Positions 1-64,000 of a stretch of 64,000 nucleotides of DNA are shown piece after piece. Origin of the DNA: Paenibacillus antibioticophila (GTDB taxonomy: Bacteria; Bacillota; Bacilli; Paenibacillales; Paenibacillaceae); NCBI RefSeq assembly GCF_000455265.1, contig NZ_HG005139.1, positions 245,495 through 309,494 of the forward strand. Reading direction: 5' to 3'. How positions within the stretch are numbered: the first letter of the stretch is position 1; each line of letters opens with the position of its first letter. The translations under genes and the position numbers were made by a program. The notes beneath the pieces were generated by a model. The model did not search any database and was not told the origin of the DNA. It was given only the letters and a program-made list of their open reading frames with translations.

Positions 1-41
1 CGTATAACTTCGTATAATGTATGCTATACGAAGTTATTACG
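1..41. other. 454 Titanium mate-pair linker containing a loxP site (assembly artefact)
   Basis: Positions 4-37 are a complete loxP site: two 13-bp inverted arms around an 8-bp spacer. With the flanking bases 1-3 and 38-41 the stretch matches, from memory, the Roche 454 Titanium paired-end circularisation linker minus its first T. The coding frame of thiM begins abruptly right after it. This is residual linker at a contig end, not a recombination site of the organism. Confidence 0.95.
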
Positions 42-42
42 C

Positions 43-267
43 GGAGCCTTCGCAGCTATAGAACCGGGTCTTATGCGGGCAGGGACGGCAGGTTTGGCCT
101 TTTATGGCGCCGCAGCCTCCCGGGCAGCGGAGCGGACAGCTGCTCTCGGGCCAGGCAGCTTCCAGACGGCCTTCCTGGATGAACTGGCCAAGCTGCATCC
201 GCATTCCCTGAAAGGTCATGTGGCGGTTGCCGAATTATTGGCCGCGGAAGCGGGAGGATGGCTGTGA
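43..267 (+). CDS. thiM: Hydroxyethylthiazole kinase, C-terminal fragment
   Basis: An open frame enters directly from the linker and runs to a TGA at 265-267, giving 74 residues. The motifs LAFYGAAASRAAERT and GPGSFQTAFLDEL match the C-terminal part of ThiM, the ribokinase-fold enzyme that phosphorylates 4-methyl-5-(2-hydroxyethyl)thiazole in thiamine salvage. About 200 N-terminal residues are missing because the contig was cut at the linker, so this is a partial gene rather than a natural pseudogene. It overlaps the start of thiD by 10 bases, indicating translational coupling in a thiM-thiD-thiE operon. A TPP riboswitch would be expected upstream, outside the window. Confidence 0.85.
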   Translation, partial: GAFAAIEPGLMRAGTAGLAFYGAAASRAAERTAALGPGSFQTAFLDELAKLHPHSLKGHVAVAELLAAEAGGWL

Positions 268-1100
268 GCGGAACGAGACTGGCCAGAGCGCTGACGGTGG
301 CCGGCTCGGACAGCGGCGGCGGAGCGGGGATCCAGGCGGATCTGAAAACCTTTCAGGAGCTCGATGTCTATGGGATGTCGGCTATAACGGCTGTGACGGT
401 GCAGAATACGTTAGGCGTAAGCGGGGTCTATCCTCTGCCGGCACAAGCAGCGGCGGAGCAGATCCGCAGCGTTGCCGAGGACCTTGGCGTAGATGCTGTC
501 AAGACGGGAATGCTGTTCGATGCGGAGGTTATTCATGCCGTGGCTGCGGAATTCAAAAGCCAAGGCATGAAGCGCATCGTTGTCGATCCCGTCATGATCG
601 CCAAGGGAGGAGCCTCATTGCTGCAGAGCGATGCGGTGAAGGAACTGAAGGAGGTGCTGCTTCCGCTGGCGGCGGTTGTGACGCCGAATCTCCCGGAAGC
701 GGAGGTGCTGGCTGGTATGCCGATTCACAGTTCCCGGGACCGCCGGGAAGCGGCGGTCAGAATTTCTGATCTGGGGCCAGGTCTGGTCATTATCAAGGGC
801 GGTCATGAGGCCCTTGACTCCGGCCCGGGGGAGCAGCAGGTAGTCGATCTGCTGTATGACGGGCAGCATTTTACGGAGCTTAGCTATCCGCGAATCCAGA
901 CGCCGCACACGCACGGCACAGGCTGTACGTTCTCGGCGGCGCTGACGGCAGGCTTAGCCAAGGGGCTGCCCGGCATCGAAGCGGCCGCGCTTGCCCGCCG
1001 CTTCATACAGGCGGCTATCGAGGACGGGCTCGGCCTTGGACAGGGGCATGGTCCGACGAATCATTGGGCATACCGCCGCAGACAGGCGGTGCTTGGCTGA
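258..1100 (+). CDS. thiD: Bifunctional hydroxymethylpyrimidine/phosphomethylpyrimidine kinase
   Basis: A 280-residue ribokinase-superfamily kinase that phosphorylates HMP and then HMP-P to HMP-PP for thiamine synthesis in the cytoplasm. Visible motifs are the N-terminal VAGSDSGGGAGIQADLKTF substrate loop, the VQNTLGV segment, DPVM at about residues 115-118 and the C-terminal GTGCTFSAALTAGLA anion-hole/catalytic motif. Length is normal for ThiD. The ATG at 258 lies inside the end of thiM. The stop at 1098-1100 forms TGATG with a potential upstream start of thiE. These overlaps point to one transcript with thiM and thiE. Confidence 0.95.
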   Translation: MAVSGTRLARALTVAGSDSGGGAGIQADLKTFQELDVYGMSAITAVTVQNTLGVSGVYPLPAQAAAEQIRSVAEDLGVDAVKTGMLFDAEVIHAVAAEFKSQGMKRIVVDPVMIAKGGASLLQSDAVKELKEVLLPLAAVVTPNLPEAEVLAGMPIHSSRDRREAAVRISDLGPGLVIIKGGHEALDSGPGEQQVVDLLYDGQHFTELSYPRIQTPHTHGTGCTFSAALTAGLAKGLPGIEAAALARRFIQAAIEDGLGLGQGHGPTNHWAYRRRQAVLG

Positions 1101-1165
1101 TGGACCGGCATATCAATTTGGGGAGCCGCTTCAATGTTCCCGGCCGGAGGATTTCTGCCGATGTG

Positions 1166-1801
1166 ATGCGCGAGTATTTGAAGGTGTATCTTGTCATCGG
1201 GAGTGCGAACTGTCAGGATGATCCGTTGTACGTAGTCCGGGAGGCGCTGGCGGGCGGGGCAACCATGGTCCAGTATAGGGAGAAGGGCGACGGTTCGTTG
1301 ACTGGAGAAGCCAGGATAAAGCTTGCGCTTCAGCTTCAGGAGCTCTGCCGGGAGGCGGGCGTTCCCTTCATTATTAACGATGATGTGGAGTTGGCTCTGC
1401 GGATCCAGGCAGACGGGGTGCACATTGGACAGGAGGATGCGGATGCCGGATGGGTACGTTCCCGGATCGGAGGGGGGATTCTGGGCGTTTCGGTTCATCA
1501 GCTGGAGGAAGCGGAGCGTGCGGTTCAGCAAGGAGCCGACTATTTGGGGATCGGGCCGATTTATCCGACGTCCTCCAAGCCGGATGCTCATGCCGTCCAC
1601 GGGCTGCAGATTTTGCCCGGGCTACGCCAGGTGGGCATTCATCTTCCTCTCGTCGGCATCGGAGGTATCACGCTGGAGCGTGCCGGGGAGGTTATATCAG
1701 CCGGTGCGGACGGCATTGCCGTGATATCGGCCGTGGCAGGGCTTCCGGGCGATCAGGTGCGGCATGCCGTGCAGCAACTCAGGTCGCGAATAAATCGATA
1801 G
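1166..1801 (+). CDS. thiE: Thiamine-phosphate synthase
   Basis: This TIM-barrel enzyme joins HMP-PP and thiazole phosphate to make thiamine phosphate, the step after ThiM and ThiD. Motifs are QYREKG, PFIINDDVELAL, GVHIGQED and YLGIGPIYPTSSKPDA, then VGIGGI and AGADGIAVISA. From ATG 1166 (MREYLKVY) the protein is 211 residues, normal for ThiE. A GGAGG at 1146-1150 lies 15 bases before this ATG, which is long. Alternatives are GTG 1163 or ATG 1100, which overlaps the thiD stop as TGATG and would add 22 residues. The family is certain; the start is not. Confidence 0.9.
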   Translation: MREYLKVYLVIGSANCQDDPLYVVREALAGGATMVQYREKGDGSLTGEARIKLALQLQELCREAGVPFIINDDVELALRIQADGVHIGQEDADAGWVRSRIGGGILGVSVHQLEEAERAVQQGADYLGIGPIYPTSSKPDAHAVHGLQILPGLRQVGIHLPLVGIGGITLERAGEVISAGADGIAVISAVAGLPGDQVRHAVQQLRSRINR

Positions 1802-1817
1802 GGATGAGGAATCCGTA

Positions 1818-1846
1818 TTGACATAAAAATAGAGGAAATTTAATAT
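1818..1846 (+). promoter_or_regulatory. Sigma-A promoter of htpG
   Basis: TTGACA (1818-1823) and TAATAT (1841-1846) are separated by 17 bases, close to the sigma-A consensus. Transcription would start around 1853, just upstream of the CIRCE palindrome. Confidence 0.85.
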
Positions 1847-1858
1847 AGAACTATAAGA

Positions 1859-1885
1859 TTAGCACTCTAAACTTTAGAGTGCTAA
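1859..1885 (+). promoter_or_regulatory. CIRCE element (HrcA operator)
   Basis: TTAGCACTC, a 9-base spacer and GAGTGCTAA form a perfect CIRCE inverted repeat. It lies a few bases after the predicted htpG transcription start and about 35 bases before the ATG. This is the standard HrcA repressor position for groE/dnaK-type heat-shock genes. Confidence 0.95.
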
Positions 1886-1920
1886 TAATTTTGCAGGCGA
1901 AGAAAGGAAGGAGCAGTACC

Positions 1921-3801
1921 ATGGACAAGAAGCAGTTCAAAGCGGAATCCAAACGACTTCTGGAGATGATGATCAACTCCATCTATACGCAGCGGGAAAT
2001 ATTTCTCCGGGAATTGATCTCCAACAGCAGTGATGCCATTGACAAGATCTATTACAAGGCATTGACAGACGAGAATCTGACGTTCAACAAGGATGACTAT
2101 TTCATTCGATTGAAGGCGGACAAACAGGCTCGGACGCTGACCATTTCCGATACGGGGATCGGGATGACGAAGGAAGAACTGGAGAGTAACCTTGGCATTA
2201 TCGCCAATAGCGGCTCTTTTGCCTTCAAGAATGAGAACGAAGCGAAGGACGGACATAATATCATCGGTCAATTCGGCGTCGGCTTCTACTCCGCCTTTAT
2301 GGTTGCAGACAAGGTTACGGTCATCAGCCGGGCGTTGGGCAGCAGTGAAGCCTATAAATGGGAGTCGGAAGGAACGGACGGGTACACGATCTCCGAGACG
2401 GAGAAGGAGAGTGTCGGCACCGATATTATTTTGACCATTAAAGAGAATACGGAAGATGATCAGTACGATGAATATCTGGAGGAGTACCGCCTGAGATCCA
2501 TCATCAAGAAATACTCCGACTTCATCCGCTATCCGATCAAGATGGAGGTCACCTCCCAGCGGCCTAAAGAGGGTTCGGAAGGCGAGTTCGAGGAGGTTCA
2601 GGAAGAGCAGACGGTAAACAGCATGGTTCCGATCTGGCGCAAGAATAAGAGCGAGTTGACAGATGAGGACTATGAGAACTTCTACATGGAGAAACGCTAC
2701 GGCTTTGACAAGCCGGTGTCTCATATCCATATCAAGGCCGATGGAGCGGTTGTCTATAACGCAATCCTCTTCATTCCGGAGAAGACTCCGTTCGACTACT
2801 ATACCAAGGAATATGAAAAAGGGCTGGAGCTGTATTCCAACGGCGTGCTGATTATGAACAAATGCGGCGATCTGCTCCCGGACTATTTCAGCTTCGTCAA
2901 GGGGATGGTCGATTCCGAGGATCTGTCGCTGAACATTTCGCGGGAAATGCTCCAGCATGACCGTCAACTCAAACTGATCGCGAAGAACATCCAGAGCAAG
3001 ATCAAGAGCCAATTGCTGGCGCTGCTCAAGGATGAGCGCGACAAGTACGAGCAGTTCTATGACTCGTTCGGACGCCAGTTGAAGTTCGGTGTATACAATG
3101 ATTATGGTATGAACAAGGATGTGCTTCAGGATCTGCTGTTGTTCACATCCTCGAAAGAGAAGAAGCTGGTTACGTTGGATGAGTACGTATCCCGGATGCC
3201 GGAGGATCAGAAGTACATTTACTATGCAACCGGTGAATCGGTAGACCGGCTGGAGAAGCTGCCGCAGACGGAAATGGTGCTGGATAAGGGCTATGAGATC
3301 TTGTACTTTACGGATGATATCGATGAATTCGCCATCAAGATGATCATGACCTACAAGGAGAAGGAATTCAAATCCGTATCCAGCGGGGATCTCGGCATCG
3401 AATCCGAATCCGATGAACAGGATGCGAAGGAAGGCGACAGCGAGCATCAGGAGCTGTTCGAGGCCATGAACACCCTGCTTAGCGGCAAGGTGAAGAACGT
3501 CAAGGCATCGAAGCGCCTGAAGAGTCACCCTGTCTGCCTGTCGGCTGAAGGCGAATTGTCCATTGAGATGGAGAAGGTGCTGAATGCGATGCCGAACGGC
3601 CAGGAGGTCAAGGCGGATAAGGTACTGGAGATTAACGTCAACCATGAAGTCTTCCGTTCCCTGAAAGAGGCGCATGCAGGGGACAAGGACAAGCTTGCTC
3701 TGTACACCAGCCTGCTCTACAATCAGGCACTTCTGATTGAAGGTCTGCCAATTGAGGATCCGGTAGAGTTCACGAACAATATCTGCAAGGTCATGGCGTA
3801 A
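1921..3801 (+). CDS. htpG: Molecular chaperone HtpG (Hsp90)
   Basis: A 626-residue bacterial Hsp90, full length. The N-terminal GHKL ATPase domain shows [18 protein letters not shown], the DTGIGMT nucleotide-binding motif and [15 protein letters not shown]. The middle domain contains [15 protein letters not shown] (catalytic Arg), and the C-terminal dimerisation domain follows. ATG 1921 is chosen over upstream in-frame codons because GGAAGGAG precedes it at good spacing and the family begins [10 protein letters not shown]. The gene appears monocistronic, with its own promoter, CIRCE and terminator. In B. subtilis htpG is not HrcA-controlled, so the CIRCE implies different wiring here. Confidence 0.97.
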
Positions 3802-3810
3802 AAATATTTC

Positions 3811-3851
3811 ACGGCAGCCGCACTGGTTTTCAAACGCGGCAGCCGTTTTTG
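3811..3851 (+). terminator. Rho-independent terminator of htpG
   Basis: ACGGCAGCCGC (3811-3821) pairs with GCGGCAGCCGT (3836-3846) apart from one central A-A mismatch, followed by a T run. It sits 10 bases after the htpG stop. Confidence 0.85.
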
Positions 3852-3967
3852 TTATGTTCTTGGACTTCAGACGGTGAATCCGAACTGAAGAGAGGAGGCC
3901 GGGGTCGTCGGCAAAGCCCGGGATATGATACACTTAGACTGGTGAAAACAGTGTAAGGAGAATGGAC

Positions 3968-4471
3968 ATGGCACTTGAAATTGAACGCAAGTTTCTGATA
4001 TCCGAATTTCCGAAGGCCTTCCTTGAGGATGGCAGCATCGTCCTGGTCAAGGAGCAGGTCATCGATCAGACCTACCTGGCTTTGGATAAAGATCAGGAGC
4101 TCCGGGTACGGAGAATCAAGGATTTGGCTACAGGGGACATCAGCTATACACATACCTTCAAACGGGGATTCGGACTAGCTCGGGAGGAAGTAGAGTATCC
4201 GATTTCTGCGGGGATTTACGAGCAAATGATTCATAGCCGCGGGGCAATTCCGCTGGTGAAGAAGCGGACAACGGTCAAATGGAATGATTATATGCTGGAG
4301 ATTGACGATTATCATCAGATTAAACTGATGGTGCTGGAGATTGAATTCGAATCGGAGGAAGAGGCGACAAGCTTTGAACCGCCGGAGTGGTTCGGCCAGG
4401 ATATCAGTACCGATAAGCAGTACAGCAATAAGAAAGTATGGAGAGATTTGCAATCCCGCAAGCATCTGTAG
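3968..4471 (+). CDS. CYTH domain protein (class IV adenylate cyclase/triphosphatase-like)
   Basis: A 167-residue CYTH-domain protein. The hallmark EIERKF (ExExK) motif is at the N-terminus. Alternating charged strands follow (ELRVRRIK, THTFKRG, REEVEYPI, KKRTTVKW, MLEIDDY, LMVLEIEFESEEEA), as expected for the beta-tunnel that binds triphosphates with divalent metal. Many such bacterial proteins are inorganic triphosphatases; substrate cannot be fixed from sequence. ATG 3968 is preferred over ATG 3962 because AAGGAG at 3955-3960 is 7 bases from the former and only 1 from the latter. The gene stands alone, with terminators on both sides. Confidence 0.88.
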   Translation: MALEIERKFLISEFPKAFLEDGSIVLVKEQVIDQTYLALDKDQELRVRRIKDLATGDISYTHTFKRGFGLAREEVEYPISAGIYEQMIHSRGAIPLVKKRTTVKWNDYMLEIDDYHQIKLMVLEIEFESEEEATSFEPPEWFGQDISTDKQYSNKKVWRDLQSRKHL

Positions 4472-4526
4472 ATTATAGATGACATGAGGAAATTTATGGC
4501 GCTGCTTCCCTACAGAAAGTGAACGA

Positions 4527-4564
4527 AAAAAGTTGGACGGAACTTAGGTTCTCGTCCAACTTTT
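4527..4564. terminator. Terminator hairpin, probably bidirectional
   Basis: AAAAGTTGGACG (4528-4539) and CGTCCAACTTTT (4553-4564) form a 12-bp stem with a 13-base loop. It has A/T tails on both sides and lies between the convergent CYTH gene and the SGNH hydrolase. Confidence 0.88.
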
Positions 4565-4616
4565 GTTTGGGGGCTAACTTTTGGACAGCCCCAAGCTTTT
4601 AGTATGTTTCAGAAGA

Positions 4617-5378
4617 CTATTCCAGTGCGAGCCTGCTGTTGTCTTTTAAAAGGAACCCGTAATTGTGCTGCACGAACTCCAGTACTTTATCGCATATGAT
4701 CCGATGTCCGGCCTCATTGGGATGAATGCCGTCCGAGCATAGAAACTTGGTAAAGTCAGGATGCTCAAGAAAGGCGCCGCGCACATCGATATATTTGGTC
4801 TTTGTCATCTCGGCAACCTTCACGATCATGGTGTTGTATCTTTCCTGCCACCAATAGATCTTGGTAATGCTGCCAAGCCATTTTAAGATGTTCTGTTCAG
4901 CGACGGGATCATTTTTGCTGACCCATTTGAAGTAGCTGTCCGCATTAAGCGGAGGAAGACTCATCAGAATCGGCGTAATGTGTTCGGAACGCAGGAAGGA
5001 GATGGTCTCCGTCAGCATTTTCTCGAACATATTAAAATCCGTCTTGGGAAGGTGTTCCGCATCGGGATTCAGTGCGATCTCATCCCAGTTGAAATCACAG
5101 TCATTGCCGCCGTATTCAATCAGTACAATATGCGGCTTCTCCTTCTGGATATCCTTCTTCAAGTTGGTGACGCCCTTGATCAAGGTATTGCCGAAGCGCG
5201 CGGTATTTCGCACCGCACCCATCATTTTTTCCTGCAGGAGCGTTACATAATTATTTTCTAACAGTACATATTTTTTGCGTATCTCGTCATAAATGACACC
5301 TTTGGAGATGGAATCCCCGGTAATCATATATTTGGTTGCAGCGATTGCGTTAATTACATTCTGGTTGTCTCTGTTCAT
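4617..5378 (-). CDS. SGNH/GDSL-family hydrolase
   Basis: A 253-residue cytoplasmic-looking SGNH hydrolase with no signal peptide. Block I is ITGDSISKG (catalytic Ser), block II has the Gly of RFGNT, block III is EYGGNDCD (Asn), and block V is SDGIHPNEAGH (Asp-His). These are the oxyanion and catalytic residues of a serine esterase or deacetylase; the ester or acyl substrate is unknown. ATG 5378 follows GGGGTGAT at about 5 bases; a GTG nine bases upstream is the other option. It is transcribed against its neighbours and appears monocistronic. Confidence 0.85.
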   Translation of the reverse strand: MNRDNQNVINAIAATKYMITGDSISKGVIYDEIRKKYVLLENNYVTLLQEKMMGAVRNTARFGNTLIKGVTNLKKDIQKEKPHIVLIEYGGNDCDFNWDEIALNPDAEHLPKTDFNMFEKMLTETISFLRSEHITPILMSLPPLNADSYFKWVSKNDPVAEQNILKWLGSITKIYWWQERYNTMIVKVAEMTKTKYIDVRGAFLEHPDFTKFLCSDGIHPNEAGHRIICDKVLEFVQHNYGFLLKDNSRLALE

Positions 5379-5571
5379 GAGAATCACCCCGCTTCATATC
5401 CTGATAACCTTATTTTAGTGGAGTGCGGAGATCGAAGCAAGGCGAATCTGCATCTGCGGCAGTCTTTTGCTCGACCCAGATGTCCTGACTTCGGATACTC
5501 CAAGCTAGACATAGACTGTACAGAGTGAGAGAATACTAAGGAGATCATGTTTAAAAAGGGAGGACATTTCT

Positions 5572-6561
5572 TTGCTTCGATTCGGAATTGTCGGAACGAA
5601 CTGGATCACGGAACGTTTTATTCAAGCGGCGGAAGAGACTGAGCAATTTGAACTGAAAGCGGTATACTCACGGACGGAGGAGAAGGGGAGAGCATTTGCC
5701 GCGAAGCACAACAACCAACCTACGGTATACACCGATTTGGCAGAGATGGCTTCTAGCGATGAGGTGGATGCTGTCTATATTGCTAGCCCGAACTCGCTGC
5801 ATGCCGAACAGGCGATTGAGTGCATGAAGCATGGCAAGCATGTATTATGCGAGAAGCCCCTGGCGTCGAATGTAAAAGAGGTTCAAGCGATGCTGCAAAC
5901 AGCGAAGGATCATGACGTATTGCTTATGGAAGCAATGAAGTCGACGCTGATGCCGAACTTTAGAGTCATTGCGAACAACTTATATAAGATCGGACGAGTA
6001 CGGCGTTATTTTGCAAGCTATTGCCAATACTCCTCCAGATTTGATGCCTTCAAGCAAGGAACAGTACTTAATGCATTCAAGCCGGAGTTCTCCAATGGAG
6101 CGCTGATGGATCTTGGCATTTACTGTATTTATCCGATGGTAACCCTGTTCGGGAAGCCCGAGCAGGTTCAGGCAAGCGGAATTATGCTCTCCTCCGGTGT
6201 GGATGGTGAGGGAAGCATTCTCATGCGTTATCCAGACATGGACGGGGTCGTGATGTATTCCAAGATCGCGGATTCCTATGCCCCCGCAGAGATTCAAGGG
6301 GAGAACGGAACCCTGGTTATCGACAAGATCAATCAGCCTTATGATGTGAAAATCTATTATCGTGACGGGACGATTGAAGATTTGCGCCAGCCGCAAATGC
6401 AAGAGTCCATGTTCTACGAGGCAAGGGAGTTCATTGAGCTGATCCAGACCGGCAGGAGGGACAGCACAGTCAATACGTTGCACAACTCGTTGATTGTGGC
6501 AGAGATTATGGAGGAAGCCCGGCGCCAGATGGGTCTGACCTTCCCGGCGGATTTGCGCTAA
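5572..6561 (+). CDS. Gfo/Idh/MocA-family oxidoreductase
   Basis: A 329-residue NAD(P)-dependent dehydrogenase. An N-terminal Rossmann fold (FGIVGTNWITERF) is followed by the CEKPLASN motif, whose Lys is the usual catalytic or substrate-contacting residue. MEAMKS and the C-terminal alpha/beta domain (GALMDLGIYCIYPM) come next. Such enzymes oxidise or isomerise sugars, inositols or related polyols; substrate is not predictable. The start is TTG 5572, with AGGGAGGA about 8 bases upstream. It is related to the tandem pair at 12339-14377 but more distant. It has no operon partner: a 1.3-kb gene-free stretch follows. Confidence 0.9.
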   Translation: MLRFGIVGTNWITERFIQAAEETEQFELKAVYSRTEEKGRAFAAKHNNQPTVYTDLAEMASSDEVDAVYIASPNSLHAEQAIECMKHGKHVLCEKPLASNVKEVQAMLQTAKDHDVLLMEAMKSTLMPNFRVIANNLYKIGRVRRYFASYCQYSSRFDAFKQGTVLNAFKPEFSNGALMDLGIYCIYPMVTLFGKPEQVQASGIMLSSGVDGEGSILMRYPDMDGVVMYSKIADSYAPAEIQGENGTLVIDKINQPYDVKIYYRDGTIEDLRQPQMQESMFYEAREFIELIQTGRRDSTVNTLHNSLIVAEIMEEARRQMGLTFPADLR

Positions 6562-6651
6562 TCGAATTGCGCTGCGAGCTCACTTTTTGCGATCTTGTGC
6601 GAGAGCACAGTAACAGCCAATAAAACCGATCGATGATCCTGCCTGCGTGTA

Positions 6652-6778
6652 GGGGCAACGTGTGAAGTGTGCTTACGATCGCTGTTGTTCGCGGATTTCT
6701 TTGATTGAAATAGTATGGTAGAAATCCACTCACAAAGGCGAACATTCCGTTTCAACAGCACACCTCACACTTATGCCC
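6652..6778 (+). repeat. Dispersed inverted-repeat element, copy A
   Basis: A 127-bp element that starts GGGGCAACGTGTGAAGTG and ends in an imperfect inverted version of the same motif (CACACTTATGCCC). Internal landmarks are GCTGTTGTTCGCGGATTTCT and GAAATCCACTCACAAAGGCG. The same landmarks recur inverted in copy B. No coding capacity; it resembles a MITE or a structured intergenic repeat. Confidence 0.8.
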
Positions 6779-7058
6779 AATTACGCAGGCAGTTTAGTTT
6801 GGCTTTATAGTGCTGAATCACCGCACTCTCTATGATGCGAGTGCATTCAAACAGTGAATAGACTACACAGCATCATCATTGGGGATACCCCAATTTCAAC
6901 AAGCCCGCATAGCAAGGGTTATTTCAGTAGATTAAGCAATACCCGCCAAGTACGCATGCGTACACCTCGCACCGAGCGCAGCTTTCAGCGCGCGGTGTTT
7001 CGCATCATGACGGTGATCCGATTCGTCGACCGCATGAAAATATGGATCGTAGGCGTGC

Positions 7059-7186
7059 AGTGAAAAAAGTTACCTTAAATTCAGTGGAAATGCTAGAAAT
7101 GCGGATATAGTGAAATTCTTTCGCTTAAAGTTGGCTATACCGTCGGTTTAACTAGATACTGGCGATCTAAGGTAAGTTTTTTCACT
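7059..7186. repeat. Second short element with 19-bp terminal inverted repeats
   Basis: AGTGAAAAAAGTTACCTTA (7059-7077) and its near-perfect reverse complement (7168-7186, one mismatch) bound 128 bp of non-coding DNA. A third, diverged right-hand arm sits at 7218-7236. The size and terminal inverted repeats are MITE-like. Confidence 0.65.
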
Positions 7187-7539
7187 AAAAGTGGGTTCGA
7201 GCGTCAAATGAAGAATTTAAGGTAAGAAATTTCACTGGAGCGCGACCAGTTGAGGCTGAATAAGCGGGATGAGTGAAGCTCGGAACAAGGCGAAGCAACG
7301 TGCGACTGGACGCAACTCCATGCGCCCAGTATTCCATTGGGCTGTGCGTAAAGTGAATTGCGCGGACTTCCATTCGTAATGCCTAGCTAAGGAGAGCCTG
7401 GCGCAAGGGAAAGTAGGGAGGAGGCTTGTACGGAGTATCCTGCTTGCTACAGGTGGTAAGCTTATTGCAATGCAGCTATGACGCAGTCATGTGCAAACTG
7501 CATTGTATTTGAAGTTGAACTGCAAAGGCCAAGTGATCA

Positions 7540-7704
7540 GGGCATAAGTGTGAAGTGTTACAAGCTTTCTGTAAGAAAGCTACTTCGGAAGCATCAAGCG
7601 TCAGCGTTCGCCTTTGTGAGCGGATTTCTCCCTTGTTAGAACTTAGTCCAATCATAGAAATCCGCGAACAACAGCGATCGAAAGCACACTTCACACGTTG
7701 CCCC
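7540..7704 (-). repeat. Dispersed inverted-repeat element, copy B
   Basis: A 165-bp copy of the element at 6652-6778 in the opposite orientation. It starts GGGCATAAGTGTGAAGTG, passes through TTCGCCTTTGTGAGCGGATT and GAAATCCGCGAACAACAGCG, and ends CACACTTCACACGTTGCCCC. About 40 bp of extra sequence makes it longer than copy A. Confidence 0.8.
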
Positions 7705-7781
7705 TCCAACGTCCTATTTGTGTTTAACTGTCTTCCCGCTACTGCACACTTTCCAAAAGTACAGCCGCCTCGCACCAATAC

Positions 7782-7837
7782 AAAGGCTGCTGCTCACATC
7801 CAACCGGAACCCGGCGGGGTAGGGCAGCAGCCTTTTT
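7782..7837 (-). terminator. Terminator of glgP
   Basis: GGCTGCTGC (7785-7793) and GCAGCAGCC (7824-7832) form a 9-bp stem with a long loop. There is a T/A run on each side; the position immediately after the glgP stop makes it the likely glgP terminator. Confidence 0.75.
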
Positions 7838-7846
7838 GCGCTGAGA

Positions 7847-9463
7847 TTAGCGCTTGATATACATTTTGTTGTAGTATTCCTCGAGCATCCGCTTGGTAGC
7901 AAATGCCTCACGGGTCGTCTCGATGCTCTTACGCATCATTTCTACCCACTTGGCACGGTTCTCATAGTAGGTTGGCAGCACCCGGTTCAACAGGGTATCA
8001 TACAGTGCGTCACTGTCATGCTGGTCAAGTACAGCAAAGTCGGTCGTCTCGAAGCCATCGCCGATCTGCCAGCCATTCTCCCCGTCAATGCAGGCTTCCG
8101 GCCACCAGCCGTCCAGAATGGAGCAGTTCAGTACGCCGTTCATCGCAGCCTTCATACCGGAGGTGCCGCTGGCTTCCAGCGGTCTGCGCGGGTTGTTGAG
8201 CCAAATATCGGAGCCCCTTGTTAATTGGGCGCCGATCGTCATGTCGTAGTTCTCAAGGAAGACGACACTCTTCGGATATTTCTTCATCATGGACACAAGA
8301 TTGCTGACGATTTTCTTGCCGGTGTCGTCCAGCGGGTGCGCCTTCCCGGAGAAGACAATCTGAACCTTGCCGGACTCCAGATACGGTTCAATGATCTCAG
8401 GCTGGGAGAAAATCAAGTCACTGCGTTTGTACGGAGCGGCACGGCGGGAGAATCCGATCAGCAGGTTATCTTCATTCAGTGCAATGCACGAACGCTCCTG
8501 AATAAAAGCGATCAGCTCACGTTTGATCTCCATGTGCGTCTTCCACAGATCTCCGCCATTTTCATATGCGGCCGTCATCCGATCATCCACCCAGGTTGGC
8601 GTATGAATGGCATTGGTGATTCCGATGATCTCCGAGCGTCCGGCGACTTCCTTCCACATTTTGTTGGAGGTATCCGCATGGAGGGCTGCAACCCCGTTGG
8701 AAATACGGGACAGGCGCAGGCCGGCCACCGTCATGTTGAACGGGCTGCCGCCGATGCGTTCCATTTGATCACGTGTCAAGCCGTTAAATGCCGTCATATA
8801 TTCCAGACGATCCAGGGGATGCGTCTCATTTCCTTCCTTGATTGGCGTGTGCGTCGTGAAGACAACCTCTTCGCGTGTAGCCGTCCAAGCCTCTTCAAAG
8901 GTTCGCCCGGCACACATCTTCTCGCGGATCAGCTCCGTGGCTGCCAATGCCGCATGCCCCTCATTAAAGTGATAGACATTGATTGGAATCTGAAGCGCAC
9001 GCATTGCCTTTACCCCGCCGATACCAAGCACGATCTCCTGAGCAATCCGTTCCTCGCCGAACCATCCGTACAACTGCCCGGTAATCCAGGCATCGCCATT
9101 TTCGGGAATGTCCGTATCAAGCAAGTAGAGCGGGTTGTTGCCAAAATGCTCTGTCTTCCAGACTTTGCAGACGACATCGGTATTTCGTACCTTCACCGTA
9201 ACCTTGACCCCGGTATCTTCCAAAAAATCATATACATAGTTGTGATAAGTATCGTAAGGCTTGCCATGCTCATCAATCCGCTGATCGGTGTACCCCTGCT
9301 TCCATTTGATGCCGATGGCTACAATCGGCGCCTCAATATCTTTGGCTCCCTTGATGTAATCCCCGGCTAAAATTCCTAGCCCTCCGGCATACATCTTAAA
9401 ATCGGAATGCAGCCCGTACTCCATGCTGAAGTACGCTACAGTAGGCAATTTTTTCTCGCTCAT
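7847..9463 (-). CDS. glgP: Alpha-glucan phosphorylase (short GlgP type)
   Basis: A 538-residue GT35 phosphorylase of the short class found in many bacteria and archaea, rather than the ~800-residue glycogen phosphorylase. It releases glucose-1-phosphate from alpha-1,4-glucans in the cytoplasm. Visible are VAYFSMEYGLHSDFKMYAGGLG at the N-terminus, VYHFNEGHAALA, and the PLP/phosphate region ASGTSGMKAAMNG with the following LDGWWPEA. The ATG at 9463 has AGGAGG upstream. Two CAAACGTTTG palindromes in the upstream interval suggest control by a LacI-family maltodextrin-type regulator. No other glycogen gene adjoins it. Confidence 0.93.
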   Translation of the reverse strand: MSEKKLPTVAYFSMEYGLHSDFKMYAGGLGILAGDYIKGAKDIEAPIVAIGIKWKQGYTDQRIDEHGKPYDTYHNYVYDFLEDTGVKVTVKVRNTDVVCKVWKTEHFGNNPLYLLDTDIPENGDAWITGQLYGWFGEERIAQEIVLGIGGVKAMRALQIPINVYHFNEGHAALAATELIREKMCAGRTFEEAWTATREEVVFTTHTPIKEGNETHPLDRLEYMTAFNGLTRDQMERIGGSPFNMTVAGLRLSRISNGVAALHADTSNKMWKEVAGRSEIIGITNAIHTPTWVDDRMTAAYENGGDLWKTHMEIKRELIAFIQERSCIALNEDNLLIGFSRRAAPYKRSDLIFSQPEIIEPYLESGKVQIVFSGKAHPLDDTGKKIVSNLVSMMKKYPKSVVFLENYDMTIGAQLTRGSDIWLNNPRRPLEASGTSGMKAAMNGVLNCSILDGWWPEACIDGENGWQIGDGFETTDFAVLDQHDSDALYDTLLNRVLPTYYENRAKWVEMMRKSIETTREAFATKRMLEEYYNKMYIKR

Positions 9464-9536
9464 TGCAAAAGCCTCCTCGTATTTTTTATGAACACACCGG
9501 CAGATGGTTTCGCTCAGAAAGTAAAGATGAATTTGT

Positions 9537-9548
9537 GCAAACGTTTGT
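9537..9548. promoter_or_regulatory. LacI-family operator, proximal to glgP
   Basis: GCAAACGTTTGT contains the perfect 10-bp palindrome CAAACGTTTG with a central CG, as in LacI/GalR-family operators. It resembles sites described for MalR-type maltodextrin repressors. It lies about 75 bp upstream of the glgP start. Confidence 0.7.
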
Positions 9549-9703
9549 CCGATAGAAAGCAGCTTGCCAATGTGAAAGCGATTTCGAGGATTATTTTAGC
9601 ATATTTTATGCTGAATGCGATAGGAAATTACACCGATCAACCCAAATTTTTTTAAAATTTATAAAAATCATTATGAATTTAGGAATGTGTTCTCATTTTG
9701 AGA

Positions 9704-9715
9704 TCAAACGTTTGC
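9704..9715. promoter_or_regulatory. LacI-family operator, distal to glgP
   Basis: TCAAACGTTTGC carries the same 10-bp palindrome, centred 167 bp (about 16 helical turns) from the proximal copy. The pair would suit DNA looping by a tetrameric regulator. Confidence 0.65.
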
Positions 9716-9773
9716 ATTGCGAGGCGGATTTGAAGCGGCCCTAACGATTCCGGGTAAGGTGAACCTGCTGTGC

Positions 9774-10343
9774 TTAATCCACTGGGTCGACGTCTTGGAA
9801 TACTCGCATTTCATCCGCGACCGACTGAATATCCTCAGGACCAAGCTGCAGATAGAGGTAGCCTTCGGCATGCTGCTTTTGCATTGCCCGGCGTTTAATG
9901 AACTTGGGACTGGCTTCGCCGCTGTCCTCATCATAAACAAGCAGAATACCGTCACTTTTTCGCAGCAGCAGATCATCCCGGGCAGAGAACTGCCAAGGTC
10001 CCAGATAGCCTTCTTTGCTGATGGATGCAAAATAATCCACTTTAGAAATCAAATCGCGGAAATAATGTTGCTTCTCCTCGCTCCACTGCTCCTCCTGACT
10101 CTGGAAGGCGGTAATGATGGCGCATTTTAACTCGGGATATTCAAGCTTCAATTCCAGAACCGCCTCGCAGGCCCATAGATCGACGCCATATTGCCCCGGC
10201 GTGAGCACCCATTCCAGGCCTTCTTCAGCCAGCGGCAGGATCCGGTCCCTGATCGCCTTGCGTATGTAAGGGATTCCTTCATGCTTATTATTATAGATCC
10301 CCAATTCATGGGCACGGTAGCCGGTAATAAGAAGATTCTTCAC
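9774..10343 (-). CDS. ypsA: YpsA family protein (UPF0398, SLOG fold)
   Basis: A 189-residue YpsA/DUF1273 protein. The N-terminal LLITGYRAHELGIYN and the LTPGQYGVDLWACEAVLEL nucleotide-binding segment are typical, as are DYFASISKEGYLGPWQF and DGILLVYDEDSGEASPKF. The SLOG fold binds nucleotide-like ligands; in B. subtilis YpsA has been linked to cell-division control, but the reaction is unknown. The start is GTG 10343 with AAAGGA upstream. The protein is full length apart from a slightly extended C-terminus. It is monocistronic by appearance. Confidence 0.9.
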   Translation of the reverse strand: MKNLLITGYRAHELGIYNNKHEGIPYIRKAIRDRILPLAEEGLEWVLTPGQYGVDLWACEAVLELKLEYPELKCAIITAFQSQEEQWSEEKQHYFRDLISKVDYFASISKEGYLGPWQFSARDDLLLRKSDGILLVYDEDSGEASPKFIKRRAMQKQHAEGYLYLQLGPEDIQSVADEMRVFQDVDPVD

Positions 10344-10471
10344 TAGTAGTCATTCCTTTCGATTGCAGGGCAGTCCAACAAATCTCACAGCTTGTTTGAC
10401 TATTATATCACTGTTCTGATCACAGGGTTTATGCTAGTCTGTCACTATAAATGGATATTACTGGAGCGTGA

Positions 10472-11308
10472 ATGATGAACAAGCGGTATTTTAAAGGCCT
10501 TATTCTTTGGATGGTTCTTGTGCTAACTGCATGCGGGGCGGGGGAATCTACAACTGATCATGAAGAGGCAGGTCCTAGTGAAAGCCGCACTCTCTTAACC
10601 GCAGGTGAAGTCATTCGTCAAGTGGCTGATACCTTTGAAGAGGCAGCCAGCTACTCCGTGAAAGGTGAAACTCAGCAAGAACTAGAGAGAACCCTAAATG
10701 GAGAAGTATCAATCATGAAGTCGGAAATGATAACGGAAGCCCAGTGGATCAAGCAGCCGTCTCAACATCACATGCTAATGGATATCAAGACAGATGGAAT
10801 GCTGCCCATGACAATGGAGCAATACGTTATTCCCGGTACAGGCCATTTTTCCAGAATTGGAGAAGATGGTTGGGTTAAGCTCGCAGGGGAGGAGCTGGAC
10901 GGGGGGATAGCCGATATGCAAATGCACCCGCAAAGCCTGGAGTATCTACTGGGCGTGTTAGAGAGGTTGCAGGGCGATGTACTTTTTACGCAGGAAGGCA
11001 ATTATTATACAATGACGCTTGAGCTCCCGGAAGAAGAGCTTTTGCGGATAGACGAGATGACGAATGCAGGTCTGGAAGCGTTAGAACCTTCTCACATGTC
11101 TATTCAGTTGCTGAAGAGGATGAAGGTAAGCTTGAAGGCAGACAAGGACAGTCTTTTACTTAATCAGCTATTGGTGGACCTGGAGATTGATATCGGCGGG
11201 GGCGAAGACGTAATGATTCAGCGTAAGATAGATAGAAGCACCTTCTTCAATTTTAACGGGATTGATGCGATAGAGCTGCCTCCAGAAGTGATTGAAACAG
11301 CGCGATGA
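10472..11308 (+). CDS. Lipoprotein, LolA-like/DUF6612-type
   Basis: A 278-residue secreted lipoprotein. A basic N-terminus (NKRYFKG), a hydrophobic stretch and a lipobox ending LTAC place the lipidated Cys at about residue 21. The mature part has alternating beta-rich segments (SYSVKGETQQEL, EAQWIKQPSQHHMLMDI, GEDGWVKLAGEEL, YYTMTLELPEEEL) like LolA/LppX-fold proteins annotated DUF6612. Such proteins are thought to bind lipids or hydrophobic ligands at the membrane surface; the role is unknown. GGAG at 10463-10466 supports either ATG 10472 or ATG 10475. A terminator follows. Confidence 0.75.
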   Translation: MMNKRYFKGLILWMVLVLTACGAGESTTDHEEAGPSESRTLLTAGEVIRQVADTFEEAASYSVKGETQQELERTLNGEVSIMKSEMITEAQWIKQPSQHHMLMDIKTDGMLPMTMEQYVIPGTGHFSRIGEDGWVKLAGEELDGGIADMQMHPQSLEYLLGVLERLQGDVLFTQEGNYYTMTLELPEEELLRIDEMTNAGLEALEPSHMSIQLLKRMKVSLKADKDSLLLNQLLVDLEIDIGGGEDVMIQRKIDRSTFFNFNGIDAIELPPEVIETAR

Positions 11309-11321
11309 CGGAGAAGAACAA

Positions 11322-11357
11322 AAAAGGGCCGAACGATCATCCGTTACCGGCCCTTTA
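11322..11357 (+). terminator. Terminator of the lipoprotein gene
   Basis: AAAGGGCCG (11323-11331) pairs with CGGCCCTTT (11348-11356) around a 16-base loop, 14 bases after the stop codon. Confidence 0.8.
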
Positions 11358-11394
11358 GGCATTTGCACATTTGTTAGCGGTTACATTTCCGGGT

Positions 11395-11514
11395 TTATTG
11401 GCCATGAATCGCAAACAAGGTAAACACGATATAAAAAACGGCATAGAAGATCCCCAGTCCGATAATGATACCAAATACATTGCCCTTATACTTGCTGCTC
11501 CCAGGTTCCCACAT
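11395..11514 (-). CDS. Small single-pass membrane protein (39 aa)
   Basis: A short gene encoding 39 residues, starting MWEPGSSKYKGN and ending FAIHGQ. Residues 13-35 form one hydrophobic helix rich in I, F, V and G, so a single-pass membrane protein with a short N-terminal tail is likely. AAGGAG lies 10 bases before the ATG at 11512-11514 and the stop is TAA. It is divergent from nothing and sits between two terminators, so it is probably its own unit. Function is unknown; small proteins of this kind are often missed by gene callers. Confidence 0.65.
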   Translation of the reverse strand: MWEPGSSKYKGNVFGIIIGLGIFYAVFYIVFTLFAIHGQ

Positions 11515-11633
11515 ACTTATTCAACTCCTTCATTCGTCGTTGATTAAATGTGAACAATTTGTGTCTTACTTAATTATTGAACATTTTGTGACTAAAATCA
11601 AACATTTTTTTGAACTTTTTATGATTTTGGGCA

Positions 11634-11657
11634 AAAAAATAGCCCCGTGAGCGGGGC
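11634..11657 (-). terminator. Terminator of the 11671-12171 gene
   Basis: A perfect GCCCCG/CGGGGC stem (11642-11657) with a 4-base loop. On the minus strand it is followed by TATTTTTTTG, a strong terminator just past the stop at 11671. Confidence 0.9.
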
Positions 11658-11670
11658 GAGGTCCTGCAGA

Positions 11671-12171
11671 TTACTTTTTATAAGGGTGAAAGCCTTCCTC
11701 TTCCAGATAAATTCCTGCTTCTTCACGGGTCTCAAATACCATCTCCAGCTGAATGCCGGAGTAAATATACCAGAGATCGTCCTCGCACTTCAGTGTAAGT
11801 GCATGTCCCTCTGCATTCACCCAGCTGCCTCCGGATGATGAAGGCTTATGTAATAAAGCAGGTGAAGAAGCAACCTCGGCGGGAGCTTCATCTCGCACGG
11901 CAAGTGAATCGATGGACTGACGTACCAGATTGCGCAGGTCCGGATCTGAGAAATCGCGAATATTCACGTAGCCTTTTTGATCCTTGTCATATTCCTCGAG
12001 CAGACCGGCATAGATAAATCCGTTGCCGTTAGGATGAAGGTGGTAGCCTACGGTTTTTTTCTCATGGGCGCTCCCTTCAAAATGATAATTAACCCGTCCA
12101 AGGGATACGGATCTTCTCTCCAATTCAGGAAATGAGTCCAATATGTTTAATTTTTGTTCAAAGGATAGCAT
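11671..12171 (-). CDS. Conserved hypothetical protein
   Basis: A 166-residue soluble protein with no signal or membrane segment. The N-terminal part (MLSFEQKLNILDSFPELERR, then NYHFEGSAHEKKTVGYHLHP and GFIYAGLLEEY) looks like a small alpha/beta domain. A low-complexity Ala/Ser linker follows, then a C-terminal strand-rich part with EDDLWYIYSG and EAGIYLEEEGFHPYKK. I do not recognise the family. ATG 12171 is chosen because GGAGGCGG lies 4 bases upstream and the N-terminus is compact; an in-frame start at 12240 would add 23 unlikely residues. A strong terminator follows. Confidence 0.75.
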   Translation of the reverse strand: MLSFEQKLNILDSFPELERRSVSLGRVNYHFEGSAHEKKTVGYHLHPNGNGFIYAGLLEEYDKDQKGYVNIRDFSDPDLRNLVRQSIDSLAVRDEAPAEVASSPALLHKPSSSGGSWVNAEGHALTLKCEDDLWYIYSGIQLEMVFETREEAGIYLEEEGFHPYKK

Positions 12172-12338
12172 AATCCGCCTCCGGTCAGCGATATGGATAG
12201 GGAGCCAGCAGCTCCCATGATCAGTATAATGATTCTCCAAGCGGGAAGCAAAGGAATGCCCTCTCGTTCTTCACAGCAAGCGATTTGGGGTACAAGTACA
12301 TCAACGGAAGAATTCTGCGAAGAACGGGAGGAACTTGT

Positions 12339-13328
12339 ATGGTAAAAGGCTCGAAAGTCAAATGGGGGATCATGGGCACGGGCGTGATTGCCGAGCAGTT
12401 TGTTACAGATCTGGCATTCACCAGCACGGGGACCCCCTATGCGGTAGGATCACGGCAAATGAGCAAGGCTGTGGATTTTGCCTCACGTTTCGGTATACCT
12501 AAGGCCTATGGGAGTTATAAAGAGTTGATCGAAGATCCGGAGGTGGATGTGGTATACATCGCAACCCCGCACCGGTATCATCTGGAGAACTCACTGAATA
12601 GCCTTAGAGCCGGAAAGGCTGTATTGTGCGAAAAACCGATTACGGTAAATCGTCAGGAGCTTGAGGAACTGATCTCTGAAGCCAAGGCGCGTGATCTGTT
12701 TCTGATGGAGGCGATGTGGATGTTATTTTTGCCTCCGATGCGCCAGGCATTGGAATGGATAACCGAAGGGAGAATCGGCGAGGTCAGACTTGTACAGGCG
12801 GAGTTCGGATTTGTAGGGGACGGTGAGCCGGAAGGCCGGCTGCTCAATCCGGAATTAGCGGGGGGAGCGTTGCTTGATGTCGGCGTATATCCTGTGGCCC
12901 TAGCCACTGCTATCTATGGCTCTCAGCCATCACAAATCATGAGCACTTCATCCATCGGGGAGACCGGCGTCGATGAGCAGTTTTCCGCCTTATTGACCTA
13001 TGACTCAGGGAAATCCGCCTCCCTTCATGGATCGATCACGCTTGGCATGCGAAATGAAGCAGTCATTCACGGTACGGAGGGCTGTATTGTCCTTCCCTCG
13101 ATGAATAAAGCACCTTCCGCTATCCTCTACAAAGAGGGCCAAGAGGTGGAGAATTATAGCGATGAGCGCCAGGGAAAGGGCTATGAATATGAAGCGGACG
13201 AAGTGGGGAGAAGTCTGCTTGAAGGCAGGAAGGAATGTGAGTGGCTTGCACCGAATTGGTCGTTGGAGGTCATGCGCTTATTGGACGCATTGAGAGCGCA
13301 GTGGGGATTAAAGTATCCCTTTGAATAA
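12339..13328 (+). CDS. Gfo/Idh/MocA-family oxidoreductase (tandem copy 1)
   Basis: A 329-residue NAD(P)-dependent oxidoreductase. The Rossmann motif is KWGIMGTGVIAEQF, the family signature CEKPITVN follows, then LMEAMWM, and the C-terminal domain has GGALLDVGVYPVALA. This resembles the dimeric dihydrodiol dehydrogenase/glucose-fructose oxidoreductase branch. GGGAGGA precedes ATG 12339 at ideal spacing, so the longer frame from 12285 is rejected. The next gene is a close paralogue sharing long identical segments, including the ending QWGLKYPFE, so the pair arose by tandem duplication. Substrate is unknown, probably a sugar. Confidence 0.92.
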   Translation: MVKGSKVKWGIMGTGVIAEQFVTDLAFTSTGTPYAVGSRQMSKAVDFASRFGIPKAYGSYKELIEDPEVDVVYIATPHRYHLENSLNSLRAGKAVLCEKPITVNRQELEELISEAKARDLFLMEAMWMLFLPPMRQALEWITEGRIGEVRLVQAEFGFVGDGEPEGRLLNPELAGGALLDVGVYPVALATAIYGSQPSQIMSTSSIGETGVDEQFSALLTYDSGKSASLHGSITLGMRNEAVIHGTEGCIVLPSMNKAPSAILYKEGQEVENYSDERQGKGYEYEADEVGRSLLEGRKECEWLAPNWSLEVMRLLDALRAQWGLKYPFE

Positions 13329-13381
13329 GCCCATTACTCGTTTACAATGAAGAAAGAATCGAATTACGGGAGGCGATGAGG

Positions 13382-14377
13382 ATGGACAAATCTTCTGAGA
13401 ATAAAGTGAAATGGGGAATCATGGGCACCGGCTGGATCGCGGAGCAGTTTACTGGCGATCTTGTCCATACCGTCAGCGGAGTGGGATATGCCGCAGGCTC
13501 ACGTACGCTTGAAAGCGCAGAACGTTTCGCTGAAAAATTTGGACTGGCCAAGGCCTATGGGAGTTACGAGGAGCTTGTCTTAGATCCTGATGTGGATGCT
13601 ATTTATGTCGCAACACCCCACCCGCTTCATCGAGAACATGTATTGCTGGCGCTTGCCGCCGGGAAGGCCGTACTGTGTGAGAAGCCGATTACGGTGAACA
13701 GCCGTGAGCTGGCTGAAATGATAGATGCTGCCCGAAGCCGGGGATTATTCCTGATGGAAGCGATGTGGACAAGATTCCTGCCGGTTATTTCTCAGGTCAG
13801 AGCATGGCTGAAGGAAGGCAAGATCGGGGAAGTACGGATGCTGAAGGCAGACTTTGGCTTCCGCACCGACTGGAATCCGGAGGGGAGACTGTTAAATCCG
13901 CAGCTTGGCGGAGGAGCGCTGCTGGATGTAGGCATCTATCCGGTCTCTCTTGCCTCCATGATATTTGGCGCTACTCCGCAGTCGGTTAACAGCACGGCAT
14001 GGATTGGGGAGACAGGAGTGGATGAGCAGTTCTCTGTCTTGCTGGATTTTGGAGCAGGGCGGACCGCTTCGTTAAACGGAGCAGTCCGTCTCGGTCTTAA
14101 CAACGACGCCTGGATATTCGGCACAGAGGGGATGATCCATATCCCTTCCTTCATTAATGCCAGGGAGGCGACGCTTCGGGTGGCAGGGCAAGAGGACATC
14201 AAGGTCACGGATGACCGTGAGTCGAAGGGATATGCCTTTGAAGCGGAGGAAGTGGGCCGCTGCTTGCTGACAGGGGAAAAGGAGAGCCCGTTGATCCCGC
14301 TGGACGAATCATTGAGCATTATGAAGCTGCTGGATGAAATTCGGGACCAGTGGGGACTTAAATATCCATTTGAATAA
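13382..14377 (+). CDS. Gfo/Idh/MocA-family oxidoreductase (tandem copy 2)
   Basis: A 331-residue paralogue of the preceding gene, 53 bases downstream. Shared landmarks are KWGIMGTGWIAEQF, CEKPITVN, LMEAMWTRFLP, LLNPQLGGGALLDVGIYPVSLA, GETGVDEQFS and the terminal QWGLKYPFE. ATG 13382 lies 8 bases after GGGAGG, whereas the in-frame ATG 13376 is only 2 bases from it, so 13382 is preferred. The short gap suggests cotranscription with copy 1. Its 3' end lies 7 bases from the convergent LysR gene, with no visible terminator between them. Confidence 0.92.
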   Translation: MDKSSENKVKWGIMGTGWIAEQFTGDLVHTVSGVGYAAGSRTLESAERFAEKFGLAKAYGSYEELVLDPDVDAIYVATPHPLHREHVLLALAAGKAVLCEKPITVNSRELAEMIDAARSRGLFLMEAMWTRFLPVISQVRAWLKEGKIGEVRMLKADFGFRTDWNPEGRLLNPQLGGGALLDVGIYPVSLASMIFGATPQSVNSTAWIGETGVDEQFSVLLDFGAGRTASLNGAVRLGLNNDAWIFGTEGMIHIPSFINAREATLRVAGQEDIKVTDDRESKGYAFEAEEVGRCLLTGEKESPLIPLDESLSIMKLLDEIRDQWGLKYPFE

Positions 14378-14384
14378 AGCGGCT

Positions 14385-15257
14385 CTATCCATGCTCGCTG
14401 AAGCTGCCGATAAACCGTTTGGCCAAGGAAGACAAGTACCGTTCCTTGGACCAGATGGCGGCAATTTGCGTCCGAAGCGGCTCGCTGTTGATCGTCTTGA
14501 CGATAAGCCCGGTGTGATTGGATAGCCGGAGAGCAGATTGGGGAATAATCCCTATTGCCAGTCCAGCATGGGCCCATTGGAGCGTGGTTCGCGCATCGTC
14601 ATTTTTGCAGAACAGCTCCGGCTCAAATCCGGCCTTCCCACAGGTCTCCCGAATCAGAGATTCGAATCGTCGATAAATGATGAGCGGCCTTCCCTGAAGG
14701 TCTGCAATATCGCAGCTGTCAGCCGCGGAATTCCAGTCAAATCTTGGAGCCATCACAGCGATCATCGGCTCCTGCTTCATCGTGATCCAGTTCAACCCTC
14801 CGGCATGGAAGGGAGTCCTGACAATCCCGATCTCAATTACGCCGCTCTGCAGCAAATCAATAATATGGAAGGTGTTTCCTTCGTGAATTTCGAATTTAAC
14901 CCCCTCATAGGTCTGGAGGAAGTCGATCAGTCTCTCGGTAAGCAAGGCCGCTCCCGAAGAAGAGACGGTTCCAATTTGCAGCGTTCCGCTTAGCCCCTTG
15001 GAAATATCACGGATCTCCCTTGCAGTGGAGTCGGCCAGGTCGATCATCTGCTGGGCTCTCCGCCGAAGCATCTCCCCGGCATCCGTCAGTTGAATGCTTC
15101 GAGGGCCCCGTTCGGCTAGCTTGACTCCCAGCTCCTCCTCCAGAAGCTTGAGTTGTTGGCTAAGAGGAGGCTGTGCCATTCGGAGCTTCTTAGCAGCAGC
15201 TGTAATTTGTCCCTCCTCGGCGATGGTCAGAAAGTATCTGAGTTGCTTAAGATCCAT
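14385..15257 (-). CDS. LysR-family transcriptional regulator
   Basis: A 290-residue LTTR. The N-terminal winged helix-turn-helix (MDLKQLRYFLTIAEEGQITAA, then QPPLSQQLKLLEEELGVKL) is followed by a linker helix and a periplasmic-binding-like effector domain (GTLQIGTVSSSGAALL). ATG 15257 follows GGAGGG at good spacing; an ORF start at 15272 is less likely. It is divergent from the ABC exporter pair at 15412, with a 154-bp shared promoter region, so that exporter is the first candidate target. The effector is unknown. Confidence 0.9.
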   Translation of the reverse strand: MDLKQLRYFLTIAEEGQITAAAKKLRMAQPPLSQQLKLLEEELGVKLAERGPRSIQLTDAGEMLRRRAQQMIDLADSTAREIRDISKGLSGTLQIGTVSSSGAALLTERLIDFLQTYEGVKFEIHEGNTFHIIDLLQSGVIEIGIVRTPFHAGGLNWITMKQEPMIAVMAPRFDWNSAADSCDIADLQGRPLIIYRRFESLIRETCGKAGFEPELFCKNDDARTTLQWAHAGLAIGIIPQSALRLSNHTGLIVKTINSEPLRTQIAAIWSKERYLSSLAKRFIGSFSEHG

Positions 15258-15411
15258 AGCTATCCCTCCCATTTTGATATATTGAAAACGTATGATAGAG
15301 ATATGAAAGCAATATTTTAACTATGTCACAGGGTATGTCATAATCATATTTGTCACGGGAAGAAAGTCAATACGCCGGTGACAATATTGAATAAGAGATG
15401 GTGATTCAGCT

Positions 15412-17157
15412 TTGTTCAGACTTGCTGTATTTCTGAAACCGTATAAGAAAGAAACGATTCTTGGCCCCCTGTTCAAGCTGCTGGAGGCTATTCTGGAACT
15501 GCTGCTGCCCACCATCGTTGCGCTAACCGTTAATCACGGAATCGGCAACCGGGACAGCAGTTATGTTCTTAAAATGGGCGTGCTGATGCTGGCGATGACG
15601 CTCCTTGGTTACGGAAGCTCTTTGATTTGCCAATACTACGCAGCAAGAGCCTCGCAAGGGTTTGGCACTACCTTGCGCAATCGGCTGTTCCGTCATGTCT
15701 CCTCGCTGTCCTTCTCGGATTTAGAACGCTTTGGCACGCCTTCGCTGATCAATCGGGTAACCAATGATGTCAACCAATTGCAAGTGGCTGTAGCGATGCT
15801 AATTCGGCTGGTGATCCGCGCGCCGTTTATTTGTATCGGGGCGATTATCATGGCGATGATTCTTGATCTTCGTTTATCCCTTATCCTGCTTGCGGCTACA
15901 CCGATCTTTGGAATTGTATTGTATTTGATTATTGCCAAATCAGCGCCGCTGTACCGTCTGTACCAGAAGAAGCTCGACAAGCTTGTGCTTGTGCTGAGTG
16001 AGAGCCTGGGCGGGGTAAGAGTGATTCGCGCCTTTGCCAAGAGAAGGGAAGAGCAAAGCCGCTTCAAGGAAGCCGCCGACGACATCACGGTTACAGCTAT
16101 TCGGGTGGGGCGCATCTCGGCCCTGCTAAGTCCATTGACAATGCTGGTGGTGAATGCGGCTATCATTGCTATTCTGTGGGCGGGCGGTGTTCACATTAAT
16201 CAGGGCAGTCTGTCCTCCGGTGAAATTATCGCCTTTATAAATTACGTAACACAGATTTTGCTTGCGCTTATCGTGGTCTCTAATTTGATTATTATCTTTA
16301 CAAAGGCCGCTTCGTCAGCAGCACGGATCAATGAACTGCTTGATACCTATCCGACGATTATCGATGGTTCGGCGGACGTGGAGTATTCGACTGCCGCGGA
16401 GACGAAAGCTCCGCTAATCGAGTTCGATCATGTCAGCTTCGGATACAGCTCGACTGGCGATCCAGCCTTGAAGGAGATCTCCTTTAAGGTTCATCGTGGG
16501 GAAACCATCGGGATTATCGGGGGTACCGGGTCAGGAAAGTCCTCCCTCATTCATTTGATTCCAAGGTTCTACGATACCGGACAGGGTGCTGTCTATGTAG
16601 AAGGCACTAATGTGATGGATTACTCGTTGGAGAAGCTGCGGAGCAAGGTTGCCTTGGTTCCCCAAAAAGCGATTCTCTTCACCGGAACGGTGGCTGATAA
16701 CATCCGCTGGAGCAATGAGCATGCCGGAGATCAAGAGGTCGCGGAGGCTGCGCGTGCAGCCCAGGCCGAGGAGTTTATCAACAAGCTGCCGGAGGGGTAT
16801 CAGACCCGAGTGGCTCGGGGCGGGCTGAACCTGTCGGGAGGACAGAAGCAGCGGATTACGATCGCCCGGGCGCTTTTGGCCCGTTCAGAGATTCTGATTC
16901 TTGATGATTCCTCCAGTGCACTGGACTATGCGACTGAGGCGGCGCTTCGCCGTTCCATCAGACAATACCATGCCGATACGACGATGCTTCTGGTCACACA
17001 GCGTGTAAGCACCGTACTTCATGCAGACCGGATCATCGTGCTGGAAGAAGGCAGAATTGCGGGAATCGGCACTCATGAGGAATTGCTGAAGCATTGTGAG
17101 CCTTATCGCGAGATTTGCCGTTCACAGCTGTCGGAAGAGGAGGGCGTTCAGGGATGA
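15412..17157 (+). CDS. Heterodimeric ABC exporter subunit with degenerate ATP site
   Basis: A 581-residue ABC half-transporter: six membrane helices (about residues 10-300), then a nucleotide-binding domain. Walker A is GGTGSGKSS and the signature is LSGGQKQR. Walker B is ILILDD, with Asp499 where the catalytic Glu should be. Asp there marks the non-hydrolysing site of heterodimeric exporters such as BmrCD or TM287/288. The start is TTG 15412 after GATGGTGAT. Its stop overlaps the next ABC gene by 4 bases (ATGA), so the two are coupled and probably form one heterodimer exporting a drug or lipid; substrate is unknown. Confidence 0.9.
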   Translation: MFRLAVFLKPYKKETILGPLFKLLEAILELLLPTIVALTVNHGIGNRDSSYVLKMGVLMLAMTLLGYGSSLICQYYAARASQGFGTTLRNRLFRHVSSLSFSDLERFGTPSLINRVTNDVNQLQVAVAMLIRLVIRAPFICIGAIIMAMILDLRLSLILLAATPIFGIVLYLIIAKSAPLYRLYQKKLDKLVLVLSESLGGVRVIRAFAKRREEQSRFKEAADDITVTAIRVGRISALLSPLTMLVVNAAIIAILWAGGVHINQGSLSSGEIIAFINYVTQILLALIVVSNLIIIFTKAASSAARINELLDTYPTIIDGSADVEYSTAAETKAPLIEFDHVSFGYSSTGDPALKEISFKVHRGETIGIIGGTGSGKSSLIHLIPRFYDTGQGAVYVEGTNVMDYSLEKLRSKVALVPQKAILFTGTVADNIRWSNEHAGDQEVAEAARAAQAEEFINKLPEGYQTRVARGGLNLSGGQKQRITIARALLARSEILILDDSSSALDYATEAALRRSIRQYHADTTMLLVTQRVSTVLHADRIIVLEEGRIAGIGTHEELLKHCEPYREICRSQLSEEEGVQG

Positions 17158-18896
17158 ACATGAAGTCAACCTGGTTAAGAATTTTCAAATACATGGCAGC
17201 CCATAGACTCCTGCTTCTCGGCTCCGCGCTCAGCGCCTTGATCAGCGTCCTGGCAAGCCTGGCCGGACCGCTCTTGATCGGGAAAGCCATCGACCGGATG
17301 CTCGGGCAGGGAGCGGTGGAATTTGATATTGTGTTCCGCTTGCTGAGCTGGCTTGCGATTATATATGCGCTGGGCAGTCTGTTCAGCTGGCTGCTTGCTT
17401 ATCTGACGAACCGGCTGGCTTATCAGACGGTCAACTCCATGCGTGAGGAAATGTATGACCGTCTGAACAATCTGCCGCTTAACTATCATGATAACCATCC
17501 GCAAGGAGACAGTATTAGCCGGTTTGTCAACGATATGGATGCGATCTCCGATGGATTGCTGCAGGGCTTCTCCACACTGCTCACAGGGATCGTTACAATA
17601 GTGGGTTCAATTGTACTCATGCTGTACACCAGTCCGATCATGACATTGGCCGTTCTGTTGTCGGCACCGGCTTCCTATTATGTAGCCCGTTACATTACAA
17701 GAAGCTCACAGCAGCTGTTCCGCGATCAGGCCAAGATTGTAGGGGAATTGAACGGCTATGCGGAAGAAATGATCGGCGGCCAGAAGATCGTTCAAGCCTT
17801 CCGATACGAAAAACGCAGCTATGAGCAGTTTTCGGATATGAATCGGCACTTGTATGAGACAGGAGTTAAATCACAATTTATCAGCTCGATTTCCAATCCA
17901 TCCACAAGACTCGTGAACAATATTACCTTTTCTGTCATCGCGACTGTCGGAAGCTTGATGGTCATTGCAGCGAGAATTACGGTCGGGGATTTGTCGAGCT
18001 TCTTGATCTACGCCAATTTGTTCGCGAAGCCGTTTAACGAGGTGACAGGTGTTATCTCGCAGCTTCAGGCAGCTACAGCTTCGGCGCAACGGGTATTTAA
18101 AGTGCTGGATGAACATGTGGAGACGCCTGACTCATCCCGTTCCGCGATCTTGCCCCACAAGCAGGAGACCATCGAATTCCGTCATGTTCGATTTGCTTAT
18201 CGGCCGGACCGGCCCTTGATCTCAGATTTGAATCTGACGGTGCCTCCGGGAACCAGAATCGCAATCGTTGGAAAGACGGGGGCGGGTAAGACAACGCTGG
18301 TCAACCTGTTGATGCGCTTTTACGATGTGGATGCCGGGGAAATTCGGATTGGAGGCGTCAATATTAAAGAGATGACCCGTGACAGTCTTCGTCAGGCTTT
18401 TGGTATGGTGCTCCAGGATACGTGGCTGAAAAGCGGTACAGTCCGCGAAAATATTGCCTACGGCAAGCCTGAGGCCACCGAGGCTGAGGTTGTCGCTGCC
18501 GCCAAAGCGGCGAATGCCCATTCCTTCATCAAAAGGCTTCCAGAGGGCTATGATACGGTCATTAGCGGGAGCGGAGAACAGTTGTCCCAGGGGCAAAAGC
18601 AACTGCTCACCATTGCAAGAGTTATGCTGGTCGATCCGCCCATGCTGATTCTTGATGAGGCAACGAGCAGTATTGATACGTTGACTGAAATTCGTATCCA
18701 GCAAGCATTTCAGCGAATGATGCAGGGAAGAACGAGCTTCGTGATCGCCCACCGGTTGTCAACGATCCGTGAATCGGATGTGATCCTGTATATGAAGGAT
18801 GGAGATGTTGTGGAGAGCGGCAGCCATGAGGAACTGCTGTCCCGCGGCGGCTATTATGCAGAATTGTATAACAGCCAGTTCGCTGCAGAGGAGTAA
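17154..18896 (+). CDS. Heterodimeric ABC exporter subunit with canonical ATP site
   Basis: A 580-residue partner of the preceding half-transporter. Six membrane helices are followed by an NBD with Walker A GKTGAGKTT, signature LSQGQKQL (Gln in place of the usual Gly) and Walker B LILDEATSS with catalytic Glu502. The altered signature would face the Asp499 site of the partner, while the partner's intact LSGGQ faces this canonical Walker B. This is the expected asymmetry of a heterodimer. ATG 17154 overlaps the previous stop. The ORF extension from 17115 lies inside the upstream gene and is rejected. Confidence 0.9.
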   Translation: MNMKSTWLRIFKYMAAHRLLLLGSALSALISVLASLAGPLLIGKAIDRMLGQGAVEFDIVFRLLSWLAIIYALGSLFSWLLAYLTNRLAYQTVNSMREEMYDRLNNLPLNYHDNHPQGDSISRFVNDMDAISDGLLQGFSTLLTGIVTIVGSIVLMLYTSPIMTLAVLLSAPASYYVARYITRSSQQLFRDQAKIVGELNGYAEEMIGGQKIVQAFRYEKRSYEQFSDMNRHLYETGVKSQFISSISNPSTRLVNNITFSVIATVGSLMVIAARITVGDLSSFLIYANLFAKPFNEVTGVISQLQAATASAQRVFKVLDEHVETPDSSRSAILPHKQETIEFRHVRFAYRPDRPLISDLNLTVPPGTRIAIVGKTGAGKTTLVNLLMRFYDVDAGEIRIGGVNIKEMTRDSLRQAFGMVLQDTWLKSGTVRENIAYGKPEATEAEVVAAAKAANAHSFIKRLPEGYDTVISGSGEQLSQGQKQLLTIARVMLVDPPMLILDEATSSIDTLTEIRIQQAFQRMMQGRTSFVIAHRLSTIRESDVILYMKDGDVVESGSHEELLSRGGYYAELYNSQFAAEE

Positions 18897-18999
18897 ATCT
18901 TTGTAAAAGTAATACAAAAGTCATAAAAATACGACAATTTTCATGGTATTCTTTTCCTATGGAAGGTAAATTTGCAGATCCATCTAAGGAGAGGAAGCA

Positions 19000-20409
19000 G
19001 TGAATAGAAGAAGAAAAAATACCATTCTATCAGTAATCATGGTATCCGTGCTGATGACTTCAGCCGGGAGTCAGGCCGTATACGCCGAAAGCACCATATC
19101 GACTGGACAATCAGTAAACAGCGTCGCCCAGAGCAGCAGTCTCCCATTCAAGGACATTAAGGGACACTGGGCGGAGCAAAGTATCGTACGAGGGTATGAG
19201 AAGGGATACATAGAGTCCACTTCCACCTCCAAATTTGAGCCTAATGAATTCATTACGCGTCAGGAATTCGTAACGATGCTAATGAAGGCGCAGAATCGCT
19301 CCATAGAGAATGAGAATGCTGAAGGAGCATATATCTATGCTGCCCGAGATCAGGGGCTATTTGATGCAGGACAATTTGTTTATGATAGATGGGGAGATCC
19401 CGAGGATAGAGATTCCACGTCCATATACCCATATACCTGGGATGAGCCTATTCGCAAGCATCAGTTGGCGCATATTGCTGTACGCGCACTGGGGAAAGAA
19501 GAAGAAATACAGGACGATATGTATGATGCAATAAGATATGGATTAATCGGTGCTGGAGCTGATGGCAAGCTGAATCCTGCGGAGAAGACGACACGGGCTC
19601 AGGCGGCAGTTGTTATTGACCGGATTTTGCGTATCGGAGAAGGTGAGAGCTTTCCCGTGGATCAAAAGGCGCTGGCTGCAGCCGAAAAGGTGAAGCTGGC
19701 CCAGAAGGACCCGTGGGGAAGAGCCATCCGTACAACAAATCTGCCCAAGAACTCTAAGGACTTTCCTTATATTCTGGAGGAATGGCCTAACGAAATGTAT
19801 AACCTGAACCATGAATTTAAAACTTACCACAGCAAGATTACTCCAGTTCAGTTTACGGATCTGCGTTCATGGGCTAGTCCTGATCTTCTTGTCTACAACA
19901 CGGATGATGCCGCCAGAAGGGCAGAAGATGCCGAGCAATATGTGAATCAATTAATTAATGTTGATTATACCAAGCTGGATCAAGCCTGGATGGACAAAAT
20001 CAAGGAACTCACCAGCCCTGAAGGGTTGGAGTGGGTGGATAGACAAATGGATGAGATGTTGAAGGAATATGTTGCCTCAGCCAAGAAAAACAAGGTGCAG
20101 GTAACAGGAAGTGCAACGGCAGAGCCGTCGATTATGTTCATAAACGGGGAGACCTTTGTCCGTGTGCATTTTACCTTCAAAGCAACCAGCTTTACAGATC
20201 GGAAGAAAATATTCTTCGATCAGATGCCTAGCTTCTATACCCACAAGAACTTCTATGATTCAGTTGTGATCAAGAAGAATGTGGAGTATGAGGTATATGC
20301 CAATATTGCATTTGTAAATCGAAGCTACGGCGGAGGGACGCTCTCTACCGGAGCGATTGACCAATTTGCCTTCCTCTTTGAGGATGCCATTGTCAAGGAG
20401 AAGAAGTAG
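19000..20409 (+). CDS. S-layer homology (SLH) domain protein
   Basis: A 469-residue exported protein. A signal peptide covers about residues 1-29 (RRRKN, hydrophobic core, then AVYAES). SLH-type repeats follow: LPFKDIKGHWAEQSIVRGYEKGYI with FITRQEFVTML, a diverged middle unit (FDAGQF to WDEPIRKHQLAHIAVRAL), and YDAIRYGLIGAGADGKL with TTRAQAAVVIDRIL. Such repeats anchor proteins to pyruvylated secondary wall polymer. The remaining ~270 residues are beta-rich at the end and unassigned. The start is GTG 19000 after AAGGAGAGG. It is probably a wall-attached protein of unknown function. Confidence 0.85.
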   Translation: MNRRRKNTILSVIMVSVLMTSAGSQAVYAESTISTGQSVNSVAQSSSLPFKDIKGHWAEQSIVRGYEKGYIESTSTSKFEPNEFITRQEFVTMLMKAQNRSIENENAEGAYIYAARDQGLFDAGQFVYDRWGDPEDRDSTSIYPYTWDEPIRKHQLAHIAVRALGKEEEIQDDMYDAIRYGLIGAGADGKLNPAEKTTRAQAAVVIDRILRIGEGESFPVDQKALAAAEKVKLAQKDPWGRAIRTTNLPKNSKDFPYILEEWPNEMYNLNHEFKTYHSKITPVQFTDLRSWASPDLLVYNTDDAARRAEDAEQYVNQLINVDYTKLDQAWMDKIKELTSPEGLEWVDRQMDEMLKEYVASAKKNKVQVTGSATAEPSIMFINGETFVRVHFTFKATSFTDRKKIFFDQMPSFYTHKNFYDSVVIKKNVEYEVYANIAFVNRSYGGGTLSTGAIDQFAFLFEDAIVKEKK

Positions 20410-20530
20410 CACAGCTGCTCTTTTTACTTGTGGAGCAAAGGGAGAGAAGTGAATGGGTATTTGTCACCGGGATGCTTCTTGCTGAGTATACTATCCTGTA
20501 GCTATCGGTAAGGAGAGGAGACGACCGCCA

Positions 20531-21304
20531 ATGATACAGCTTCCTCCTAGCGAGGTGGCAGGAGTGGGCTCATTAGACTTGACAACGATGGAGCGTCAGA
20601 TTCTACTACAGATGCAGCAAAGTTCTGAAATCTATGCGTACGATTCTGTTGCAGTGCTCGAATTCGAGTTGAAGACAAGAAGTGACATTGTTGCATCAGC
20701 GATGGCACTGAATAACAGTGGTGCCACTTTTGCAACCTTCGAGGGATCTTACTGCAATGAACGCTACTGGCAGCTTCAGCCCAGCGGGGCCTTCCGGCTG
20801 CGAAGCGGCGTGACACCAGCAGAAGGAATCACTGACATTTTCCGAAACGGCCGCCTCTATGCTTTCGAGTGTGCAACGGCAATGGTGATTGTGTTATACA
20901 AGGCGGTGCTCGGGGCGATTGGCGAAGCATCCTTTAACACTTATTTTGGCGGACTGGTGCTTTATGACTGGCAGTATGACAGTGACTTGAGGATTATATC
21001 CAGGACGACGGGCACGTCCTATCCGGGTGATGTCCGCTATTTCAACAATCCGGACTTCAATCCGACCAATCCCGAATGGCGGGGGGAAAATGCGATTCAG
21101 CTTCCTGGCGGTGTATATTTTGCCCATGGACTCGGTATCCGTCGCCCCGAGGAGATTCTGCGCATCCTTAATATGCGCAGGAGACCGGGAAGCCTCACTC
21201 CGGCGCATCTCCTGGAGCAGTATGAGGCTCTGGATTATGCCTATACTTACAGGCTAAAGTCCGGTGTAGCGAGAATTGGGGGACAGGTCTTTGTGCTTGG
21301 GTGA
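20531..21304 (+). CDS. tgl: Protein-glutamine gamma-glutamyltransferase (spore coat transglutaminase)
   Basis: A 257-residue Tgl that cross-links coat proteins through glutamyl-lysine bonds during sporulation. The catalytic Cys is Cys114 in YAFECATAMVI. FELKTRSDIV, SGATFATF, LYDWQYD, WRGENAIQL and YFAHGLGI also match B. subtilis Tgl, including the Glu and His near the active site. It is about 12 residues longer than the B. subtilis protein. GGAGAGG precedes ATG 20531. It marks the organism as an endospore former. A hairpin at the stop codon ends the unit. Confidence 0.93.
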   Translation: MIQLPPSEVAGVGSLDLTTMERQILLQMQQSSEIYAYDSVAVLEFELKTRSDIVASAMALNNSGATFATFEGSYCNERYWQLQPSGAFRLRSGVTPAEGITDIFRNGRLYAFECATAMVIVLYKAVLGAIGEASFNTYFGGLVLYDWQYDSDLRIISRTTGTSYPGDVRYFNNPDFNPTNPEWRGENAIQLPGGVYFAHGLGIRRPEEILRILNMRRRPGSLTPAHLLEQYEALDYAYTYRLKSGVARIGGQVFVLG

Positions 21305-21342
21305 GATCGAACGATGTTGTTCGGTCGACCCAGGCTTTTTTT
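21299..21342 (+). terminator. Probable terminator of tgl
   Basis: GATCGAAC/GTTCGGTC (21305-21312 and 21319-21326), with outer GGGT/ACCC pairing, forms a stem followed four bases later by seven T. It overlaps the tgl stop codon and ends six bases before the proposed start of the next gene. Confidence 0.65.
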
Positions 21343-21347
21343 CTGGA

Positions 21348-21764
21348 ATGCTAGGTCACTATAATTTGCTGGATACGACACTGCGGCTGTTCAAGGATGA
21401 TAAGGAGAAGCAAGCTGTGCTCAATGCATCTAGTATGGGCAATCTGGGTGCGAGCGCCAATTCGGCTACGGCTAAGGAAGAGGTAGCGCTATGGCTGGAC
21501 CCTGCTTATAATACCTACGGGATCACGGTCAGACTGCGGGAAGGGACCCTGGCCCGTAACAAGGAAGCCGTCGAGTTGTTCGGCAACCGGCTGTTTACTT
21601 ATGAGGCGATTGCCTTCCATCGTTGGTTTAACGCCATTTGCGAGGAGGTGGAAGTCGGACATTCGATCGCTTCCAAGCAGGCAGAGGTTGGCGGCTATAC
21701 CGTTAATCTTCTGGTCGACAACGAGAACAAGACGGTCGTATTCTCGATCGCTGCCACCAAATAA
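21348..21764 (+). CDS. Hypothetical protein, start uncertain
   Basis: From ATG 21348 (MLGHYNLLDTTLRLFKDD) this encodes 138 residues with no signal or membrane segment. The C-terminal part (WFNAICEEVEVGHSIASK, then YTVNLLVDNENKTVVFSIAATK) looks like a compact alpha/beta domain. I do not recognise it. The ATG has no convincing ribosome binding site and follows a likely terminator; in-frame TTG codons at 21276 and 21291 lie inside tgl. Codon use matches the neighbours and the frame is long, so the gene is probably real, perhaps translated from tgl read-through. Confidence 0.6.
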   Translation: MLGHYNLLDTTLRLFKDDKEKQAVLNASSMGNLGASANSATAKEEVALWLDPAYNTYGITVRLREGTLARNKEAVELFGNRLFTYEAIAFHRWFNAICEEVEVGHSIASKQAEVGGYTVNLLVDNENKTVVFSIAATK

Positions 21765-21776
21765 GCAACGGGAATA

Positions 21777-21817
21777 GGCTGCCCTGGAAAGTCCGAGCGA
21801 CTGGGGCGGCCGTTTTT
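21777..21817 (+). terminator. Terminator of the 21348-21764 gene
   Basis: GGCTGCCC (21777-21784) pairs with GGGCGGCC (21804-21811), 8 bp with one G-T wobble, followed by GTTTTT. Confidence 0.75.
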
Positions 21818-21850
21818 CTTTGGAAAAATGTAAGCGTTTCAAATTAAGGA

Positions 21851-21879
21851 TTGTATCGGGGAGAAATTTTTGCTACAAT
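21851..21879 (+). promoter_or_regulatory. Sigma-A promoter of the LacI regulator gene
   Basis: TTGTAT (21851-21856), a 17-base spacer and TACAAT (21874-21879), preceded by TGC as an extended -10. The operator at 21884-21899 covers the predicted start of transcription. Confidence 0.8.
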
Positions 21880-21883
21880 GCTC

Positions 21884-21899
21884 TTGAAAAGCTTTTCAA
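21884..21899. promoter_or_regulatory. LacI-family operator O1 (autoregulatory)
   Basis: TTGAAAAGCTTTTCAA is a perfect 16-bp palindrome placed at the transcription start of the regulator gene. It recurs at 22954 and 23118 before the transporter operon. Confidence 0.85.
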
Positions 21900-21920
21900 A
21901 ATGAAAAGGATGAATACAAG

Positions 21921-22934
21921 ATGAAAGCAACCATACGGGATGTAGCTAAGCTAGCAGGCGTATCAATCAGCACAGTGTCCAGAGTGATGAACTCGCCTCA
22001 GAGCGTGGTAGAAAGTAAGCGCCGGAAGGTGCTGGAGGCTGTGGAGCAGCTGTCGTACCAGCCTAATTCTTTTGCACGCGGGCTGATATACCGAAAGTCC
22101 TTCACGCTAGGCCTGCTAATTCCCGATATTGAGAACATGTATTATGCAGGTATCATTCGCGGAATGCAGGAAGCCTGCAACAAGCTGGGCTACAGCTTGA
22201 TGATCTGCAATACCGACCGGGATTCGGCTCGTCTGCTATCGTACATCGATACCTTTCATGAGAAGCAGGTGGACGGTATCGTGTTTGCCAGCGATAGAAT
22301 GTCCCCTGAATATTATGAGAAGCTGTCGGCCTATCGAATTCCCGTAGTGATGCTGTCCTCCCATAGTGATGAGTTCGAGATTCCATCGATTGAGGTGGAC
22401 GATGAAGCTGCTGCTTATGATGCTGTTAAATATCTGATCGGGCTCGGTCATCAGAAGATCGCGATGATGGGCTTCAATGATGTCAACTCTGTCTCCGGAC
22501 CGCCGCGGCTTAAAGGCTATTTACGCGCACTCTCCGACGGGGGGATTGATGCCGCAAGCCTCTTGGGCAGAGTTAAGCATGCCGCTCATTATTTCGAGCA
22601 TGCCTATGAAGCCGCTCACGAGCTGTTTATGGAGTATCCCGATACCACAGCCGTCTTTTGCGTTGCCGATGAATTTGCCATGGGGACGATCTCTTATCTG
22701 AAGGATCAGGGGGTGTCCGTTCCGGAACAGGTGTCAGTTATCGGCTTCGACAATATCCGGATGGCCGGTATATATATTCCCAAGCTGACCACAATTGCTC
22801 AGCCTACTTTTGAACTCGGATACCGTTCTGCCGAGAAGCTGCATGAACTGATCACAACCGGTCAAACGGAGAGCATGCGGGAGAAGCTGCTGCATAAACT
22901 GATTATTAGAGAATCGGCAGGGACGGTGAGCTAG
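21921..22934 (+). CDS. LacI-family regulator of the alpha-glucoside operon
   Basis: A 337-residue LacI/GalR regulator. The N-terminal helix-turn-helix is TIRDVAKLAGVSISTVSRVMN, with a hinge region around YQPNSFARGL, then the sugar-binding domain (LGLLIPDIENMYYAGI, VDGIVFASDRMS, HQKIAMMGFNDVNS, VSVIGFDNIRMAGIYIPKL). The promoter and palindromic operator directly upstream, and two more copies before the adjacent transporter genes, make it the likely local repressor. The inducer is probably an alpha-linked gluco-oligosaccharide. AAAGGATG lies before ATG 21921. A short GTGAG/CTCAC palindrome covers its stop codon. Confidence 0.92.
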   Translation: MKATIRDVAKLAGVSISTVSRVMNSPQSVVESKRRKVLEAVEQLSYQPNSFARGLIYRKSFTLGLLIPDIENMYYAGIIRGMQEACNKLGYSLMICNTDRDSARLLSYIDTFHEKQVDGIVFASDRMSPEYYEKLSAYRIPVVMLSSHSDEFEIPSIEVDDEAAAYDAVKYLIGLGHQKIAMMGFNDVNSVSGPPRLKGYLRALSDGGIDAASLLGRVKHAAHYFEHAYEAAHELFMEYPDTTAVFCVADEFAMGTISYLKDQGVSVPEQVSVIGFDNIRMAGIYIPKLTTIAQPTFELGYRSAEKLHELITTGQTESMREKLLHKLIIRESAGTVS

Positions 22935-22953
22935 CTCACTTTTATCGTGCATT

Positions 22954-22969
22954 TTGAAAAGCTTTTCAC
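22954..22969. promoter_or_regulatory. LacI-family operator O2
   Basis: TTGAAAAGCTTTTCAC: 15 of 16 bases match O1, with the inner 14 bp a perfect palindrome. It lies 20 bases after the regulator stop codon in the leader of the transporter operon. Confidence 0.85.
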
Positions 22970-23242
22970 AATCCACAGCATCAATATTGCAAACGCATAC
23001 ATTCAGCGGGCATACTACAGAATTTCTTCAAACTACCTCGTGTTAAAGCAAACAGAACCTTTACCAACCAAGCATACCTTACTCGCACTCGTAACTTGCA
23101 ATATGCAACCCGCAATTTTGAAAAGCTTTGCAAGGAGGTGATCCGAACCAAGGGCGGATAAGAACGAACAGGATGTTGAAGCGCAAAATCACGTGCATGA
23201 ACCGATTTTGGCAGTGAAAACAATTAAAGGGGATGTAACGAG
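22970..23242 (+). other. Leader region of the alpha-glucoside operon
   Basis: A non-coding leader between O2 and the binding-protein gene. It holds O3, and just after it AAGGAGGTGATCC (23132-23144), which is a near-perfect complement of the 16S 3' end but has no start codon in range. I see no clear promoter pair and no small gene. Confidence 0.5.
23118..23133. promoter_or_regulatory. LacI-family operator O3
   Basis: TTGAAAAGCTTTGCAA matches O1 at 15 of 16 positions. It is 110 bp upstream of the binding-protein start and 164 bp from O2. Confidence 0.8.
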
Positions 23243-24661
23243 ATGAGAAAAGCTAATAAGCGGAATTATTCACTTCTTCTGATTCTTTGTCTGTCGATAA
23301 CTATGCTGCTTAGCGCCTGCGGGGGCAATAACGCTGCTAATAATGAACCTCCGGCCCCAGCGCCAAGCAACAATGCCGGATCCAATAATAGTACGGATGG
23401 AAATGATGCCGCAGGCGACCAGGGAGGTTCCCCGCTAGAGCTGGCGTTTAAAGGCGAATACAAGGGAACGAAGGTGACCATGTTCGGACCGTTCGTAGAT
23501 GCGGACCAGGTAAACTTCGAGACGAGCATCAAGGAATTTGAGGAGAAAACGGGCATCGATATTCAATACGAAGGCTCCAAGGAGTTCGAAGCAACGATCA
23601 ACATTCGCGTGGATGGCGGAAATGCGCCGGATATCGCCGATTTTCCGCAGCCCGGCCTGCTCGCTTCGATCGCCAAGACCGGCAAAGTGATCGATCTGAC
23701 ACCGATTCTGGATCAAGAGAAGCTGAAGTCGAACTATAACCAGAGCTGGCTGGATATGGCGACGATGGAGGGCAAGGACGGTCAGATTATGGCCGGTATT
23801 TGGAACCGGAGTAATGTGAAGAGTCTCGTCTGGTATCCGAAGAAGCAGTTTGAAGAAGCAGGTTATCAAGTTCCAGAGACATGGGAGCAATTGATGGACC
23901 TTACCGAGCAAATTGCCAAGGACGGCGATCCGGCCTGGACGATTGGAATTGAAAGCGGCGCAGCGACAGGATGGCCTGCCACGGACTGGGTCGAAGATAT
24001 TATGCTTCGTACGACCACTCCTGAAAATTATGATAAATGGGTAAGTGGAGAACTGCCGTTTACATCTCCAGAAGTCAAGTACGCTGTGGAAAAAATGTCT
24101 GAGATCTGGATGAATCCGGACTATGTGTACGGCGGGACCAAATCGATTGTAACGACTCCGTTCGGCGATGCTCCAGTTCCGATGTTCGACAATCCGCCGA
24201 AGTCATGGCTCCATCGCCAGGGGAACTTTATTACAAGCTTCTTCCCGGAAGGGATGAAGGTAGATGAGGATTACGACTGGTTCTACCTGCCGCCGATCGA
24301 CGAGCAGTATGGCAAACCGGTATTGGTAGCGGGCGATATTTACGCCATGTTTAATGATCGGCCTGAGGTTCGCGCAGTCATGGAGTTCTTTACTACCGGG
24401 GAATCCATTAAGAGCTGGGTGCAGTCGGGCGGCGTGATCGCACCGATGAACGATGCTCCTCTGGACTGGTACAGCTCCGAGTCTGACCGCCGGATGGCGA
24501 AGCTTGTGCAAGAGGCTTCCACACTTCGGTTCGACGGCTCCGATCTGATGCCGGGCAAGGTCGGCGCAGGCACGTTCTGGAAAGGAATGACCGACTACGT
24601 GAGCGGGGCTGCGACCCTAGACCAAGCCATGGAGCAAATTCAGTCCGGCTGGAGCAATTAG
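23243..24661 (+). CDS. Sugar ABC transporter substrate-binding lipoprotein (AglE-like)
   Basis: A 472-residue family 1 solute-binding protein. Signal peptide and lipobox LLSAC give a lipidated Cys at about residue 26, followed by an Asn/Pro/Gly-rich linker. The ligand-binding domain has YKGTKVTMFGPFVDADQ, PDIADFPQPG, MAGIWNRSNVKSLVWYPKK and WPATDWVEDIMLR, resembling the AglE alpha-glucoside binding protein. AGGGGATG-like sequence precedes ATG 23243. It is the first gene of the operon with two permeases and a GH65 phosphorylase. No ATPase gene is nearby, so a shared MsmX/UgpC-type ATPase is presumably used. Confidence 0.9.
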   Translation: MRKANKRNYSLLLILCLSITMLLSACGGNNAANNEPPAPAPSNNAGSNNSTDGNDAAGDQGGSPLELAFKGEYKGTKVTMFGPFVDADQVNFETSIKEFEEKTGIDIQYEGSKEFEATINIRVDGGNAPDIADFPQPGLLASIAKTGKVIDLTPILDQEKLKSNYNQSWLDMATMEGKDGQIMAGIWNRSNVKSLVWYPKKQFEEAGYQVPETWEQLMDLTEQIAKDGDPAWTIGIESGAATGWPATDWVEDIMLRTTTPENYDKWVSGELPFTSPEVKYAVEKMSEIWMNPDYVYGGTKSIVTTPFGDAPVPMFDNPPKSWLHRQGNFITSFFPEGMKVDEDYDWFYLPPIDEQYGKPVLVAGDIYAMFNDRPEVRAVMEFFTTGESIKSWVQSGGVIAPMNDAPLDWYSSESDRRMAKLVQEASTLRFDGSDLMPGKVGAGTFWKGMTDYVSGAATLDQAMEQIQSGWSN

Positions 24662-24672
24662 ATTGAATTCAG

Positions 24673-24719
24673 GAAGGATGGCGCCTTGCCAAGGATAGGT
24701 TCGGCAGGCGCCGCCTTCT
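24673..24719 (+). terminator. Intra-operon stem-loop after the binding-protein gene
   Basis: GGCGCCTTGCC pairs with GGCAGGCGCC with one bulged base, extended by GAAGG/CCTTC. It has only a weak T-rich tail. Position between the binding protein and the first permease suggests partial termination or mRNA protection that keeps binding protein in excess. Confidence 0.6.
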
Positions 24720-24769
24720 TCATTTTCGGCTATGGCTGTGACAGCCAGCAGCCCAAGGAGGAGTAAGAC

Positions 24770-25894
24770 ATGAGTTCACAGACGACACCGGCCGCACCGA
24801 TGAAGGCTCCTTCGTCCGGACCGTCCGAGCGGAATGTCCCGGTTAAGGCGGTCCTGATTTCCTTGCTCGTCATCCTCGCCAACATCGTGGTCCATGGAGC
24901 CATCTTTTTATTTTTCCGCGATTCGGGTTTGAATCCGCTGGTGACCGCATTCCTTGCGGTCCTGTGGGGCGTGCTGGGCGTGTACGAGATTTATTATTCT
25001 CTGAACTGGGCAGCCGAGCAGTATCCGGACAGGGTCCGGCGCAAGGTACTGCCAATCATATTTATCGGCCCGGCAATACTGCTCCTGGGCTGGCTGGTAT
25101 TCATGCCTGCGCTTCGCACGCTCTATCTGAGCTTCTTCAACGCGGCTTCGGACCAATTCGTCGGCCTGGACAATTATGCCGCGATCTTCAGCGACAGACT
25201 GATGGGAATTGCGCTGCGCAACAATCTTCTGTGGGTGTTCATAGGCACTTTGGCCTGCGTTACCCTGGGCTTGTTGATCGCCATTCTTGCGGATCGAAGC
25301 AGCTTTGAAAAGCTGGCGAAGTCGATTATTTTCATGCCGATGGCCATCTCTTTCGTTGCTGCAGGGGTCATATGGAAGTTTGTGTACTATTATCAGCCGG
25401 GGAACGAGCAAATCGGCCTATTGAACGCAATCGTTACGTTTTTCGGCGGAGAGCCGCAGGCCTGGACGAGTATGCTTCAACCATGGAACAATCTGTTCCT
25501 CATTCTGATTCTCATCTGGATGCAGACGGGCTTTGCGATGGTGATCTTTTCCGCAGCGATTAAGGGCGTCCCCGAGGATATTCTGGAGGCTGCCCGGGTG
25601 GACGGAGCAGGAGAGATCAAGATTTTCTTCCGCATCATGATTCCTTATATTTCCGGAACCATCCTGACGGTAACGACAACAATTATCGTATTTACGCTGA
25701 AAATCTTTGATGTCGTCATGGTCATGACCGGAGGCCAGTACGATACCGAGGTTGTAGCCACGCAGTTCTACCGCCAGTTCTTCATGTACCGCAACTTTGG
25801 CTACGGATCAACCTTGGCGATTGTCCTGCTCATCGCGGTCATTCCGGTGATCATCATCAATTTACGCCAATTTCGCAAGCAGGGGGGATTCTGA
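24770..25894 (+). CDS. Sugar ABC transporter permease (AglF/MalF-like)
   Basis: A 374-residue inner-membrane permease. A Pro/Ser-rich N-terminal tail and two extra helices (about residues 27-75) precede the conserved six-helix MalF core, which starts near LPIIFIGPAILLLGWLVF. The EAA loop that docks the ATPase is EAARVDGAGEIKIFFRIMIP. The AAGGAGGAG before ATG 24770 is strong. The stop overlaps the next permease by one base (TGATG), so the two are coupled and form the transmembrane heterodimer. Confidence 0.92.
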   Translation: MSSQTTPAAPMKAPSSGPSERNVPVKAVLISLLVILANIVVHGAIFLFFRDSGLNPLVTAFLAVLWGVLGVYEIYYSLNWAAEQYPDRVRRKVLPIIFIGPAILLLGWLVFMPALRTLYLSFFNAASDQFVGLDNYAAIFSDRLMGIALRNNLLWVFIGTLACVTLGLLIAILADRSSFEKLAKSIIFMPMAISFVAAGVIWKFVYYYQPGNEQIGLLNAIVTFFGGEPQAWTSMLQPWNNLFLILILIWMQTGFAMVIFSAAIKGVPEDILEAARVDGAGEIKIFFRIMIPYISGTILTVTTTIIVFTLKIFDVVMVMTGGQYDTEVVATQFYRQFFMYRNFGYGSTLAIVLLIAVIPVIIINLRQFRKQGGF

Positions 25895-26988
25895 TGGCCG
25901 GCCGCAAAAAGAGAAAGTCCAGCAAGCTGCTTGTCAATCTGGTGCTCGGCTTCATTTGCCTGATCTGGCTTGTTCCTACGCTCGGCTTATTCATCTCCTC
26001 CTTCCGCCCGGCGGCAGATATCCTCAGCACCGGATGGTGGAAGGTATTCCCTCATCAATCCTGGGTGAAGTCGGGGGAGACGGTACAGCTATCGAAGGAC
26101 CTGGATCTTAGGGAGCCCATTGAAGTCGGCGGAAGAACCTTCACGGACGAGCAATTGAAATCCGGCGTCATGGTCGATGGCGAACGGTTGATGTGGGAGA
26201 ACCGCCGGGCTCGCACGTTAAGCGTGATGGAGCAGGGCTGGCAGTTCAATCCGGCCTTGACGCTGGATAATTACAAAAACGTGCTGTCCGGCAAGGAATA
26301 CCGGCTTAAGGCGGCGGACGGCAGCGAGACGGTGCAGCGCGGCAGCGGAATGTCCCAGGCGTTCTGGAATACGCTCACGATTGCGGTGCCTGCGACAGTG
26401 ATTCCGATTTTGATCGCTTCCTTTGCCGCTTACGCCTTCGCATGGCTTCGTTTCCCAGGGAGGAAGACGATCTTTGCGATTATTATTGCTATGCTGGTCA
26501 TTCCGCTGCAGGTAGCGCTGATTCCGGTGCTTAAGGATTACACGGCGTTGGGGCTGAACGGGAGCTACTTGGGCATCTGGCTTGCTCACACCGCCTTCGG
26601 ACTGCCGCTGGTGACCTATTTCATGTACAACTTCATTAGCCAGCTGCCGAAGGATCTGTTTGAGTCGGCGTTTATTGACGGAGCCAGTCATTTCACGATT
26701 TTCTCCAGGCTGATCTTGCCTCTATCGGTGCCTGCATTGGCATCCATCGGTATTTTCCAGTTCCTGTGGGTGTGGAACGACTATCTTGTCTCGTTGATCT
26801 TCATTGGGAACCAGCCGGATGTGCAGGTCATGTCGATGAAGATTGCCGACCTTGTCGGCTCGCGGGGCAACGACTGGCATCTTCTTACCTCGGCAGCCTT
26901 CATTTCCATGCTAATGCCGCTGGCGATATTCTTCCTTCTGCAAAAGTATTTTGTGCGGGGGTTGATGGGCGGCTCAGTCAAGGGCTGA
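25894..26988 (+). CDS. Sugar ABC transporter permease (AglG/MalG-like)
   Basis: A 364-residue permease. After the first helix (LVNLVLGFICLIWLVPTL) comes a ~95-residue extracytoplasmic insertion, starting with TGWWKVFPHQSW, which is typical of AglG but absent from MalG. The remaining helices and the EAA loop (ESAFIDGASHFTIFSRLILP) follow. The insertion and the GWW motif support alpha-glucoside rather than maltodextrin specificity. It is coupled to the preceding permease gene and followed 79 bases later by the GH65 phosphorylase. Confidence 0.92.
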   Translation: MAGRKKRKSSKLLVNLVLGFICLIWLVPTLGLFISSFRPAADILSTGWWKVFPHQSWVKSGETVQLSKDLDLREPIEVGGRTFTDEQLKSGVMVDGERLMWENRRARTLSVMEQGWQFNPALTLDNYKNVLSGKEYRLKAADGSETVQRGSGMSQAFWNTLTIAVPATVIPILIASFAAYAFAWLRFPGRKTIFAIIIAMLVIPLQVALIPVLKDYTALGLNGSYLGIWLAHTAFGLPLVTYFMYNFISQLPKDLFESAFIDGASHFTIFSRLILPLSVPALASIGIFQFLWVWNDYLVSLIFIGNQPDVQVMSMKIADLVGSRGNDWHLLTSAAFISMLMPLAIFFLLQKYFVRGLMGGSVKG

Positions 26989-27067
26989 TGCTTCATCTGG
27001 TAAAGGTAATATACAGAGAGGTGCCGGGCAGAGCTTGCTGCCTGTACCACCGGAGACGGAGTTGAAA

Positions 27068-29442
27068 ATGAACATGAGCTTGAATACGGGAATATATGCT
27101 TCTGGTCAGGAACCGCTGTATCGCCATGAGTGGTGTATCCGGGAGACGGGACATCAGGAAGAGGATCATCAGAAGAATGAAAGCTTGTTTGCCTTGGGGA
27201 ACGGATATATCGGGATGCGGGGCAATTTGGAGGAAGGCTACCATGGTGCGTCAGGCTCCTCCGTTATAGGGAATTATCTGAACGGTTTCTATGACACGGA
27301 ACCCATCGTGTATCCGGAGGGGGCATATGGATATCCGGACCAGAACCATGCCATGCTGAACGTGCCTGACGCCAAGGCGATTCTTCTGCTAGTAGAGGGA
27401 GAGCTTTTTCATCTGCATACCGGTATGGTCCTGAAATCGGAACGGATTCTCGACATGCAAAGCGGGATGCTCTGCCGGCATGTCAAATGGGAGTCCCCTG
27501 CCGGGCATCAGGTTCGCATTACAACCCGAAGGCTGGTCTCGCTGGAGCATAAGCATTTGGCAGCTGTGGAATATGAGGTAACGGCGCTTAACTTTTCAGG
27601 GGGCTTATCCTGGATATCCCTGATGAATCCTGTAGCCGCTGGTCCGGAGGGTTCGTTCGATCCTCGGGTAGGCGCGCGGCGGATCGAGCCGAGCCTGCTC
27701 CTGGAGGACAGCGGCTTCCGGGAAGACGGGCTGATGTATTGGATGAGACATCGCACCCGGAGGACACGGTTTGCACTGGTTACCGCGATGAGCCATTCCT
27801 TGGAGGTTCCGGGAGGTGAAGCTCCCGTTCAATATAGCGATGCTGGCCAGCTCGGTATTCGGTTGGACTTTCGCCTGGAAGCCGGGCAATCCGGCAAGCT
27901 GACGAAATTCATAGCTTACCATACCTCGCGGGACTATCCGGAGGAAGAACTGCTCAAGCTTAGCCGGGAGATGCTGGAGTCCGCCGGGCATGGCGGCTTC
28001 GGCTCCCTGGCCGGGGAGCAGCGGCAGGCGCTCGACTACTTCTGGGGAAAAGCGGATATAGAAATCGTCGGAGACCCGGAAATGCAGCAAGGCGTACGCT
28101 TCAATGCCTTTGGCCTGCTGCAGTCCACCGGCCGGGACGGGATGACGAATATCGCGGCAAAAGGTCTGACCGGCGAGGGCTATGAAGGACATTATTTCTG
28201 GGATACGGAAATGTATACCCTGCCGTTCTTTACGTATACGCTGCCGGAGATTGGAAGGAAACTGCTGGAGTTTCGCTACAGGACGCTGGATAAGGCCAGA
28301 GAGCGGGCTGCCGTCATGTCCCAGAGAGGCGCGCTGTACCCTTGGCGGACGATTGCAGGCGAGGAGAATTCAGCCTATTTTCCTGCCGGAACGGCTCAGG
28401 TCCATATTAATGCTGATATTTGCTACGGTCTGCAGCAATATGTGCTGGCAACCGGCGACGAGACATTTCTCGCGGAGATGGGGGCGGAAATCTTGTTCGA
28501 GACTTCCCGGTTCTGGGTTGACCTTGGACATTACAATCCTGCGCTCGGGCGGGCGTTCTGCATTGATGCGGTAACAGGGCCGGATGAATATACGGCGATT
28601 GTCAATAACAATGCCTATACCAATCTTATGGTGCAGGAGCAGCTGCGTTTCGCCTGCCGGACCGCAGAGCGGCTGCGCTCAAGCTATCCGGATCATTATG
28701 AGCGGCTGAAGCGCAAGATCGGACTCTTGGAGTCTGAGATCGCGGACTGGAAGCGGGCCGGGGAATCGATGTATGTGCCTAAGGATGAGGGACTTGGTAT
28801 ATACGCCCAGGACGATACGTTCCTGCTCAAGAAGAAATGGGATTTTGAAGGCACACCGGAGAACAACTATCCGCTGCTGCTGCATTACCACCCGCTTGTC
28901 ATCTACAGACATCAGGTGCTGAAGCAGGCGGATCTCGTCATGGCTCTGTTCCTGCTAGGAGACCGGTTCACCATGGAGGAGAAGGTGCGGAACTACCGCT
29001 ATTATGAGCCGCTTACAACGCATGATTCCTCTTTGTCGCCTTGCATTCACAGCATCGTTGCTTCCGAGATCGGCGAGGCGGAGGAAGCGTATCGGTATTT
29101 TCGCCGGACGGTAAGGATGGACCTGGATGATGTGAACAAAACGCGAAGGACGGGCTGCATACGGCGGCAATGGCTGGGGCATGGATGGCGGTGGTCCAAG
29201 GGTTCGGAGGAATGAGGATGTATGGGGACGGTGTCCTGTCTTTTATGCCTGCGCTTCCTGCCGGCTGGAACAGTCTTCGCTTCCGGGTGGCCAAGGAGGG
29301 AAGGCTGCTTGAGGTCTTTATTAGCCATGTGGAAGTTGCCTATTCCTTGGTTGAAGGGGAGGCACTGAGAATCCGGCACGGTGGACAAGAGGTGGAGGTT
29401 CTGCCTGAACGAGGTGTGCGCTTAACTCGAAATGCGCTATAA
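27068..29442 (+). CDS. GH65 disaccharide phosphorylase, frameshifted near the C-terminus
   Basis: A GH65 phosphorylase (maltose, kojibiose, nigerose or trehalose type) that would cleave the imported disaccharide to beta-glucose-1-phosphate and glucose. Landmarks are ESLFALGNGYIGMRGN, the catalytic region YEGHYFWDTEMYTLPFF, AVTGPDEYTAIVNNNAYTN with acid Glu507, and KQADLVMALFLLGD. The reading frame runs to 29215 but turns nonsensical after MDLDDVNK; the correct continuation (DGLHTAA, MAGAWMAVVQGFGGMR and so on) lies in another frame to 29442. One extra A in the AAAA run at 29138-29141 restores a ~792-residue protein. Probably a sequencing error. ATG 27068 follows GGAG at 6 bases. Confidence 0.88.
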
Positions 29443-29490
29443 TGCCTGTATACAGCAACCTTTACAGGATGTATATGGGAGGCGAGAATC

Positions 29491-29802
29491 TTGTACGAGA
29501 CGCGAGAAGAAGATATCCGCTACGTGATTTTACTAACCGTGAATGCAGGTAAACAAATGTCGGAGGCGTTGATCCGGGCTCATGTGGAGCACCTAAAGCA
29601 GCTGGATGATCAGGGCAAGCTTGAGCTGTGCGGCCCGTTTGCCGATTATCGGGGCGGGATGGTCATTCTAAAGGGGGTTACATATGATGAAGCCAAGGCG
29701 ATTGCCGAAGCCGATCCTTACGTCTCTTCCGGAACGGAGTCTTACGAGCTGAGGACTTGGGAGCTGTCGACGGCATCCAATGGACACATGGGCATGGGCT
29801 AA
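29491..29802 (+). CDS. YciI-like protein
   Basis: A 103-residue ferredoxin-fold YciI/YCII-domain protein. The pattern YVILLTVNAGKQM, RAHVEHLKQLDDQGKLELCGPFAD, GGMVILKGVTYDEAKAIAEADPYV follows the family, including the conserved His, Gly-Pro and the Asp-Pro of the putative active site. These are small proteins of uncertain function, sometimes dehalogenase-like. The start is TTG 29491 after GGGAGGCGAG. A terminator follows at 29856. No functional link with the sugar operon is evident. Confidence 0.85.
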   Translation: MYETREEDIRYVILLTVNAGKQMSEALIRAHVEHLKQLDDQGKLELCGPFADYRGGMVILKGVTYDEAKAIAEADPYVSSGTESYELRTWELSTASNGHMGMG

Positions 29803-29855
29803 ATGATTAAATAAGTTGTTGCATTATAAAGAACTCTATCCGGGACGGAGCTCAT

Positions 29856-29881
29856 CCGCAATCGGGTGCGGTTCTTTTTTT
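29856..29881 (+). terminator. Terminator of the yciI-like gene
   Basis: CCGCA (29856-29860) and TGCGG (29867-29871) with a 6-base loop, then TTCTTTTTTTT. A short stem but a long T run. Confidence 0.7.
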
Positions 29882-29925
29882 TGGTAAAATAAATTTATGT
29901 ACAAGACATGAGAAGGAGTATGTTC

Positions 29926-30735
29926 ATGATTTATTTAAGGAGATTTCAGCTTTCTAACCTTATGAGTTCCAATCCCAACATCTATCCTGATTATGTATTT
30001 AGGCATTTGGCAGGAGAAGTGTTTTTATTTGACCGAATTACTGTATTATACGGAAACAATGGGAGTGGTAAGTCGAGCCTGCTCAATATTATAGCTAATA
30101 AGCTGGAGATAACCGGGGCTGAAAAACTGATAAGCTATGGGGATATTGGTTATGCGCAGCGATTCCTGGATTTGAGCAGCTACCGGCTTGGAAATGATGA
30201 AAAGGAGAATGAAATCAGGCATCTTCCTAAAGAAAGCCGGTATATGAAATCCGAAGATATACTGTATGAAATCAAAAAGATACAACAATCCGCTGTATTG
30301 CGCGAGGGGCTGCTATTCGAAAAGCGCAGTAAAGGAATGAGCAAAGAACAAGCAGCAGCATATGAAGCATCGTATGATTTTAAGAAAAAACTAGAGAATA
30401 TCCGCTTCTCACAAGAGAAGTATTCTAACGGAGAGACTTCTATGCAGTTTTTTGAGGAACACTTGCGGCCCGGAAATCTATATCTGTTGGATGAACCGGA
30501 AACATCGCTTGCCCCTGCTAATCAGATAAAATTGGCTGAACAAATTAACGAGCTGGCGAGATATTTTGATAGTCAATTTATTATTGCGACCCATTCTCCC
30601 TTTGTATTAGCCACATTGAATGCAAAAATTTACAATTTAGATACCAGCCCTCTTCAGACAACTGAATGGTTCCAATTGGAGAATGTACAATTTTTCTACC
30701 GATTTTTTGAAAAATATAAATCCTTTTTTGGATGA
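29926..30735 (+). CDS. AAA-family ATPase (ABC/SMC-type, stand-alone)
   Basis: A 269-residue P-loop ATPase with no membrane part. Walker A is LYGNNGSGKSSLLN, a signature-like YSNGETSMQFF is at the expected place, Walker B is LYLLDEPETSLAP, and the switch His is in IIATHSPF. This matches predicted ATPases of the AAA_21/AAA_15 type, related to the ATPase parts of OLD and phage-defence proteins, but no nuclease or toxin partner adjoins. ATG 29926 is 7 bases after AAGGAG; the in-frame ATG 29908 lies before that site. Codon use is more AT-rich than its neighbours, suggesting horizontal transfer. Confidence 0.85.
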   Translation: MIYLRRFQLSNLMSSNPNIYPDYVFRHLAGEVFLFDRITVLYGNNGSGKSSLLNIIANKLEITGAEKLISYGDIGYAQRFLDLSSYRLGNDEKENEIRHLPKESRYMKSEDILYEIKKIQQSAVLREGLLFEKRSKGMSKEQAAAYEASYDFKKKLENIRFSQEKYSNGETSMQFFEEHLRPGNLYLLDEPETSLAPANQIKLAEQINELARYFDSQFIIATHSPFVLATLNAKIYNLDTSPLQTTEWFQLENVQFFYRFFEKYKSFFG

Positions 30736-30847
30736 GGACAAGACAGCCGCCGCAGTGACAGGAGTGGATTGAATCATTTGATAAGTTAGCACGCAACATG
30801 CTAAGTGCAACATTAAGCAGGAGCTGTGTGCGTGCCAGCAATTTAAC

Positions 30848-30980
30848 TGCTTTTGCGCATTTGTTTTGTTGCATGAGCTCCCGTGCTGGCAAAACAATTG
30901 CTTTTCCGCATTTGTTTCGTCGCATGAGCTCTCGCGTTGGCAAAACAAATGCTTTTGCGCATTTGTTTCGTCGCATGAGA
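30848..30980 (+). repeat. 51-bp tandem repeat, about 2.6 copies
   Basis: Units begin at 30848, 30899 and 30950, exactly 51 bp apart. Each carries TGCTTTT(G/C)CGCATTTGTTT followed by a CATGAG block; the first two units also carry CTGGCAAAACAA or GTTGGCAAAACAA, and the third is truncated. Because 51 is divisible by 3, an open frame through it translates into a 17-residue repeat, but there is no sign that it is expressed. Confidence 0.85.
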
Positions 30981-31140
30981 GGGGGCGCAACTAACTCCAG
31001 GCATGTGGCAGGGAAGTATGAAGAATACCGTTTGTTCGGAAAATGGATGGAGAAACAAGTTGTTCTATGCGCTTTGCTCAAAGCTTGCGCAAAGTATCCC
31101 TGCAAGTTTGCTCCGAGTTCAAAGCTGCACAGGCGAATTG

Positions 31141-31214
31141 CTTCCTTGTTAGATTAATCCCATCAAGAAATCCGCGAGCAACAGTGATCTTAGGCACACT
31201 TCACACGATGCCCC
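31141..31214 (-). repeat. Dispersed inverted-repeat element, partial copy C
   Basis: Matches the right half of copy B: CCTTGTTAGA, GAAATCCGCGAGCAACAGTG, then GGCACACTTCACACGATGCCCC. The left half is not recognisable. Confidence 0.75.
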
Positions 31215-31260
31215 TTGCACGCAGCATCATTAGCAAGGGACTATAAACACAGCCCCATGT

Positions 31261-31299
31261 AAAAAGCAGCCTGGCTCCAAGAGCCCAAGCTGCTTTTTT
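31261..31299. terminator. Bidirectional terminator
   Basis: AAAAAGCAGC (31261-31270) and GCTGCTTTTT (31289-31298) form a 10-bp stem, with inner TGGCTC/GAGCCC pairing and U-tracts on both strands. It ends the minus-strand lipoprotein gene at 31334. Confidence 0.9.
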
Positions 31300-31333
31300 A
31301 GCTTTGTTACGTTCATCCAACTGTTTACTTAAA

Positions 31334-32323
31334 TTATTTAATTAGCTGCTCTCTAAATTGCTCCAGGGAATCGGTGAGCTTGTAATCCGATTTGGCGGCT
31401 TCGTCCATAAATTTCTTCAAATCGCCGAGAAGCGTTCCTTCAGCCGCTGTATCCCCAGCGACAGCATCGGTATATGCCTTTCGAGCTGCTTCGTCCATTA
31501 CGTTGTTCTCATAAGCGAATAACGGGGTGTTGTTAGCACCTAGGAATACGGTGTTCTTGTAGTTGCTGAACATGGCAGCGACATCTTCCTTGCTGGAGGA
31601 ATCCGGATAGTTGTTAAGGAAATCCTCCGCAGCAACTGCCCGCTTAAGCAGCTCTTCCCACGGAATGACCAGGGCTGCATCGCGCTGTGAAGCCTGCTCC
31701 GATTCGGCAGACTTTAGCTTTAAATAGGCGGCTGTATCTTCTGTGGCGATATCACTGTATTGTGCCGTACGGCGATAATCCAGCTCCGGTCCGAACATGC
31801 CTTCAGCCGTGTTCAGCTGGTATCCGCTGTCAAGCGTGTCTTGAAGCAGAGCCTTTAAGTCTGCATCCTTCGCTTTATGGATTAGTTCTTCCAGGCTGTC
31901 GCCGATTTCATAGATTCCGACAATCTGTTCCTGATTGTTGCCTGAGAAATACTGATCTAACAAGCTTTGAAGGTCTTCGATTTGGGCATCCTCCAGTGCT
32001 AACAGCATCTGGGAAGCGTGTTCGGGCTTCAACTGATCGGCATGCTTGTCAAGGAATTCAAACGCTTCGGGAAGCTTGCCGCCCTGCCCCAGCAAACTTT
32101 GAAACTCGCTAACAAGCTGTTCCGAAGCCGCTGTGCTGTCTGAGTTAGAGCTATTATCCGGATTCGTAGAATTCTGATTCTGTCCGGATTGGTTTTGACT
32201 ATTCTCCTGAACGGTCCCTGTATTGGAATTCGGAGCAACGGAATTATTGGTACATGCGCTTAGTAAGAGAACAGAGCACACGGCTGCAGCCGCGAGCATT
32301 GCTTTTTTATTGGTTGAAATCAT
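31334..32323 (-). CDS. Conserved lipoprotein of unknown function
   Basis: A 329-residue exported lipoprotein. The signal peptide ends with lipobox LLSAC, Cys at about residue 24, followed by a ~45-residue Asn/Gln/Ser-rich linker. The folded part is mainly alpha-helical and acidic (LPEAFEFLDKHADQLKPEHASQML, DLQSLLDQYFSGNN, SLEELIHKAKDADLKALLQD), with a YRRTAQYSDIATEDTAAYLKLK segment. I recognise no named domain. GGGGG precedes the ATG at 32323. It is monocistronic with its own terminator. The helical repeats could be a protein-interaction scaffold at the membrane surface, which is only a guess. Confidence 0.75.
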   Translation of the reverse strand: MISTNKKAMLAAAAVCSVLLLSACTNNSVAPNSNTGTVQENSQNQSGQNQNSTNPDNSSNSDSTAASEQLVSEFQSLLGQGGKLPEAFEFLDKHADQLKPEHASQMLLALEDAQIEDLQSLLDQYFSGNNQEQIVGIYEIGDSLEELIHKAKDADLKALLQDTLDSGYQLNTAEGMFGPELDYRRTAQYSDIATEDTAAYLKLKSAESEQASQRDAALVIPWEELLKRAVAAEDFLNNYPDSSSKEDVAAMFSNYKNTVFLGANNTPLFAYENNVMDEAARKAYTDAVAGDTAAEGTLLGDLKKFMDEAAKSDYKLTDSLEQFREQLIK

Positions 32324-32454
32324 GATAGATTCAATCCCCCTTCTTGTAATGAATTACAGCATTCTAACATACTCTAAACGCGGATCAGCGGAAAAAGGTT
32401 TCGCGCCAAATAAAGGATAAGAACCGATGGTCAATAAAAAATGTAATAAAAATA

Positions 32455-32483
32455 GTGACACAGATGGTTTAATAATCTATACT
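32455..32483 (+). promoter_or_regulatory. Probable sigma-A promoter of metNIQ
   Basis: GTGACA (32455-32460), a 17-base spacer and TATACT (32478-32483). I see no S-box (SAM) riboswitch between this and the first gene. Confidence 0.55.
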
Positions 32484-32574
32484 TATGAGGAAAATTACAA
32501 TGTAACAGATAGATAAAAGTATTAATACAACAATGAATTGATGTCGGCTGCTTCTGAACTGGAGGTGTTAGACC

Positions 32575-33324
32575 GTGATTACCCTGCAAGAGGTTAGCAA
32601 AAGCTATTCAGGAGAAGCTTCGGCGGTTGAAGCTGTCTCGGTACACATTCGGGAAGGAAGCATTCACGGAATTATCGGACCGAGCGGAGCGGGGAAATCC
32701 ACGTTACTGCGCATTATGAATGTCCTCGAACGCCCGGATCGAGGCTCCGTTCTTGTTGATGGGCAAGACCTGATGCAGATGACCGAAGCAGACCTTCGCT
32801 CCCTGCGCAGGCAGATGGGGATGGTATTTCAGCAATTTCATCTGCTGCATAACCGAACTGTCAGCGGTAATGTAGCGATTCCGCTGGAAATGGCCGGAGA
32901 GCCAAAGAAGTCCAGAGCGGAGCGGGTTCAGGAATGTTTGCGTTTTGTTGGACTGGAGGATAAGGCGAAAGAGTATCCTGCTAGTCTGAGCGGCGGACAA
33001 AAGCAGCGTGTAGCAATAGCGCGTGCTCTTGCCCCTCGTCCGCGCGTGCTCTTATGTGACGAGCCTACGTCCTCTCTGGATCCGACAACGACGATGGAGG
33101 TTCTGAACGTCCTCAAACATGCTAATGAATCGCTCGGTGTTACCATTGTCATCGTAACCCATGAGATGGAGGTCATTCGGGCTATCTGTAATGAAGTTAC
33201 TGTGATGGACCAGGGGAGAATTGTCGACAGCTTTCCGTTGGAACAAGCCCGAACACAGGGCCTAGGCACCGTGTTGTCCTATAGAGAACAGCTGCTTGGA
33301 AAGGCTGTGATGCCGGGTGATTGA
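32575..33324 (+). CDS. metN: Methionine ABC transporter ATP-binding protein without NIL domain
   Basis: A 249-residue ATPase with Walker A GPSGAGKST, Q-loop MVFQQFHLL, signature LSGGQKQR, Walker B VLLCDEPTSSLDP and switch His in IVTHEM. It is closest to MetN by sequence and by the following MetI- and MetQ-like genes. MetN normally has ~340 residues, with a C-terminal NIL/ACT-like domain that senses methionine. Here the gene stops right after the ATPase domain and overlaps metI by 8 bases, so the domain is truly absent rather than lost by frameshift. The start is GTG 32575 after GGAGGTG. Confidence 0.85.
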   Translation: MITLQEVSKSYSGEASAVEAVSVHIREGSIHGIIGPSGAGKSTLLRIMNVLERPDRGSVLVDGQDLMQMTEADLRSLRRQMGMVFQQFHLLHNRTVSGNVAIPLEMAGEPKKSRAERVQECLRFVGLEDKAKEYPASLSGGQKQRVAIARALAPRPRVLLCDEPTSSLDPTTTMEVLNVLKHANESLGVTIVIVTHEMEVIRAICNEVTVMDQGRIVDSFPLEQARTQGLGTVLSYREQLLGKAVMPGD

Positions 33325-33997
33325 TGTGGAGCTGATGCTCGAACGGGTCACACAATATCAGGCACAGATCGCCGAGGCCATTTCGGAGACGCTCATGATG
33401 GTCGGCATTTCCTTGGCCGCCGCAATTCTGCTGGGCTTGCCCCTGGGCGTTCTTCTCTTTTTCTCGGCAAAGGGACAGCTGTATGAGAACCGTTTCTGGA
33501 ACCAAGTATTGAACGGCTTTGTAAACATTATTCGTTCCTTTCCCTTTTTGTTATTCGTTGTATTTATGATCCCGGTAACCCGGTGGCTTGTAGGCACTGC
33601 GATCGGTACCCTTGCTGCTTCTGTCCCGCTGGCCGTTGTATCGCTGGCGATCTATTCCCGTCAGGTGGAACAAGCGCTCCATGATGTTCCCCGCGGCATA
33701 TTGGAAGCCGCCCGGGCGATGGGGGCTACGCGTCTACAGCTCATGTTCAAGTTTCTGTTGGTCGAAGCGCGGTCCGGTCTGATTCTTGGACTGACCAACT
33801 CCATGATCAGCTTCATCTCTTACTCGACGGTGATGGGGGTGGTCGGCGGAGGCGGGGTTGGAGATTTTGCGATTCGCTATGGCTATCAGCGCTTCGAGAC
33901 GGAGCTGATGCTGGCGGTTATTCTGCTCATGATTGTGATCGTTCAGTTTATTCAGTTGTTCGGGAGCTTGTTGTCCCGCTGGCTGGATAAACGATAA
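33317..33997 (+). CDS. metI: Methionine ABC transporter permease
   Basis: A 226-residue five-helix permease of the MetI family. Visible are QIAEAISETLMMVGISLAAAI, FVNIIRSFPFLLFVVFMIPVTR, the EAA-type loop ILEAARAMGATRLQLMFKFLLVEARSG... and VVGGGGVGDFAIRYGYQRF, a MetI hallmark. The start is GTG 33317, overlapping metN. An operon of ATPase, permease and lipoprotein with this sequence type imports D/L-methionine or related amino acids. Confidence 0.9.
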   Translation: MIDVELMLERVTQYQAQIAEAISETLMMVGISLAAAILLGLPLGVLLFFSAKGQLYENRFWNQVLNGFVNIIRSFPFLLFVVFMIPVTRWLVGTAIGTLAASVPLAVVSLAIYSRQVEQALHDVPRGILEAARAMGATRLQLMFKFLLVEARSGLILGLTNSMISFISYSTVMGVVGGGGVGDFAIRYGYQRFETELMLAVILLMIVIVQFIQLFGSLLSRWLDKR

Positions 33998-34043
33998 ATA
34001 ACAAGCTGAAAGCTTGGAATTAAAGAATAGTGGGAGGATGTTG

Positions 34044-34931
34044 ATGATGAAACATACTGGAACAAGAAGAGGGTCTAAAGGGTGGATAGCGGCATTGATG
34101 GTGGTTCTGATGCTGATCAGTGCGGGCTGTGCGAAGAGTAACACCTCCGGAGCGGCTGAACCGGACACAAGCTCGAATGCAGGAAACGAAGGCGCGGCGG
34201 TGGAACAGGAGGTCACCCTGAAAGTAGCTACTTTAATTCCGCCAATGACGGATATGCTTGAATTAATCAAGCCGCTGCTTAAGGAGGACGGCATTGATCT
34301 GGAGCTTGTTGTGCTGTCCGATAATGTTCAGCCCAATGATGCCTTGGCTGACAAGGAAGTGGATGCGAACTTCTTCCAGCATGTGCCCTACATGAAGGAA
34401 TACAATGCAAGCAAGGGCTCTAATCTGGTGGCCATTCAGCCGGTTTATCACGCTGTCTACGGCGTTTACTCGAAGCGCTATAAGAGCATGGACGAGTTGC
34501 CGGATGGAGCGGTAGTTGCCGTTGCCAACGATTCCACGAATCTGGGACGGTCGCTTGTTATGCTGGAGAAGGCGGGATACATCAAGCTGAAGGACGGGGT
34601 TGGCATTAAAGCTACAGTTGCTGATGTTACCGAAAATCCTCACAACTTTAAATTTGAAGAGGTCGATCTTCTGATGTTGGCCAGAATGCTGGATGATGCA
34701 GATATCGCGCTTATGACACCAGCCTATGCCAGTCCATTAGGGCTGACTCCCAAGAAGGATGCACTCTTGACGGAGACGACGGAATCCGAGTTCGCAATTA
34801 CACTTGTTGCCCGTGAAGATAACAAGGATTCAGAGCCGATCCGCAAGCTGGCAGAGCGTCTGTCGGGACCGGAAGTGAAGCAATTCCTGGAGGACAATTA
34901 CAGTGAAATTGCAATTCCGGCATTTGAATAG
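34044..34931 (+). CDS. metQ: Methionine-binding lipoprotein (NlpA/MetQ family)
   Basis: A 295-residue NlpA-family binding lipoprotein. The signal peptide ends with ISAGC, giving a lipidated Cys near residue 30. The ligand domain has VTLKVATLIPPMTDMLELIKPLL, ANFFQHVPYMKEYN, PVYHAVYGVYSKRYKSMDELPDGAVVAV, NDSTNLGRSLVML and DIALMTPAYAS, matching MetQ positions that surround the amino acid. GGGAGG supports ATG 34044 or 34047. Completes the metNIQ operon. Confidence 0.88.
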   Translation: MMKHTGTRRGSKGWIAALMVVLMLISAGCAKSNTSGAAEPDTSSNAGNEGAAVEQEVTLKVATLIPPMTDMLELIKPLLKEDGIDLELVVLSDNVQPNDALADKEVDANFFQHVPYMKEYNASKGSNLVAIQPVYHAVYGVYSKRYKSMDELPDGAVVAVANDSTNLGRSLVMLEKAGYIKLKDGVGIKATVADVTENPHNFKFEEVDLLMLARMLDDADIALMTPAYASPLGLTPKKDALLTETTESEFAITLVAREDNKDSEPIRKLAERLSGPEVKQFLEDNYSEIAIPAFE

Positions 34932-35126
34932 AGCGGTCGGCATCAGGATTCATGGAAATAGAGGGTTCCATTCTGCCTTGAAAATGATATAATGTAAACA
35001 TGATTTCATTTTCATGAAAAGACAGAAACAAAATGCACAGTGCTTGTGATTTTTGTTACAGAGAGACACAAAACGTCGCAGTACTATGAAATCAGCCTAA
35101 TAAACAATAAAATTCAAATGAATATG

Positions 35127-35278
35127 GATCTTCGGGGTAAGGTGAAATTCCTGACCGGCGGTGATTGTTATCTGCGGATAACACGAGCCCGCGACTCTCC
35201 AGTCTATCTAACGATGAGATTGGTGACTGATCTGGTGAAATTCCAGAGCCGACGGTAAAGTCCGGATGGGAGAAGATC
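35127..35278 (+). promoter_or_regulatory. FMN riboswitch (RFN element)
   Basis: Shows the conserved RFN segments in order: ATCTTCGGGGTAAGGTGAAA, CCTGACCGGCGGTGA, GAGCCCGCGAC, then GTGACTGATCTGGTGAAATT and CCAGAGCCGACGGTAAAGTC, ending GGATGGGAGAAGAT. The terminal helix (GATCTTC with GAAGATC) closes the aptamer. Senses FMN; the downstream hairpin at 35331 is the expression platform. A TATAAT at 34988 may belong to its promoter. Confidence 0.97.
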
Positions 35279-35330
35279 AAAGATAGGCGTGCATGCCCGT
35301 TAGCGGGCTTTGCCATGCTTATTTGATCAG

Positions 35331-35367
35331 CCCCCGAATGTTGACTCAGGTCAATGTCGGGGGTTTT
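35331..35367 (+). terminator. Expression-platform terminator of the FMN riboswitch
   Basis: CCCCCGA (35331-35337) and TCGGGGG (35357-35363), with an inner TTGAC/GTCAA stem, followed by TTTT. FMN binding would favour this hairpin and switch off the downstream transporter gene. Confidence 0.88.
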
Positions 35368-35404
35368 CTGCGAGACCCCATATTCAGACAGAGGAGCAGG
35401 GAAT

Positions 35405-36376
35405 ATGGATAATGCATCAAGTGTAAGACTGCAAGGAAGTTCACCTTTAACCGTAACAGGTTCGCGTTCAAAGAGCGGATTCTGGCTGGTTGTGCTGGGA
35501 GCGGCCCTTTGGGGTGTGGATCCGTTATTCCGGATCATTCTGCTAGATTATATTACGTCGGCTCAATTGGTTCTGCTCGAGCATGCCATCATTGGGGTCA
35601 TTGCGGCACCGATCCTGTGGAAGAACCGACGGGAGCTGCTGGGCTTGAAATGGAAGCAAGCGGGTGCCCTGCTGTTCATCTCCTGGGGCGGCTCAGCCAT
35701 CGCTACAATCCTGTTCACGAAAGCCCTGGAGGGCGGCAATTTTAACGCGGTATTGCTGCTGCAGAAGATGCAGCCGTTGTTTGCAATCATTCTTGCCAGA
35801 TTATTATTGAAGGAATCACTGCCGAAGCATTTCTCGTCTCTGCTCACTGTAGCCATTATCGGCACGTATTTTCTGACATTCGGCTTTACGATTCCTTTCG
35901 GTCATTGGAACGAGTTCATTCAAGTCGGCAGCCTGTTATCGCTGGGTGCTGCGGCATTTTGGGGCGGCTCGACGGTGATGGGGAGATTGATGGTCGGTCA
36001 GATGAAGTATGAGACCGTGACCGCACTCCGCTTCATTTTGGCGCTTCCGCTGCTGCTCGCAATTACCTGGAATGAAGGAGTGGCATGGAGCTTTCCAAGC
36101 AGTACATCGGGAATTGCAGGCTTTTCCTTGAATCTGCTGGGTCAGGCATTATTGCCAGGACTGTTGAGCTTGTTGGTGTATTATAAAGGTCTGACAACGA
36201 CTAAAGCATCGGTGGCTACTCTTGCGGAATTAAGCTTCCCGATGGTTGGGGTGCTTGTGAACTGGCTCGCATTTCAGGAAAAGATTACTGTGGCGCAAGC
36301 GGTAGGCTTCCTGTTGATCTGGACTGTGCTGTTTGTAATTTCCAGACAAAGCAAGCCTGCAACAGTCCAGTCCTGA
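35405..36376 (+). CDS. EamA/DMT-family transporter, probable riboflavin or flavin-precursor importer
   Basis: A 323-residue membrane protein with ten predicted helices in two EamA halves: FWLVVLGAALWGVDPLFRI with KALEGGNFNAVLLLQKMQP..., and LLSLGAAAFWGGSTVMGRLMV with VYYKGLTTTKASVATLAEL. ATG 35405 has AGGAG upstream. EamA proteins transport many metabolites, but this one is the sole gene behind an FMN riboswitch, so flavin uptake (as for RibN in other bacteria) is the reasonable inference. Firmicutes usually use RibU for this, and no rib gene is near. A terminator follows. Confidence 0.88.
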   Translation: MDNASSVRLQGSSPLTVTGSRSKSGFWLVVLGAALWGVDPLFRIILLDYITSAQLVLLEHAIIGVIAAPILWKNRRELLGLKWKQAGALLFISWGGSAIATILFTKALEGGNFNAVLLLQKMQPLFAIILARLLLKESLPKHFSSLLTVAIIGTYFLTFGFTIPFGHWNEFIQVGSLLSLGAAAFWGGSTVMGRLMVGQMKYETVTALRFILALPLLLAITWNEGVAWSFPSSTSGIAGFSLNLLGQALLPGLLSLLVYYKGLTTTKASVATLAELSFPMVGVLVNWLAFQEKITVAQAVGFLLIWTVLFVISRQSKPATVQS

Positions 36377-36418
36377 TTGCCCCTCATAATATATAGTAAT
36401 TCTACGTTTCTAACCAGA

Positions 36419-36460
36419 AGCGGCCTTGTCTTGAAAGCAGACGGGGCCGCTCTTTGTATT
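36419..36460 (+). terminator. Terminator of the DMT transporter gene
   Basis: AGCGGCC (36419-36425) and GGCCGCT (36445-36451), with an inner GTCT-type pairing, then CTTTGTATTTT. Confidence 0.75.
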
Positions 36461-36571
36461 TTCAAAATCTATTCGAAAAAGCATGCTTTTTCTGGTATTA
36501 TACAGAGCAAGGTTGAAGTCGAATGGCTTATCCGGCCAACATTAATATGGACAACATAAGATGAATAAGGG

Positions 36572-37753
36572 ATGGATCTGAACCCTATGCGAATTCAAAT
36601 GGATATGCAAACTGTCTTTATCCTGCTGGTTCTGGGACACTTGTGTACCGTAATCCTGATTATCGCCTATAAGCACAAGCAGGTTAAGGACCCGGCTGTC
36701 AGTACGTTTTATGCAGCGAAATGGCTTCAGGCGGCTACATGGATCCTGATGTCTGTCCCGACGATCACTGACCATATCCTGCTGCTTGCATTTGCCAACA
36801 TTTTATTGCTGCTTGGGGTATCTTTGGAGACCAAAGCGCTGTTAACGGTAGTCGGTGGATTCGACGCTACCGCACGCCTTTTCTATAATTATTTTACAAT
36901 TATATCAATTTTCGCCTATTGCGGCATCCTTGTTTTTTACAACACAGAAGGGCTCCGAATTACGGTAGTTTCCTTGTCAATCGCTGTCTTTTTAATTCCT
37001 CCGGTACGCCGGATGATCTCCCTTCCGCGGAGGTCGGCACTGCGGCTGATCACCGGTTATATGTATCTTGTAATTTTAATTGGTCTGCTGTGCAGGACAA
37101 TCCTGTCGTTGGTTCCGATGATTCCGGTATCCATGTTTGAGCCCGGGCTTTATCAGAATCTATCCTTCCTGACTCTGTATCTGATTATGATGCTAGGAAA
37201 TACGGGCTTTGTTCTCCTGTCAAAGGAGCGGGCAGATCGGCAGTTGTTAAAATTGGCAAGCTACGATGATCTGACAGGGGCCCTGAACCGCAGATCCTTT
37301 ACTCTCAAGGCTCAAAAGCTATTGGAAGCAAAGGACCGGAAGAGTCCTGCCAGCTTTATTCTTCTGGATATCGATCACTTCAAGCAAATCAATGATGGTT
37401 ACGGACATGACGCCGGAGATCGGGTTCTGGAGAATATCGCCTTCATTGTCAGCGGCAGTCTAGAGACTTCAAGTTTATTCGGCAGATTCGGAGGAGACGA
37501 GTTCGCGATTCTTTTGCCGGAGGCGGGAGTGGAGGAGTCGGATGCCGTCGCAGAACGGGTTCGTCATTCAGTGGAATCCCTGGAGATTCGTTACGGGCTC
37601 AAAGCAAGCACGATCAGTATGGGAATTGTCACGGTTCCCCCCGATCGGGAGATACCGTTGGAAGAGCTGTATACGACGAGTGATATGGCGCTCTATCGGG
37701 CCAAGCAGCTCGGGCGGAATCGTGCAGCGCGAATAGATATCCCATGGGGATAA
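36572..37753 (+). CDS. Membrane diguanylate cyclase (GGDEF)
   Basis: A 393-residue protein with about seven N-terminal membrane helices (residues ~10-215) and a C-terminal GGDEF domain (YDDLTGALNRRSF, DIDHFKQINDGYGHDAGD, GRFGGDEFAIL). The intact GGDEF motif predicts c-di-GMP synthesis from GTP. The RxxD inhibitory site is absent (ETSS lies there). The membrane part is an unassigned sensor. ATG 36572 has a weak AAGGG directly before it; ATG 36587 is an alternative start. The gene is followed 80 bases later by a second cyclase gene, possibly in one transcript. Confidence 0.88.
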   Translation: MDLNPMRIQMDMQTVFILLVLGHLCTVILIIAYKHKQVKDPAVSTFYAAKWLQAATWILMSVPTITDHILLLAFANILLLLGVSLETKALLTVVGGFDATARLFYNYFTIISIFAYCGILVFYNTEGLRITVVSLSIAVFLIPPVRRMISLPRRSALRLITGYMYLVILIGLLCRTILSLVPMIPVSMFEPGLYQNLSFLTLYLIMMLGNTGFVLLSKERADRQLLKLASYDDLTGALNRRSFTLKAQKLLEAKDRKSPASFILLDIDHFKQINDGYGHDAGDRVLENIAFIVSGSLETSSLFGRFGGDEFAILLPEAGVEESDAVAERVRHSVESLEIRYGLKASTISMGIVTVPPDREIPLEELYTTSDMALYRAKQLGRNRAARIDIPWG

Positions 37754-37833
37754 AATGAGTTCTTTCTGTGGTTTATGCTCTGTGCTACGATAGGAATAAT
37801 TATCTTAATGCGAAATTGGGGTCAGAGAATATC

Positions 37834-39396
37834 GTGAATTCTTCAGTAAGCATATTTATTGTCCTGGCTGCTCTGTCCGGCGTGCTTAGCGTGCTGTTGA
37901 CCATTTATTCCTATGTCAATCGCAATCGTTATTCGGGAATTAGACTATTCTTCTGGATTTCAATCTGCTCGGCCATTTATTCGTTTGGATTCTCTATGGA
38001 GCTTGCCAGTACTTCGCTGGAAGAGATCATGTATTGGGTCAAATTTGAATATCTGGGCATGCCCTTTATTTCGCCTTTGAGCTTGGCGCTAGTTATGTAT
38101 TATGTGGGAATGGAAAAGTACGTCACTCGGCGGAATATCATGCTTTTGCTGGTCATACCGGCGCTAACCTTTCTCTTCGTCTTGACCAATGAATATCATC
38201 ATTTGTTCTACCAAGACGTCTATCTGAATCCAGACGCGCCGTCACTGATGATGGACATGAATATGGGTGAATGGTACATCGTTCATGGCAGCTATACGGT
38301 GAGTTGCATTCTGACGGGAATTTTCTTGCTGCTCCGGTACTGGAACCGCCGTAAAAATGTACTCCGCAGCCAATTGATTGCTTTGTTTATCGGCTTTGCC
38401 CTGCCGTGGGTAGCCGCATTTATCTACTTAATGGGTCTGACCCCTTATCAAATGGACCCGGTACCGCTGATTATGTGGATCACCTCTTTCTTTTATATGT
38501 GGGCGATTCGAACCTCCGGCTTGCTGGTCGCCTCTCCGGTGGCTAGGGAGTATATCTTTGATAGTATGCGGGACGGGGTACTAGTTGTTGATCCACAAGG
38601 CTTCCTGGCCGATTATAATCCCGCAGCAGAGGTGATGATTCCAGGGCTTCAGGCAGCTTTTATCGCCAGACCGGTCAACCAGATTCGGCTGACTGAGGAT
38701 TTTGATGAAGAAATCTTTGAGTTCTACCCGGATTCCAAACTGACTCATATCAAGGAAGTTGGCTGGAATATCGGTCATGAGGCTTGCCATTACAAAATTC
38801 AATCCTCACCGGTCATTAACCGGAGAGGCCAGTTTGTAGGCCGTACATATACAGTCCTGGATGTGACCGAGCAAGTGCGATTGGAGGAGGAGCTTCGCAG
38901 ACTGGCTACTTACGATGGGCTTACCGATATATATAACAGAACTTATTTCATGCAAGAGAGCCAAAGAGAGCTGGAGGTGGCCAATCGAAATAATCGGCCA
39001 TTCTCTTTAATGATGATTGATATCGATCATTTCAAGCGGATCAATGATCTCTTTGGTCATGATACTGGCGACTTAGCGCTTCGGCATATCGCCTCAATCC
39101 TGAAGGAGTGGCTCGCTAACGAGTACATATTGGGCCGATATGGGGGAGAAGAGTTCGTGGCTGCTCTGCCTGGACTGGACCTGCGGGAGGCTGCTCTGTG
39201 TGCGGAGGAGCTTCGCCGGGAAATTGAACGGGTCCCTCTGAACTGTGCTGCCGGAGAGATTGGGATCACGGCAAGCTTCGGCGTGGCGGAGTCACGTCTG
39301 GATGGCGCTCCATTGGAGAGTATCTTTACGGAGGCGGACAAAGCGCTCTATGCATCCAAGAAGAACGGCCGAAATCGCGTAAGCACCGCTTCCTAG
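37834..39396 (+). CDS. Membrane PAS-GGDEF diguanylate cyclase
   Basis: A ~520-residue protein. N-terminal seven-helix region of the histidine-kinase 7TM sensor type (about residues 5-225), then a PAS-like domain (DSMRDGVLVVDPQGFLADYNPAAE, VGRTYTVLDVTEQVRLEEEL), then GGDEF (YDGLTDIYNRTYF, DIDHFKRINDLFGHDTGD, GRYGGEEFVAA). GGEEF is an active variant. No RxxD I-site. The start is uncertain: GTG 37834 begins with a typical membrane N-terminus and has GGGGTCAGAG upstream, while the frame remains open to a GTG at 37768. Confidence 0.88.
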   Translation: MNSSVSIFIVLAALSGVLSVLLTIYSYVNRNRYSGIRLFFWISICSAIYSFGFSMELASTSLEEIMYWVKFEYLGMPFISPLSLALVMYYVGMEKYVTRRNIMLLLVIPALTFLFVLTNEYHHLFYQDVYLNPDAPSLMMDMNMGEWYIVHGSYTVSCILTGIFLLLRYWNRRKNVLRSQLIALFIGFALPWVAAFIYLMGLTPYQMDPVPLIMWITSFFYMWAIRTSGLLVASPVAREYIFDSMRDGVLVVDPQGFLADYNPAAEVMIPGLQAAFIARPVNQIRLTEDFDEEIFEFYPDSKLTHIKEVGWNIGHEACHYKIQSSPVINRRGQFVGRTYTVLDVTEQVRLEEELRRLATYDGLTDIYNRTYFMQESQRELEVANRNNRPFSLMMIDIDHFKRINDLFGHDTGDLALRHIASILKEWLANEYILGRYGGEEFVAALPGLDLREAALCAEELRREIERVPLNCAAGEIGITASFGVAESRLDGAPLESIFTEADKALYASKKNGRNRVSTAS

Positions 39397-39432
39397 TTAT
39401 TTTTGCTATTAATATTGAAGGGATATGAGGTT

Positions 39433-40581
39433 ATGGAGCAATCGCAAAGCTTGAACGGATATACATCGGCAACGGTAGTGGCTACGACGTCCAACTTTAT
39501 TATGGTGCGTGAGGAGCCTTTTACCCACACTTATCGCACAGTGATCCGGCTACGAGAGCAAGGAACATTGAAGCTGCGCTTCGGCTTCTCGAATACCGTG
39601 GATTCGACTTGGGAGCAGGGAACAATTGCCTGGGCCGGACGCGAAGGCGGGGCATGGCGTATTGAAGCTGCCTGTATTGCAGATGGAGGAAGAGACCGCA
39701 ACTGCAGTTACAAGGAAGGAACGCTCGTACATCTGACCTTTGGAGGAGAGAGCACGAGGGATGTGCTTCCCGGAGAACAGTTCTACAGTGATCCTGTTGA
39801 AATCTGCTTGCCGGACGGGCATGATTTGATGTTTAGCTGGACCCTTTCTGCTGGACCGGGCGCTTCAATTCCTTATAATACAGAGCAGATGCTTGTGACA
39901 GCCTATGATGCCCCGGGGATCCGGGCGTCTCAGCCGAATGAGGCTGGATTTCGCAAATCGGACAATCTGCTCGTGCTCCCCTCCTGGATTGGTTATGAGA
40001 AGGATACCGTACAGGAGCTGGTGTTCTTTGGCGATTCCATCACGCAGGGCGTACGCACGGCTCAGGATGAATATGACTATTGGGTTGCAAAAATCGCGAA
40101 TCAACTTGGCCTCGCTTGCGGGGTATGGAATCTTGGCTCCGGCTGGGCGAGAGCCTATGATGCTGCAACGGATACGGCTTGGCTAAGAAAGGCAAAGCAG
40201 GGAAAAGACAAGATTGTACTCTGCTTGGGGGTCAATGATATCGATATTGGCTGCCGTACCGCCGAGCAGCTGCTCTCCGATCTTCAGGATATAATCTATC
40301 GTTTGAAGAACCATAATCCTGATGTAAAAATCATTTTATGCACCGTACCACCGTTCAACTTCGTGGAGGAGCGGGAACAGATCTGGCGCACGGTCAATGC
40401 ACGGATCCGCGGGTTAAGCCTGAGTGGTGTGGACCGTGTGTTTGATATTGCGGAGGTTCTGTCCCAACCCGCTCCGCATGAACATCTGCTGCAGCGGCAG
40501 TATATGAGCTCGGAATTTGATCCGCATCCTAACGGTCTTGCCGGCACAAGGATTGCCGAGGCGTTCCTGCGCTGGTATTAA
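39433..40581 (+). CDS. SGNH/GDSL esterase with N-terminal beta domain
   Basis: A 382-residue intracellular-looking esterase with no signal peptide. The first ~190 residues are beta-rich (YTSATVVATTSNFIMVREE, GTLKLRFGFSNTVDSTWEQG). They precede an SGNH domain: ELVFFGDSITQG (Ser), NLGSGWARAYDA (Gly), LCLGVNDIDIG (Asn) and the DPHPNGLAG Asp-His pair. This layout is common in carbohydrate acetyl esterases, and deacetylation of an imported sugar is plausible but not shown. ATG 39433 follows GAGG. Its 3' end faces the gerAC gene, 10 bases away, with no clear terminator. Confidence 0.85.
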   Translation: MEQSQSLNGYTSATVVATTSNFIMVREEPFTHTYRTVIRLREQGTLKLRFGFSNTVDSTWEQGTIAWAGREGGAWRIEAACIADGGRDRNCSYKEGTLVHLTFGGESTRDVLPGEQFYSDPVEICLPDGHDLMFSWTLSAGPGASIPYNTEQMLVTAYDAPGIRASQPNEAGFRKSDNLLVLPSWIGYEKDTVQELVFFGDSITQGVRTAQDEYDYWVAKIANQLGLACGVWNLGSGWARAYDAATDTAWLRKAKQGKDKIVLCLGVNDIDIGCRTAEQLLSDLQDIIYRLKNHNPDVKIILCTVPPFNFVEEREQIWRTVNARIRGLSLSGVDRVFDIAEVLSQPAPHEHLLQRQYMSSEFDPHPNGLAGTRIAEAFLRWY

Positions 40582-40590
40582 TCCAAGCGA

Positions 40591-41703
40591 TTAATAGAAG
40601 AAGTTGCCGAAGTTTTTAACTTTGAAGCTTGTATGAACGACGATATCCATATCCTGGATGTAATTGTCTTTATAGAAGGCTCTCCATTCTTTATAGCTGA
40701 CTTTATTTCGTATATGCTGTCCGATCCCGATGCTGTCTACTCCGAGTTGCTGCATCTTCTTTACGATGCGGTTGCATTCCTCTTCGATATGACGGCTCAG
40801 AATTTGCTCCAGCTCGGCGCGTTCAGATGTGCTCATCTTCAGGTTTCCGATGTATTCTGTTATTCCTCCGTGAATATCTATCTTAATCTCCACCCGGTAT
40901 TTCCCTTCGGGCGTTTTGCTGATGGTTTTGCGGGTGGAGTTGTTGATGGCGTGAAATGAAATGCTGTACAGTTCAGGGCGGTTTAGACCGAGTGTGAATT
41001 CTCCCCGGTTCTGGTCGTGATACATGATGGAGAAATAAAAAATATCCGAAGCGCTCAGCTTGCCGACCATGCGATCTTTCTTGAAGAGGGCGATGCCGTT
41101 GACCTCAAGATCTTTGTCGGACCTCGTGAGAACCGGAGTGATCGGGTCGCGTCCTTCATCGAAGTAGTCCCGGCAAAAATGATGCAGCAGCACATGGGGG
41201 AGCGTCTGATTTTCAAACTCTTTTTTCAGCAGCCGGTCAATATATTGGTTCGTTCGGGAGTGGCCGGGCAAATGCGTCTCGATAATATCACGCGCTGCGC
41301 CCTCCACAACTGCGATTTCTGTCCGCTTGGATATGGTGAAATCCCGAAGCAGGGTGTCCATATGACTCCACAACCCTCTTCTGGACAGTTCCTCATTGAA
41401 CAGAATCGTATTGATTTGCCCACTAACCATTTTACGGCTGGTTTTTCGTTGCATTAGAATTCGTGCTTCCTTGCTGCTTCGCACGATTTTGGAGAAAATC
41501 TCTTCTTGCTGCTGCGTCTCGCTCGCTTCCGCAATAATGATAGGAATATTGACAGTGACCCGAATCATGTCGCCCTTTTCCGCATCAAAGCCCACCGTCC
41601 GGACATAACCTGCCCGCTCCAGGATATTATTGTCCTTGCTGCATCCTGTCGCTATGGTAAGGAAGATTAGCACGAGCACGCCGATCCGTACCCTACGATG
41701 CAT
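40591..41703 (-). CDS. gerAC: Spore germination protein, GerC subunit (operon 1)
   Basis: A 370-residue Ger(x)C lipoprotein. The signal peptide ends in IATGC (lipidated Cys ~21). Family marks are RAGYVRTVGFDAEKGD, SGQINTILFNEEL, and the C-terminal GerAC domain with ILSRHIEEECNRIVKKMQQLGVDSIGIG. GerC subunits attach to the inner spore membrane and are needed for nutrient-receptor function. GGGAGGAG precedes ATG 41703. The gene overlaps gerAB by 11 bases. Last gene of a gerAA-gerAB-gerAC operon. Confidence 0.92.
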   Translation of the reverse strand: MHRRVRIGVLVLIFLTIATGCSKDNNILERAGYVRTVGFDAEKGDMIRVTVNIPIIIAEASETQQQEEIFSKIVRSSKEARILMQRKTSRKMVSGQINTILFNEELSRRGLWSHMDTLLRDFTISKRTEIAVVEGAARDIIETHLPGHSRTNQYIDRLLKKEFENQTLPHVLLHHFCRDYFDEGRDPITPVLTRSDKDLEVNGIALFKKDRMVGKLSASDIFYFSIMYHDQNRGEFTLGLNRPELYSISFHAINNSTRKTISKTPEGKYRVEIKIDIHGGITEYIGNLKMSTSERAELEQILSRHIEEECNRIVKKMQQLGVDSIGIGQHIRNKVSYKEWRAFYKDNYIQDMDIVVHTSFKVKNFGNFFY

Positions 41704-42790
41704 GACGTTTACTCCTCCCTTTCTGAATCAGGATTGCTAATAAGGCCAGCAGCGGTAATCCAATGGCTGCCCCAATCTCAAACAGGCTAAGTACATCGAA
41801 CCATTGTTCAACGATAATCAGCGACTTTGGAATGTAGGAGACCCCTATAGCCAAGGTCATGATCAGGAAAAGCAGCAGTTTCCAGGGGGCTTTGGGTAAG
41901 ACGGCCGAATACATTTGCTGGCTCGACCAGAAGTACATGCCTGAGGTTACAATGATACTAAACAGGAACAGACTGAAGATAAAATTCTGAATGCGCTCGA
42001 CAAAGGGAAATTGCATATAGCCAAACATGTCCAGCATCGGAAAAGATAAATATTTTAACTCGTGATAATTGAAGAATCCGTAGCACAGTAAGGCAACAAA
42101 CAAATAGATCAACAGCGAGATGCTGTTGCCAAGATGGACATACTTAAGCCACTTATTGTTTTTCTCGGCATAGGGAAACAGGAGGATCGATAACTCGTAC
42201 CCCATGAATGCCGCGTACACACTTGCAAATCCCTTCAGCCAGTCACGGCCCTCTTTGAACACATAGGGAGAAAGGCGAAGCAGATCAAAGTCGCCCAGCA
42301 TCATAAAGCCTGAGGGAACGATTGCCAGGAGTATGAATACCATCAGGAGGTTGGCTTTGGACATGTTGTAGATTCCTTTGGTGACAAACAGAAAAATCAA
42401 GATATCAACAAATATCTTTAGCATCAAGTCCGAGGTGGAGGGGAAGATGATCATTTGGTAGATCAGCACGTACTGCTTGACGACAAGGCATCCGATCAGA
42501 GCAAAGAGACTTCCCACAGCCAGATACACCGGAATAAGCATGAAGCGCGGCAGTCCCCCCTGTAATATATCAAATAAAGACTTCCCTTTACCCAGACGGT
42601 ATACTGCGTTGATCAGCATGATGTTAAGCGCGACGATCAGGTAGACCAGGATAAGGATGATCCAACCGTTGGTTCCGAAATAAGTGGCAATCGTCCTGGG
42701 AAGGGTGAACTGCACGACGCCTGCCTGGGTATTGAAAATCAACATGGCGATGGAAAAACGATGAAGCTTTTCTTGTGCCAACGGGATCAC
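41693..42790 (-). CDS. gerAB: Spore germination permease, GerB subunit (operon 1)
   Basis: A ~365-residue GerAB/spore-permease protein of the APC superfamily with about ten helices (FSIAMLIFNTQAGVVQFTLPR, TNGWIILILVYLIVALNIMLI, and so on). It is thought to bind the germinant amino acid or sugar in the inner spore membrane. The frame allows GTG 42790 directly after the gerAA stop (TAGGTG). TTG 42781 is equally or more likely because AGGTGATC lies at the right distance. Ligand is unknown. Confidence 0.9.
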   Translation of the reverse strand: MIPLAQEKLHRFSIAMLIFNTQAGVVQFTLPRTIATYFGTNGWIILILVYLIVALNIMLINAVYRLGKGKSLFDILQGGLPRFMLIPVYLAVGSLFALIGCLVVKQYVLIYQMIIFPSTSDLMLKIFVDILIFLFVTKGIYNMSKANLLMVFILLAIVPSGFMMLGDFDLLRLSPYVFKEGRDWLKGFASVYAAFMGYELSILLFPYAEKNNKWLKYVHLGNSISLLIYLFVALLCYGFFNYHELKYLSFPMLDMFGYMQFPFVERIQNFIFSLFLFSIIVTSGMYFWSSQQMYSAVLPKAPWKLLLFLIMTLAIGVSYIPKSLIIVEQWFDVLSLFEIGAAIGLPLLALLAILIQKGRSKRHAS

Positions 42791-44287
42791 CTATTTCTTC
42801 ATCTTATTCAGGCTAACATTCGTGGAACGCGTCTGGGAGGGGCGTCTGTTCAAGGCCCAGAACGGACCGCGAATAAAGATATCGTTCCAGTCCCGGAGCT
42901 TGACAGGTGCAGCCGGTATTGTATAAGGCGCGCCCAGACTTGTTAATTTGGCTAAATGGATAATAATCAGGGCGATGCCTGCGCAAAAACCGAAGTTCCC
43001 CAGCATACCTGACAGAATCAGCAGACCAAACCGGACAAGCCGGAGGGAGCCGCTCATGATATAGCTGGGAACCACGAAGGAAGCAATGGCTGACATGGCT
43101 ACAGAAATGATCAGAATATTGCTCGTGAACCCGGCTTGTACGGCTGCCGTTCCAATTACGATACCGCCAACGATACCGATGGTTTGTCCAATTTTGGTCG
43201 GAAGGCGCGCCCCTGCCTCCCGCAGCATTTCGATGGTTCCTTCCATCAGTAAAGCTTCGATTATGGGAGGGAACGGGACGCGGGATCTGGATTCGGTCAA
43301 GGAAATAAGCAGATTCTCGGGAATCATCTCATAGTGATAGGTTGTGATTGCGACATATAAAGGCGTCAAGCATATGGTAATAAGAAACGCTATGTAGCGA
43401 AGAACCCGTAAAGCCGATCCTACTACCCACCGATTATAATAATCATCCGGCGTGGTAAAGAACTCAAAAAAGGAGGAGGGGGCGATAATCACCGAGGGAC
43501 TATGCTCCTCGATTAACACAAGCTTCCCCTCATTCAGCTTGGATACTGCGATATCCGTCCGCTCCGAGGTTTGGAACAATGGAAACAGAGCGTTTGGAAA
43601 ATCATCGATAAGCTGAGTCAGCATCGTTCCGTCATATAATGAACTGAACTCAATGGCTTTAATCCGCTCCTCCATTTCCCGGACGTATTCCATGTCAGCT
43701 ATTCCGTCTATGTAGAGCACACAAATTTTGGTCTTGGAGAGTTCACCAGCCGTATATTGGAGTACCTTCAACCGGTTGCTTTTTAATCTGGAGCGGATCA
43801 GTCCCAAGTTGGTACCGAGCGATTCATTGAAAGCATCGTGCGGACCGTTGATGGCGCTTTCCGATTCGGATTGCTCGATGGACCTTTTCTCCGGGCCATA
43901 AGCATCCACCAGATACACCCCCTGAGGAAGAAAGAGAGCCACGTAACCATTCAGAATTCCGTGAACGGTTTGGACAGCATCCTCGGCAGCAATGAATTGC
44001 GAGCGCCGGAGCAATTGCTCCAATTCCTCCCTTTTGATATTCAGCAAAGGACGAAGAACATCCCTTTCATACGCCTGGGCGTCCAATTGATGAGCAAAGA
44101 ACAGCAAATCTGCCTGGAGTTCGGGCATGGTGTAGTGAGTCAGGTCGCTGCAATCCTTAAATTCCTCTTGAACATTCTGTAAAGTAAGGGCGCCCGGGGC
44201 TTGAGGAGAGCCCTGCGGGCTGTCGCTATGATCGCTTTTTTTGTTTTTGGCCTGGACCCACTTACTGATGAATTGGAGCATGGACAT
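42791..44287 (-). CDS. gerAA: Spore germination protein, GerA subunit (operon 1)
   Basis: A 498-residue GerA-family protein. A hydrophilic N-terminal domain (GYVALFLPQGVYLVDAYG, NGPHDAFNESLGTNLGLIRSRL, CVLYIDGIADMEYV) precedes a membrane domain of five or six helices (RVPFPPIIEALLMEGTIEML, IVGGIVIGTAAVQAGFTSNI). GerA subunits form the ion-conducting ring of the germinant receptor. ATG 44287 is at good distance from GGAGGGG. It is the first gene of this minus-strand operon and lies downstream of the SDR terminator. Confidence 0.93.
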   Translation of the reverse strand: MSMLQFISKWVQAKNKKSDHSDSPQGSPQAPGALTLQNVQEEFKDCSDLTHYTMPELQADLLFFAHQLDAQAYERDVLRPLLNIKREELEQLLRRSQFIAAEDAVQTVHGILNGYVALFLPQGVYLVDAYGPEKRSIEQSESESAINGPHDAFNESLGTNLGLIRSRLKSNRLKVLQYTAGELSKTKICVLYIDGIADMEYVREMEERIKAIEFSSLYDGTMLTQLIDDFPNALFPLFQTSERTDIAVSKLNEGKLVLIEEHSPSVIIAPSSFFEFFTTPDDYYNRWVVGSALRVLRYIAFLITICLTPLYVAITTYHYEMIPENLLISLTESRSRVPFPPIIEALLMEGTIEMLREAGARLPTKIGQTIGIVGGIVIGTAAVQAGFTSNILIISVAMSAIASFVVPSYIMSGSLRLVRFGLLILSGMLGNFGFCAGIALIIIHLAKLTSLGAPYTIPAAPVKLRDWNDIFIRGPFWALNRRPSQTRSTNVSLNKMKK

Positions 44288-44366
44288 GGCTATCCCCTCC
44301 ACAGCAATTTTTAGGTATTATGTGATGGAAAGGGAAGTTTATGCAAAGAGATCTTCCGGTTCAAGC

Positions 44367-44409
44367 AAAAAGCGGCGGAGCCGTAAAGAATCATGGCATC
44401 GCCGCTTTT
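44367..44409 (-). terminator. Terminator of the SDR gene
   Basis: AAAAGCGGCG (44367-44376) and CGCCGCTTTT (44400-44409) form a 10-bp stem with A/T runs on both sides. It separates the SDR gene from the downstream ger operon. Confidence 0.88.
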
Positions 44410-44424
44410 GATGGTACCTCTTAT

Positions 44425-45216
44425 TCATCCGCGGAGGAGAGACTCCGCACCATCGATATATACTTCTGTTCCGGTAATATGGAATGATTCATCCGAGGCG
44501 AGGAACAGGGCGAGATTAGCTACTTGCTCAGGCTTGCCGGGGCCTTTCTCCAGCGGCTGGCTCCCCTCGGGAAATTCCACGGGAATTTTAATTTCCTTCA
44601 TATCCTCTGATGGATAAGTGTTGTCACTGATATTAGTCTCTATTGCTCCAGGACAAATCGCATTGACGCGAATCCCGTACTGAGCCAGTTCGAGTGCAGC
44701 CATCTTCATGAAGGCGACTTGAGCTGCTTTAGTCGAAGCATAGGCGGAGAATCCAGTGTTGGAAAAGACGCGGTTCCCGTTAATAGAGCTTGTGATGATA
44801 ATACTTCCGCCGTGCTCTTTCATATGCGGAATTGCATATTTCACCGTAGCGAACGTTCCGCGCAAATTGATATCCATCGTTTGGTCCCAATCCTCGATCT
44901 CCATGGTCTCGATCGGAGCCATGGTGCCGTTGATCCCGGCATTGGCGAATATGACCTGAACAGAGCCGGATTCTTCAGCAATTCGGGTGAACGCCTGCTC
45001 AATCATTTCCGGCTTGGAGATATCACAAGGAATGACGTTCGCCTCACCGCCGGCATCCACAATCTGCTTGCGCGTTTCTTCCGCTTCCTCTGGCGTCCGG
45101 TCAAGCATATAGACCTTGGCCCCCTGCTGGGCAAACCTTATTGCCGCCGCTCTGCCGATCCCGGAGCCCCCTCCGGTGACGGCAGCGACTTGATCCTTCA
45201 AACGAACTTGCTTCAT
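44425..45216 (-). CDS. Short-chain dehydrogenase/reductase
   Basis: A 263-residue classical SDR. The NAD(P) motif is TGGGSGIG, NAG is in IFANAGING, the catalytic Ser is in ITSSINGN, and Tyr-Lys is in YASTK. PGAIETNI and FITG-like DESFHITGTEVYIDGA complete the pattern. Asp after the second strand (MLDRT) favours NAD over NADP. Substrate is unknown. GGGAGAGC precedes ATG 45216. It is a single-gene unit with its own terminator. Confidence 0.92.
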   Translation of the reverse strand: MKQVRLKDQVAAVTGGGSGIGRAAAIRFAQQGAKVYMLDRTPEEAEETRKQIVDAGGEANVIPCDISKPEMIEQAFTRIAEESGSVQVIFANAGINGTMAPIETMEIEDWDQTMDINLRGTFATVKYAIPHMKEHGGSIIITSSINGNRVFSNTGFSAYASTKAAQVAFMKMAALELAQYGIRVNAICPGAIETNISDNTYPSEDMKEIKIPVEFPEGSQPLEKGPGKPEQVANLALFLASDESFHITGTEVYIDGAESLLRG

Positions 45217-45292
45217 AGCCAGCTCTCCCTTCCTGATCCCGGATGGTTATAGGTTCAGTAATTAACTACCCGAACCAGCATCCCTGAATCAA

Positions 45293-45739
45293 TCAAAGAC
45301 GGGGAGCACGTCTGATTGGAATGCTCTTTGCAATCTGATTCATCACTTCGGACAGAATCAGTCCGATCGCAATAGAACCGGAGATAAGGAACGCTTGCGC
45401 CGCTAATTGAACGGCGATATCATATTGATTCTCCACAAAATTGCGCATGGCATCATAAGCAAGTCCGCCGGGAACCAAAGGAATAATCCCGGATACGCTG
45501 AATAAGATGACAGGCTCCTTATAGACTCGTGCAAAGATTAGGCTGACCAATCCTACTATAAAGGTGGCGCTAACGGTAGCAAAAATCGTATTGAAGGGAG
45601 CGGTAAGCAGGTAGTAGGCTGCCCATCCCAACATCCCGGATATCCCGCATTGAAGCAGCGTACGCTTCGGGGCATTGAATAGAATGCCGAAGGCCGCAGC
45701 GGCAACAAAGCTGGTTAGACAATGCAGCACTAGACTCAT
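45293..45739 (-). CDS. Threonine/serine exporter, ThrE small half (YjjB-like)
   Basis: A 148-residue membrane protein with four or five helices (LTSFVAAAAFGILFNAP, GMLGWAAYYLL, FIVGLVSLIFARVYKEP, SGIIPLVPGGLAY, FLISGSIAIGLILSEVMNQ). The IPLVPG motif marks the ThrE_2/DUF3815 half of ThrE-type exporters. ATG 45739 follows GGAGGAATAAG; an ORF start at 45811 lies inside the upstream gene. It pairs with the DUF1212 protein encoded 28 bases upstream, giving a split two-component transporter as in E. coli YjjP/YjjB. Confidence 0.88.
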   Translation of the reverse strand: MSLVLHCLTSFVAAAAFGILFNAPKRTLLQCGISGMLGWAAYYLLTAPFNTIFATVSATFIVGLVSLIFARVYKEPVILFSVSGIIPLVPGGLAYDAMRNFVENQYDIAVQLAAQAFLISGSIAIGLILSEVMNQIAKSIPIRRAPRL

Positions 45740-45767
45740 TCTTATTCCTCCAGATCTTGAATAATGT

Positions 45768-46526
45768 TCAGAGCACCGTGAATACAACCGCGATCCCTGC
45801 CCCGATGGCAAAGGCGGTGAGAAAGGCTTCTGCGCCTCGGGACAAGCCGGAAACCAGGTGTCCTGCCATCAAATCACGCACGGCATTCGTAATCAACAGC
45901 CCCGGAACAAGAGGCATTACGGACCCGATGATAATCTTGTCCAAGGTTGTTCCCAATTGGGTCTGAACCAACAGATAAGCGACGATTCCGATCATCAATG
46001 AGGCTGTGAACTCCGCAAAAAATTTGACCCGAACCAGCCGATGAAGCCATAGAAAGGCTGCAAATCCCAGTCCTCCGCATAGAATGCCGGGAAGGAGGTC
46101 CTTTCCGACTCCTCCGAACATAAATGTGAAGCAGCCGCTGGCTACAGCGGCGGCAACTATTTGTAATGGCAGCGGATAAGCATGCCTGGACGTATCAATT
46201 CGAACTAATTGCTGATATGCAGCTTCCGGAGAAAGGGTACCATTGCCTAGCTGTCGTGAGACATTATTCACAGCAGCTACCTTTTCCAGATCCGTGGTTC
46301 TTTCGACAATTCTGATCAATTTGGCCCATTGCATTTCTCCGGACTGAAACACAATCCCGGTTGGAGTTACATAGCTTTGCGATCCGGGCAGGCCGAGCGA
46401 AGCCGCAAGTCGGGTCATTGTATCTTCAACCCGATAGGTCTCTGCACCGCTCTGCAGCATGATTTTTCCTGCCAGCAGGCAGATCTCCACCGGCTCCTGA
46501 TCGGGAGGAATCAGCGATTCTTCCAT
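45768..46526 (-). CDS. Threonine/serine exporter, ThrE large half (YjjP-like, DUF1212)
   Basis: A 252-residue protein. The cytoplasmic N-terminal part (LAGKIMLQSGAETYRVEDTM, SYVTPTGIVFQS, LEKVAAVNNVSRQL) precedes five helices (LPLQIVAAAVASGCFTFMFGG, IIIGSVMPLVPGLLITNAVRDL). AGAETYR and the TPTG motif are hallmarks of DUF1212/ThrE_1. With the small half it should form an inner-membrane exporter for threonine, serine or a related acid; E. coli YjjPB exports succinate, so the substrate is open. AAGGAGG precedes the ATG at 46526. Confidence 0.9.
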   Translation of the reverse strand: MEESLIPPDQEPVEICLLAGKIMLQSGAETYRVEDTMTRLAASLGLPGSQSYVTPTGIVFQSGEMQWAKLIRIVERTTDLEKVAAVNNVSRQLGNGTLSPEAAYQQLVRIDTSRHAYPLPLQIVAAAVASGCFTFMFGGVGKDLLPGILCGGLGFAAFLWLHRLVRVKFFAEFTASLMIGIVAYLLVQTQLGTTLDKIIIGSVMPLVPGLLITNAVRDLMAGHLVSGLSRGAEAFLTAFAIGAGIAVVFTVL

Positions 46527-46723
46527 AGGACAGACCTCCTTAGCTTACTATGGGACATTATACATTAGCCTTACAAAAAGCGGAATCATCCACAAATATC
46601 TCCTGATGTCATTGAATGTCGAAAATTATTTTAAATTGTCGAATTATGGCGTTTGATATGTTATGCTTTGTGTATTATTTCCTTGCTGATGGTAAGGTCT
46701 TTTGTATTGAGAGGGAACGTAAT

Positions 46724-47788
46724 ATGCTTGAAAGCTTGTTTTATAACTTTACGATTTTGACGACGTTTTTGTTCTTTGGAAACATTGTATGGGGAATATG
46801 GCAGCAGAAGTATCCCAAGAAGGAATGGGAGACTGAAGTATTACTTGGCTTTATTCTGGGTGTATTCGGGATTATCCTGATGTACTCCGGGTTTTATAGC
46901 GGCCAAACGGCCTATGTTGACTTTCGTCAGCTTCCTATTCTCGTGTCTGTCTATATGGGAGGATGGCTCTCCGGTTTGATTTCTGCTGTTCTGATTCTGA
47001 TTTACCGGTTGTTTTTCCTAAATGGGTTAAATCTTGCTTCCATATTGGGGGCTGTAAATATTCTGATCACCTTCCTCTTCAGCATTCTGCTGATCCAGCG
47101 CCGGAAATTGTCTTTTCCCAGATGGGGGTGGGCGCTGGCGTGCTCTGCATGCTCCAGTGTCATTCTTATCTATGTTATTTTTCAGGAAAGGCCTTGGATT
47201 ACCATCGGAATGTTTACTCCCCTTTATCTGATTTCCGGCCTGTTTACTTTCATGATGCTTCAATATTTGCGCAAGTCGGATGATTCCTTGAGAATTATGC
47301 GCGAAGCGGCAAACCGTGATTTCTTGACGGGATTGTCCAACCTGAGAGCCTTCGAATTTATGATGGAGCAAAAAATACTGTCCTCCAAGCGGTATAATAC
47401 TCCATTTTCACTGGTTATGATTGATATCGATCATTTCAAGAAGGTAAATGATACGTATGGCCATCCCGCAGGAGATGCGGTTCTGGCGCAATTGGCGGAT
47501 GTGTTAAGGGACACCTTCCGGCCCGGCGATCATATTGCCCGGAAGGGCGGGGAGGAATTTGCGGTCATTGTGGACAACTGCGCCGCGGATAAAGTCCTTG
47601 GCATTGCAGAGCGTCTGCGGCAAAATGTGGAGTCTAACCCATTCTTATTGCCGGACGGCTCAGAGCTTAAGATGACGATTTCTGCGGGCAGCGCGACATA
47701 TCCGGATGTTCCGGAGCATGATCTGATTGACAAAGCAGACCAGGCGCTCTATCGTGCCAAATCGGAGGGCCGGAACCGGGTATGCTGA
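46724..47788 (+). CDS. Membrane diguanylate cyclase with 5TM sensor and I-site
   Basis: A 354-residue protein. Five or six helices at residues ~5-185 resemble the 5TMR-LYT sensor domain (FGIILMYSGFYSGQTAYVDFRQLPIL is the extracytoplasmic loop region). A GGDEF domain follows: DFLTGLSNLRAFEF, DIDHFKKVNDTYGHPAGD, RKGGEEFAVI. RPGD lies exactly five residues before GGEEF, a product-inhibition I-site that the other two cyclases here lack. ATG 46724 follows AGAGGGA; the longer frame from 46616 has no ribosome site. Terminator at 47825. Confidence 0.9.
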   Translation: MLESLFYNFTILTTFLFFGNIVWGIWQQKYPKKEWETEVLLGFILGVFGIILMYSGFYSGQTAYVDFRQLPILVSVYMGGWLSGLISAVLILIYRLFFLNGLNLASILGAVNILITFLFSILLIQRRKLSFPRWGWALACSACSSVILIYVIFQERPWITIGMFTPLYLISGLFTFMMLQYLRKSDDSLRIMREAANRDFLTGLSNLRAFEFMMEQKILSSKRYNTPFSLVMIDIDHFKKVNDTYGHPAGDAVLAQLADVLRDTFRPGDHIARKGGEEFAVIVDNCAADKVLGIAERLRQNVESNPFLLPDGSELKMTISAGSATYPDVPEHDLIDKADQALYRAKSEGRNRVC

Positions 47789-47824
47789 AGAATCAGTTGC
47801 AATATGAAATAGAACTGGAAACTG

Positions 47825-47858
47825 GCGGTATAGGGAGGATTCCCTGTATCGCTTTTTT
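47825..47858 (+). terminator. Terminator of the diguanylate cyclase gene
   Basis: GCGGTATAGGGA (47825-47836) pairs fully with TCCCTGTATCGC (47841-47852), two pairs being G-T wobbles, with a 4-base loop and then six T. Confidence 0.92.
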
Positions 47859-47865
47859 GTCGTTA

Positions 47866-47895
47866 TGCATGAATGTGGGGTCATTTGGCAAAATA
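47866..47895 (+). promoter_or_regulatory. Possible sigma-G promoter of ger operon 2
   Basis: TGCATG (47866-47871), a 17-base spacer and CAAAATA (47889-47895) resemble the sigma-G pattern TGNATR and CATNNTA with one mismatch. The site lies 36 bases before the gerAA start, where a forespore promoter would be expected. Confidence 0.4.
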
Positions 47896-47930
47896 GTGGC
47901 ATGTACAGATGAATGTAGGAGGCTGCGGGA

Positions 47931-49286
47931 ATGACGACTCATCGGGCGAGCAATGCTGCAAACTGGCTGAGAGAGAAGCTGGCCGAGCAATCGGACTACG
48001 AGGAGATCACGCTGGGCGCATCCTCACAAATTCAGCTTCAATATTTGAAAAGTGTGACTAACTCGAACCTGGTGTACCAATATGTAGTAGTTCCCAGTTA
48101 TGAGATGGATGATGTGCAAGCCTATGAAGCGTATATAGCAACCTTTCCCGGAACAGGTAAAGCGGATGATCTGCAGAAACTGATTGAAGGAATTTTAGAG
48201 GGCTATACCTTAGTCAGTATCGGCCCTAACAGTTATTTGCTTAACTCGGTGAAGGTGGAGTCCGGCGGTGTCGGAGAAGCGATAAATGAAGCGATTGTTC
48301 AAGGGCCTCGCGAGGCCTTCAGTGAGAGTATTGAGACGAATCTGAATCTAATTCGCCGCAGGTATCAGACTTCAGAATTGAAGGTTGAGACGATGACACT
48401 GGGGAGCCTGTCCAGAACGGCTATCGCGATCGTCTATGATCAGAAGCGGGTGGATTCGAGCGTACTCCAACAAGTAAAAGACCGGCTGAAAAAGGTTAAA
48501 ATCGATATCTTGCAATCTGCCGGAGAATTAGAGAAATATATAAGTCCTCACCGGTTCAGGATTTTTCCCAATATGGTCGTGACAGAGCGTCCGGATCGGG
48601 TTGTACTCAACCTGACAGAAGGAAAGGTTGCCATTCTGATGGATACGACCGGCTTTGCCATTATTGCTCCAGCAGTATTCACCGATTTCTTCTCGGCGAT
48701 GGATGATAAAATACAAATTCCTCTTGTCAGTCAGTTCTTGAAGCTGATTCGATACGTCGGATTGTTTATAACCTTGACCTTGCCCGGGCTATACGTCACC
48801 TTTGCATCTTACAATCCGGAAATCCTGAAGTCTCAACTTGTTCTTCTAATTGCAGGCAGCCGTGCGGCCGTTCCGTATCCATCCTTTATGGAGGTCTTTT
48901 TTATGCTGCTGATGATGGAATTTCTTACCGAAGCAAGCTTGCGCCTGCCCAAAGCGATTGGCCCGACCGCAACCACTGTAGGTGGGCTGATTCTGGGACA
49001 GGCAGCTACCCAGGCAGGGCTTGTTAGTAATATTATGATCATTCTCGTATCCGCCGTTGCAATCTCTAACTTCGTGATTCCGCTGAGTATGATGGGCTAC
49101 ACCATCCGTGTGATCAAGTACATTATTATTCTGACGGCGATGCTCTTCGGAATAGTAGGCATTATGATCTCTGTGGTCGGAATCATTATGTACTTGTCCG
49201 ATGTCCGCAGCTTCGGCAAACCCTACTTCAGACTAACATTGTGGGAATCCAAGGAGAAGGTAGGGCACCAGCATGGTAAGTCGTAG
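47931..49286 (+). CDS. gerAA: Spore germination protein, GerA subunit (operon 2)
   Basis: A 451-residue GerA-family protein, about 50 residues shorter than the operon 1 copy, mainly at the N-terminus. Family marks are VVQGPREAFSESIETNLNLIRRRYQT (visible as EAIVQGPREAFSES), AIAIVYDQKRVD, RAAVPYPSFMEVFFMLLMM and VGGLILGQAATQAGLVSNI. AGGAGG lies before ATG 47931. It overlaps gerAB by 14 bases. This operon is on the plus strand and is not a close duplicate of operon 1, so the two receptors probably answer different germinants. Confidence 0.93.
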   Translation: MTTHRASNAANWLREKLAEQSDYEEITLGASSQIQLQYLKSVTNSNLVYQYVVVPSYEMDDVQAYEAYIATFPGTGKADDLQKLIEGILEGYTLVSIGPNSYLLNSVKVESGGVGEAINEAIVQGPREAFSESIETNLNLIRRRYQTSELKVETMTLGSLSRTAIAIVYDQKRVDSSVLQQVKDRLKKVKIDILQSAGELEKYISPHRFRIFPNMVVTERPDRVVLNLTEGKVAILMDTTGFAIIAPAVFTDFFSAMDDKIQIPLVSQFLKLIRYVGLFITLTLPGLYVTFASYNPEILKSQLVLLIAGSRAAVPYPSFMEVFFMLLMMEFLTEASLRLPKAIGPTATTVGGLILGQAATQAGLVSNIMIILVSAVAISNFVIPLSMMGYTIRVIKYIIILTAMLFGIVGIMISVVGIIMYLSDVRSFGKPYFRLTLWESKEKVGHQHGKS

Positions 49287-50421
49287 GTACTACTATTATC
49301 TGTTTATGATCAGTATGGTTATCAATATTATCAATCTTGTACCGAGAGTTCTTATTCTCACCAGGTTCGACGGCGTATTCTGGTCGATTCTGCTTGCGGT
49401 TGCTTACTGCACCTTAACAATGTATATTTTCACCCGCCTGATTATCCAGTTTGAGGGACAGGGCTTTCCGGAAATTTTCAATACTTATTTACCCCGGGCT
49501 GCAGCAACTCCTCTCCTCATCTTATACTCTATCTTTTGGTTTATTGCGGGATGTATTCTGCTGTTGTCCTTCGTAGATATCACGATTCGCTTCATCAGCC
49601 CGGATATACGGGGGAGAGCTGTCATGACAGGTTTTTTGATTCTGGTGGTCGGAGCCAGTCGTATTAAGGCAACCTCCATTTTGTATGCAATAGAGACCGT
49701 ACTCATGCTGTGTTTGCCTGCAATGGTGTTCATTTTAGTCAAGGCCTTGATCAATCCCGCATTTAATTGGGACTCGGTTCTGCAGGTATTCACCTATTTA
49801 TGGACCAAGCCTAAGCTGGTTACGGTTGCCGGAGCCAGCTTTGCGTTTACCGGATATGTAAATCTGGCGATTTTCAATCGCAGCTTTCAGAATCTAAAGC
49901 TCGAGCTGCGCCATTTCTGGCTGGTTCCCGTATCTGGGCTTCTTATTCTGCTGGTTGCCCTGCTGGTGCCGATTGGGTATCACGGTACGATCGGAGTAGA
50001 GGATCATGTCTATAGCTGGTTCTCAACTGCGGATTCTTTACGAATGGAGACGTTTGTTGTTGAACGGGTTGTGTATTTGTTTTACATCACCTATCTCAGT
50101 ATGTCGCTTGTTACGGTAGTGATTTACTGGCATGTTGGTTTGGAGCTGTTCAAGGGCTGCTTCAACGGAAAGGAAAGTAAAGGGGAGTCCGAGGACGGAG
50201 AGAAGGGTACAGGTAAAAAGACGAGAAAGAGTCGATGGATCCAAGCGGTAATTCTCTTTACGCTCTCTGCGATCATGATTTATTTGGTCGAGGAGCTCAA
50301 CCAAGTTCAATTGGCTCAGGCAGGTCAGTGGTTTTTAAACTTTCGGTTTTTCTCGGAAATGCCCCTGATCCTGTTATTGATACTTCTGGTATGGAAAAAA
50401 AGGAGAAGTGCAAGAAGATGA
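49273..50421 (+). CDS. gerAB: Spore germination permease, GerB subunit (operon 2)
   Basis: A 382-residue APC-type spore permease with about ten helices (YYYYLFMISMVINIINLVPR, FWSILLAVAYCTLTMYIFTR, and so on). It has an unusual charged stretch of ~30 residues near the C-terminus (KESKGESEDGEKGTGKKTRK) before the last two helices, absent from the operon 1 protein. It would bind the germinant within the GerA-GerB-GerC receptor. The start overlaps gerAA; the stop overlaps gerAC as ATGA. Confidence 0.9.
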   Translation: MVSRRYYYYLFMISMVINIINLVPRVLILTRFDGVFWSILLAVAYCTLTMYIFTRLIIQFEGQGFPEIFNTYLPRAAATPLLILYSIFWFIAGCILLLSFVDITIRFISPDIRGRAVMTGFLILVVGASRIKATSILYAIETVLMLCLPAMVFILVKALINPAFNWDSVLQVFTYLWTKPKLVTVAGASFAFTGYVNLAIFNRSFQNLKLELRHFWLVPVSGLLILLVALLVPIGYHGTIGVEDHVYSWFSTADSLRMETFVVERVVYLFYITYLSMSLVTVVIYWHVGLELFKGCFNGKESKGESEDGEKGTGKKTRKSRWIQAVILFTLSAIMIYLVEELNQVQLAQAGQWFLNFRFFSEMPLILLLILLVWKKRRSARR

Positions 50422-51533
50422 AAAGAAGCCTGTGGGCTAAGCTATGCGTGATAGGCTTGCTGGTCTCGCTATTGAGCGGATGTCAGTTCAAGGATATTGA
50501 CAAGCGTTCCTTTGTCCTGGCGATTGGCGTGGATCGTCCCGAGGACCCGGAGACCAAGCATCTTTATGAAGTTACTTTAAAGACCGCTTTGCCGGAAGGA
50601 GATCCTACCGCTCGCACTCAGGAGTCCATTATGATTACGCAAGTGGCTCCCAGCATTCCAGAGGCCGTACGGCTAATGAAATCTAAAATTGATAAGGAGC
50701 TGGACTTCAGCCACTGCAAGGTTGTTGTGTACGGGCAGGCCTTAGCCAAGGAGAATATCGCTGCAGTGCTGGACTGGACGACCCGTCGGCGTGACCTTCA
50801 ATTGATTATGTACTGTGCAGTTGGGGTTCCCAATGCCAAGGAAGTGATCCAAATGCAACCGAAAACGGAAAGAGTGCCGGGCAATGCCCTGATTCTTTCC
50901 CTAAGCAAGGATGGCAGCGAATCGCCGTTTGTCCATACGGTATACTCATTTGACCTGGCCAGGAAGATGACAGAGCACGGGATTGATCCAATCATGCCAG
51001 TTGTGCATACCCAGGACCCGGATATGCTTGTCGTGAACAAGCTGGCTGTATTCAACAAATCCAAGATGGTGGGTACGCTGACACCTGATGAGACCCGACT
51101 GTTCAATCTGTTGGCGACCAAAAATCTGATTACCAGCTTCCGAGTCATGGCAGAAGGGAATGCTTATGATTATTATCTGGAATCCTCGAAATCAGAATAT
51201 AAAATTAACCCTGCCAAAGCTGGAAAGGCTACGGTTAGTTATAAAGTGAGCGGAAGTGGAACGATTGAAATGAACGATGAAGGAATCCCCGTTACAGGAC
51301 CGGTATTACGCGAGGTATCCCGTGCGGCAAATGAGCAGTGGGAGAAGGATGTCAAGGCTCTGTGTCAAAAATTTCAAGGCTTGGGGGTAGATCCGCTGGG
51401 ATGGGGGCTCCGCTATTTCTCAAGAAATTGGAATAATGAGCAGGAGGTTCAGCAGTGGAAGGAGCTCTATCCGGAGCTTGAATTTCAAGTCAAGGCGGAT
51501 GTGAAGATGAAGTATACCGGGCTGATTCGCTAA
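50418..51533 (+). CDS. gerAC: Spore germination protein, GerC subunit (operon 2)
   Basis: A 371-residue Ger(x)C lipoprotein. MKRSLWAKLCVIGLL then LLSGC gives a lipidated Cys near residue 22. Conserved parts are DIDKRSFVLAIGVDRPED, LDFSHCKVVVYGQALAKEN, DPDMLVVNKLAVFNKSKMVG and VKALCQKFQGLGVDPLGWG. AGGAGAAG lies 9 bases before ATG 50418, which overlaps the gerAB stop; the longer frame from 50235 is inside gerAB. A large hairpin made from a dispersed repeat follows. Confidence 0.92.
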   Translation: MKRSLWAKLCVIGLLVSLLSGCQFKDIDKRSFVLAIGVDRPEDPETKHLYEVTLKTALPEGDPTARTQESIMITQVAPSIPEAVRLMKSKIDKELDFSHCKVVVYGQALAKENIAAVLDWTTRRRDLQLIMYCAVGVPNAKEVIQMQPKTERVPGNALILSLSKDGSESPFVHTVYSFDLARKMTEHGIDPIMPVVHTQDPDMLVVNKLAVFNKSKMVGTLTPDETRLFNLLATKNLITSFRVMAEGNAYDYYLESSKSEYKINPAKAGKATVSYKVSGSGTIEMNDEGIPVTGPVLREVSRAANEQWEKDVKALCQKFQGLGVDPLGWGLRYFSRNWNNEQEVQQWKELYPELEFQVKADVKMKYTGLIR

Positions 51534-51537
51534 AAAT

Positions 51538-51598
51538 AGCTGCGTTGAGGGGGCAACGTGTGAAGTGATCTTCACACGTTGCCCCCTCAAACGCAGCT
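51538..51598. repeat. Giant hairpin from the dispersed repeat (copy D), probable bidirectional terminator
   Basis: A 28-bp stem with one bulged base and the loop TGAT. The arms contain GGGGCAACGTGTGAAG, the end motif of the repeats at 6652, 7540 and 31141. It lies between the convergent gerAC and 51606-51923 genes, 5 and 8 bases from their stop codons. A T-rich tail (ATTTTT) on the minus strand and TTTGTTG on the plus strand make it a likely terminator for both. Confidence 0.88.
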
Positions 51599-51605
51599 TT
51601 GTTGA

Positions 51606-51923
51606 TTAAGAGTTCTCATCACCATCGAAGCCGTTCAGCAGGTCAATCCCTGGCATCGCATCCGGGTCCGGCGCACTCCCGTCAACGGGACTTCCCGGCT
51701 GAACCGCATCCGCGTCGGGCACATTGGGCAGAGCTGTATCGTCCAGCGCAGTGTAGTCCTCGTTGTCACCTTCGTCAGACTCGCTGATTCCTTGCGTAAT
51801 TCGCGTATCGTGAGGCAGAAGATCATCCGCAGGTATATCATTCTCAGGCCGGTAATCGCGTTGAATAAGGTAACGGTCATAGGTAAAGTCGCTTTCTTCC
51901 TTCATAAAATCCTCATTTGGCAT
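51606..51923 (-). CDS. Acidic, probably disordered protein (105 aa)
   Basis: A 105-residue, strongly acidic protein rich in Asp, Glu and Pro (NDIPADDLLPHDTR, ESDEGDNEDYTALDD, DGSAPDPDAMPGIDLL). It has no predicted helix of length, no membrane segment and no signal peptide. I do not recognise it; the composition suggests an unstructured, perhaps spore- or surface-associated protein. AAGGAGATG precedes the ATG at 51923. Its terminator is the large hairpin just downstream. Confidence 0.7.
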   Translation of the reverse strand: MPNEDFMKEESDFTYDRYLIQRDYRPENDIPADDLLPHDTRITQGISESDEGDNEDYTALDDTALPNVPDADAVQPGSPVDGSAPDPDAMPGIDLLNGFDGDENS

Positions 51924-52004
51924 GATTTGTCATCTCCTTGTGTAAGCGATGCTTCAGCTTTAGTTGAAGTTTGCCCTGATTCGGGAAAATCAACGCGTGG
52001 AGAC

Positions 52005-52181
52005 TCAAAATTTAGGGAATACGTACTTGACGATAAAGTATAAAAAGCCGAAGAAGAGAATGATGTAGGCGGCATATTTGATGAAGGTTGCTGCTACCAT
52101 GCTCGGCTCGGATCTGTGCTGCACCTCTTTGCGCTCTACATCTACATTGGTTGTCTCGTTGCGTTCGTGCGGATCATACAT
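52005..52181 (-). CDS. Small membrane protein (58 aa)
   Basis: Encodes 58 residues: a charged N-terminal half (MYDPHERNETTNVDVERKE, then VQHRSEPS), followed by one hydrophobic helix (residues ~29-53) with FIKYAAYIILFFGFLYFIVK and a short basic tail. Single-pass protein, probably N-in or tail-anchored. AAGGAGG lies 8 bases before the ATG at 52181. It is 81 bases upstream of the acidic protein gene on the same strand, so the two may be cotranscribed. Function is unknown. Confidence 0.75.
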   Translation of the reverse strand: MYDPHERNETTNVDVERKEVQHRSEPSMVAATFIKYAAYIILFFGFLYFIVKYVFPKF

Positions 52182-52293
52182 TGCTATTCCTCCTTCAGAG
52201 TGTAAAGTGTGGAAGCCGTTTTATCAGCACATTGCTTCGTCTTCATCCGTTTGTCTACTTAATAAACGGGATCCAGGCCTGTGAAACAAAGTA

Positions 52294-52322
52294 TTGACTT
52301 AGCGGAGCGTGACGTCTACAAT
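52294..52322 (+). promoter_or_regulatory. Sigma-A promoter of the second LacI gene
   Basis: TTGACT (52294-52299), a 17-base spacer and TACAAT (52317-52322). A GTGAC-N9-GTCAC inverted repeat overlaps the -10 and could be an operator. Confidence 0.75.
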
Positions 52323-52381
52323 GTCACACATAAACTCGCGGACGGTTTTAGGTTGATCTTGTTGCAGGAGGGCTTGACCAA

Positions 52382-53389
52382 GTGATCACGATTTATGATA
52401 TTGCCAAATTAACCGGATTTTCTCCAACCACCGTATCCAAGGTGTTCAATGACTACCCGGACGTCAGCCTGAAGACTCGCCGTAAAATTCTGGAGGCCGC
52501 GGAGCAGCTTGGCTATTTGCCGAATGCACATGCCCGCTCGCTCACCACGAAGCGCTCCTGGACGATTGGGATACTCTATAACGAGTCCTCGGGCATTGGC
52601 ATGCTGCACCCTTATTTTGCAGGGGTTATTGAAGGCTTCAAAAAGGTCGCGACCTCGCGCGGATATGATTTAATGTTCATCTCCAAGGATATTGGCGGCA
52701 AAAAGAGCGGATATCTGGAGCATTGCAAAATTCGCGGTGTGGATGGAGTAGTCGGTATTCTGCCGGATTACAGTGATCCGAACTTTACAGAGCTGCTGGG
52801 TTCGGATGTTCCCATGGTATTGCTTGATCAGGAGTCAGAGATCAAGGGGACGGTCTATTCCGATAATCTGGACGGCTCGATTCGTGCTGTTCAATATTTG
52901 TATGATCTTGGTCATCGCAAGATCGGCCACATCGGCGGGGGCAACACTTTTGCCGGTGTCAAGCGTATGCAAGGCTACCTTCAAGCAATGCAGGAGCTCC
53001 GACTTCCTATTTGTGAGGAACACATCATACAAGGAAGCTATGACTATACGATTGAGAGCGGAAAAATTGCGATGGAACAGCTGCTTCAAGCGGTTGATTC
53101 TCCGACGGCGGTATTTGCTGCCGGGGATAATCTGGCCATTGGCGCGATGCAGGCGATTAAGGACCATGGCCTGAGCATCCCCGGGGATATATCTATCATC
53201 GGCTTTGATGACATTGCAATGGCCGGCTTTCTGACCCCTTCTTTGACAACGATTCGCCAGAACACCCATGCCCTTGGCAATAGGGCAGCCGACATGTTAA
53301 TCTATACAATAGAAGGCGGTACGACGATCTCTTCGGAAGTGATCCCGGTAGAGCTTGTTGCCAGAGACTCTTGCCGAGCCATTGAATAA
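52382..53389 (+). CDS. LacI-family regulator of the GH30-phosphorylase operon
   Basis: A 335-residue LacI/GalR regulator. Helix-turn-helix ITIYDIAKLTGFSPTTVSKVFN, hinge around YLPNAHARSL, and a sugar-binding domain (WTIGILYNESS, GVDGVVGILPDYSDPN, HRKIGHIGGGNTFAG, DISIIGFDDIAMAGFLTPSL). The start is GTG 52382 after GGAGGGCTTG. It lies 72 bases upstream of the GH30 gene, whose promoter carries a perfect 16-bp palindrome, so it is the natural repressor of that operon. The inducer is presumably a beta-gluco-oligosaccharide or its product. Confidence 0.92.
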   Translation: MITIYDIAKLTGFSPTTVSKVFNDYPDVSLKTRRKILEAAEQLGYLPNAHARSLTTKRSWTIGILYNESSGIGMLHPYFAGVIEGFKKVATSRGYDLMFISKDIGGKKSGYLEHCKIRGVDGVVGILPDYSDPNFTELLGSDVPMVLLDQESEIKGTVYSDNLDGSIRAVQYLYDLGHRKIGHIGGGNTFAGVKRMQGYLQAMQELRLPICEEHIIQGSYDYTIESGKIAMEQLLQAVDSPTAVFAAGDNLAIGAMQAIKDHGLSIPGDISIIGFDDIAMAGFLTPSLTTIRQNTHALGNRAADMLIYTIEGGTTISSEVIPVELVARDSCRAIE

Positions 53390-53390
53390 A

Positions 53391-53421
53391 TTGACAGCAT
53401 AAATTATTTTTTTGGTAAAGT
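53391..53421 (+). promoter_or_regulatory. Promoter of the GH30-phosphorylase operon
   Basis: TTGACA (53391-53396) and TAAAGT (53416-53421), with TGG as an extended -10, separated by 19 bases. The spacer is longer than ideal, but the -35 is perfect and the operator overlaps the -10 end. Confidence 0.6.
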
Positions 53422-53436
53422 CGAAACCGGTTTCGA
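53421..53436. promoter_or_regulatory. LacI-family operator of the GH30-phosphorylase operon
   Basis: TCGAAACCGGTTTCGA is a perfect 16-bp palindrome with central CCGG. It lies 25 bases before the GH30 ATG, over the predicted transcription start. It differs clearly from the operator of the alpha-glucoside operon. Confidence 0.88.
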
Positions 53437-53461
53437 AAAATGAAAAAGGAGCGATTCTTGC

Positions 53462-54802
53462 ATGGCGAAGTGGAAGAAAGTGCTAACCTCCCGGGATTCC
53501 GGAGAACGGCTGGCCTATCAAGGCGAATTGGCAGCCGGAGTTAATTCCGCAGAGGGCCAAGCTCACATCAAGCTGGATCCTGCCCGGACGTATCAATCCA
53601 TTGTTGGTTTTGGAGGCGCTTTTACGGAGGCAACGGCCTACACACTCTCCCGGATCAGTCCGGAGAAGAGAGCCGAGGTCATCTCCAAATATTTTGATCT
53701 CGAACAAGGCCTCGGCTATACGATTGGCCGGGTGCATATTCATAGCTGTGATTTTGCTTTGGGCAATTATACGTATGTGGAAGACAATGATGCCGAGCTC
53801 AAGACCTTTGATATTTCCCGCGAGCGGAAATGGGTGCTGCCGCTCATCCATGATGCTGCTAAGGCTGCCGGCCAAGACATTACGATGCTGGCTTCTCCCT
53901 GGAGCCCGCCCGCCTGGATGAAGACGAATGGAGAAATGAATCATGGCGGCCAGTTAAAGCCGGAATTCAGAGAAGCCTGGGCTCTTTATTATACTAAATT
54001 CATTAAGGCCTTCCGTGAAGAAGGGGTGCCTATCTGGGCGATTACGGTGCAAAATGAACCGGCGGCTGTACAGACCTGGGATTCCTGTATTTATAGCGGG
54101 GAAGAGGAGCGGGATTTCGTTCGAGATCATCTTGGCCCGACGATGCATCGCGAAGGACTGGAAGACGTGAACATTCTGATCTGGGACCATAACCGGGATC
54201 TGATCGTGGAACGCGCCTCTGCTGTGCTGTCTGATCCGGAAGCAGCCAAGTATGTATGGGGCACCGGCTTCCATTGGTATGTCAGCGAAGCCTTTGAGGA
54301 GGTGGGCAAGGTTCATGAGCTGTTCCCCGACAAGCATCTGCTCTTTACAGAAGGCTGCCAGGAGGGCGGCGTCAAGCTGGGCGAATGGTTCACCGGCGAA
54401 CGCTACGGACGCAACATCATCGGTGATTTGAACAACTGGACCGAAGGATATCTGGACTGGAATCTGGTGCTGGATGAGACAGGCGGGCCGAATCATGTGA
54501 ACAATTTGTGTGATGCTCCGATTATCGCTGATACGACTACGGATACGGTTCATTATAATAGCTCGTATTACTACATCGGCCACTTCAGCAAGTACATTCG
54601 TCCGGGAGCGGTGCGGATTGGCCTGGAATCGGACATTACGAATCTATACATGACTGCCTTTAAAAATGAGGACGGAAGCATTGCTGTTGTTGTCCAGAAC
54701 GAAGGAGATGCGGGGCAAGACTTTACTTTGGAGCTGGGTGCCGATTCCGTATCCGATCACCTGTCCGCTCATTCGATCGCAACCTATCTTATTAAGCCAT
54801 AA
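53462..54802 (+). CDS. GH30-family beta-glucosidase/glucanase, intracellular
   Basis: A 446-residue GH30 enzyme: a TIM barrel beginning QSIVGFGGAFTEATAYTL, with acid/base Glu199 in ITVQNEP and nucleophile Glu297 in LLFTEGCQEGG. MLASPWSPPAWMKTNG is the usual active-site strand. The C-terminal beta domain (NLYMTAFKNEDGSIAVVVQNEG) is present. Unlike secreted GH30 glucanases it has no signal peptide, so it must act on imported oligosaccharides or glucosides. GH30 members of this type are beta-1,6-glucanases, beta-glucosidases or glucosylceramidases; which one is unclear. It is followed 13 bases later by the phosphorylase gene. Confidence 0.9.
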   Translation: MAKWKKVLTSRDSGERLAYQGELAAGVNSAEGQAHIKLDPARTYQSIVGFGGAFTEATAYTLSRISPEKRAEVISKYFDLEQGLGYTIGRVHIHSCDFALGNYTYVEDNDAELKTFDISRERKWVLPLIHDAAKAAGQDITMLASPWSPPAWMKTNGEMNHGGQLKPEFREAWALYYTKFIKAFREEGVPIWAITVQNEPAAVQTWDSCIYSGEEERDFVRDHLGPTMHREGLEDVNILIWDHNRDLIVERASAVLSDPEAAKYVWGTGFHWYVSEAFEEVGKVHELFPDKHLLFTEGCQEGGVKLGEWFTGERYGRNIIGDLNNWTEGYLDWNLVLDETGGPNHVNNLCDAPIIADTTTDTVHYNSSYYYIGHFSKYIRPGAVRIGLESDITNLYMTAFKNEDGSIAVVVQNEGDAGQDFTLELGADSVSDHLSAHSIATYLIKP

Positions 54803-54815
54803 GGAGATGAATCCC

Positions 54816-57800
54816 ATGCCAAAATACGGTTTTGAAAAAGAAACATTTGTGATTGAACAGTTTGATAAAGCGAAGCCATTCTCGAGCTTCCTGCCGGGCC
54901 TTGCCGGACTCAAGGGTATACCGATGTGGACCTTCTATGTAAACCGCGGTCAAGGCGTATGCAGCTTCGGAATTCGGGACAAGAACAGTCCGATCATGGA
55001 ATTTTCGCCTGCCAACATCACTTATCAATCGGTATCCATGCAGGGCTTCCGGACGTTTGTGAAGCTTAAGGATCAGGATTTGATTTACGAGCCGTCCCAG
55101 AACGCTTATCCCGATGCCTCTGCCAAACGCACGATGCGCATTTCGGCGAATGAATTCGTGATCGAGGAGCGCAATGAAGCGAAGGGACTGCAGATCAAGG
55201 TTACTTATTTCCACATCCCGAATGATGATTACGCCGCACTGGTTCGTAAAGTAGAACTGACCAATATTTCCGGAGAGGCTATAAGTCTCGAAATGCTCGA
55301 CGGTCTGCCTGAGATCTTGCCGTTCGGTGTGGAGAACTCCGGCTACAAGGAGATCGGCAACCTGCTTCGCAGCTGGATGGAAGTCGATAACCTGGAGGAG
55401 GGCATCCCCTATTACCGCAACCGTTCCAGTACGCATGACGAAGCGGAAGTCAGTGAAGTGCGCAGCGGTCATTTTTACCTGTCATTTGACGAAGAAGGAA
55501 GACGCTTCTCGCCTATTGCAGACTTTGAATTGGTATTTGGAGCGAACACTTCGCTCGCTTATCCCGACGGATTTGCTGATTCATCGATCCAGGAGCTGCT
55601 TAAGAAACCGCAGTATTGCAAGAATAAGGTCCCTTGCGGCTTCTCTGCAATTTCAGCTGACCTGACCGCGGGGGAGACGAAGCAGGTATACACCCTGATC
55701 GGCCACTTTGACAGTGTGGAGCGCCTGAATGAAAAAGCCCGGCATATTTCCTCGCCGGCTTATGTCGAGCAGAAGCTCGCGGAAGCCCGGGAGCTGACTG
55801 AGAACCTGACGGCCGATATTGCTACCAAGACCTCGATGCCGCATTTTGATGCCTACTGCAAGCAGAATTATCTCGATAATTTCTTGCGCGGGGGCTATCC
55901 GTTTATTTTTGAGAATGGGAAGGAAGGCTTTGTGATCCATCTCTATTCCAGAAAGCACGGGGATCTTGAGCGGGATTATAATTTCTTCTCCATTGCGCCG
56001 GAGTATTACTCGCAGGGGAACGGCAACTTCCGCGATGCCAACCAAAACCGCCGCAGCGATATTTACTTTAATCCGAGAGTGGGCACGTTCAATATCAAGA
56101 CATTCTTTAGTCTGATGCAGGCAGACGGCTATAACCCGCTGGGAGTTGAAGGCACGAGCTTCCAGGTCGAGAAGGAGCGGTCCGGCGAACTGTCCGTCTG
56201 GCTGGACAAGGCTGTTCAGAATCATCGTGAGGAATTGGCAGCGCTATGTCACGCTAAATTCACGCCCGGCAAGCTGATTTCTTATATTGCCAGCCATGGA
56301 GTAGGACTGAATGTGAGCGACGAGGAATTCCTCACGGGCGTGTTCTCGCTGGCCAAGCAAAATATTGAGGCTAACTTCGGCGAAGGATACTGGTCGGACC
56401 ACTGGACGTACAATATGGATCTGATTGACAGCTATCTGGATATTTTCCCGGATCGTAAGGCGGAGCTGTTATTTGAAGAGGCTGACTACACCTTCTTTGA
56501 CAGTCCGGCGAGAGTATTGCCGCGCAGCGAAAAATATGTGCTGAATCACGGGCAGGTGCGCCAATATGGTTCATTGGTGCATGATGAGGAGAAGCTGCAG
56601 AAGCTTGGCATTTCACCTAAGGGCACGAACTGGCTGAAGACGGCGCACGGCAGCGGAGAGGTGTATCAGACCAACCTGTTCGTGAAGGTGCTGTCGCTGT
56701 CCCTTGTCAAGTTCGCAACGCTGGATCCTTTCGGCATGGGAATTGAAATGGAAGGCAACAAGCCGGGCTGGAACGATGCGATGAACGGTTTGCCTGGATT
56801 GTTCGGATCGGGCATGAGCGAGACATTCGAATTGAAGCGGATGCTGAAATTTGTGCTGGAGGTCGTCCGGGAGTACGGAGCATATACGGCAGACGTTCCG
56901 GAGGAAATCGCCGATTTGTTCGATCAAGTGAAAGAGCTGCTCGGCAGCCACTTGGACGGCAAGCTGGACTCCTTCGCCTATTGGGATCAAACATCATTAG
57001 CCCGCGAGGCATACCGGGATCGGATTCGCTTTGGCATCAGCGGAGTGGAGCGCAAGCTGAGCCTGTCAGAGCTGGAGGATGCGGTTCTGAAGATGCTGGG
57101 CAAAGTGAATCAGGGGATTGCCGAGGCGGTTAAGCTGGGCAACGGCCTGACACCGACCTATTTTGCCTTTGAAGCCACGGAATTTGAACCGGTACTGAAT
57201 GCGCAGGGAGAAGCGGAGATCAGCGGATACGGTCTGCCTAAGGCTACCGTGAAGAAGTTTGCGGTTCGGCCGTTGCCGTACTTCCTGGAAGGACCGGCAC
57301 GCTGGATGAAGACGATTGAGGATCCGGAAGAGGCTCAGAGAGCCTATGAAGTGATTCGCAGCAGTGATCTGTTCGACAAGAAGCTTAGCATGTACAAGAC
57401 CTCGGTGAGCCTTGATGAAGAGACTCATGAGATCGGCCGCATTCGCGCGTTTACGCCGGGCTGGCTGGAGCGGGAATCCATCTTCTTGCATATGAGCTAC
57501 AAGTATTTGCTCTCCTTGCTTAAGAATGGCTTGAAGGAAGCCTTCTTCGCGGAGATGAAAACATCGCTGATCCCGTTCCTGGATCCGGCAGTGTATGGTC
57601 GCAGCACCCTGGAGAACTCCTCCTTTATCGCGCCAAGCGTCAACCCGGATCCGGAGGTTCATGGCAGAGGATTCGTCGCCAGACTCAGCGGTTCGACCGC
57701 TGAATTCCTCAGCATGTGGGTGATGATGATGGCCGGGAAGCATATTTTCCGTATGGCTGACGGAGAATTGCAGTTGAAGTTGAATCCTGCATTGCCGGGA

Positions 57801-58037
57801 TGGCTCTTTGATGATCAGGGAGAAGTATCCTTTACCTTCCTGGGAAGCACATTAGTCACGTACCGCAATCTGGATCGTCGTGATACTTTCGGAGGAAACG
57901 CAGCTGCGATCTGCAGGATGACGGTAGTGAAGAGAGATGGACAGCAGATTCAGATTGACGGTAACGCCATTACAGGTACTTTGGCTGAAGCTGTGCGTAA
58001 TGGCTTGGTAGAATCCATTACAGCAGAACTGGCTTAA
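54816..58037 (+). CDS. Large (alpha/alpha)6-barrel beta-glucan phosphorylase-like protein
   Basis: A 1073-residue protein of the GH94/GH149/GH161 phosphorylase group: N-terminal beta-sandwich domains (WTFYVNRGQGVCSFGIRDKNS, YLSFDEEGRRFSPIADF), a helical barrel (EGYWSDHWTYNMDLIDSYLDIFP) and the catalytic loop KPGWNDAMNGLPGLFGSG with candidate catalytic Asp654. The C-terminal lid includes APSVNPDPEVHGRGF. The length exceeds cellobiose phosphorylases (~800) and fits oligoglucan phosphorylases of ~1100 residues; linkage is not certain. No signal peptide. ATG 54816 is 9 bases after AAGGAG and the stop of GH30. It probably converts beta-oligoglucans to glucose-1-phosphate. Confidence 0.82.
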   Translation: MPKYGFEKETFVIEQFDKAKPFSSFLPGLAGLKGIPMWTFYVNRGQGVCSFGIRDKNSPIMEFSPANITYQSVSMQGFRTFVKLKDQDLIYEPSQNAYPDASAKRTMRISANEFVIEERNEAKGLQIKVTYFHIPNDDYAALVRKVELTNISGEAISLEMLDGLPEILPFGVENSGYKEIGNLLRSWMEVDNLEEGIPYYRNRSSTHDEAEVSEVRSGHFYLSFDEEGRRFSPIADFELVFGANTSLAYPDGFADSSIQELLKKPQYCKNKVPCGFSAISADLTAGETKQVYTLIGHFDSVERLNEKARHISSPAYVEQKLAEARELTENLTADIATKTSMPHFDAYCKQNYLDNFLRGGYPFIFENGKEGFVIHLYSRKHGDLERDYNFFSIAPEYYSQGNGNFRDANQNRRSDIYFNPRVGTFNIKTFFSLMQADGYNPLGVEGTSFQVEKERSGELSVWLDKAVQNHREELAALCHAKFTPGKLISYIASHGVGLNVSDEEFLTGVFSLAKQNIEANFGEGYWSDHWTYNMDLIDSYLDIFPDRKAELLFEEADYTFFDSPARVLPRSEKYVLNHGQVRQYGSLVHDEEKLQKLGISPKGTNWLKTAHGSGEVYQTNLFVKVLSLSLVKFATLDPFGMGIEMEGNKPGWNDAMNGLPGLFGSGMSETFELKRMLKFVLEVVREYGAYTADVPEEIADLFDQVKELLGSHLDGKLDSFAYWDQTSLAREAYRDRIRFGISGVERKLSLSELEDAVLKMLGKVNQGIAEAVKLGNGLTPTYFAFEATEFEPVLNAQGEAEISGYGLPKATVKKFAVRPLPYFLEGPARWMKTIEDPEEAQRAYEVIRSSDLFDKKLSMYKTSVSLDEETHEIGRIRAFTPGWLERESIFLHMSYKYLLSLLKNGLKEAFFAEMKTSLIPFLDPAVYGRSTLENSSFIAPSVNPDPEVHGRGFVARLSGSTAEFLSMWVMMMAGKHIFRMADGELQLKLNPALPGWLFDDQGEVSFTFLGSTLVTYRNLDRRDTFGGNAAAICRMTVVKRDGQQIQIDGNAITGTLAEAVRNGLVESITAELA

Positions 58038-58070
58038 GTCTTTAAATTCGGTATCATCTGCCGATAAATC

Positions 58071-58115
58071 AGAGAGTCTTTCAACGCATCAGGTTGAAAG
58101 GCTCTCTCTTATTTT
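58071..58115 (+). terminator. Terminator of the GH30-phosphorylase operon
   Basis: AGAGAGTCTTTCAAC (58071-58085) pairs over 15 bp with GTTGAAAGGCTCTCT (58093-58107), one G-T wobble, followed by CTTATTTT. Confidence 0.92.
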
Positions 58116-58170
58116 GGCAAGGTAGATTTTTTATCGATAAAACTATTCATGGATTTAATATTCCATTAAA

Positions 58171-58219
58171 GGTAAAATAATTTTGTTGTATAAAAGCTAT
58201 AAAACCTCGTAATTTTACC
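58171..58219. promoter_or_regulatory. Possible operator pair before the histidine kinase gene
   Basis: GGTAAAAT (58171-58178) and ATTTTACC (58212-58219) are perfect 8-bp inverted arms separated by 33 bp of AT-rich DNA that includes TATAAA-like hexamers. Confidence 0.4.
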
Positions 58220-58265
58220 ATATTATTGAAGTTGATAAAGGTATTTTTGATCATATTATCGAAGT
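58219..58265 (+). repeat. Direct repeats before the histidine kinase gene
   Basis: CATATTATTGAAGT (58219) and CATATTATCGAAGT (58252) match at 13 of 14 positions and are exactly 33 bp apart, about three helical turns. They end 37 bases before the kinase start, a layout common for response-regulator binding sites. Confidence 0.5.
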
Positions 58266-58302
58266 AAGAGGTATGCATAAAAATTTTGGCAGGGGTGCTG
58301 GA

Positions 58303-60198
58303 ATGAAGGGGTTTCTAAAGGTATTTTCGATTTTTATGGTGCTAGGTATATTCATCTTTTTCGTAGTTCTCTTGGAAGTCCCGGAGAAGGATAATATAAA
58401 TGAGCAGGTTATTACTGAGTGGGAGATTACCTGGACGGACCATCTAGATTCTCAAATCAGCACTGAAGAACTGGAGGCCACTCAGCCTTGGACGGAGGTT
58501 CAGGCCTCTGACCAGGTCCCTGAGCGACCGGAAGGAGCCACGGTTCAATGGATAAGGATGGATCTGCCTAAGATTGAATCTGGCTCGCCAGCCCTTTTAT
58601 TTGAAAAGGTGTTAGGTAGAGAAATTATTATCAAAAAGAATCAGCAGCTTATTTATGAGTCAAGAAGGGATTTTAATTACGGAGTCAATACGATCTTGCT
58701 TCCTTTGAACCAATCGGATGGAGGAGAATCGATTTATATCGGAATTGATTCACCTACACGGATTGGAATCATAGGGACTGTTCAAGCAGGTGAGTTCAAA
58801 GAACTACAAAGATCGTTCATTAAAAATAATATTCTCGATTTTATCATTGGCAGTGCCCTGATATTTATAGCAATTGTCATGCTGGTATGCTCACTCTTCC
58901 TGAAGAATGAAAATATGTCTGGCTGGTTTTCATTATGTCTGGTCATTTTATCCAGCGGGACTATTGTAATCACTTATTCATCATTCCTATACTCATTGTA
59001 CGGCTCGTTAGGAAATATTTACGTGGCGCTCTTTGATTTGGGGTTACTCGTTTTGCTTCCTTCCTTTACATTGTTTTTTGAAGGGATATTTGGGAAGGGA
59101 TATAAGTCTATTGTTACTAAATTTCGGAAGTTCCAAGTGGTTTACTCGACACTCTGTGTGGCATTGCTTCTAATTAATTTTGCCAGCAATAACTATTTCT
59201 ACAGCATATATCAACTTTTTTCTGGATTATTGTTGAGCGTTATCATGATAATCCAATTTATTATGATCATTGTTATTTCAACAGGATATACAATCAAGGG
59301 AAATCGCGAAGCGATTATTTTTTCGTGTGGTTTTGGAATATTTGCATTTTTAGGCCTGGGTGAACTACTGTGGTTCTATTTTAAGTCAGCTAATTATGAA
59401 CTCTTTATCTGGAAATGGGGGATTGTCTGTTTTCTGATTTCCCTGATTATTATTTTAGGTAATAGATTTGCAAGTAATCATGAACGGATTGTTGAATACT
59501 CAAAGCAATTGGAAATGTTTAATAACGAACTGCAGCGCTCGGAAAAAATGGAGATTATCAGTGAACTGGCGGCTTCTGTTGCGCATGAAGTACGCAATCC
59601 GCTCCAAGTAACCCGAGGCTTCCTTCAATTGCTTGTAGCCAAGCAAAACTCGAGCGATAAGGTTTATCTGAGCATGGCGCTGGAGGAGCTGGATCGAGCC
59701 TCCAATATCATTACGGACTTTCTGACTTTTGCTAAACCGGAAGTAGGTAAAGTTGCTGCCCTTAATGTATTGAATGAGTTTATTCATATTGAAGGCATTT
59801 TAATTCCGATGGCTAATTTGCAGGGGGGCAGAATAACTGTACAAATCCCAAAGGATTTGAATATCAAGGGGAATTCCTCGAAATTTAAGCAAGCCTTTAT
59901 CAATATTATTAAAAACAGTATTGAATCCCTTCATGGCGAAGGTGAAATACAGGTGTGGGCGTATGAGCAAAAAGGGGAAGTGTGCATCCATATTAAGGAT
60001 AATGGTGAAGGTATGGAGGAAGAAGTTCTGTCGCGCCTTGGGGAGCCTTACTTTTCGAATAAAACAAAGGGAACCGGGCTTGGGTTGATGGTGACATTCC
60101 GAATCATCGAAGTAATGCAAGGCAGAATAGAGTTCAAAAGTGAAAAGGGAGTAGGAACGGAAGCTATTGTTCGATTCCCCGCAGTTGATCCTGCATAA
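58303..60198 (+). CDS. Multi-pass membrane sensor histidine kinase
   Basis: A 631-residue kinase. One N-terminal helix (residues ~5-24) precedes an extracytoplasmic domain of ~155 residues (WEITWTDHLDSQ, GATVQWIRMDLPKI, FEKVLGREIIIKKNQQ). Seven helices follow (about 185-395), a layout like 7TMR-DISM receptors. HisKA has AHEVRNPLQVTRGFL with His428; HATPase has N-box INIIKNSIES, DNGEGM and GTGLGLMVT. HisKA is of the sporulation-kinase type, not the HisKA_3 type of ComP. ATG 58303 follows AGGGGTG. No response regulator adjoins. The gene is AT-rich relative to its neighbours and converges on the RiPP precursor gene. Confidence 0.88.
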   Translation: MKGFLKVFSIFMVLGIFIFFVVLLEVPEKDNINEQVITEWEITWTDHLDSQISTEELEATQPWTEVQASDQVPERPEGATVQWIRMDLPKIESGSPALLFEKVLGREIIIKKNQQLIYESRRDFNYGVNTILLPLNQSDGGESIYIGIDSPTRIGIIGTVQAGEFKELQRSFIKNNILDFIIGSALIFIAIVMLVCSLFLKNENMSGWFSLCLVILSSGTIVITYSSFLYSLYGSLGNIYVALFDLGLLVLLPSFTLFFEGIFGKGYKSIVTKFRKFQVVYSTLCVALLLINFASNNYFYSIYQLFSGLLLSVIMIIQFIMIIVISTGYTIKGNREAIIFSCGFGIFAFLGLGELLWFYFKSANYELFIWKWGIVCFLISLIIILGNRFASNHERIVEYSKQLEMFNNELQRSEKMEIISELAASVAHEVRNPLQVTRGFLQLLVAKQNSSDKVYLSMALEELDRASNIITDFLTFAKPEVGKVAALNVLNEFIHIEGILIPMANLQGGRITVQIPKDLNIKGNSSKFKQAFINIIKNSIESLHGEGEIQVWAYEQKGEVCIHIKDNGEGMEEEVLSRLGEPYFSNKTKGTGLGLMVTFRIIEVMQGRIEFKSEKGVGTEAIVRFPAVDPA

Positions 60199-60245
60199 GG
60201 ATTCGAAACTTCCTGTCTACCTACTCCCTATCTATCTAGCTTATA

Positions 60246-60491
60246 TTACCACTCACCCCAAATAACTTGCGGTTTGATGTCGGATTTAATCGCTTTGGAA
60301 GGGCTTGGCGGTAAAACGACGTAGAATTCGTCAGAATTCTCTTCAACAGCTTTAATCTTAATGTGTTCTGGTAGAGCAATTCCCAGTGCCTCTTGAATTG
60401 CTTCTCTAGGATTTGCAAGAAGCTTTGCCTTAAAACTAGGGTCTTGCCAAGCCTTTTCAATAACTTGTGATTGAAGAGCACTTGTTGTCAT
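60246..60491 (-). CDS. NHLP-type RiPP precursor peptide (81 aa)
   Basis: Encodes 81 residues. Residues 9-62 follow the nitrile-hydratase-like leader pattern: QVIEKAWQDPSFKAKLLANP, then EAIQEALGIALPEHIKIKAVEE, then DEFYVVLPP. This leader occurs on ribosomal peptides modified after translation. The C-terminal 17 residues after LPPSP (SKAIKSDIKPQVIWGEW) would be the core, with Trp78 and the terminal Trp81. No GG cleavage site is seen. AAGGGTGATC lies 2 bases before the ATG at 60491; an ORF start at 60602 is inside the next gene. It has its own promoter and lies 73 bases downstream of the isoprenoid synthase gene. Confidence 0.85.
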   Translation of the reverse strand: MTTSALQSQVIEKAWQDPSFKAKLLANPREAIQEALGIALPEHIKIKAVEENSDEFYVVLPPSPSKAIKSDIKPQVIWGEW

Positions 60492-60532
60492 AAGATCACC
60501 CTTTCCATTAAAATGGTTATATTTTCCTATTA

Positions 60533-60562
60533 AGTATACCATAATACCCACTAATCTAGCAA
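60533..60562 (-). promoter_or_regulatory. Promoter of the precursor peptide gene
   Basis: On the minus strand TTGCTA (60562-60557), an 18-base spacer and TATACT (60538-60533). The -35 lies at the stop codon of the isoprenoid synthase gene, within a CTAATAT/AGATTAG palindrome (60551-60568). This would allow the peptide to be made in excess over its enzyme. Confidence 0.65.
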
Positions 60563-60564
60563 TA

Positions 60565-61497
60565 TTAGATGTTTTTTGCGAGCCAGTACCCGAGTCCCCC
60601 ATTGAGCAGCATACGTCTGTTATTTATGACCTCCTGCGCCCCTTCATTGAGGTTCCTGACCAGATCATAGTGAAAGTGATAGAGATCCGGCGCCAGGTTC
60701 TTGATGGCTTCGAGGGATTCGTGGTTGCGATTGGCCAGGGCTGACAGCTCGCTTAATGCATCATGGACCATCATGCCGTCTCTGATCTCCTCCGGAGAAG
60801 GGCGTGTTCCTGAGGGGAGGTTTAATTGGGCTTGTACGACAGAGACCAGGGAATTATAGCTGCCTTGGTCAAGGTCTTTTTCCCAGTCCTCCCAATCATC
60901 CAGAAGCTGAAGCGTCACCAAGGCCGTGTCAACGGCTGACTCAAACATGTCAATCTCTTGCTCGCGCCCGCCAAGAATCATGGAGGCAGCCACGCTCAAC
61001 TTAACCGGTGCTGCTTTATGCCCCAATCGCACCGGGTTCTCATAGTAAAAGTCTGCAACTTTCTCGGTGGATACAGCAGCAGCCCATTCGGAGACATACT
61101 TTTTATAGTAGACCCAAAAGGGTGCCCGATCCTTCAGACATTCTTGATAAGCACTAATGAATTCAATATGAATGAATTCTGCCAGTGTCAGCTGCTGCGA
61201 TACGTCTGTATCCGGATCATCCATGCAGGCATCAACTAAATGAAAATACATCATCTTGAATAAGTTAGCTACCGCAATACGGCGGCATGTCTCCCGATCA
61301 ATTCCGGCATAAGACTGAAGCCAGAACGGAAGTAAGTAGCATATGTAGTTCTTGGAACGATGCTCCTTCAGCGCATGGAATCTGTCTAAATAATCTACAG
61401 CCTGCTTGCTAAAAGGAACGGGAAGCTGAAACAGAATCGACTCAGCTTCGGAGAAGGCTAGGTCAAGCTCTTTTTCATAGTTTGAAAGCCATTTCAA
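60565..61497 (-). CDS. ComQ-like class I isoprenoid synthase/prenyltransferase
   Basis: A 310-residue all-helical protein. Two Asp-rich motifs face each other in the class I isoprenoid synthase manner: HLVDACMDDPDTD (residues ~87-98) and LQLLDDWEDWEKDLDQG (~197-212), the latter with a DDxxD and the following SYNS. These would bind Mg2+ and an isoprenyl diphosphate. Size and motifs recall ComQ, which prenylates a Trp of ComX, more than chain-length-type synthases. The start is TTG 61497, 8 bases after GAGGAGG. It is followed on the same strand by the precursor peptide gene, in the comQ-comX order. It could instead be a terpene synthase. Confidence 0.75.
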   Translation of the reverse strand: MKWLSNYEKELDLAFSEAESILFQLPVPFSKQAVDYLDRFHALKEHRSKNYICYLLPFWLQSYAGIDRETCRRIAVANLFKMMYFHLVDACMDDPDTDVSQQLTLAEFIHIEFISAYQECLKDRAPFWVYYKKYVSEWAAAVSTEKVADFYYENPVRLGHKAAPVKLSVAASMILGGREQEIDMFESAVDTALVTLQLLDDWEDWEKDLDQGSYNSLVSVVQAQLNLPSGTRPSPEEIRDGMMVHDALSELSALANRNHESLEAIKNLAPDLYHFHYDLVRNLNEGAQEVINNRRMLLNGGLGYWLAKNI

Positions 61498-61610
61498 GAT
61501 ATGAACCTCCTCTCTAAATTGGCCGGTCTGGAAATCTATATGTGTAAGAATAGAATACCATGAACTCCGTTAAAACTTAAATTTGTATCCCCGTCCCAGA
61601 TTCATAGAAG

Positions 61611-61645
61611 AAAAGAGCCTGCAGGAACAATCTCCTGGCGGGCTC
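61611..61645 (-). terminator. Terminator of ytaF
   Basis: GAGCCTGCAGGA and TCCTGGCGGGCTC pair with one bulge, and the minus-strand tail is CTTTTCTTC. The hairpin overlaps the ytaF stop codon. Confidence 0.7.
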
Positions 61646-62255
61646 AGAGGATTTGATGAATACCTATAAGAATAAGGAGTAATCCGGAGACGACGGTTGC
61701 TCGGCTTCCTAATTTATCGGCCGCATATTTCTCTCCCAGTCCGGCACAAAAGGCAAGCAGAAGATAGCTGAATACGCCGACAAATAGTGAAGTGAGCCAG
61801 ATGTTCAGATGAGTGATGCCTGCATTGAATCCGCCGGCAAGTGCGTTCATTGCAAGCGCTAGGCCAAGCAGAACAGACTCTCCGAGGCTTAATGTCTTTG
61901 AACTGTCTCGGTCGGCCTCCTCAGGGTTGCGGAGCAGTCGGGTTAACACAGAGGCATCCTGCTCTCTCATGGCCTGCTTCTTCTCCACATAGGGCTGCAG
62001 CAATACCCAGACTCCTACGGAGACAATGACAATGGTTCCGATCCATTGACCAATCCAGGGGTGGATCCATATAGCTAGCCAATTTCCAAACATACCAGAC
62101 AGTAATGTCGCGAGGAAAGAAATGAGAGCAATCATTAGGTTGGAGAACCAGGGGATGTGTATTTTTCGAACTCCATAAGCAATTCCGACTCCTGCATTAT
62201 CCAGGTTAGAAGCCAATCCGATAATAATGGCAGCCAACAGGCTGAGCATATCCAT
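61644..62255 (-). CDS. ytaF: Sporulation membrane protein YtaF (MntP-like)
   Basis: A 203-residue membrane protein with six helices in two halves: LSLLAAIIIGLASNLDNAGVGIAYG and VLLGLALAMNALAGGFNAGI each carry the Asn/Asp-containing repeat of the MntP/YtaF family. Between them is a charged cytoplasmic loop. In B. subtilis YtaF is linked to sporulation, and MntP relatives export manganese. ATG 62255 follows AAAGGAGCG; the longer frame from 62378 runs into the tatA upstream region and is rejected. It is divergent from tatA, with about 125 bp between. Confidence 0.9.
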   Translation of the reverse strand: MDMLSLLAAIIIGLASNLDNAGVGIAYGVRKIHIPWFSNLMIALISFLATLLSGMFGNWLAIWIHPWIGQWIGTIVIVSVGVWVLLQPYVEKKQAMREQDASVLTRLLRNPEEADRDSSKTLSLGESVLLGLALAMNALAGGFNAGITHLNIWLTSLFVGVFSYLLLAFCAGLGEKYAADKLGSRATVVSGLLLILIGIHQIL

Positions 62256-62380
62256 GTATTTCGCTCCTTTGCAAGCTTGATGCCACAGCATATGCCCAGA
62301 AGCAGGAATTGGTTTCTTGTCGACGTTATCTGAATAGTGTAGTATAATTTTAACAAAAATATGGCGAAGAGGTGACAAAC

Positions 62381-62581
62381 GTGCTTGAAAATTTGTTGCG
62401 ACCTACTCACTTACTGTTACTGATTATTGCCGCATTGCTGTTATTTGGACCGAGCAAGCTTCCGGAATTGGGGCGAAGCTTTGGAACAATGCTTAAGGAA
62501 TTCAAGAAGGGTGCACGCGGAGAAGAGGATGAACAGAAATCGCAGGAAGCCCAGCCCGTGCAAGAGACAAACAAATCTTGA
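62381..62581 (+). CDS. tatA: Twin-arginine translocase subunit TatA
   Basis: A 66-residue TatA/E-type protein: a short N-terminal helix (HLLLLIIAALLLFGPSKLPELGRSFG), with the conserved Phe-Gly hinge, an amphipathic helix (TMLKEFKKGARG) and an acidic/Gln-rich tail. It forms the variable pore for folded Tat substrates together with TatC, whose gene is not nearby. GTG 62381 is used, six bases after AGAGGTG; GTG 62372 overlaps that site. A strong terminator follows. Confidence 0.93.
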   Translation: MLENLLRPTHLLLLIIAALLLFGPSKLPELGRSFGTMLKEFKKGARGEEDEQKSQEAQPVQETNKS

Positions 62582-62589
62582 ACGAAATA

Positions 62590-62646
62590 AAACAGGATGT
62601 CCCGAAGCAGTATCTTCTGCTGGTTGGGGACATCCTGTTTCTATGA
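62590..62646 (+). terminator. Terminator of tatA, probably bidirectional
   Basis: AAACAGGATGTCCC (62590-62603) and GGGACATCCTGTTT (62627-62640) form a perfect 14-bp stem with an inner GAAGCAG/CTTCTGC-type pairing. It lies between the convergent tatA and TagO-like genes. Confidence 0.92.
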
Positions 62647-62666
62647 TGTGCCGATCTAAGACCTGA

Positions 62667-63605
62667 TCATCCTTGCAGGAGTAGAAGTATGATTGAAGAG
62701 AGACCCAGACAGGTGCTGATCAGATAGAGGAACATGACAGCCTGCTTGCCGCTTAAGCCTGCTCGAAGCAGGCGATAGTGGACCTGACTTGCATCTGCTT
62801 CATAGATGGCTTTCCCTTGCAGGAAGCGCCGGATTACGACAAATAAATTATCAAAAATCGGAACTCCGAGTGCAAGGACAGGAATGAATAACGACAAGAC
62901 GGTGGCCTGCTTGAAGGCGCCATCCAGAGCAATTACGGCAAGGATAAAGCCCAGGAAGGTTGCCCCGGCATCGCCCATAAATATTTTCGCAGGCGGTTTG
63001 TTGTAACGCAAATAGGCAAGCGCCGCACCGATTAGCGTAATAGACAGCATTGCAGATGTCGTTTGTCCCTTGGTTAAGGCGACTATAAACAAGGTAGCCG
63101 CGGAGATCGCCGATAAGCCGCCAGCGAGGCCGTCCAGGCCGTCCGAGAAATTAATGACCGTAGTTACTCCGAAGATCCAGAGAATGGTCAGGATGAATTG
63201 CAGCCAGATCGGAAGCAGGACATAGTCGCCGCTAAATGGATTTACGAAGCCCGTAAAAGAAATCCCCGAGAAGAATACCAGTATCGCAGCCGAGACTTGA
63301 ACGGCAAACTTCGGGAGAGCGGGAAAGTCCTTGCCCTTGGTCTTGTACCAATCATCCACAGTTCCAATGGCGAGCAATAACACTCCCCCCAAGAACAATG
63401 CTCCGGTCTCATAGGAGAAGTCTCTTGTCAGCAGCAAATAGGATGAGAAGAAGCCGATAAAGATGGCATAACTGGCAGTCAGCGGGATCGGCTTGCGATG
63501 CAGCTTGCGCTCGACATCCTCGCGAGGCTTGTCTACAAAGTCCAGGCGGAAGGCAAGTTTGCCAAGCGGCGGGATAAGAAAGTACACAATCAGGAACGAT
63601 AGCAA
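62667..63605 (-). CDS. tagO: Undecaprenyl-phosphate N-acetylhexosamine-1-phosphate transferase (TagO/WecA-like)
   Basis: A 312-residue or slightly longer GT4-type membrane enzyme with about ten helices. Conserved parts are GTVDDWYKTKG, NFSDGLDGLAGG (the Mg2+-binding DGLDGL motif), KIFMGDAGATFLGF and SQVHYRLLRAGLS with HxxxR-type residues. It transfers GlcNAc-1-P to undecaprenyl phosphate and starts wall teichoic acid or secondary polymer synthesis, the ligand of SLH proteins. TTG 63605 has no ribosome site. GGTGGTGA at 63640-63633 points to an ATT codon at 63626, which would add seven residues (MLYLYSF). The true start is open. Confidence 0.88.
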   Translation of the reverse strand: MLSFLIVYFLIPPLGKLAFRLDFVDKPREDVERKLHRKPIPLTASYAIFIGFFSSYLLLTRDFSYETGALFLGGVLLLAIGTVDDWYKTKGKDFPALPKFAVQVSAAILVFFSGISFTGFVNPFSGDYVLLPIWLQFILTILWIFGVTTVINFSDGLDGLAGGLSAISAATLFIVALTKGQTTSAMLSITLIGAALAYLRYNKPPAKIFMGDAGATFLGFILAVIALDGAFKQATVLSLFIPVLALGVPIFDNLFVVIRRFLQGKAIYEADASQVHYRLLRAGLSGKQAVMFLYLISTCLGLSSIILLLLQG

Positions 63606-63799
63606 GAACGAGTATAGGTATAAAATGATTAGTCACCACCACAAGCAAGTTTTTTAGCTAGCTCTATTATAAGAACATTTGGGAAAGTTGTCGAACATTC
63701 ATGTCGCGCGCAGGGGCATAACATCGATAATCCGGCATATTTATGGTACATTATATAAGGAATTAAGGAACCACATGCATTGGGTATGGAGGGATATAC

Positions 63800-64000
63800 A
63801 TGCAGGATGATTATGCACGTAAGCTGGAAGACCAGAAAGGCTTGTTCAAACAGCTTGGTATTAAATTAAATGCATTGACGATTCATGAGAAAGACTTTGA
63901 TGTGAAGATGAGGGGCTATGAGAAGGAAGAGGTCGACCGCTTTCTTGATGATGTGATCGTGGACTATGAGCGCTTTTACGATATCATTACCGATCTGCTG
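63800..64000 (+). CDS. DivIVA/GpsB-like cell division protein, 5' part
   Basis: The first 67 codons of a gene that runs off the window. [20 protein letters not shown] is followed by the DivIVA-domain core: [20 protein letters not shown], then [18 protein letters not shown]. The EKDF and RGY-EEVDxFLD elements match the membrane-targeting domain of DivIVA and GpsB, which recruit division and wall enzymes through a coiled coil. GGAGGG lies six bases before ATG 63800. Whether it is GpsB, DivIVA or a paralogue depends on the missing C-terminus. Confidence 0.85.

Follow-up and report, generated by a model that had tools for sequence, protein, structure and literature searches.

A PalP-PalX-PalQ cluster in Paenibacillus: a candidate prenyl-tryptophan pheromone system with a KinB-like kinase

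Introduction

The closest described system is the PalP-PalX-PalQ cluster of Paenibacillus alvei, reported by Miyata, Ito and Fujinami in 2023 (PMC10853753), in which PalP is a histidine kinase, PalX a precursor peptide with an NHLP leader and PalQ an isoprenoid-synthase-like enzyme. P. alvei PalQ prenylates the C-terminal Trp of PalX at indole C3, using groups of C5 to C15, and forms a pyrroloindole; the leader aids the reaction, and alanines added after the Trp block it (PMC10853753). PalX is cleaved between T72 and D73 in lysate, Q197 of PalQ is proposed to hold the indole NH, and PalQ shares no more than 25% identity with ComQ (PMC10853753). The enzyme is being adopted for the lipidation of peptides (PMC13290415). 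In the parts of the 2023 paper drawn on here, the kinase is named once, pheromones, sporulation and receptors are not mentioned, and quorum sensing is raised only for ComX. The natural role of the PalQ product is stated neither in those parts nor in the corresponding parts of the PMC13290415 review, which likewise gave no match to PalX, PalP or sporulation, and we found no link of PalX to signalling or of PalP to sporulation in the open-access papers searched. The trio is known, having been published for P. alvei (PMC10853753), but little studied.

The other point of reference is the ComQXPA system of Bacillus. ComQ RO-E-2 acts on a Trp that is second to fourth from the end of its peptide (PMC5331326), and the receptor kinase ComP has a variable N-terminal part and a conserved cytoplasmic domain (PMC4008528). 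Within Paenibacillus, an older census records for P. curdlanolyticus a locus that resembles comQXPA and whose comX is hypothetical (PMC4008528), and a genome study of P. polymyxa found no comQXPA; the pal trio is described in neither, as far as the consulted portions of the two go.

Here we compare a related locus with these systems. What is new is the co-occurrence of palX and palQ in 326 of 394 genomes, the internal position of the conserved Trp in 85 of 198 natural enzyme-peptide pairs, the covariation of the peptide tail with the sensor half of the kinase, and a KinB-like PalP with a probable link to Kin1038 of P. polymyxa.

Organisation of the locus

The window, which is the whole 64,000-nucleotide stretch of Paenibacillus antibioticophila DNA analysed, contains a PalP-PalX-PalQ cluster: an NHLP precursor, an isoprenoid-synthase-like enzyme and a histidine kinase are encoded by linked genes. 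A Trp as last residue of the precursor is a property of the P. alvei type and not of the whole family, and was hence not used to define the cluster. A preliminary description of this DNA had singled out the synthase and the peptide as a gene pair, and the pair is real, with open reading frames at 60565..61497 (palQ-like) and 60246..60491 (palX-like), both on the minus strand. It had also called the pairing undescribed, which the 2023 publication of PalX-PalQ corrects (PMC10853753), and its list of neighbours had left out the third cluster member, the palP-like gene at 58273..60198 on the plus strand. This gene is convergent with palX, and 47 bp separate the two stop codons.

The palX-like gene encodes 81 residues from an ATG at 60491, ending in VIWGEW, and has 50 homologues. 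An alternative frame from 60602, of 118 residues, is mechanically open. The preliminary assignment of an NHLP-type leader is borne out by a match to TIGR03793 above its cut-off (68.5 bits against 50.9; E 3.3e-19), spanning residues 3-65 of an 80-residue query that lacked the start Met; PalX also matches Pfam NHase_alpha (PF02979, E 7.2e-12). Alignments show the leader, residues 1-62 (60306..60491, minus strand), to be conserved. Among the Pfam and NCBIfam matches of PalX, which are to NHLP, nitrile hydratase and some weaker families, none is to a ComX-type precursor. The predicted core, DIKPQVIWGEW, comprises residues 71-81 (60249..60281, minus strand), its start being placed at residue 71 by analogy with the 8-residue core of P. 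alvei PalX that ends in Trp. It contains the codons of W78 at 60258..60260 and of W81, the last residue, at 60249..60251, again on the minus strand.

The palQ-like gene (310 residues) begins with a TTG codon and has, by eye, a strong Shine-Dalgarno sequence just upstream. PalP, of 641 residues, carries the Pfam domains HisKA and HATPase_c. When the neighbouring genes were scanned with Pfam they gave the histidine kinase, MntP, TatA, a Glycos_transf_4 protein and GH30, together with one open reading frame of 1123 residues that has no Pfam match. No response regulator, transporter or immunity gene was found among these scanned neighbours, and no exporter or leader protease in the pal cluster. 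Within the genes scanned, the earlier remark on the lack of a further maturase, protease or exporter in the vicinity is correct. Counts of promoter and terminator patterns do not depart from chance (10 against 8.5, and 1 against 2.9).

Occurrence of the trio

Of 394 Paenibacillaceae genomes, 326 have a strong match to PalQ, and these are also the ones with a strong match to PalX; that the two sets coincide was judged by eye from the lists and checked by a recount per genus group. Neither is present in 56 genomes, and the remaining 12 have a weak PalX match alone (E above 1e-16, all in genomes that lack PalQ), which brings the genomes with an NHLP match to 338. Since the strong matches share the same genomes, the pairing of palX with palQ is not due to chance. 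Relatives that carry the synthase without the peptide had been proposed as a check on the pairing; PalQ without a strong PalX match occurs in 0 of the 394 genomes. In a class-wide sample PalQ is present in 37 of 398 genomes, all of them Paenibacillaceae except one, which belongs to another family of the same order.

As for the kinase, in a set of 81 loci, made up of the window and the best 80 of 189 related contigs, PalX was found in 80, and in all 80 the nearest histidine kinase is on the strand opposite palX; a further kinase that resembles PalP, at over 400 bits, is present in 23 of the 81 loci. Full palP-palX-palQ triples are also present in 157 of 160 further stretches, which were chosen for having PalQ and come partly from the same species; a full-length histidine kinase is missing from the other three (L368, L370 and L372). 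Six loci have no PalX within the stretch examined (L058, L125, L157, L158, L160 and L212).

The PalQ enzyme

Searches of Pfam and NCBIfam with PalQ gave no family above cut-off and no match to ComQ. PalQ has 86 homologues; leaving metagenomes aside, the organism names given for them are Paenibacillus, Fontibacillus, Xylanibacillus and Marinicrinis. Several of these homologues are labelled as terpene synthase or polyprenyl synthetase. A profile of PalQ found nothing convincing in the PDB by sequence (best E 0.65). Its predicted structure (pLDDT 91.5) has the isoprenoid-synthase fold, with farnesyl- and octaprenyl-diphosphate synthases as the best PDB matches (best E 2.1e-4, probability 1.00, TM about 0.6-0.7).

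The two Asp-rich motifs that had been noted in the synthase are confirmed by alignment. The first, D89 to D93 (61219..61233, minus strand), is numbered as in P. alvei PalQ; the second, D200, D201 and D204, follows Q197 closely (60886..60909 for Q197 and the motif, minus strand). D89, D93, Q197, D200, D201 and D204 are each kept in 81 of 81 aligned PalQ sequences, the window included. By analogy with P. alvei PalQ, we infer that the window enzyme prenylates a Trp of PalX. The suggestion of the preliminary description that the synthase prenylates Trp stands in kind through the activity of P. alvei PalQ on PalX (PMC10853753).

The PalX tail and the position of the tryptophan

A Trp near the end of PalX is invariant in 37 of 37 aligned sequences, and tails that lack it, which had been named as a second point to check, did not appear among them. 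In the window this residue is W78, the fourth from the C-terminus, followed by GEW, and we predict it to be the prenylation site. Both W78 and W81 had been put forward for this role; the conservation supports the former, and the latter is missing in the nearest relatives, whose tails read VIWGN, FIWGN and FIWGE.

The invariant Trp is the last residue in 113 of 198 distinct PalQ-PalX pairs and internal in 85. (PalQ pieces shorter than 270 residues were dropped from this set, as were L165 and L220, whose reading frames as called hold no Trp in the final 16 residues, L220 lying near a contig end.) One residue follows the internal Trp in 40 of the 85, two in 32, three in 2, four in 10 and six in 1. 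Given this frequency of internal Trp in natural pairs, it is unlikely from the sequences that the C-terminal-Trp rule of P. alvei PalQ holds for the whole family, unless tails are clipped first.

In the PalQ tree of the 81 loci, the window's clade has 25 members, and in 24 of them the Trp is followed by 1-6 residues, as against 2 of the 54 members with known tail in the large sister group; 4 changes of Trp position are needed compared with 22.0 in shuffles. The tree of the 198-pair set needs 9 changes. When PalQ was scanned for positions that change as the Trp moves from last to internal, none stood out; the independent starred pairs number at most 6, which leaves scarcely a position able to attain significance. 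Nor does K39, the proposed holder of the C-terminal carboxylate, separate the last-Trp from the internal-Trp types. The 25-row clade does differ from the 52 rows with which it was compared at positions 86, 88, 90, 94, 169, 170 and 207, among others (L060, L068, L070 and L058 being left out of this contrast), and shared ancestry explains these clade-specific differences equally well.

The PalP kinase and the sporulation link

The kinase domain of PalP is of the HisKA type (PF00512), and its conserved core, residues 421-637 (59533..60183, plus strand), is by sequence KinB-like: the match to PDB entry 3d36, Sporulation kinase B, has E 7.5e-51, and the next PDB sequence follows at 1.5e-25. Foldseek places ZraS first for the PalP model (27% identity) and KinB next (43-44% identity). 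In NCBIfam the best matches are AtoS (3e-49) and KinD (2.2e-47), both far under their cut-offs.

The model of the whole protein (pLDDT 78, pTM 0.58) comprises an N-terminal helix, an extracytoplasmic β-sandwich of residues 45-174 (58405..58794, plus strand), a membrane part of about seven helices within residues 175-400 (58795..59472, plus strand), and the kinase. We propose that the β-sandwich, which rests on an AF2 model of moderate confidence, is variable by entropy and covaries with the PalX tail, may be the ligand-binding part. In the Foldseek search with the PalP model, kinase cores lead among the 50 matches listed, which give no fold assignment for the sensor.

The sporulation kinases of P. 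polymyxa offer a way to place PalP. Strain E681 has five putative ones, Kin99, Kin689, Kin1038, Kin1377 and Kin3851 (PMC7538429), and each of six genomes that we took as belonging to the P. polymyxa group has five PalP matches (E <= 1e-20); two of the six have PalQ distances of 0.003 and 0.010 to P. terrae loci. In four of these genomes, those whose coordinates run in the matching order, the kinase positions fit the five E681 locus numbers (r 0.9998 or more, no residual above 47 genes), and third among the five, at the place of Kin1038, stands the PalP orthologue. By eye, the other two show the same circular order with a different record start or direction. The P. polymyxa orthologue of PalP is probably Kin1038, as judged from gene order and number and not from the Kin1038 sequence; this link is strong but indirect, the locus numbers being those of E681 and the positions those of genomes that are not known to be E681. 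According to a review, Kin1038 gave a B. subtilis kinA kinB mutant back part of its ability to sporulate, and did so better when P. polymyxa spo0A was supplied (PMC6429003). From these sequence comparisons, the output of PalP may be directed to Spo0A.

Covariation of the tail with the sensor

The starting set consists of 197 distinct palP-palX-palQ triples (L072, whose palX lies about 4 kb from palQ, was dropped from this and from the Mantel tests). Across all pairs, partial Mantel tests gave a small tail-sensor effect (r 0.08-0.17) and a larger one between tail and kinase given PalQ and sensor (0.38). Because these tests were weak and confounded, the all-pairs approach was left for close pairs, after a list of close pairs had been seen. 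Two definitions of a tail change were used: one at positions -4 to -1 or after the Trp, set before a scan of PalX blocks, and one at -2 to -1 or after the Trp, set after it.

Nearest pairs without overlap number 65, and 22 of them have a tail that differs within the four residues preceding the Trp or beyond it. Median divergence in pairs with changed and unchanged tails, respectively, is 0.217 and 0.074 for the sensor, 0.180 and 0.026 for the membrane part, 0.048 and 0.019 for the kinase, and 0.128 and 0.068 for PalQ. With the PalQ, kinase and leader distances held constant, tail change correlates with sensor divergence at r 0.51 (p 0.0001) and with that of the membrane part at 0.62. Among 61 path-disjoint close pairs, 16 are changed at -2 to -1 or after the Trp, and under this definition r, controlled for the same three distances, is 0.68 for the sensor and 0.72 for the membrane part (p 0.0001 each); under the wider definition the values are 0.53 and 0.61. 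Three cut-offs, giving 47, 61 and 74 path-disjoint pairs, yield similar sensor correlations (0.52, 0.53 and 0.48 for the wider tail; 0.66, 0.68 and 0.63 for the narrower; p 0.0006 or less). A leader block used as control gives 0.09, 0.04 and 0.10 in the same sets.

In the block scan of PalX, the residues after the Trp show the strongest link to the sensor (r 0.70, resting on 6 changed pairs), followed by -2 to -1 (r 0.30, p 0.014); the other blocks have p above 0.07, and positions -4 to -1 alone are not significant (r 0.17, p 0.09). Along PalP the link to the tail has values of 0.36-0.56 as far as residue 396 and of 0.05-0.30 after it. Tail change is also accompanied by greater kinase divergence (r 0.35, p 0.004; 61 pairs, kinase not a covariate), and the ratio of sensor to kinase divergence differs modestly (rank test p 0.015-0.036), so that the covariation may in part reflect imperfect control of divergence time. 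Replacement of a single tract does not explain it, because the conserved kinase domain sits between the palX tail and the sensor.

The window itself gives a clear instance. Compared with P. brevis MSJ-6 (L003), PalQ is 91% identical, the leader 100%, the kinase 96% and the sensor 56%, and the tails after the Trp are GEW and GN. DNA identity along palP was followed in ten hand-picked pairs, seven with a changed and three with the same tail. It is clearly lower over the front half (sensor and membrane part) in four of the seven (window/L003, L010/L014, L011/L016 and L008/L239), shows a smaller drop in L012/L242 and L034/L047 and hardly any in L079/L307, and is about flat in all three same-tail pairs. 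Exceptions of both kinds occur among the loci: L389/L390, L319/L325 and L038/L054 are changed near the Trp with little change in the sensor, and in L004/L006 and L278/L301 the sensor is changed and the tail little.

Proposed function and alternatives

We propose that the locus encodes a pheromone that PalQ matures by prenylation, that differs between pherotypes, and that PalP reads and relays to Spo0A, a reading to which we give a probability of about 0.6. The chemistry is taken from P. alvei PalQ, and the signalling and its output from sequence comparison; export and the binding of the ligand by PalP are inferred as parts of the model. PalX would be made with its NHLP leader, PalQ would place a prenyl group, likely C10-C15, on the indole C3 of W78, and once the leader is removed a short prenylated peptide, some 8-11 residues long, would remain and be secreted as the pheromone. 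The few residues beside and after the prenylated Trp would decide which PalP recognises the peptide, and PalP would bind it through its fast-evolving extracytoplasmic and membrane half. With its KinB-like core and no neighbouring response regulator, PalP could then control the flow of phosphate to Spo0A, so that decisions on sporulation or stationary phase would depend on population and pherotype.

The same tail-sensor covariation is expected if the prenylated peptide is no population signal, and instead stays in or on the membrane of its own cell, as a private ligand or lipid anchor that tunes PalP there. A prenyl group favours membranes and the cluster has neither exporter nor protease; against this, the joint diversification of tail and sensor resembles that of secreted pheromones, and the variable domain of PalP is predicted, in a model of moderate confidence, to lie outside the membrane. 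We regard such a private role as rather unlikely.

A further question is what PalQ meets in the clades with an internal Trp. Alanine extension abolishes the activity of P. alvei PalQ (PMC10853753) and the natural tails are short, at 1-6 residues, as would suit a prior clipping that always presents a C-terminal Trp to the enzyme. Yet sensor divergence is most closely tied to the residues after the Trp (r 0.70, from 6 changed pairs), as would follow if the ligand retained them, and the cluster has no protease gene; we think clipping first unlikely.

Some features of PalX also recall an antimicrobial or toxin-like prenylated RiPP, of which PalP would be only the regulator or self-sensor. NHLP leaders belong to RiPP precursors, and an NHLP precursor identical to one from P. 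terrae appears as a proteusin bacteriocin in the part of PMC7829367 drawn on here, as a prediction only. Presence in 326 of 394 genomes would nevertheless be unusual for a bacteriocin, the Pfam-scanned neighbours include no transporter or immunity gene, and covariation of the tail with a kinase sensor speaks against this role, which seems to us quite improbable.

In the species of the window, the modified residue could be the terminal W81, or both Trp, with W78 being structural. W81 is the last residue, and P. alvei PalQ acts on a C-terminal Trp and not on extended peptides (PMC10853753). It is W78, however, that shows no variation (37 of 37), the nearest relatives possess the internal Trp but lack the terminal one, and ComQ RO-E-2 accepts a Trp as far as the fourth from the end, which is where W78 stands (PMC5331326). 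Modification of W81 is improbable on these grounds. The isoprenoid-synthase fold with both Asp-rich motifs and the names of several homologues might suggest an enzyme for free terpenoids that has nothing to do with the peptide. This is extremely improbable and was rejected, since PalQ and PalX occur in the same 326 genomes and the action of PalQ on PalX refutes it in kind for P. alvei (PMC10853753).

If the proposed pheromone reading is true, 326 of the 394 sampled Paenibacillaceae genomes have their own quorum-sensing route to sporulation, one that would have been overlooked because it has neither ComX nor ComA. The internal Trp in 85 of 198 natural pairs qualifies the rule of C-terminal modification and could widen the enzyme toolbox.

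Comparison with known systems

The window and P. alvei clusters share the three genes and the identically numbered D89, D93, Q197, D200 and D204. They differ at the end of the peptide: P. alvei PalX ends in the Trp that its PalQ requires, whereas in the window the Trp is followed by GEW.

With ComQXPA of Bacillus the window locus has in common an isoprenoid-synthase-like enzyme with a linked membrane kinase whose input half is variable, and a small precursor with a conserved Trp near its C-terminus, predicted here to carry a prenyl group; W78, as fourth residue from the end, falls within the range described for ComQ RO-E-2 (PMC5331326). In contrast to ComQXPA, the precursor has an NHLP leader in place of ComX, the kinase is of the HisKA (PF00512), KinB type and not of the ComP type (PF07730; PMC4008528), the genes are convergent, and no ComA-like regulator is present among the Pfam-scanned neighbours. 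Filing the locus under ComQXPA was rejected on these differences in leader, kinase type and gene order and on the missing regulator.

The resemblance to KinB and Kin1038 concerns the kinase, the core of PalP matching KinB (3d36) and its P. polymyxa-group orthologue standing at the place of Kin1038; it does not extend to the input half, modelled as a β-sandwich with about seven helices, nor to the linkage of the gene with a peptide maturation pair. Taken together, these comparisons would describe a second widespread prenyl-Trp pheromone system of the Paenibacillaceae, set apart from ComQXPA by its leader, kinase and wiring. It would have pherotypes at the level of species, a KinB-like PalP (Kin1038 in P. 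polymyxa) coupling it directly to sporulation, and a specificity switch in the length of the tail after the Trp, which has changed several times; for this fuller picture we consider the odds to be even.

Tails of the precursor peptides

Among the PalQ-bearing loci of related genomes, the C-terminal tail of PalX, the NHLP-leader precursor, is uniform within each of two groups. In group g17 (L195-L197, L199-L203, L205 and L208) the tails are AMWGTGS-like, with an internal Trp followed by four residues, and in group g4 (L126-L136 and L186-L193) they are CGPWRS-like, with an internal Trp followed by two. The 50 PalX homologues from the database search, P0001-P0050, carry the precomputed Pfam accessions PF27793 and PF02979; PF27793 is absent from the results of the Pfam scan made in this analysis.

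Number and position of the sensor kinases

An additional kinase resembling PalP, the membrane sensor histidine kinase, is present in 23 of the 81 loci compared (the window and the best 80 of 189 related contigs), including L026, L027, L030, L032, L035, L036 and L042. It lies in tandem, after the first PalP, or across palQ on its far side, and may be either a further receptor or a discarded pherotype. In P. baekrokdamisoli (L072, 5992-11208) palQ and the PalX gene are ∼4 kb apart with a kinase gene in between, suggesting a rearranged or duplicated system.

No recognised PalP was found beside the PalQ-PalX pairs L204, L206 and L207, in which PalX ends in KAAW. These pairs come from the same genomes as L368, L370 and L372, and provide a test case for a receptor located elsewhere.

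Other open frames in the window

Adjoining the GH30 enzyme is an open frame at 54666-58037, of 1123 residues if measured over the whole frame, its start being provisional. A Pfam scan of this frame gave no matches at E 0.001; visual inspection suggests a likeness to large carbohydrate-active enzymes. Frames at 47931-51533 and 42791-44302 appear, on inspection by eye, similar to spore germinant receptor genes of the gerA/gerB/gerC type.
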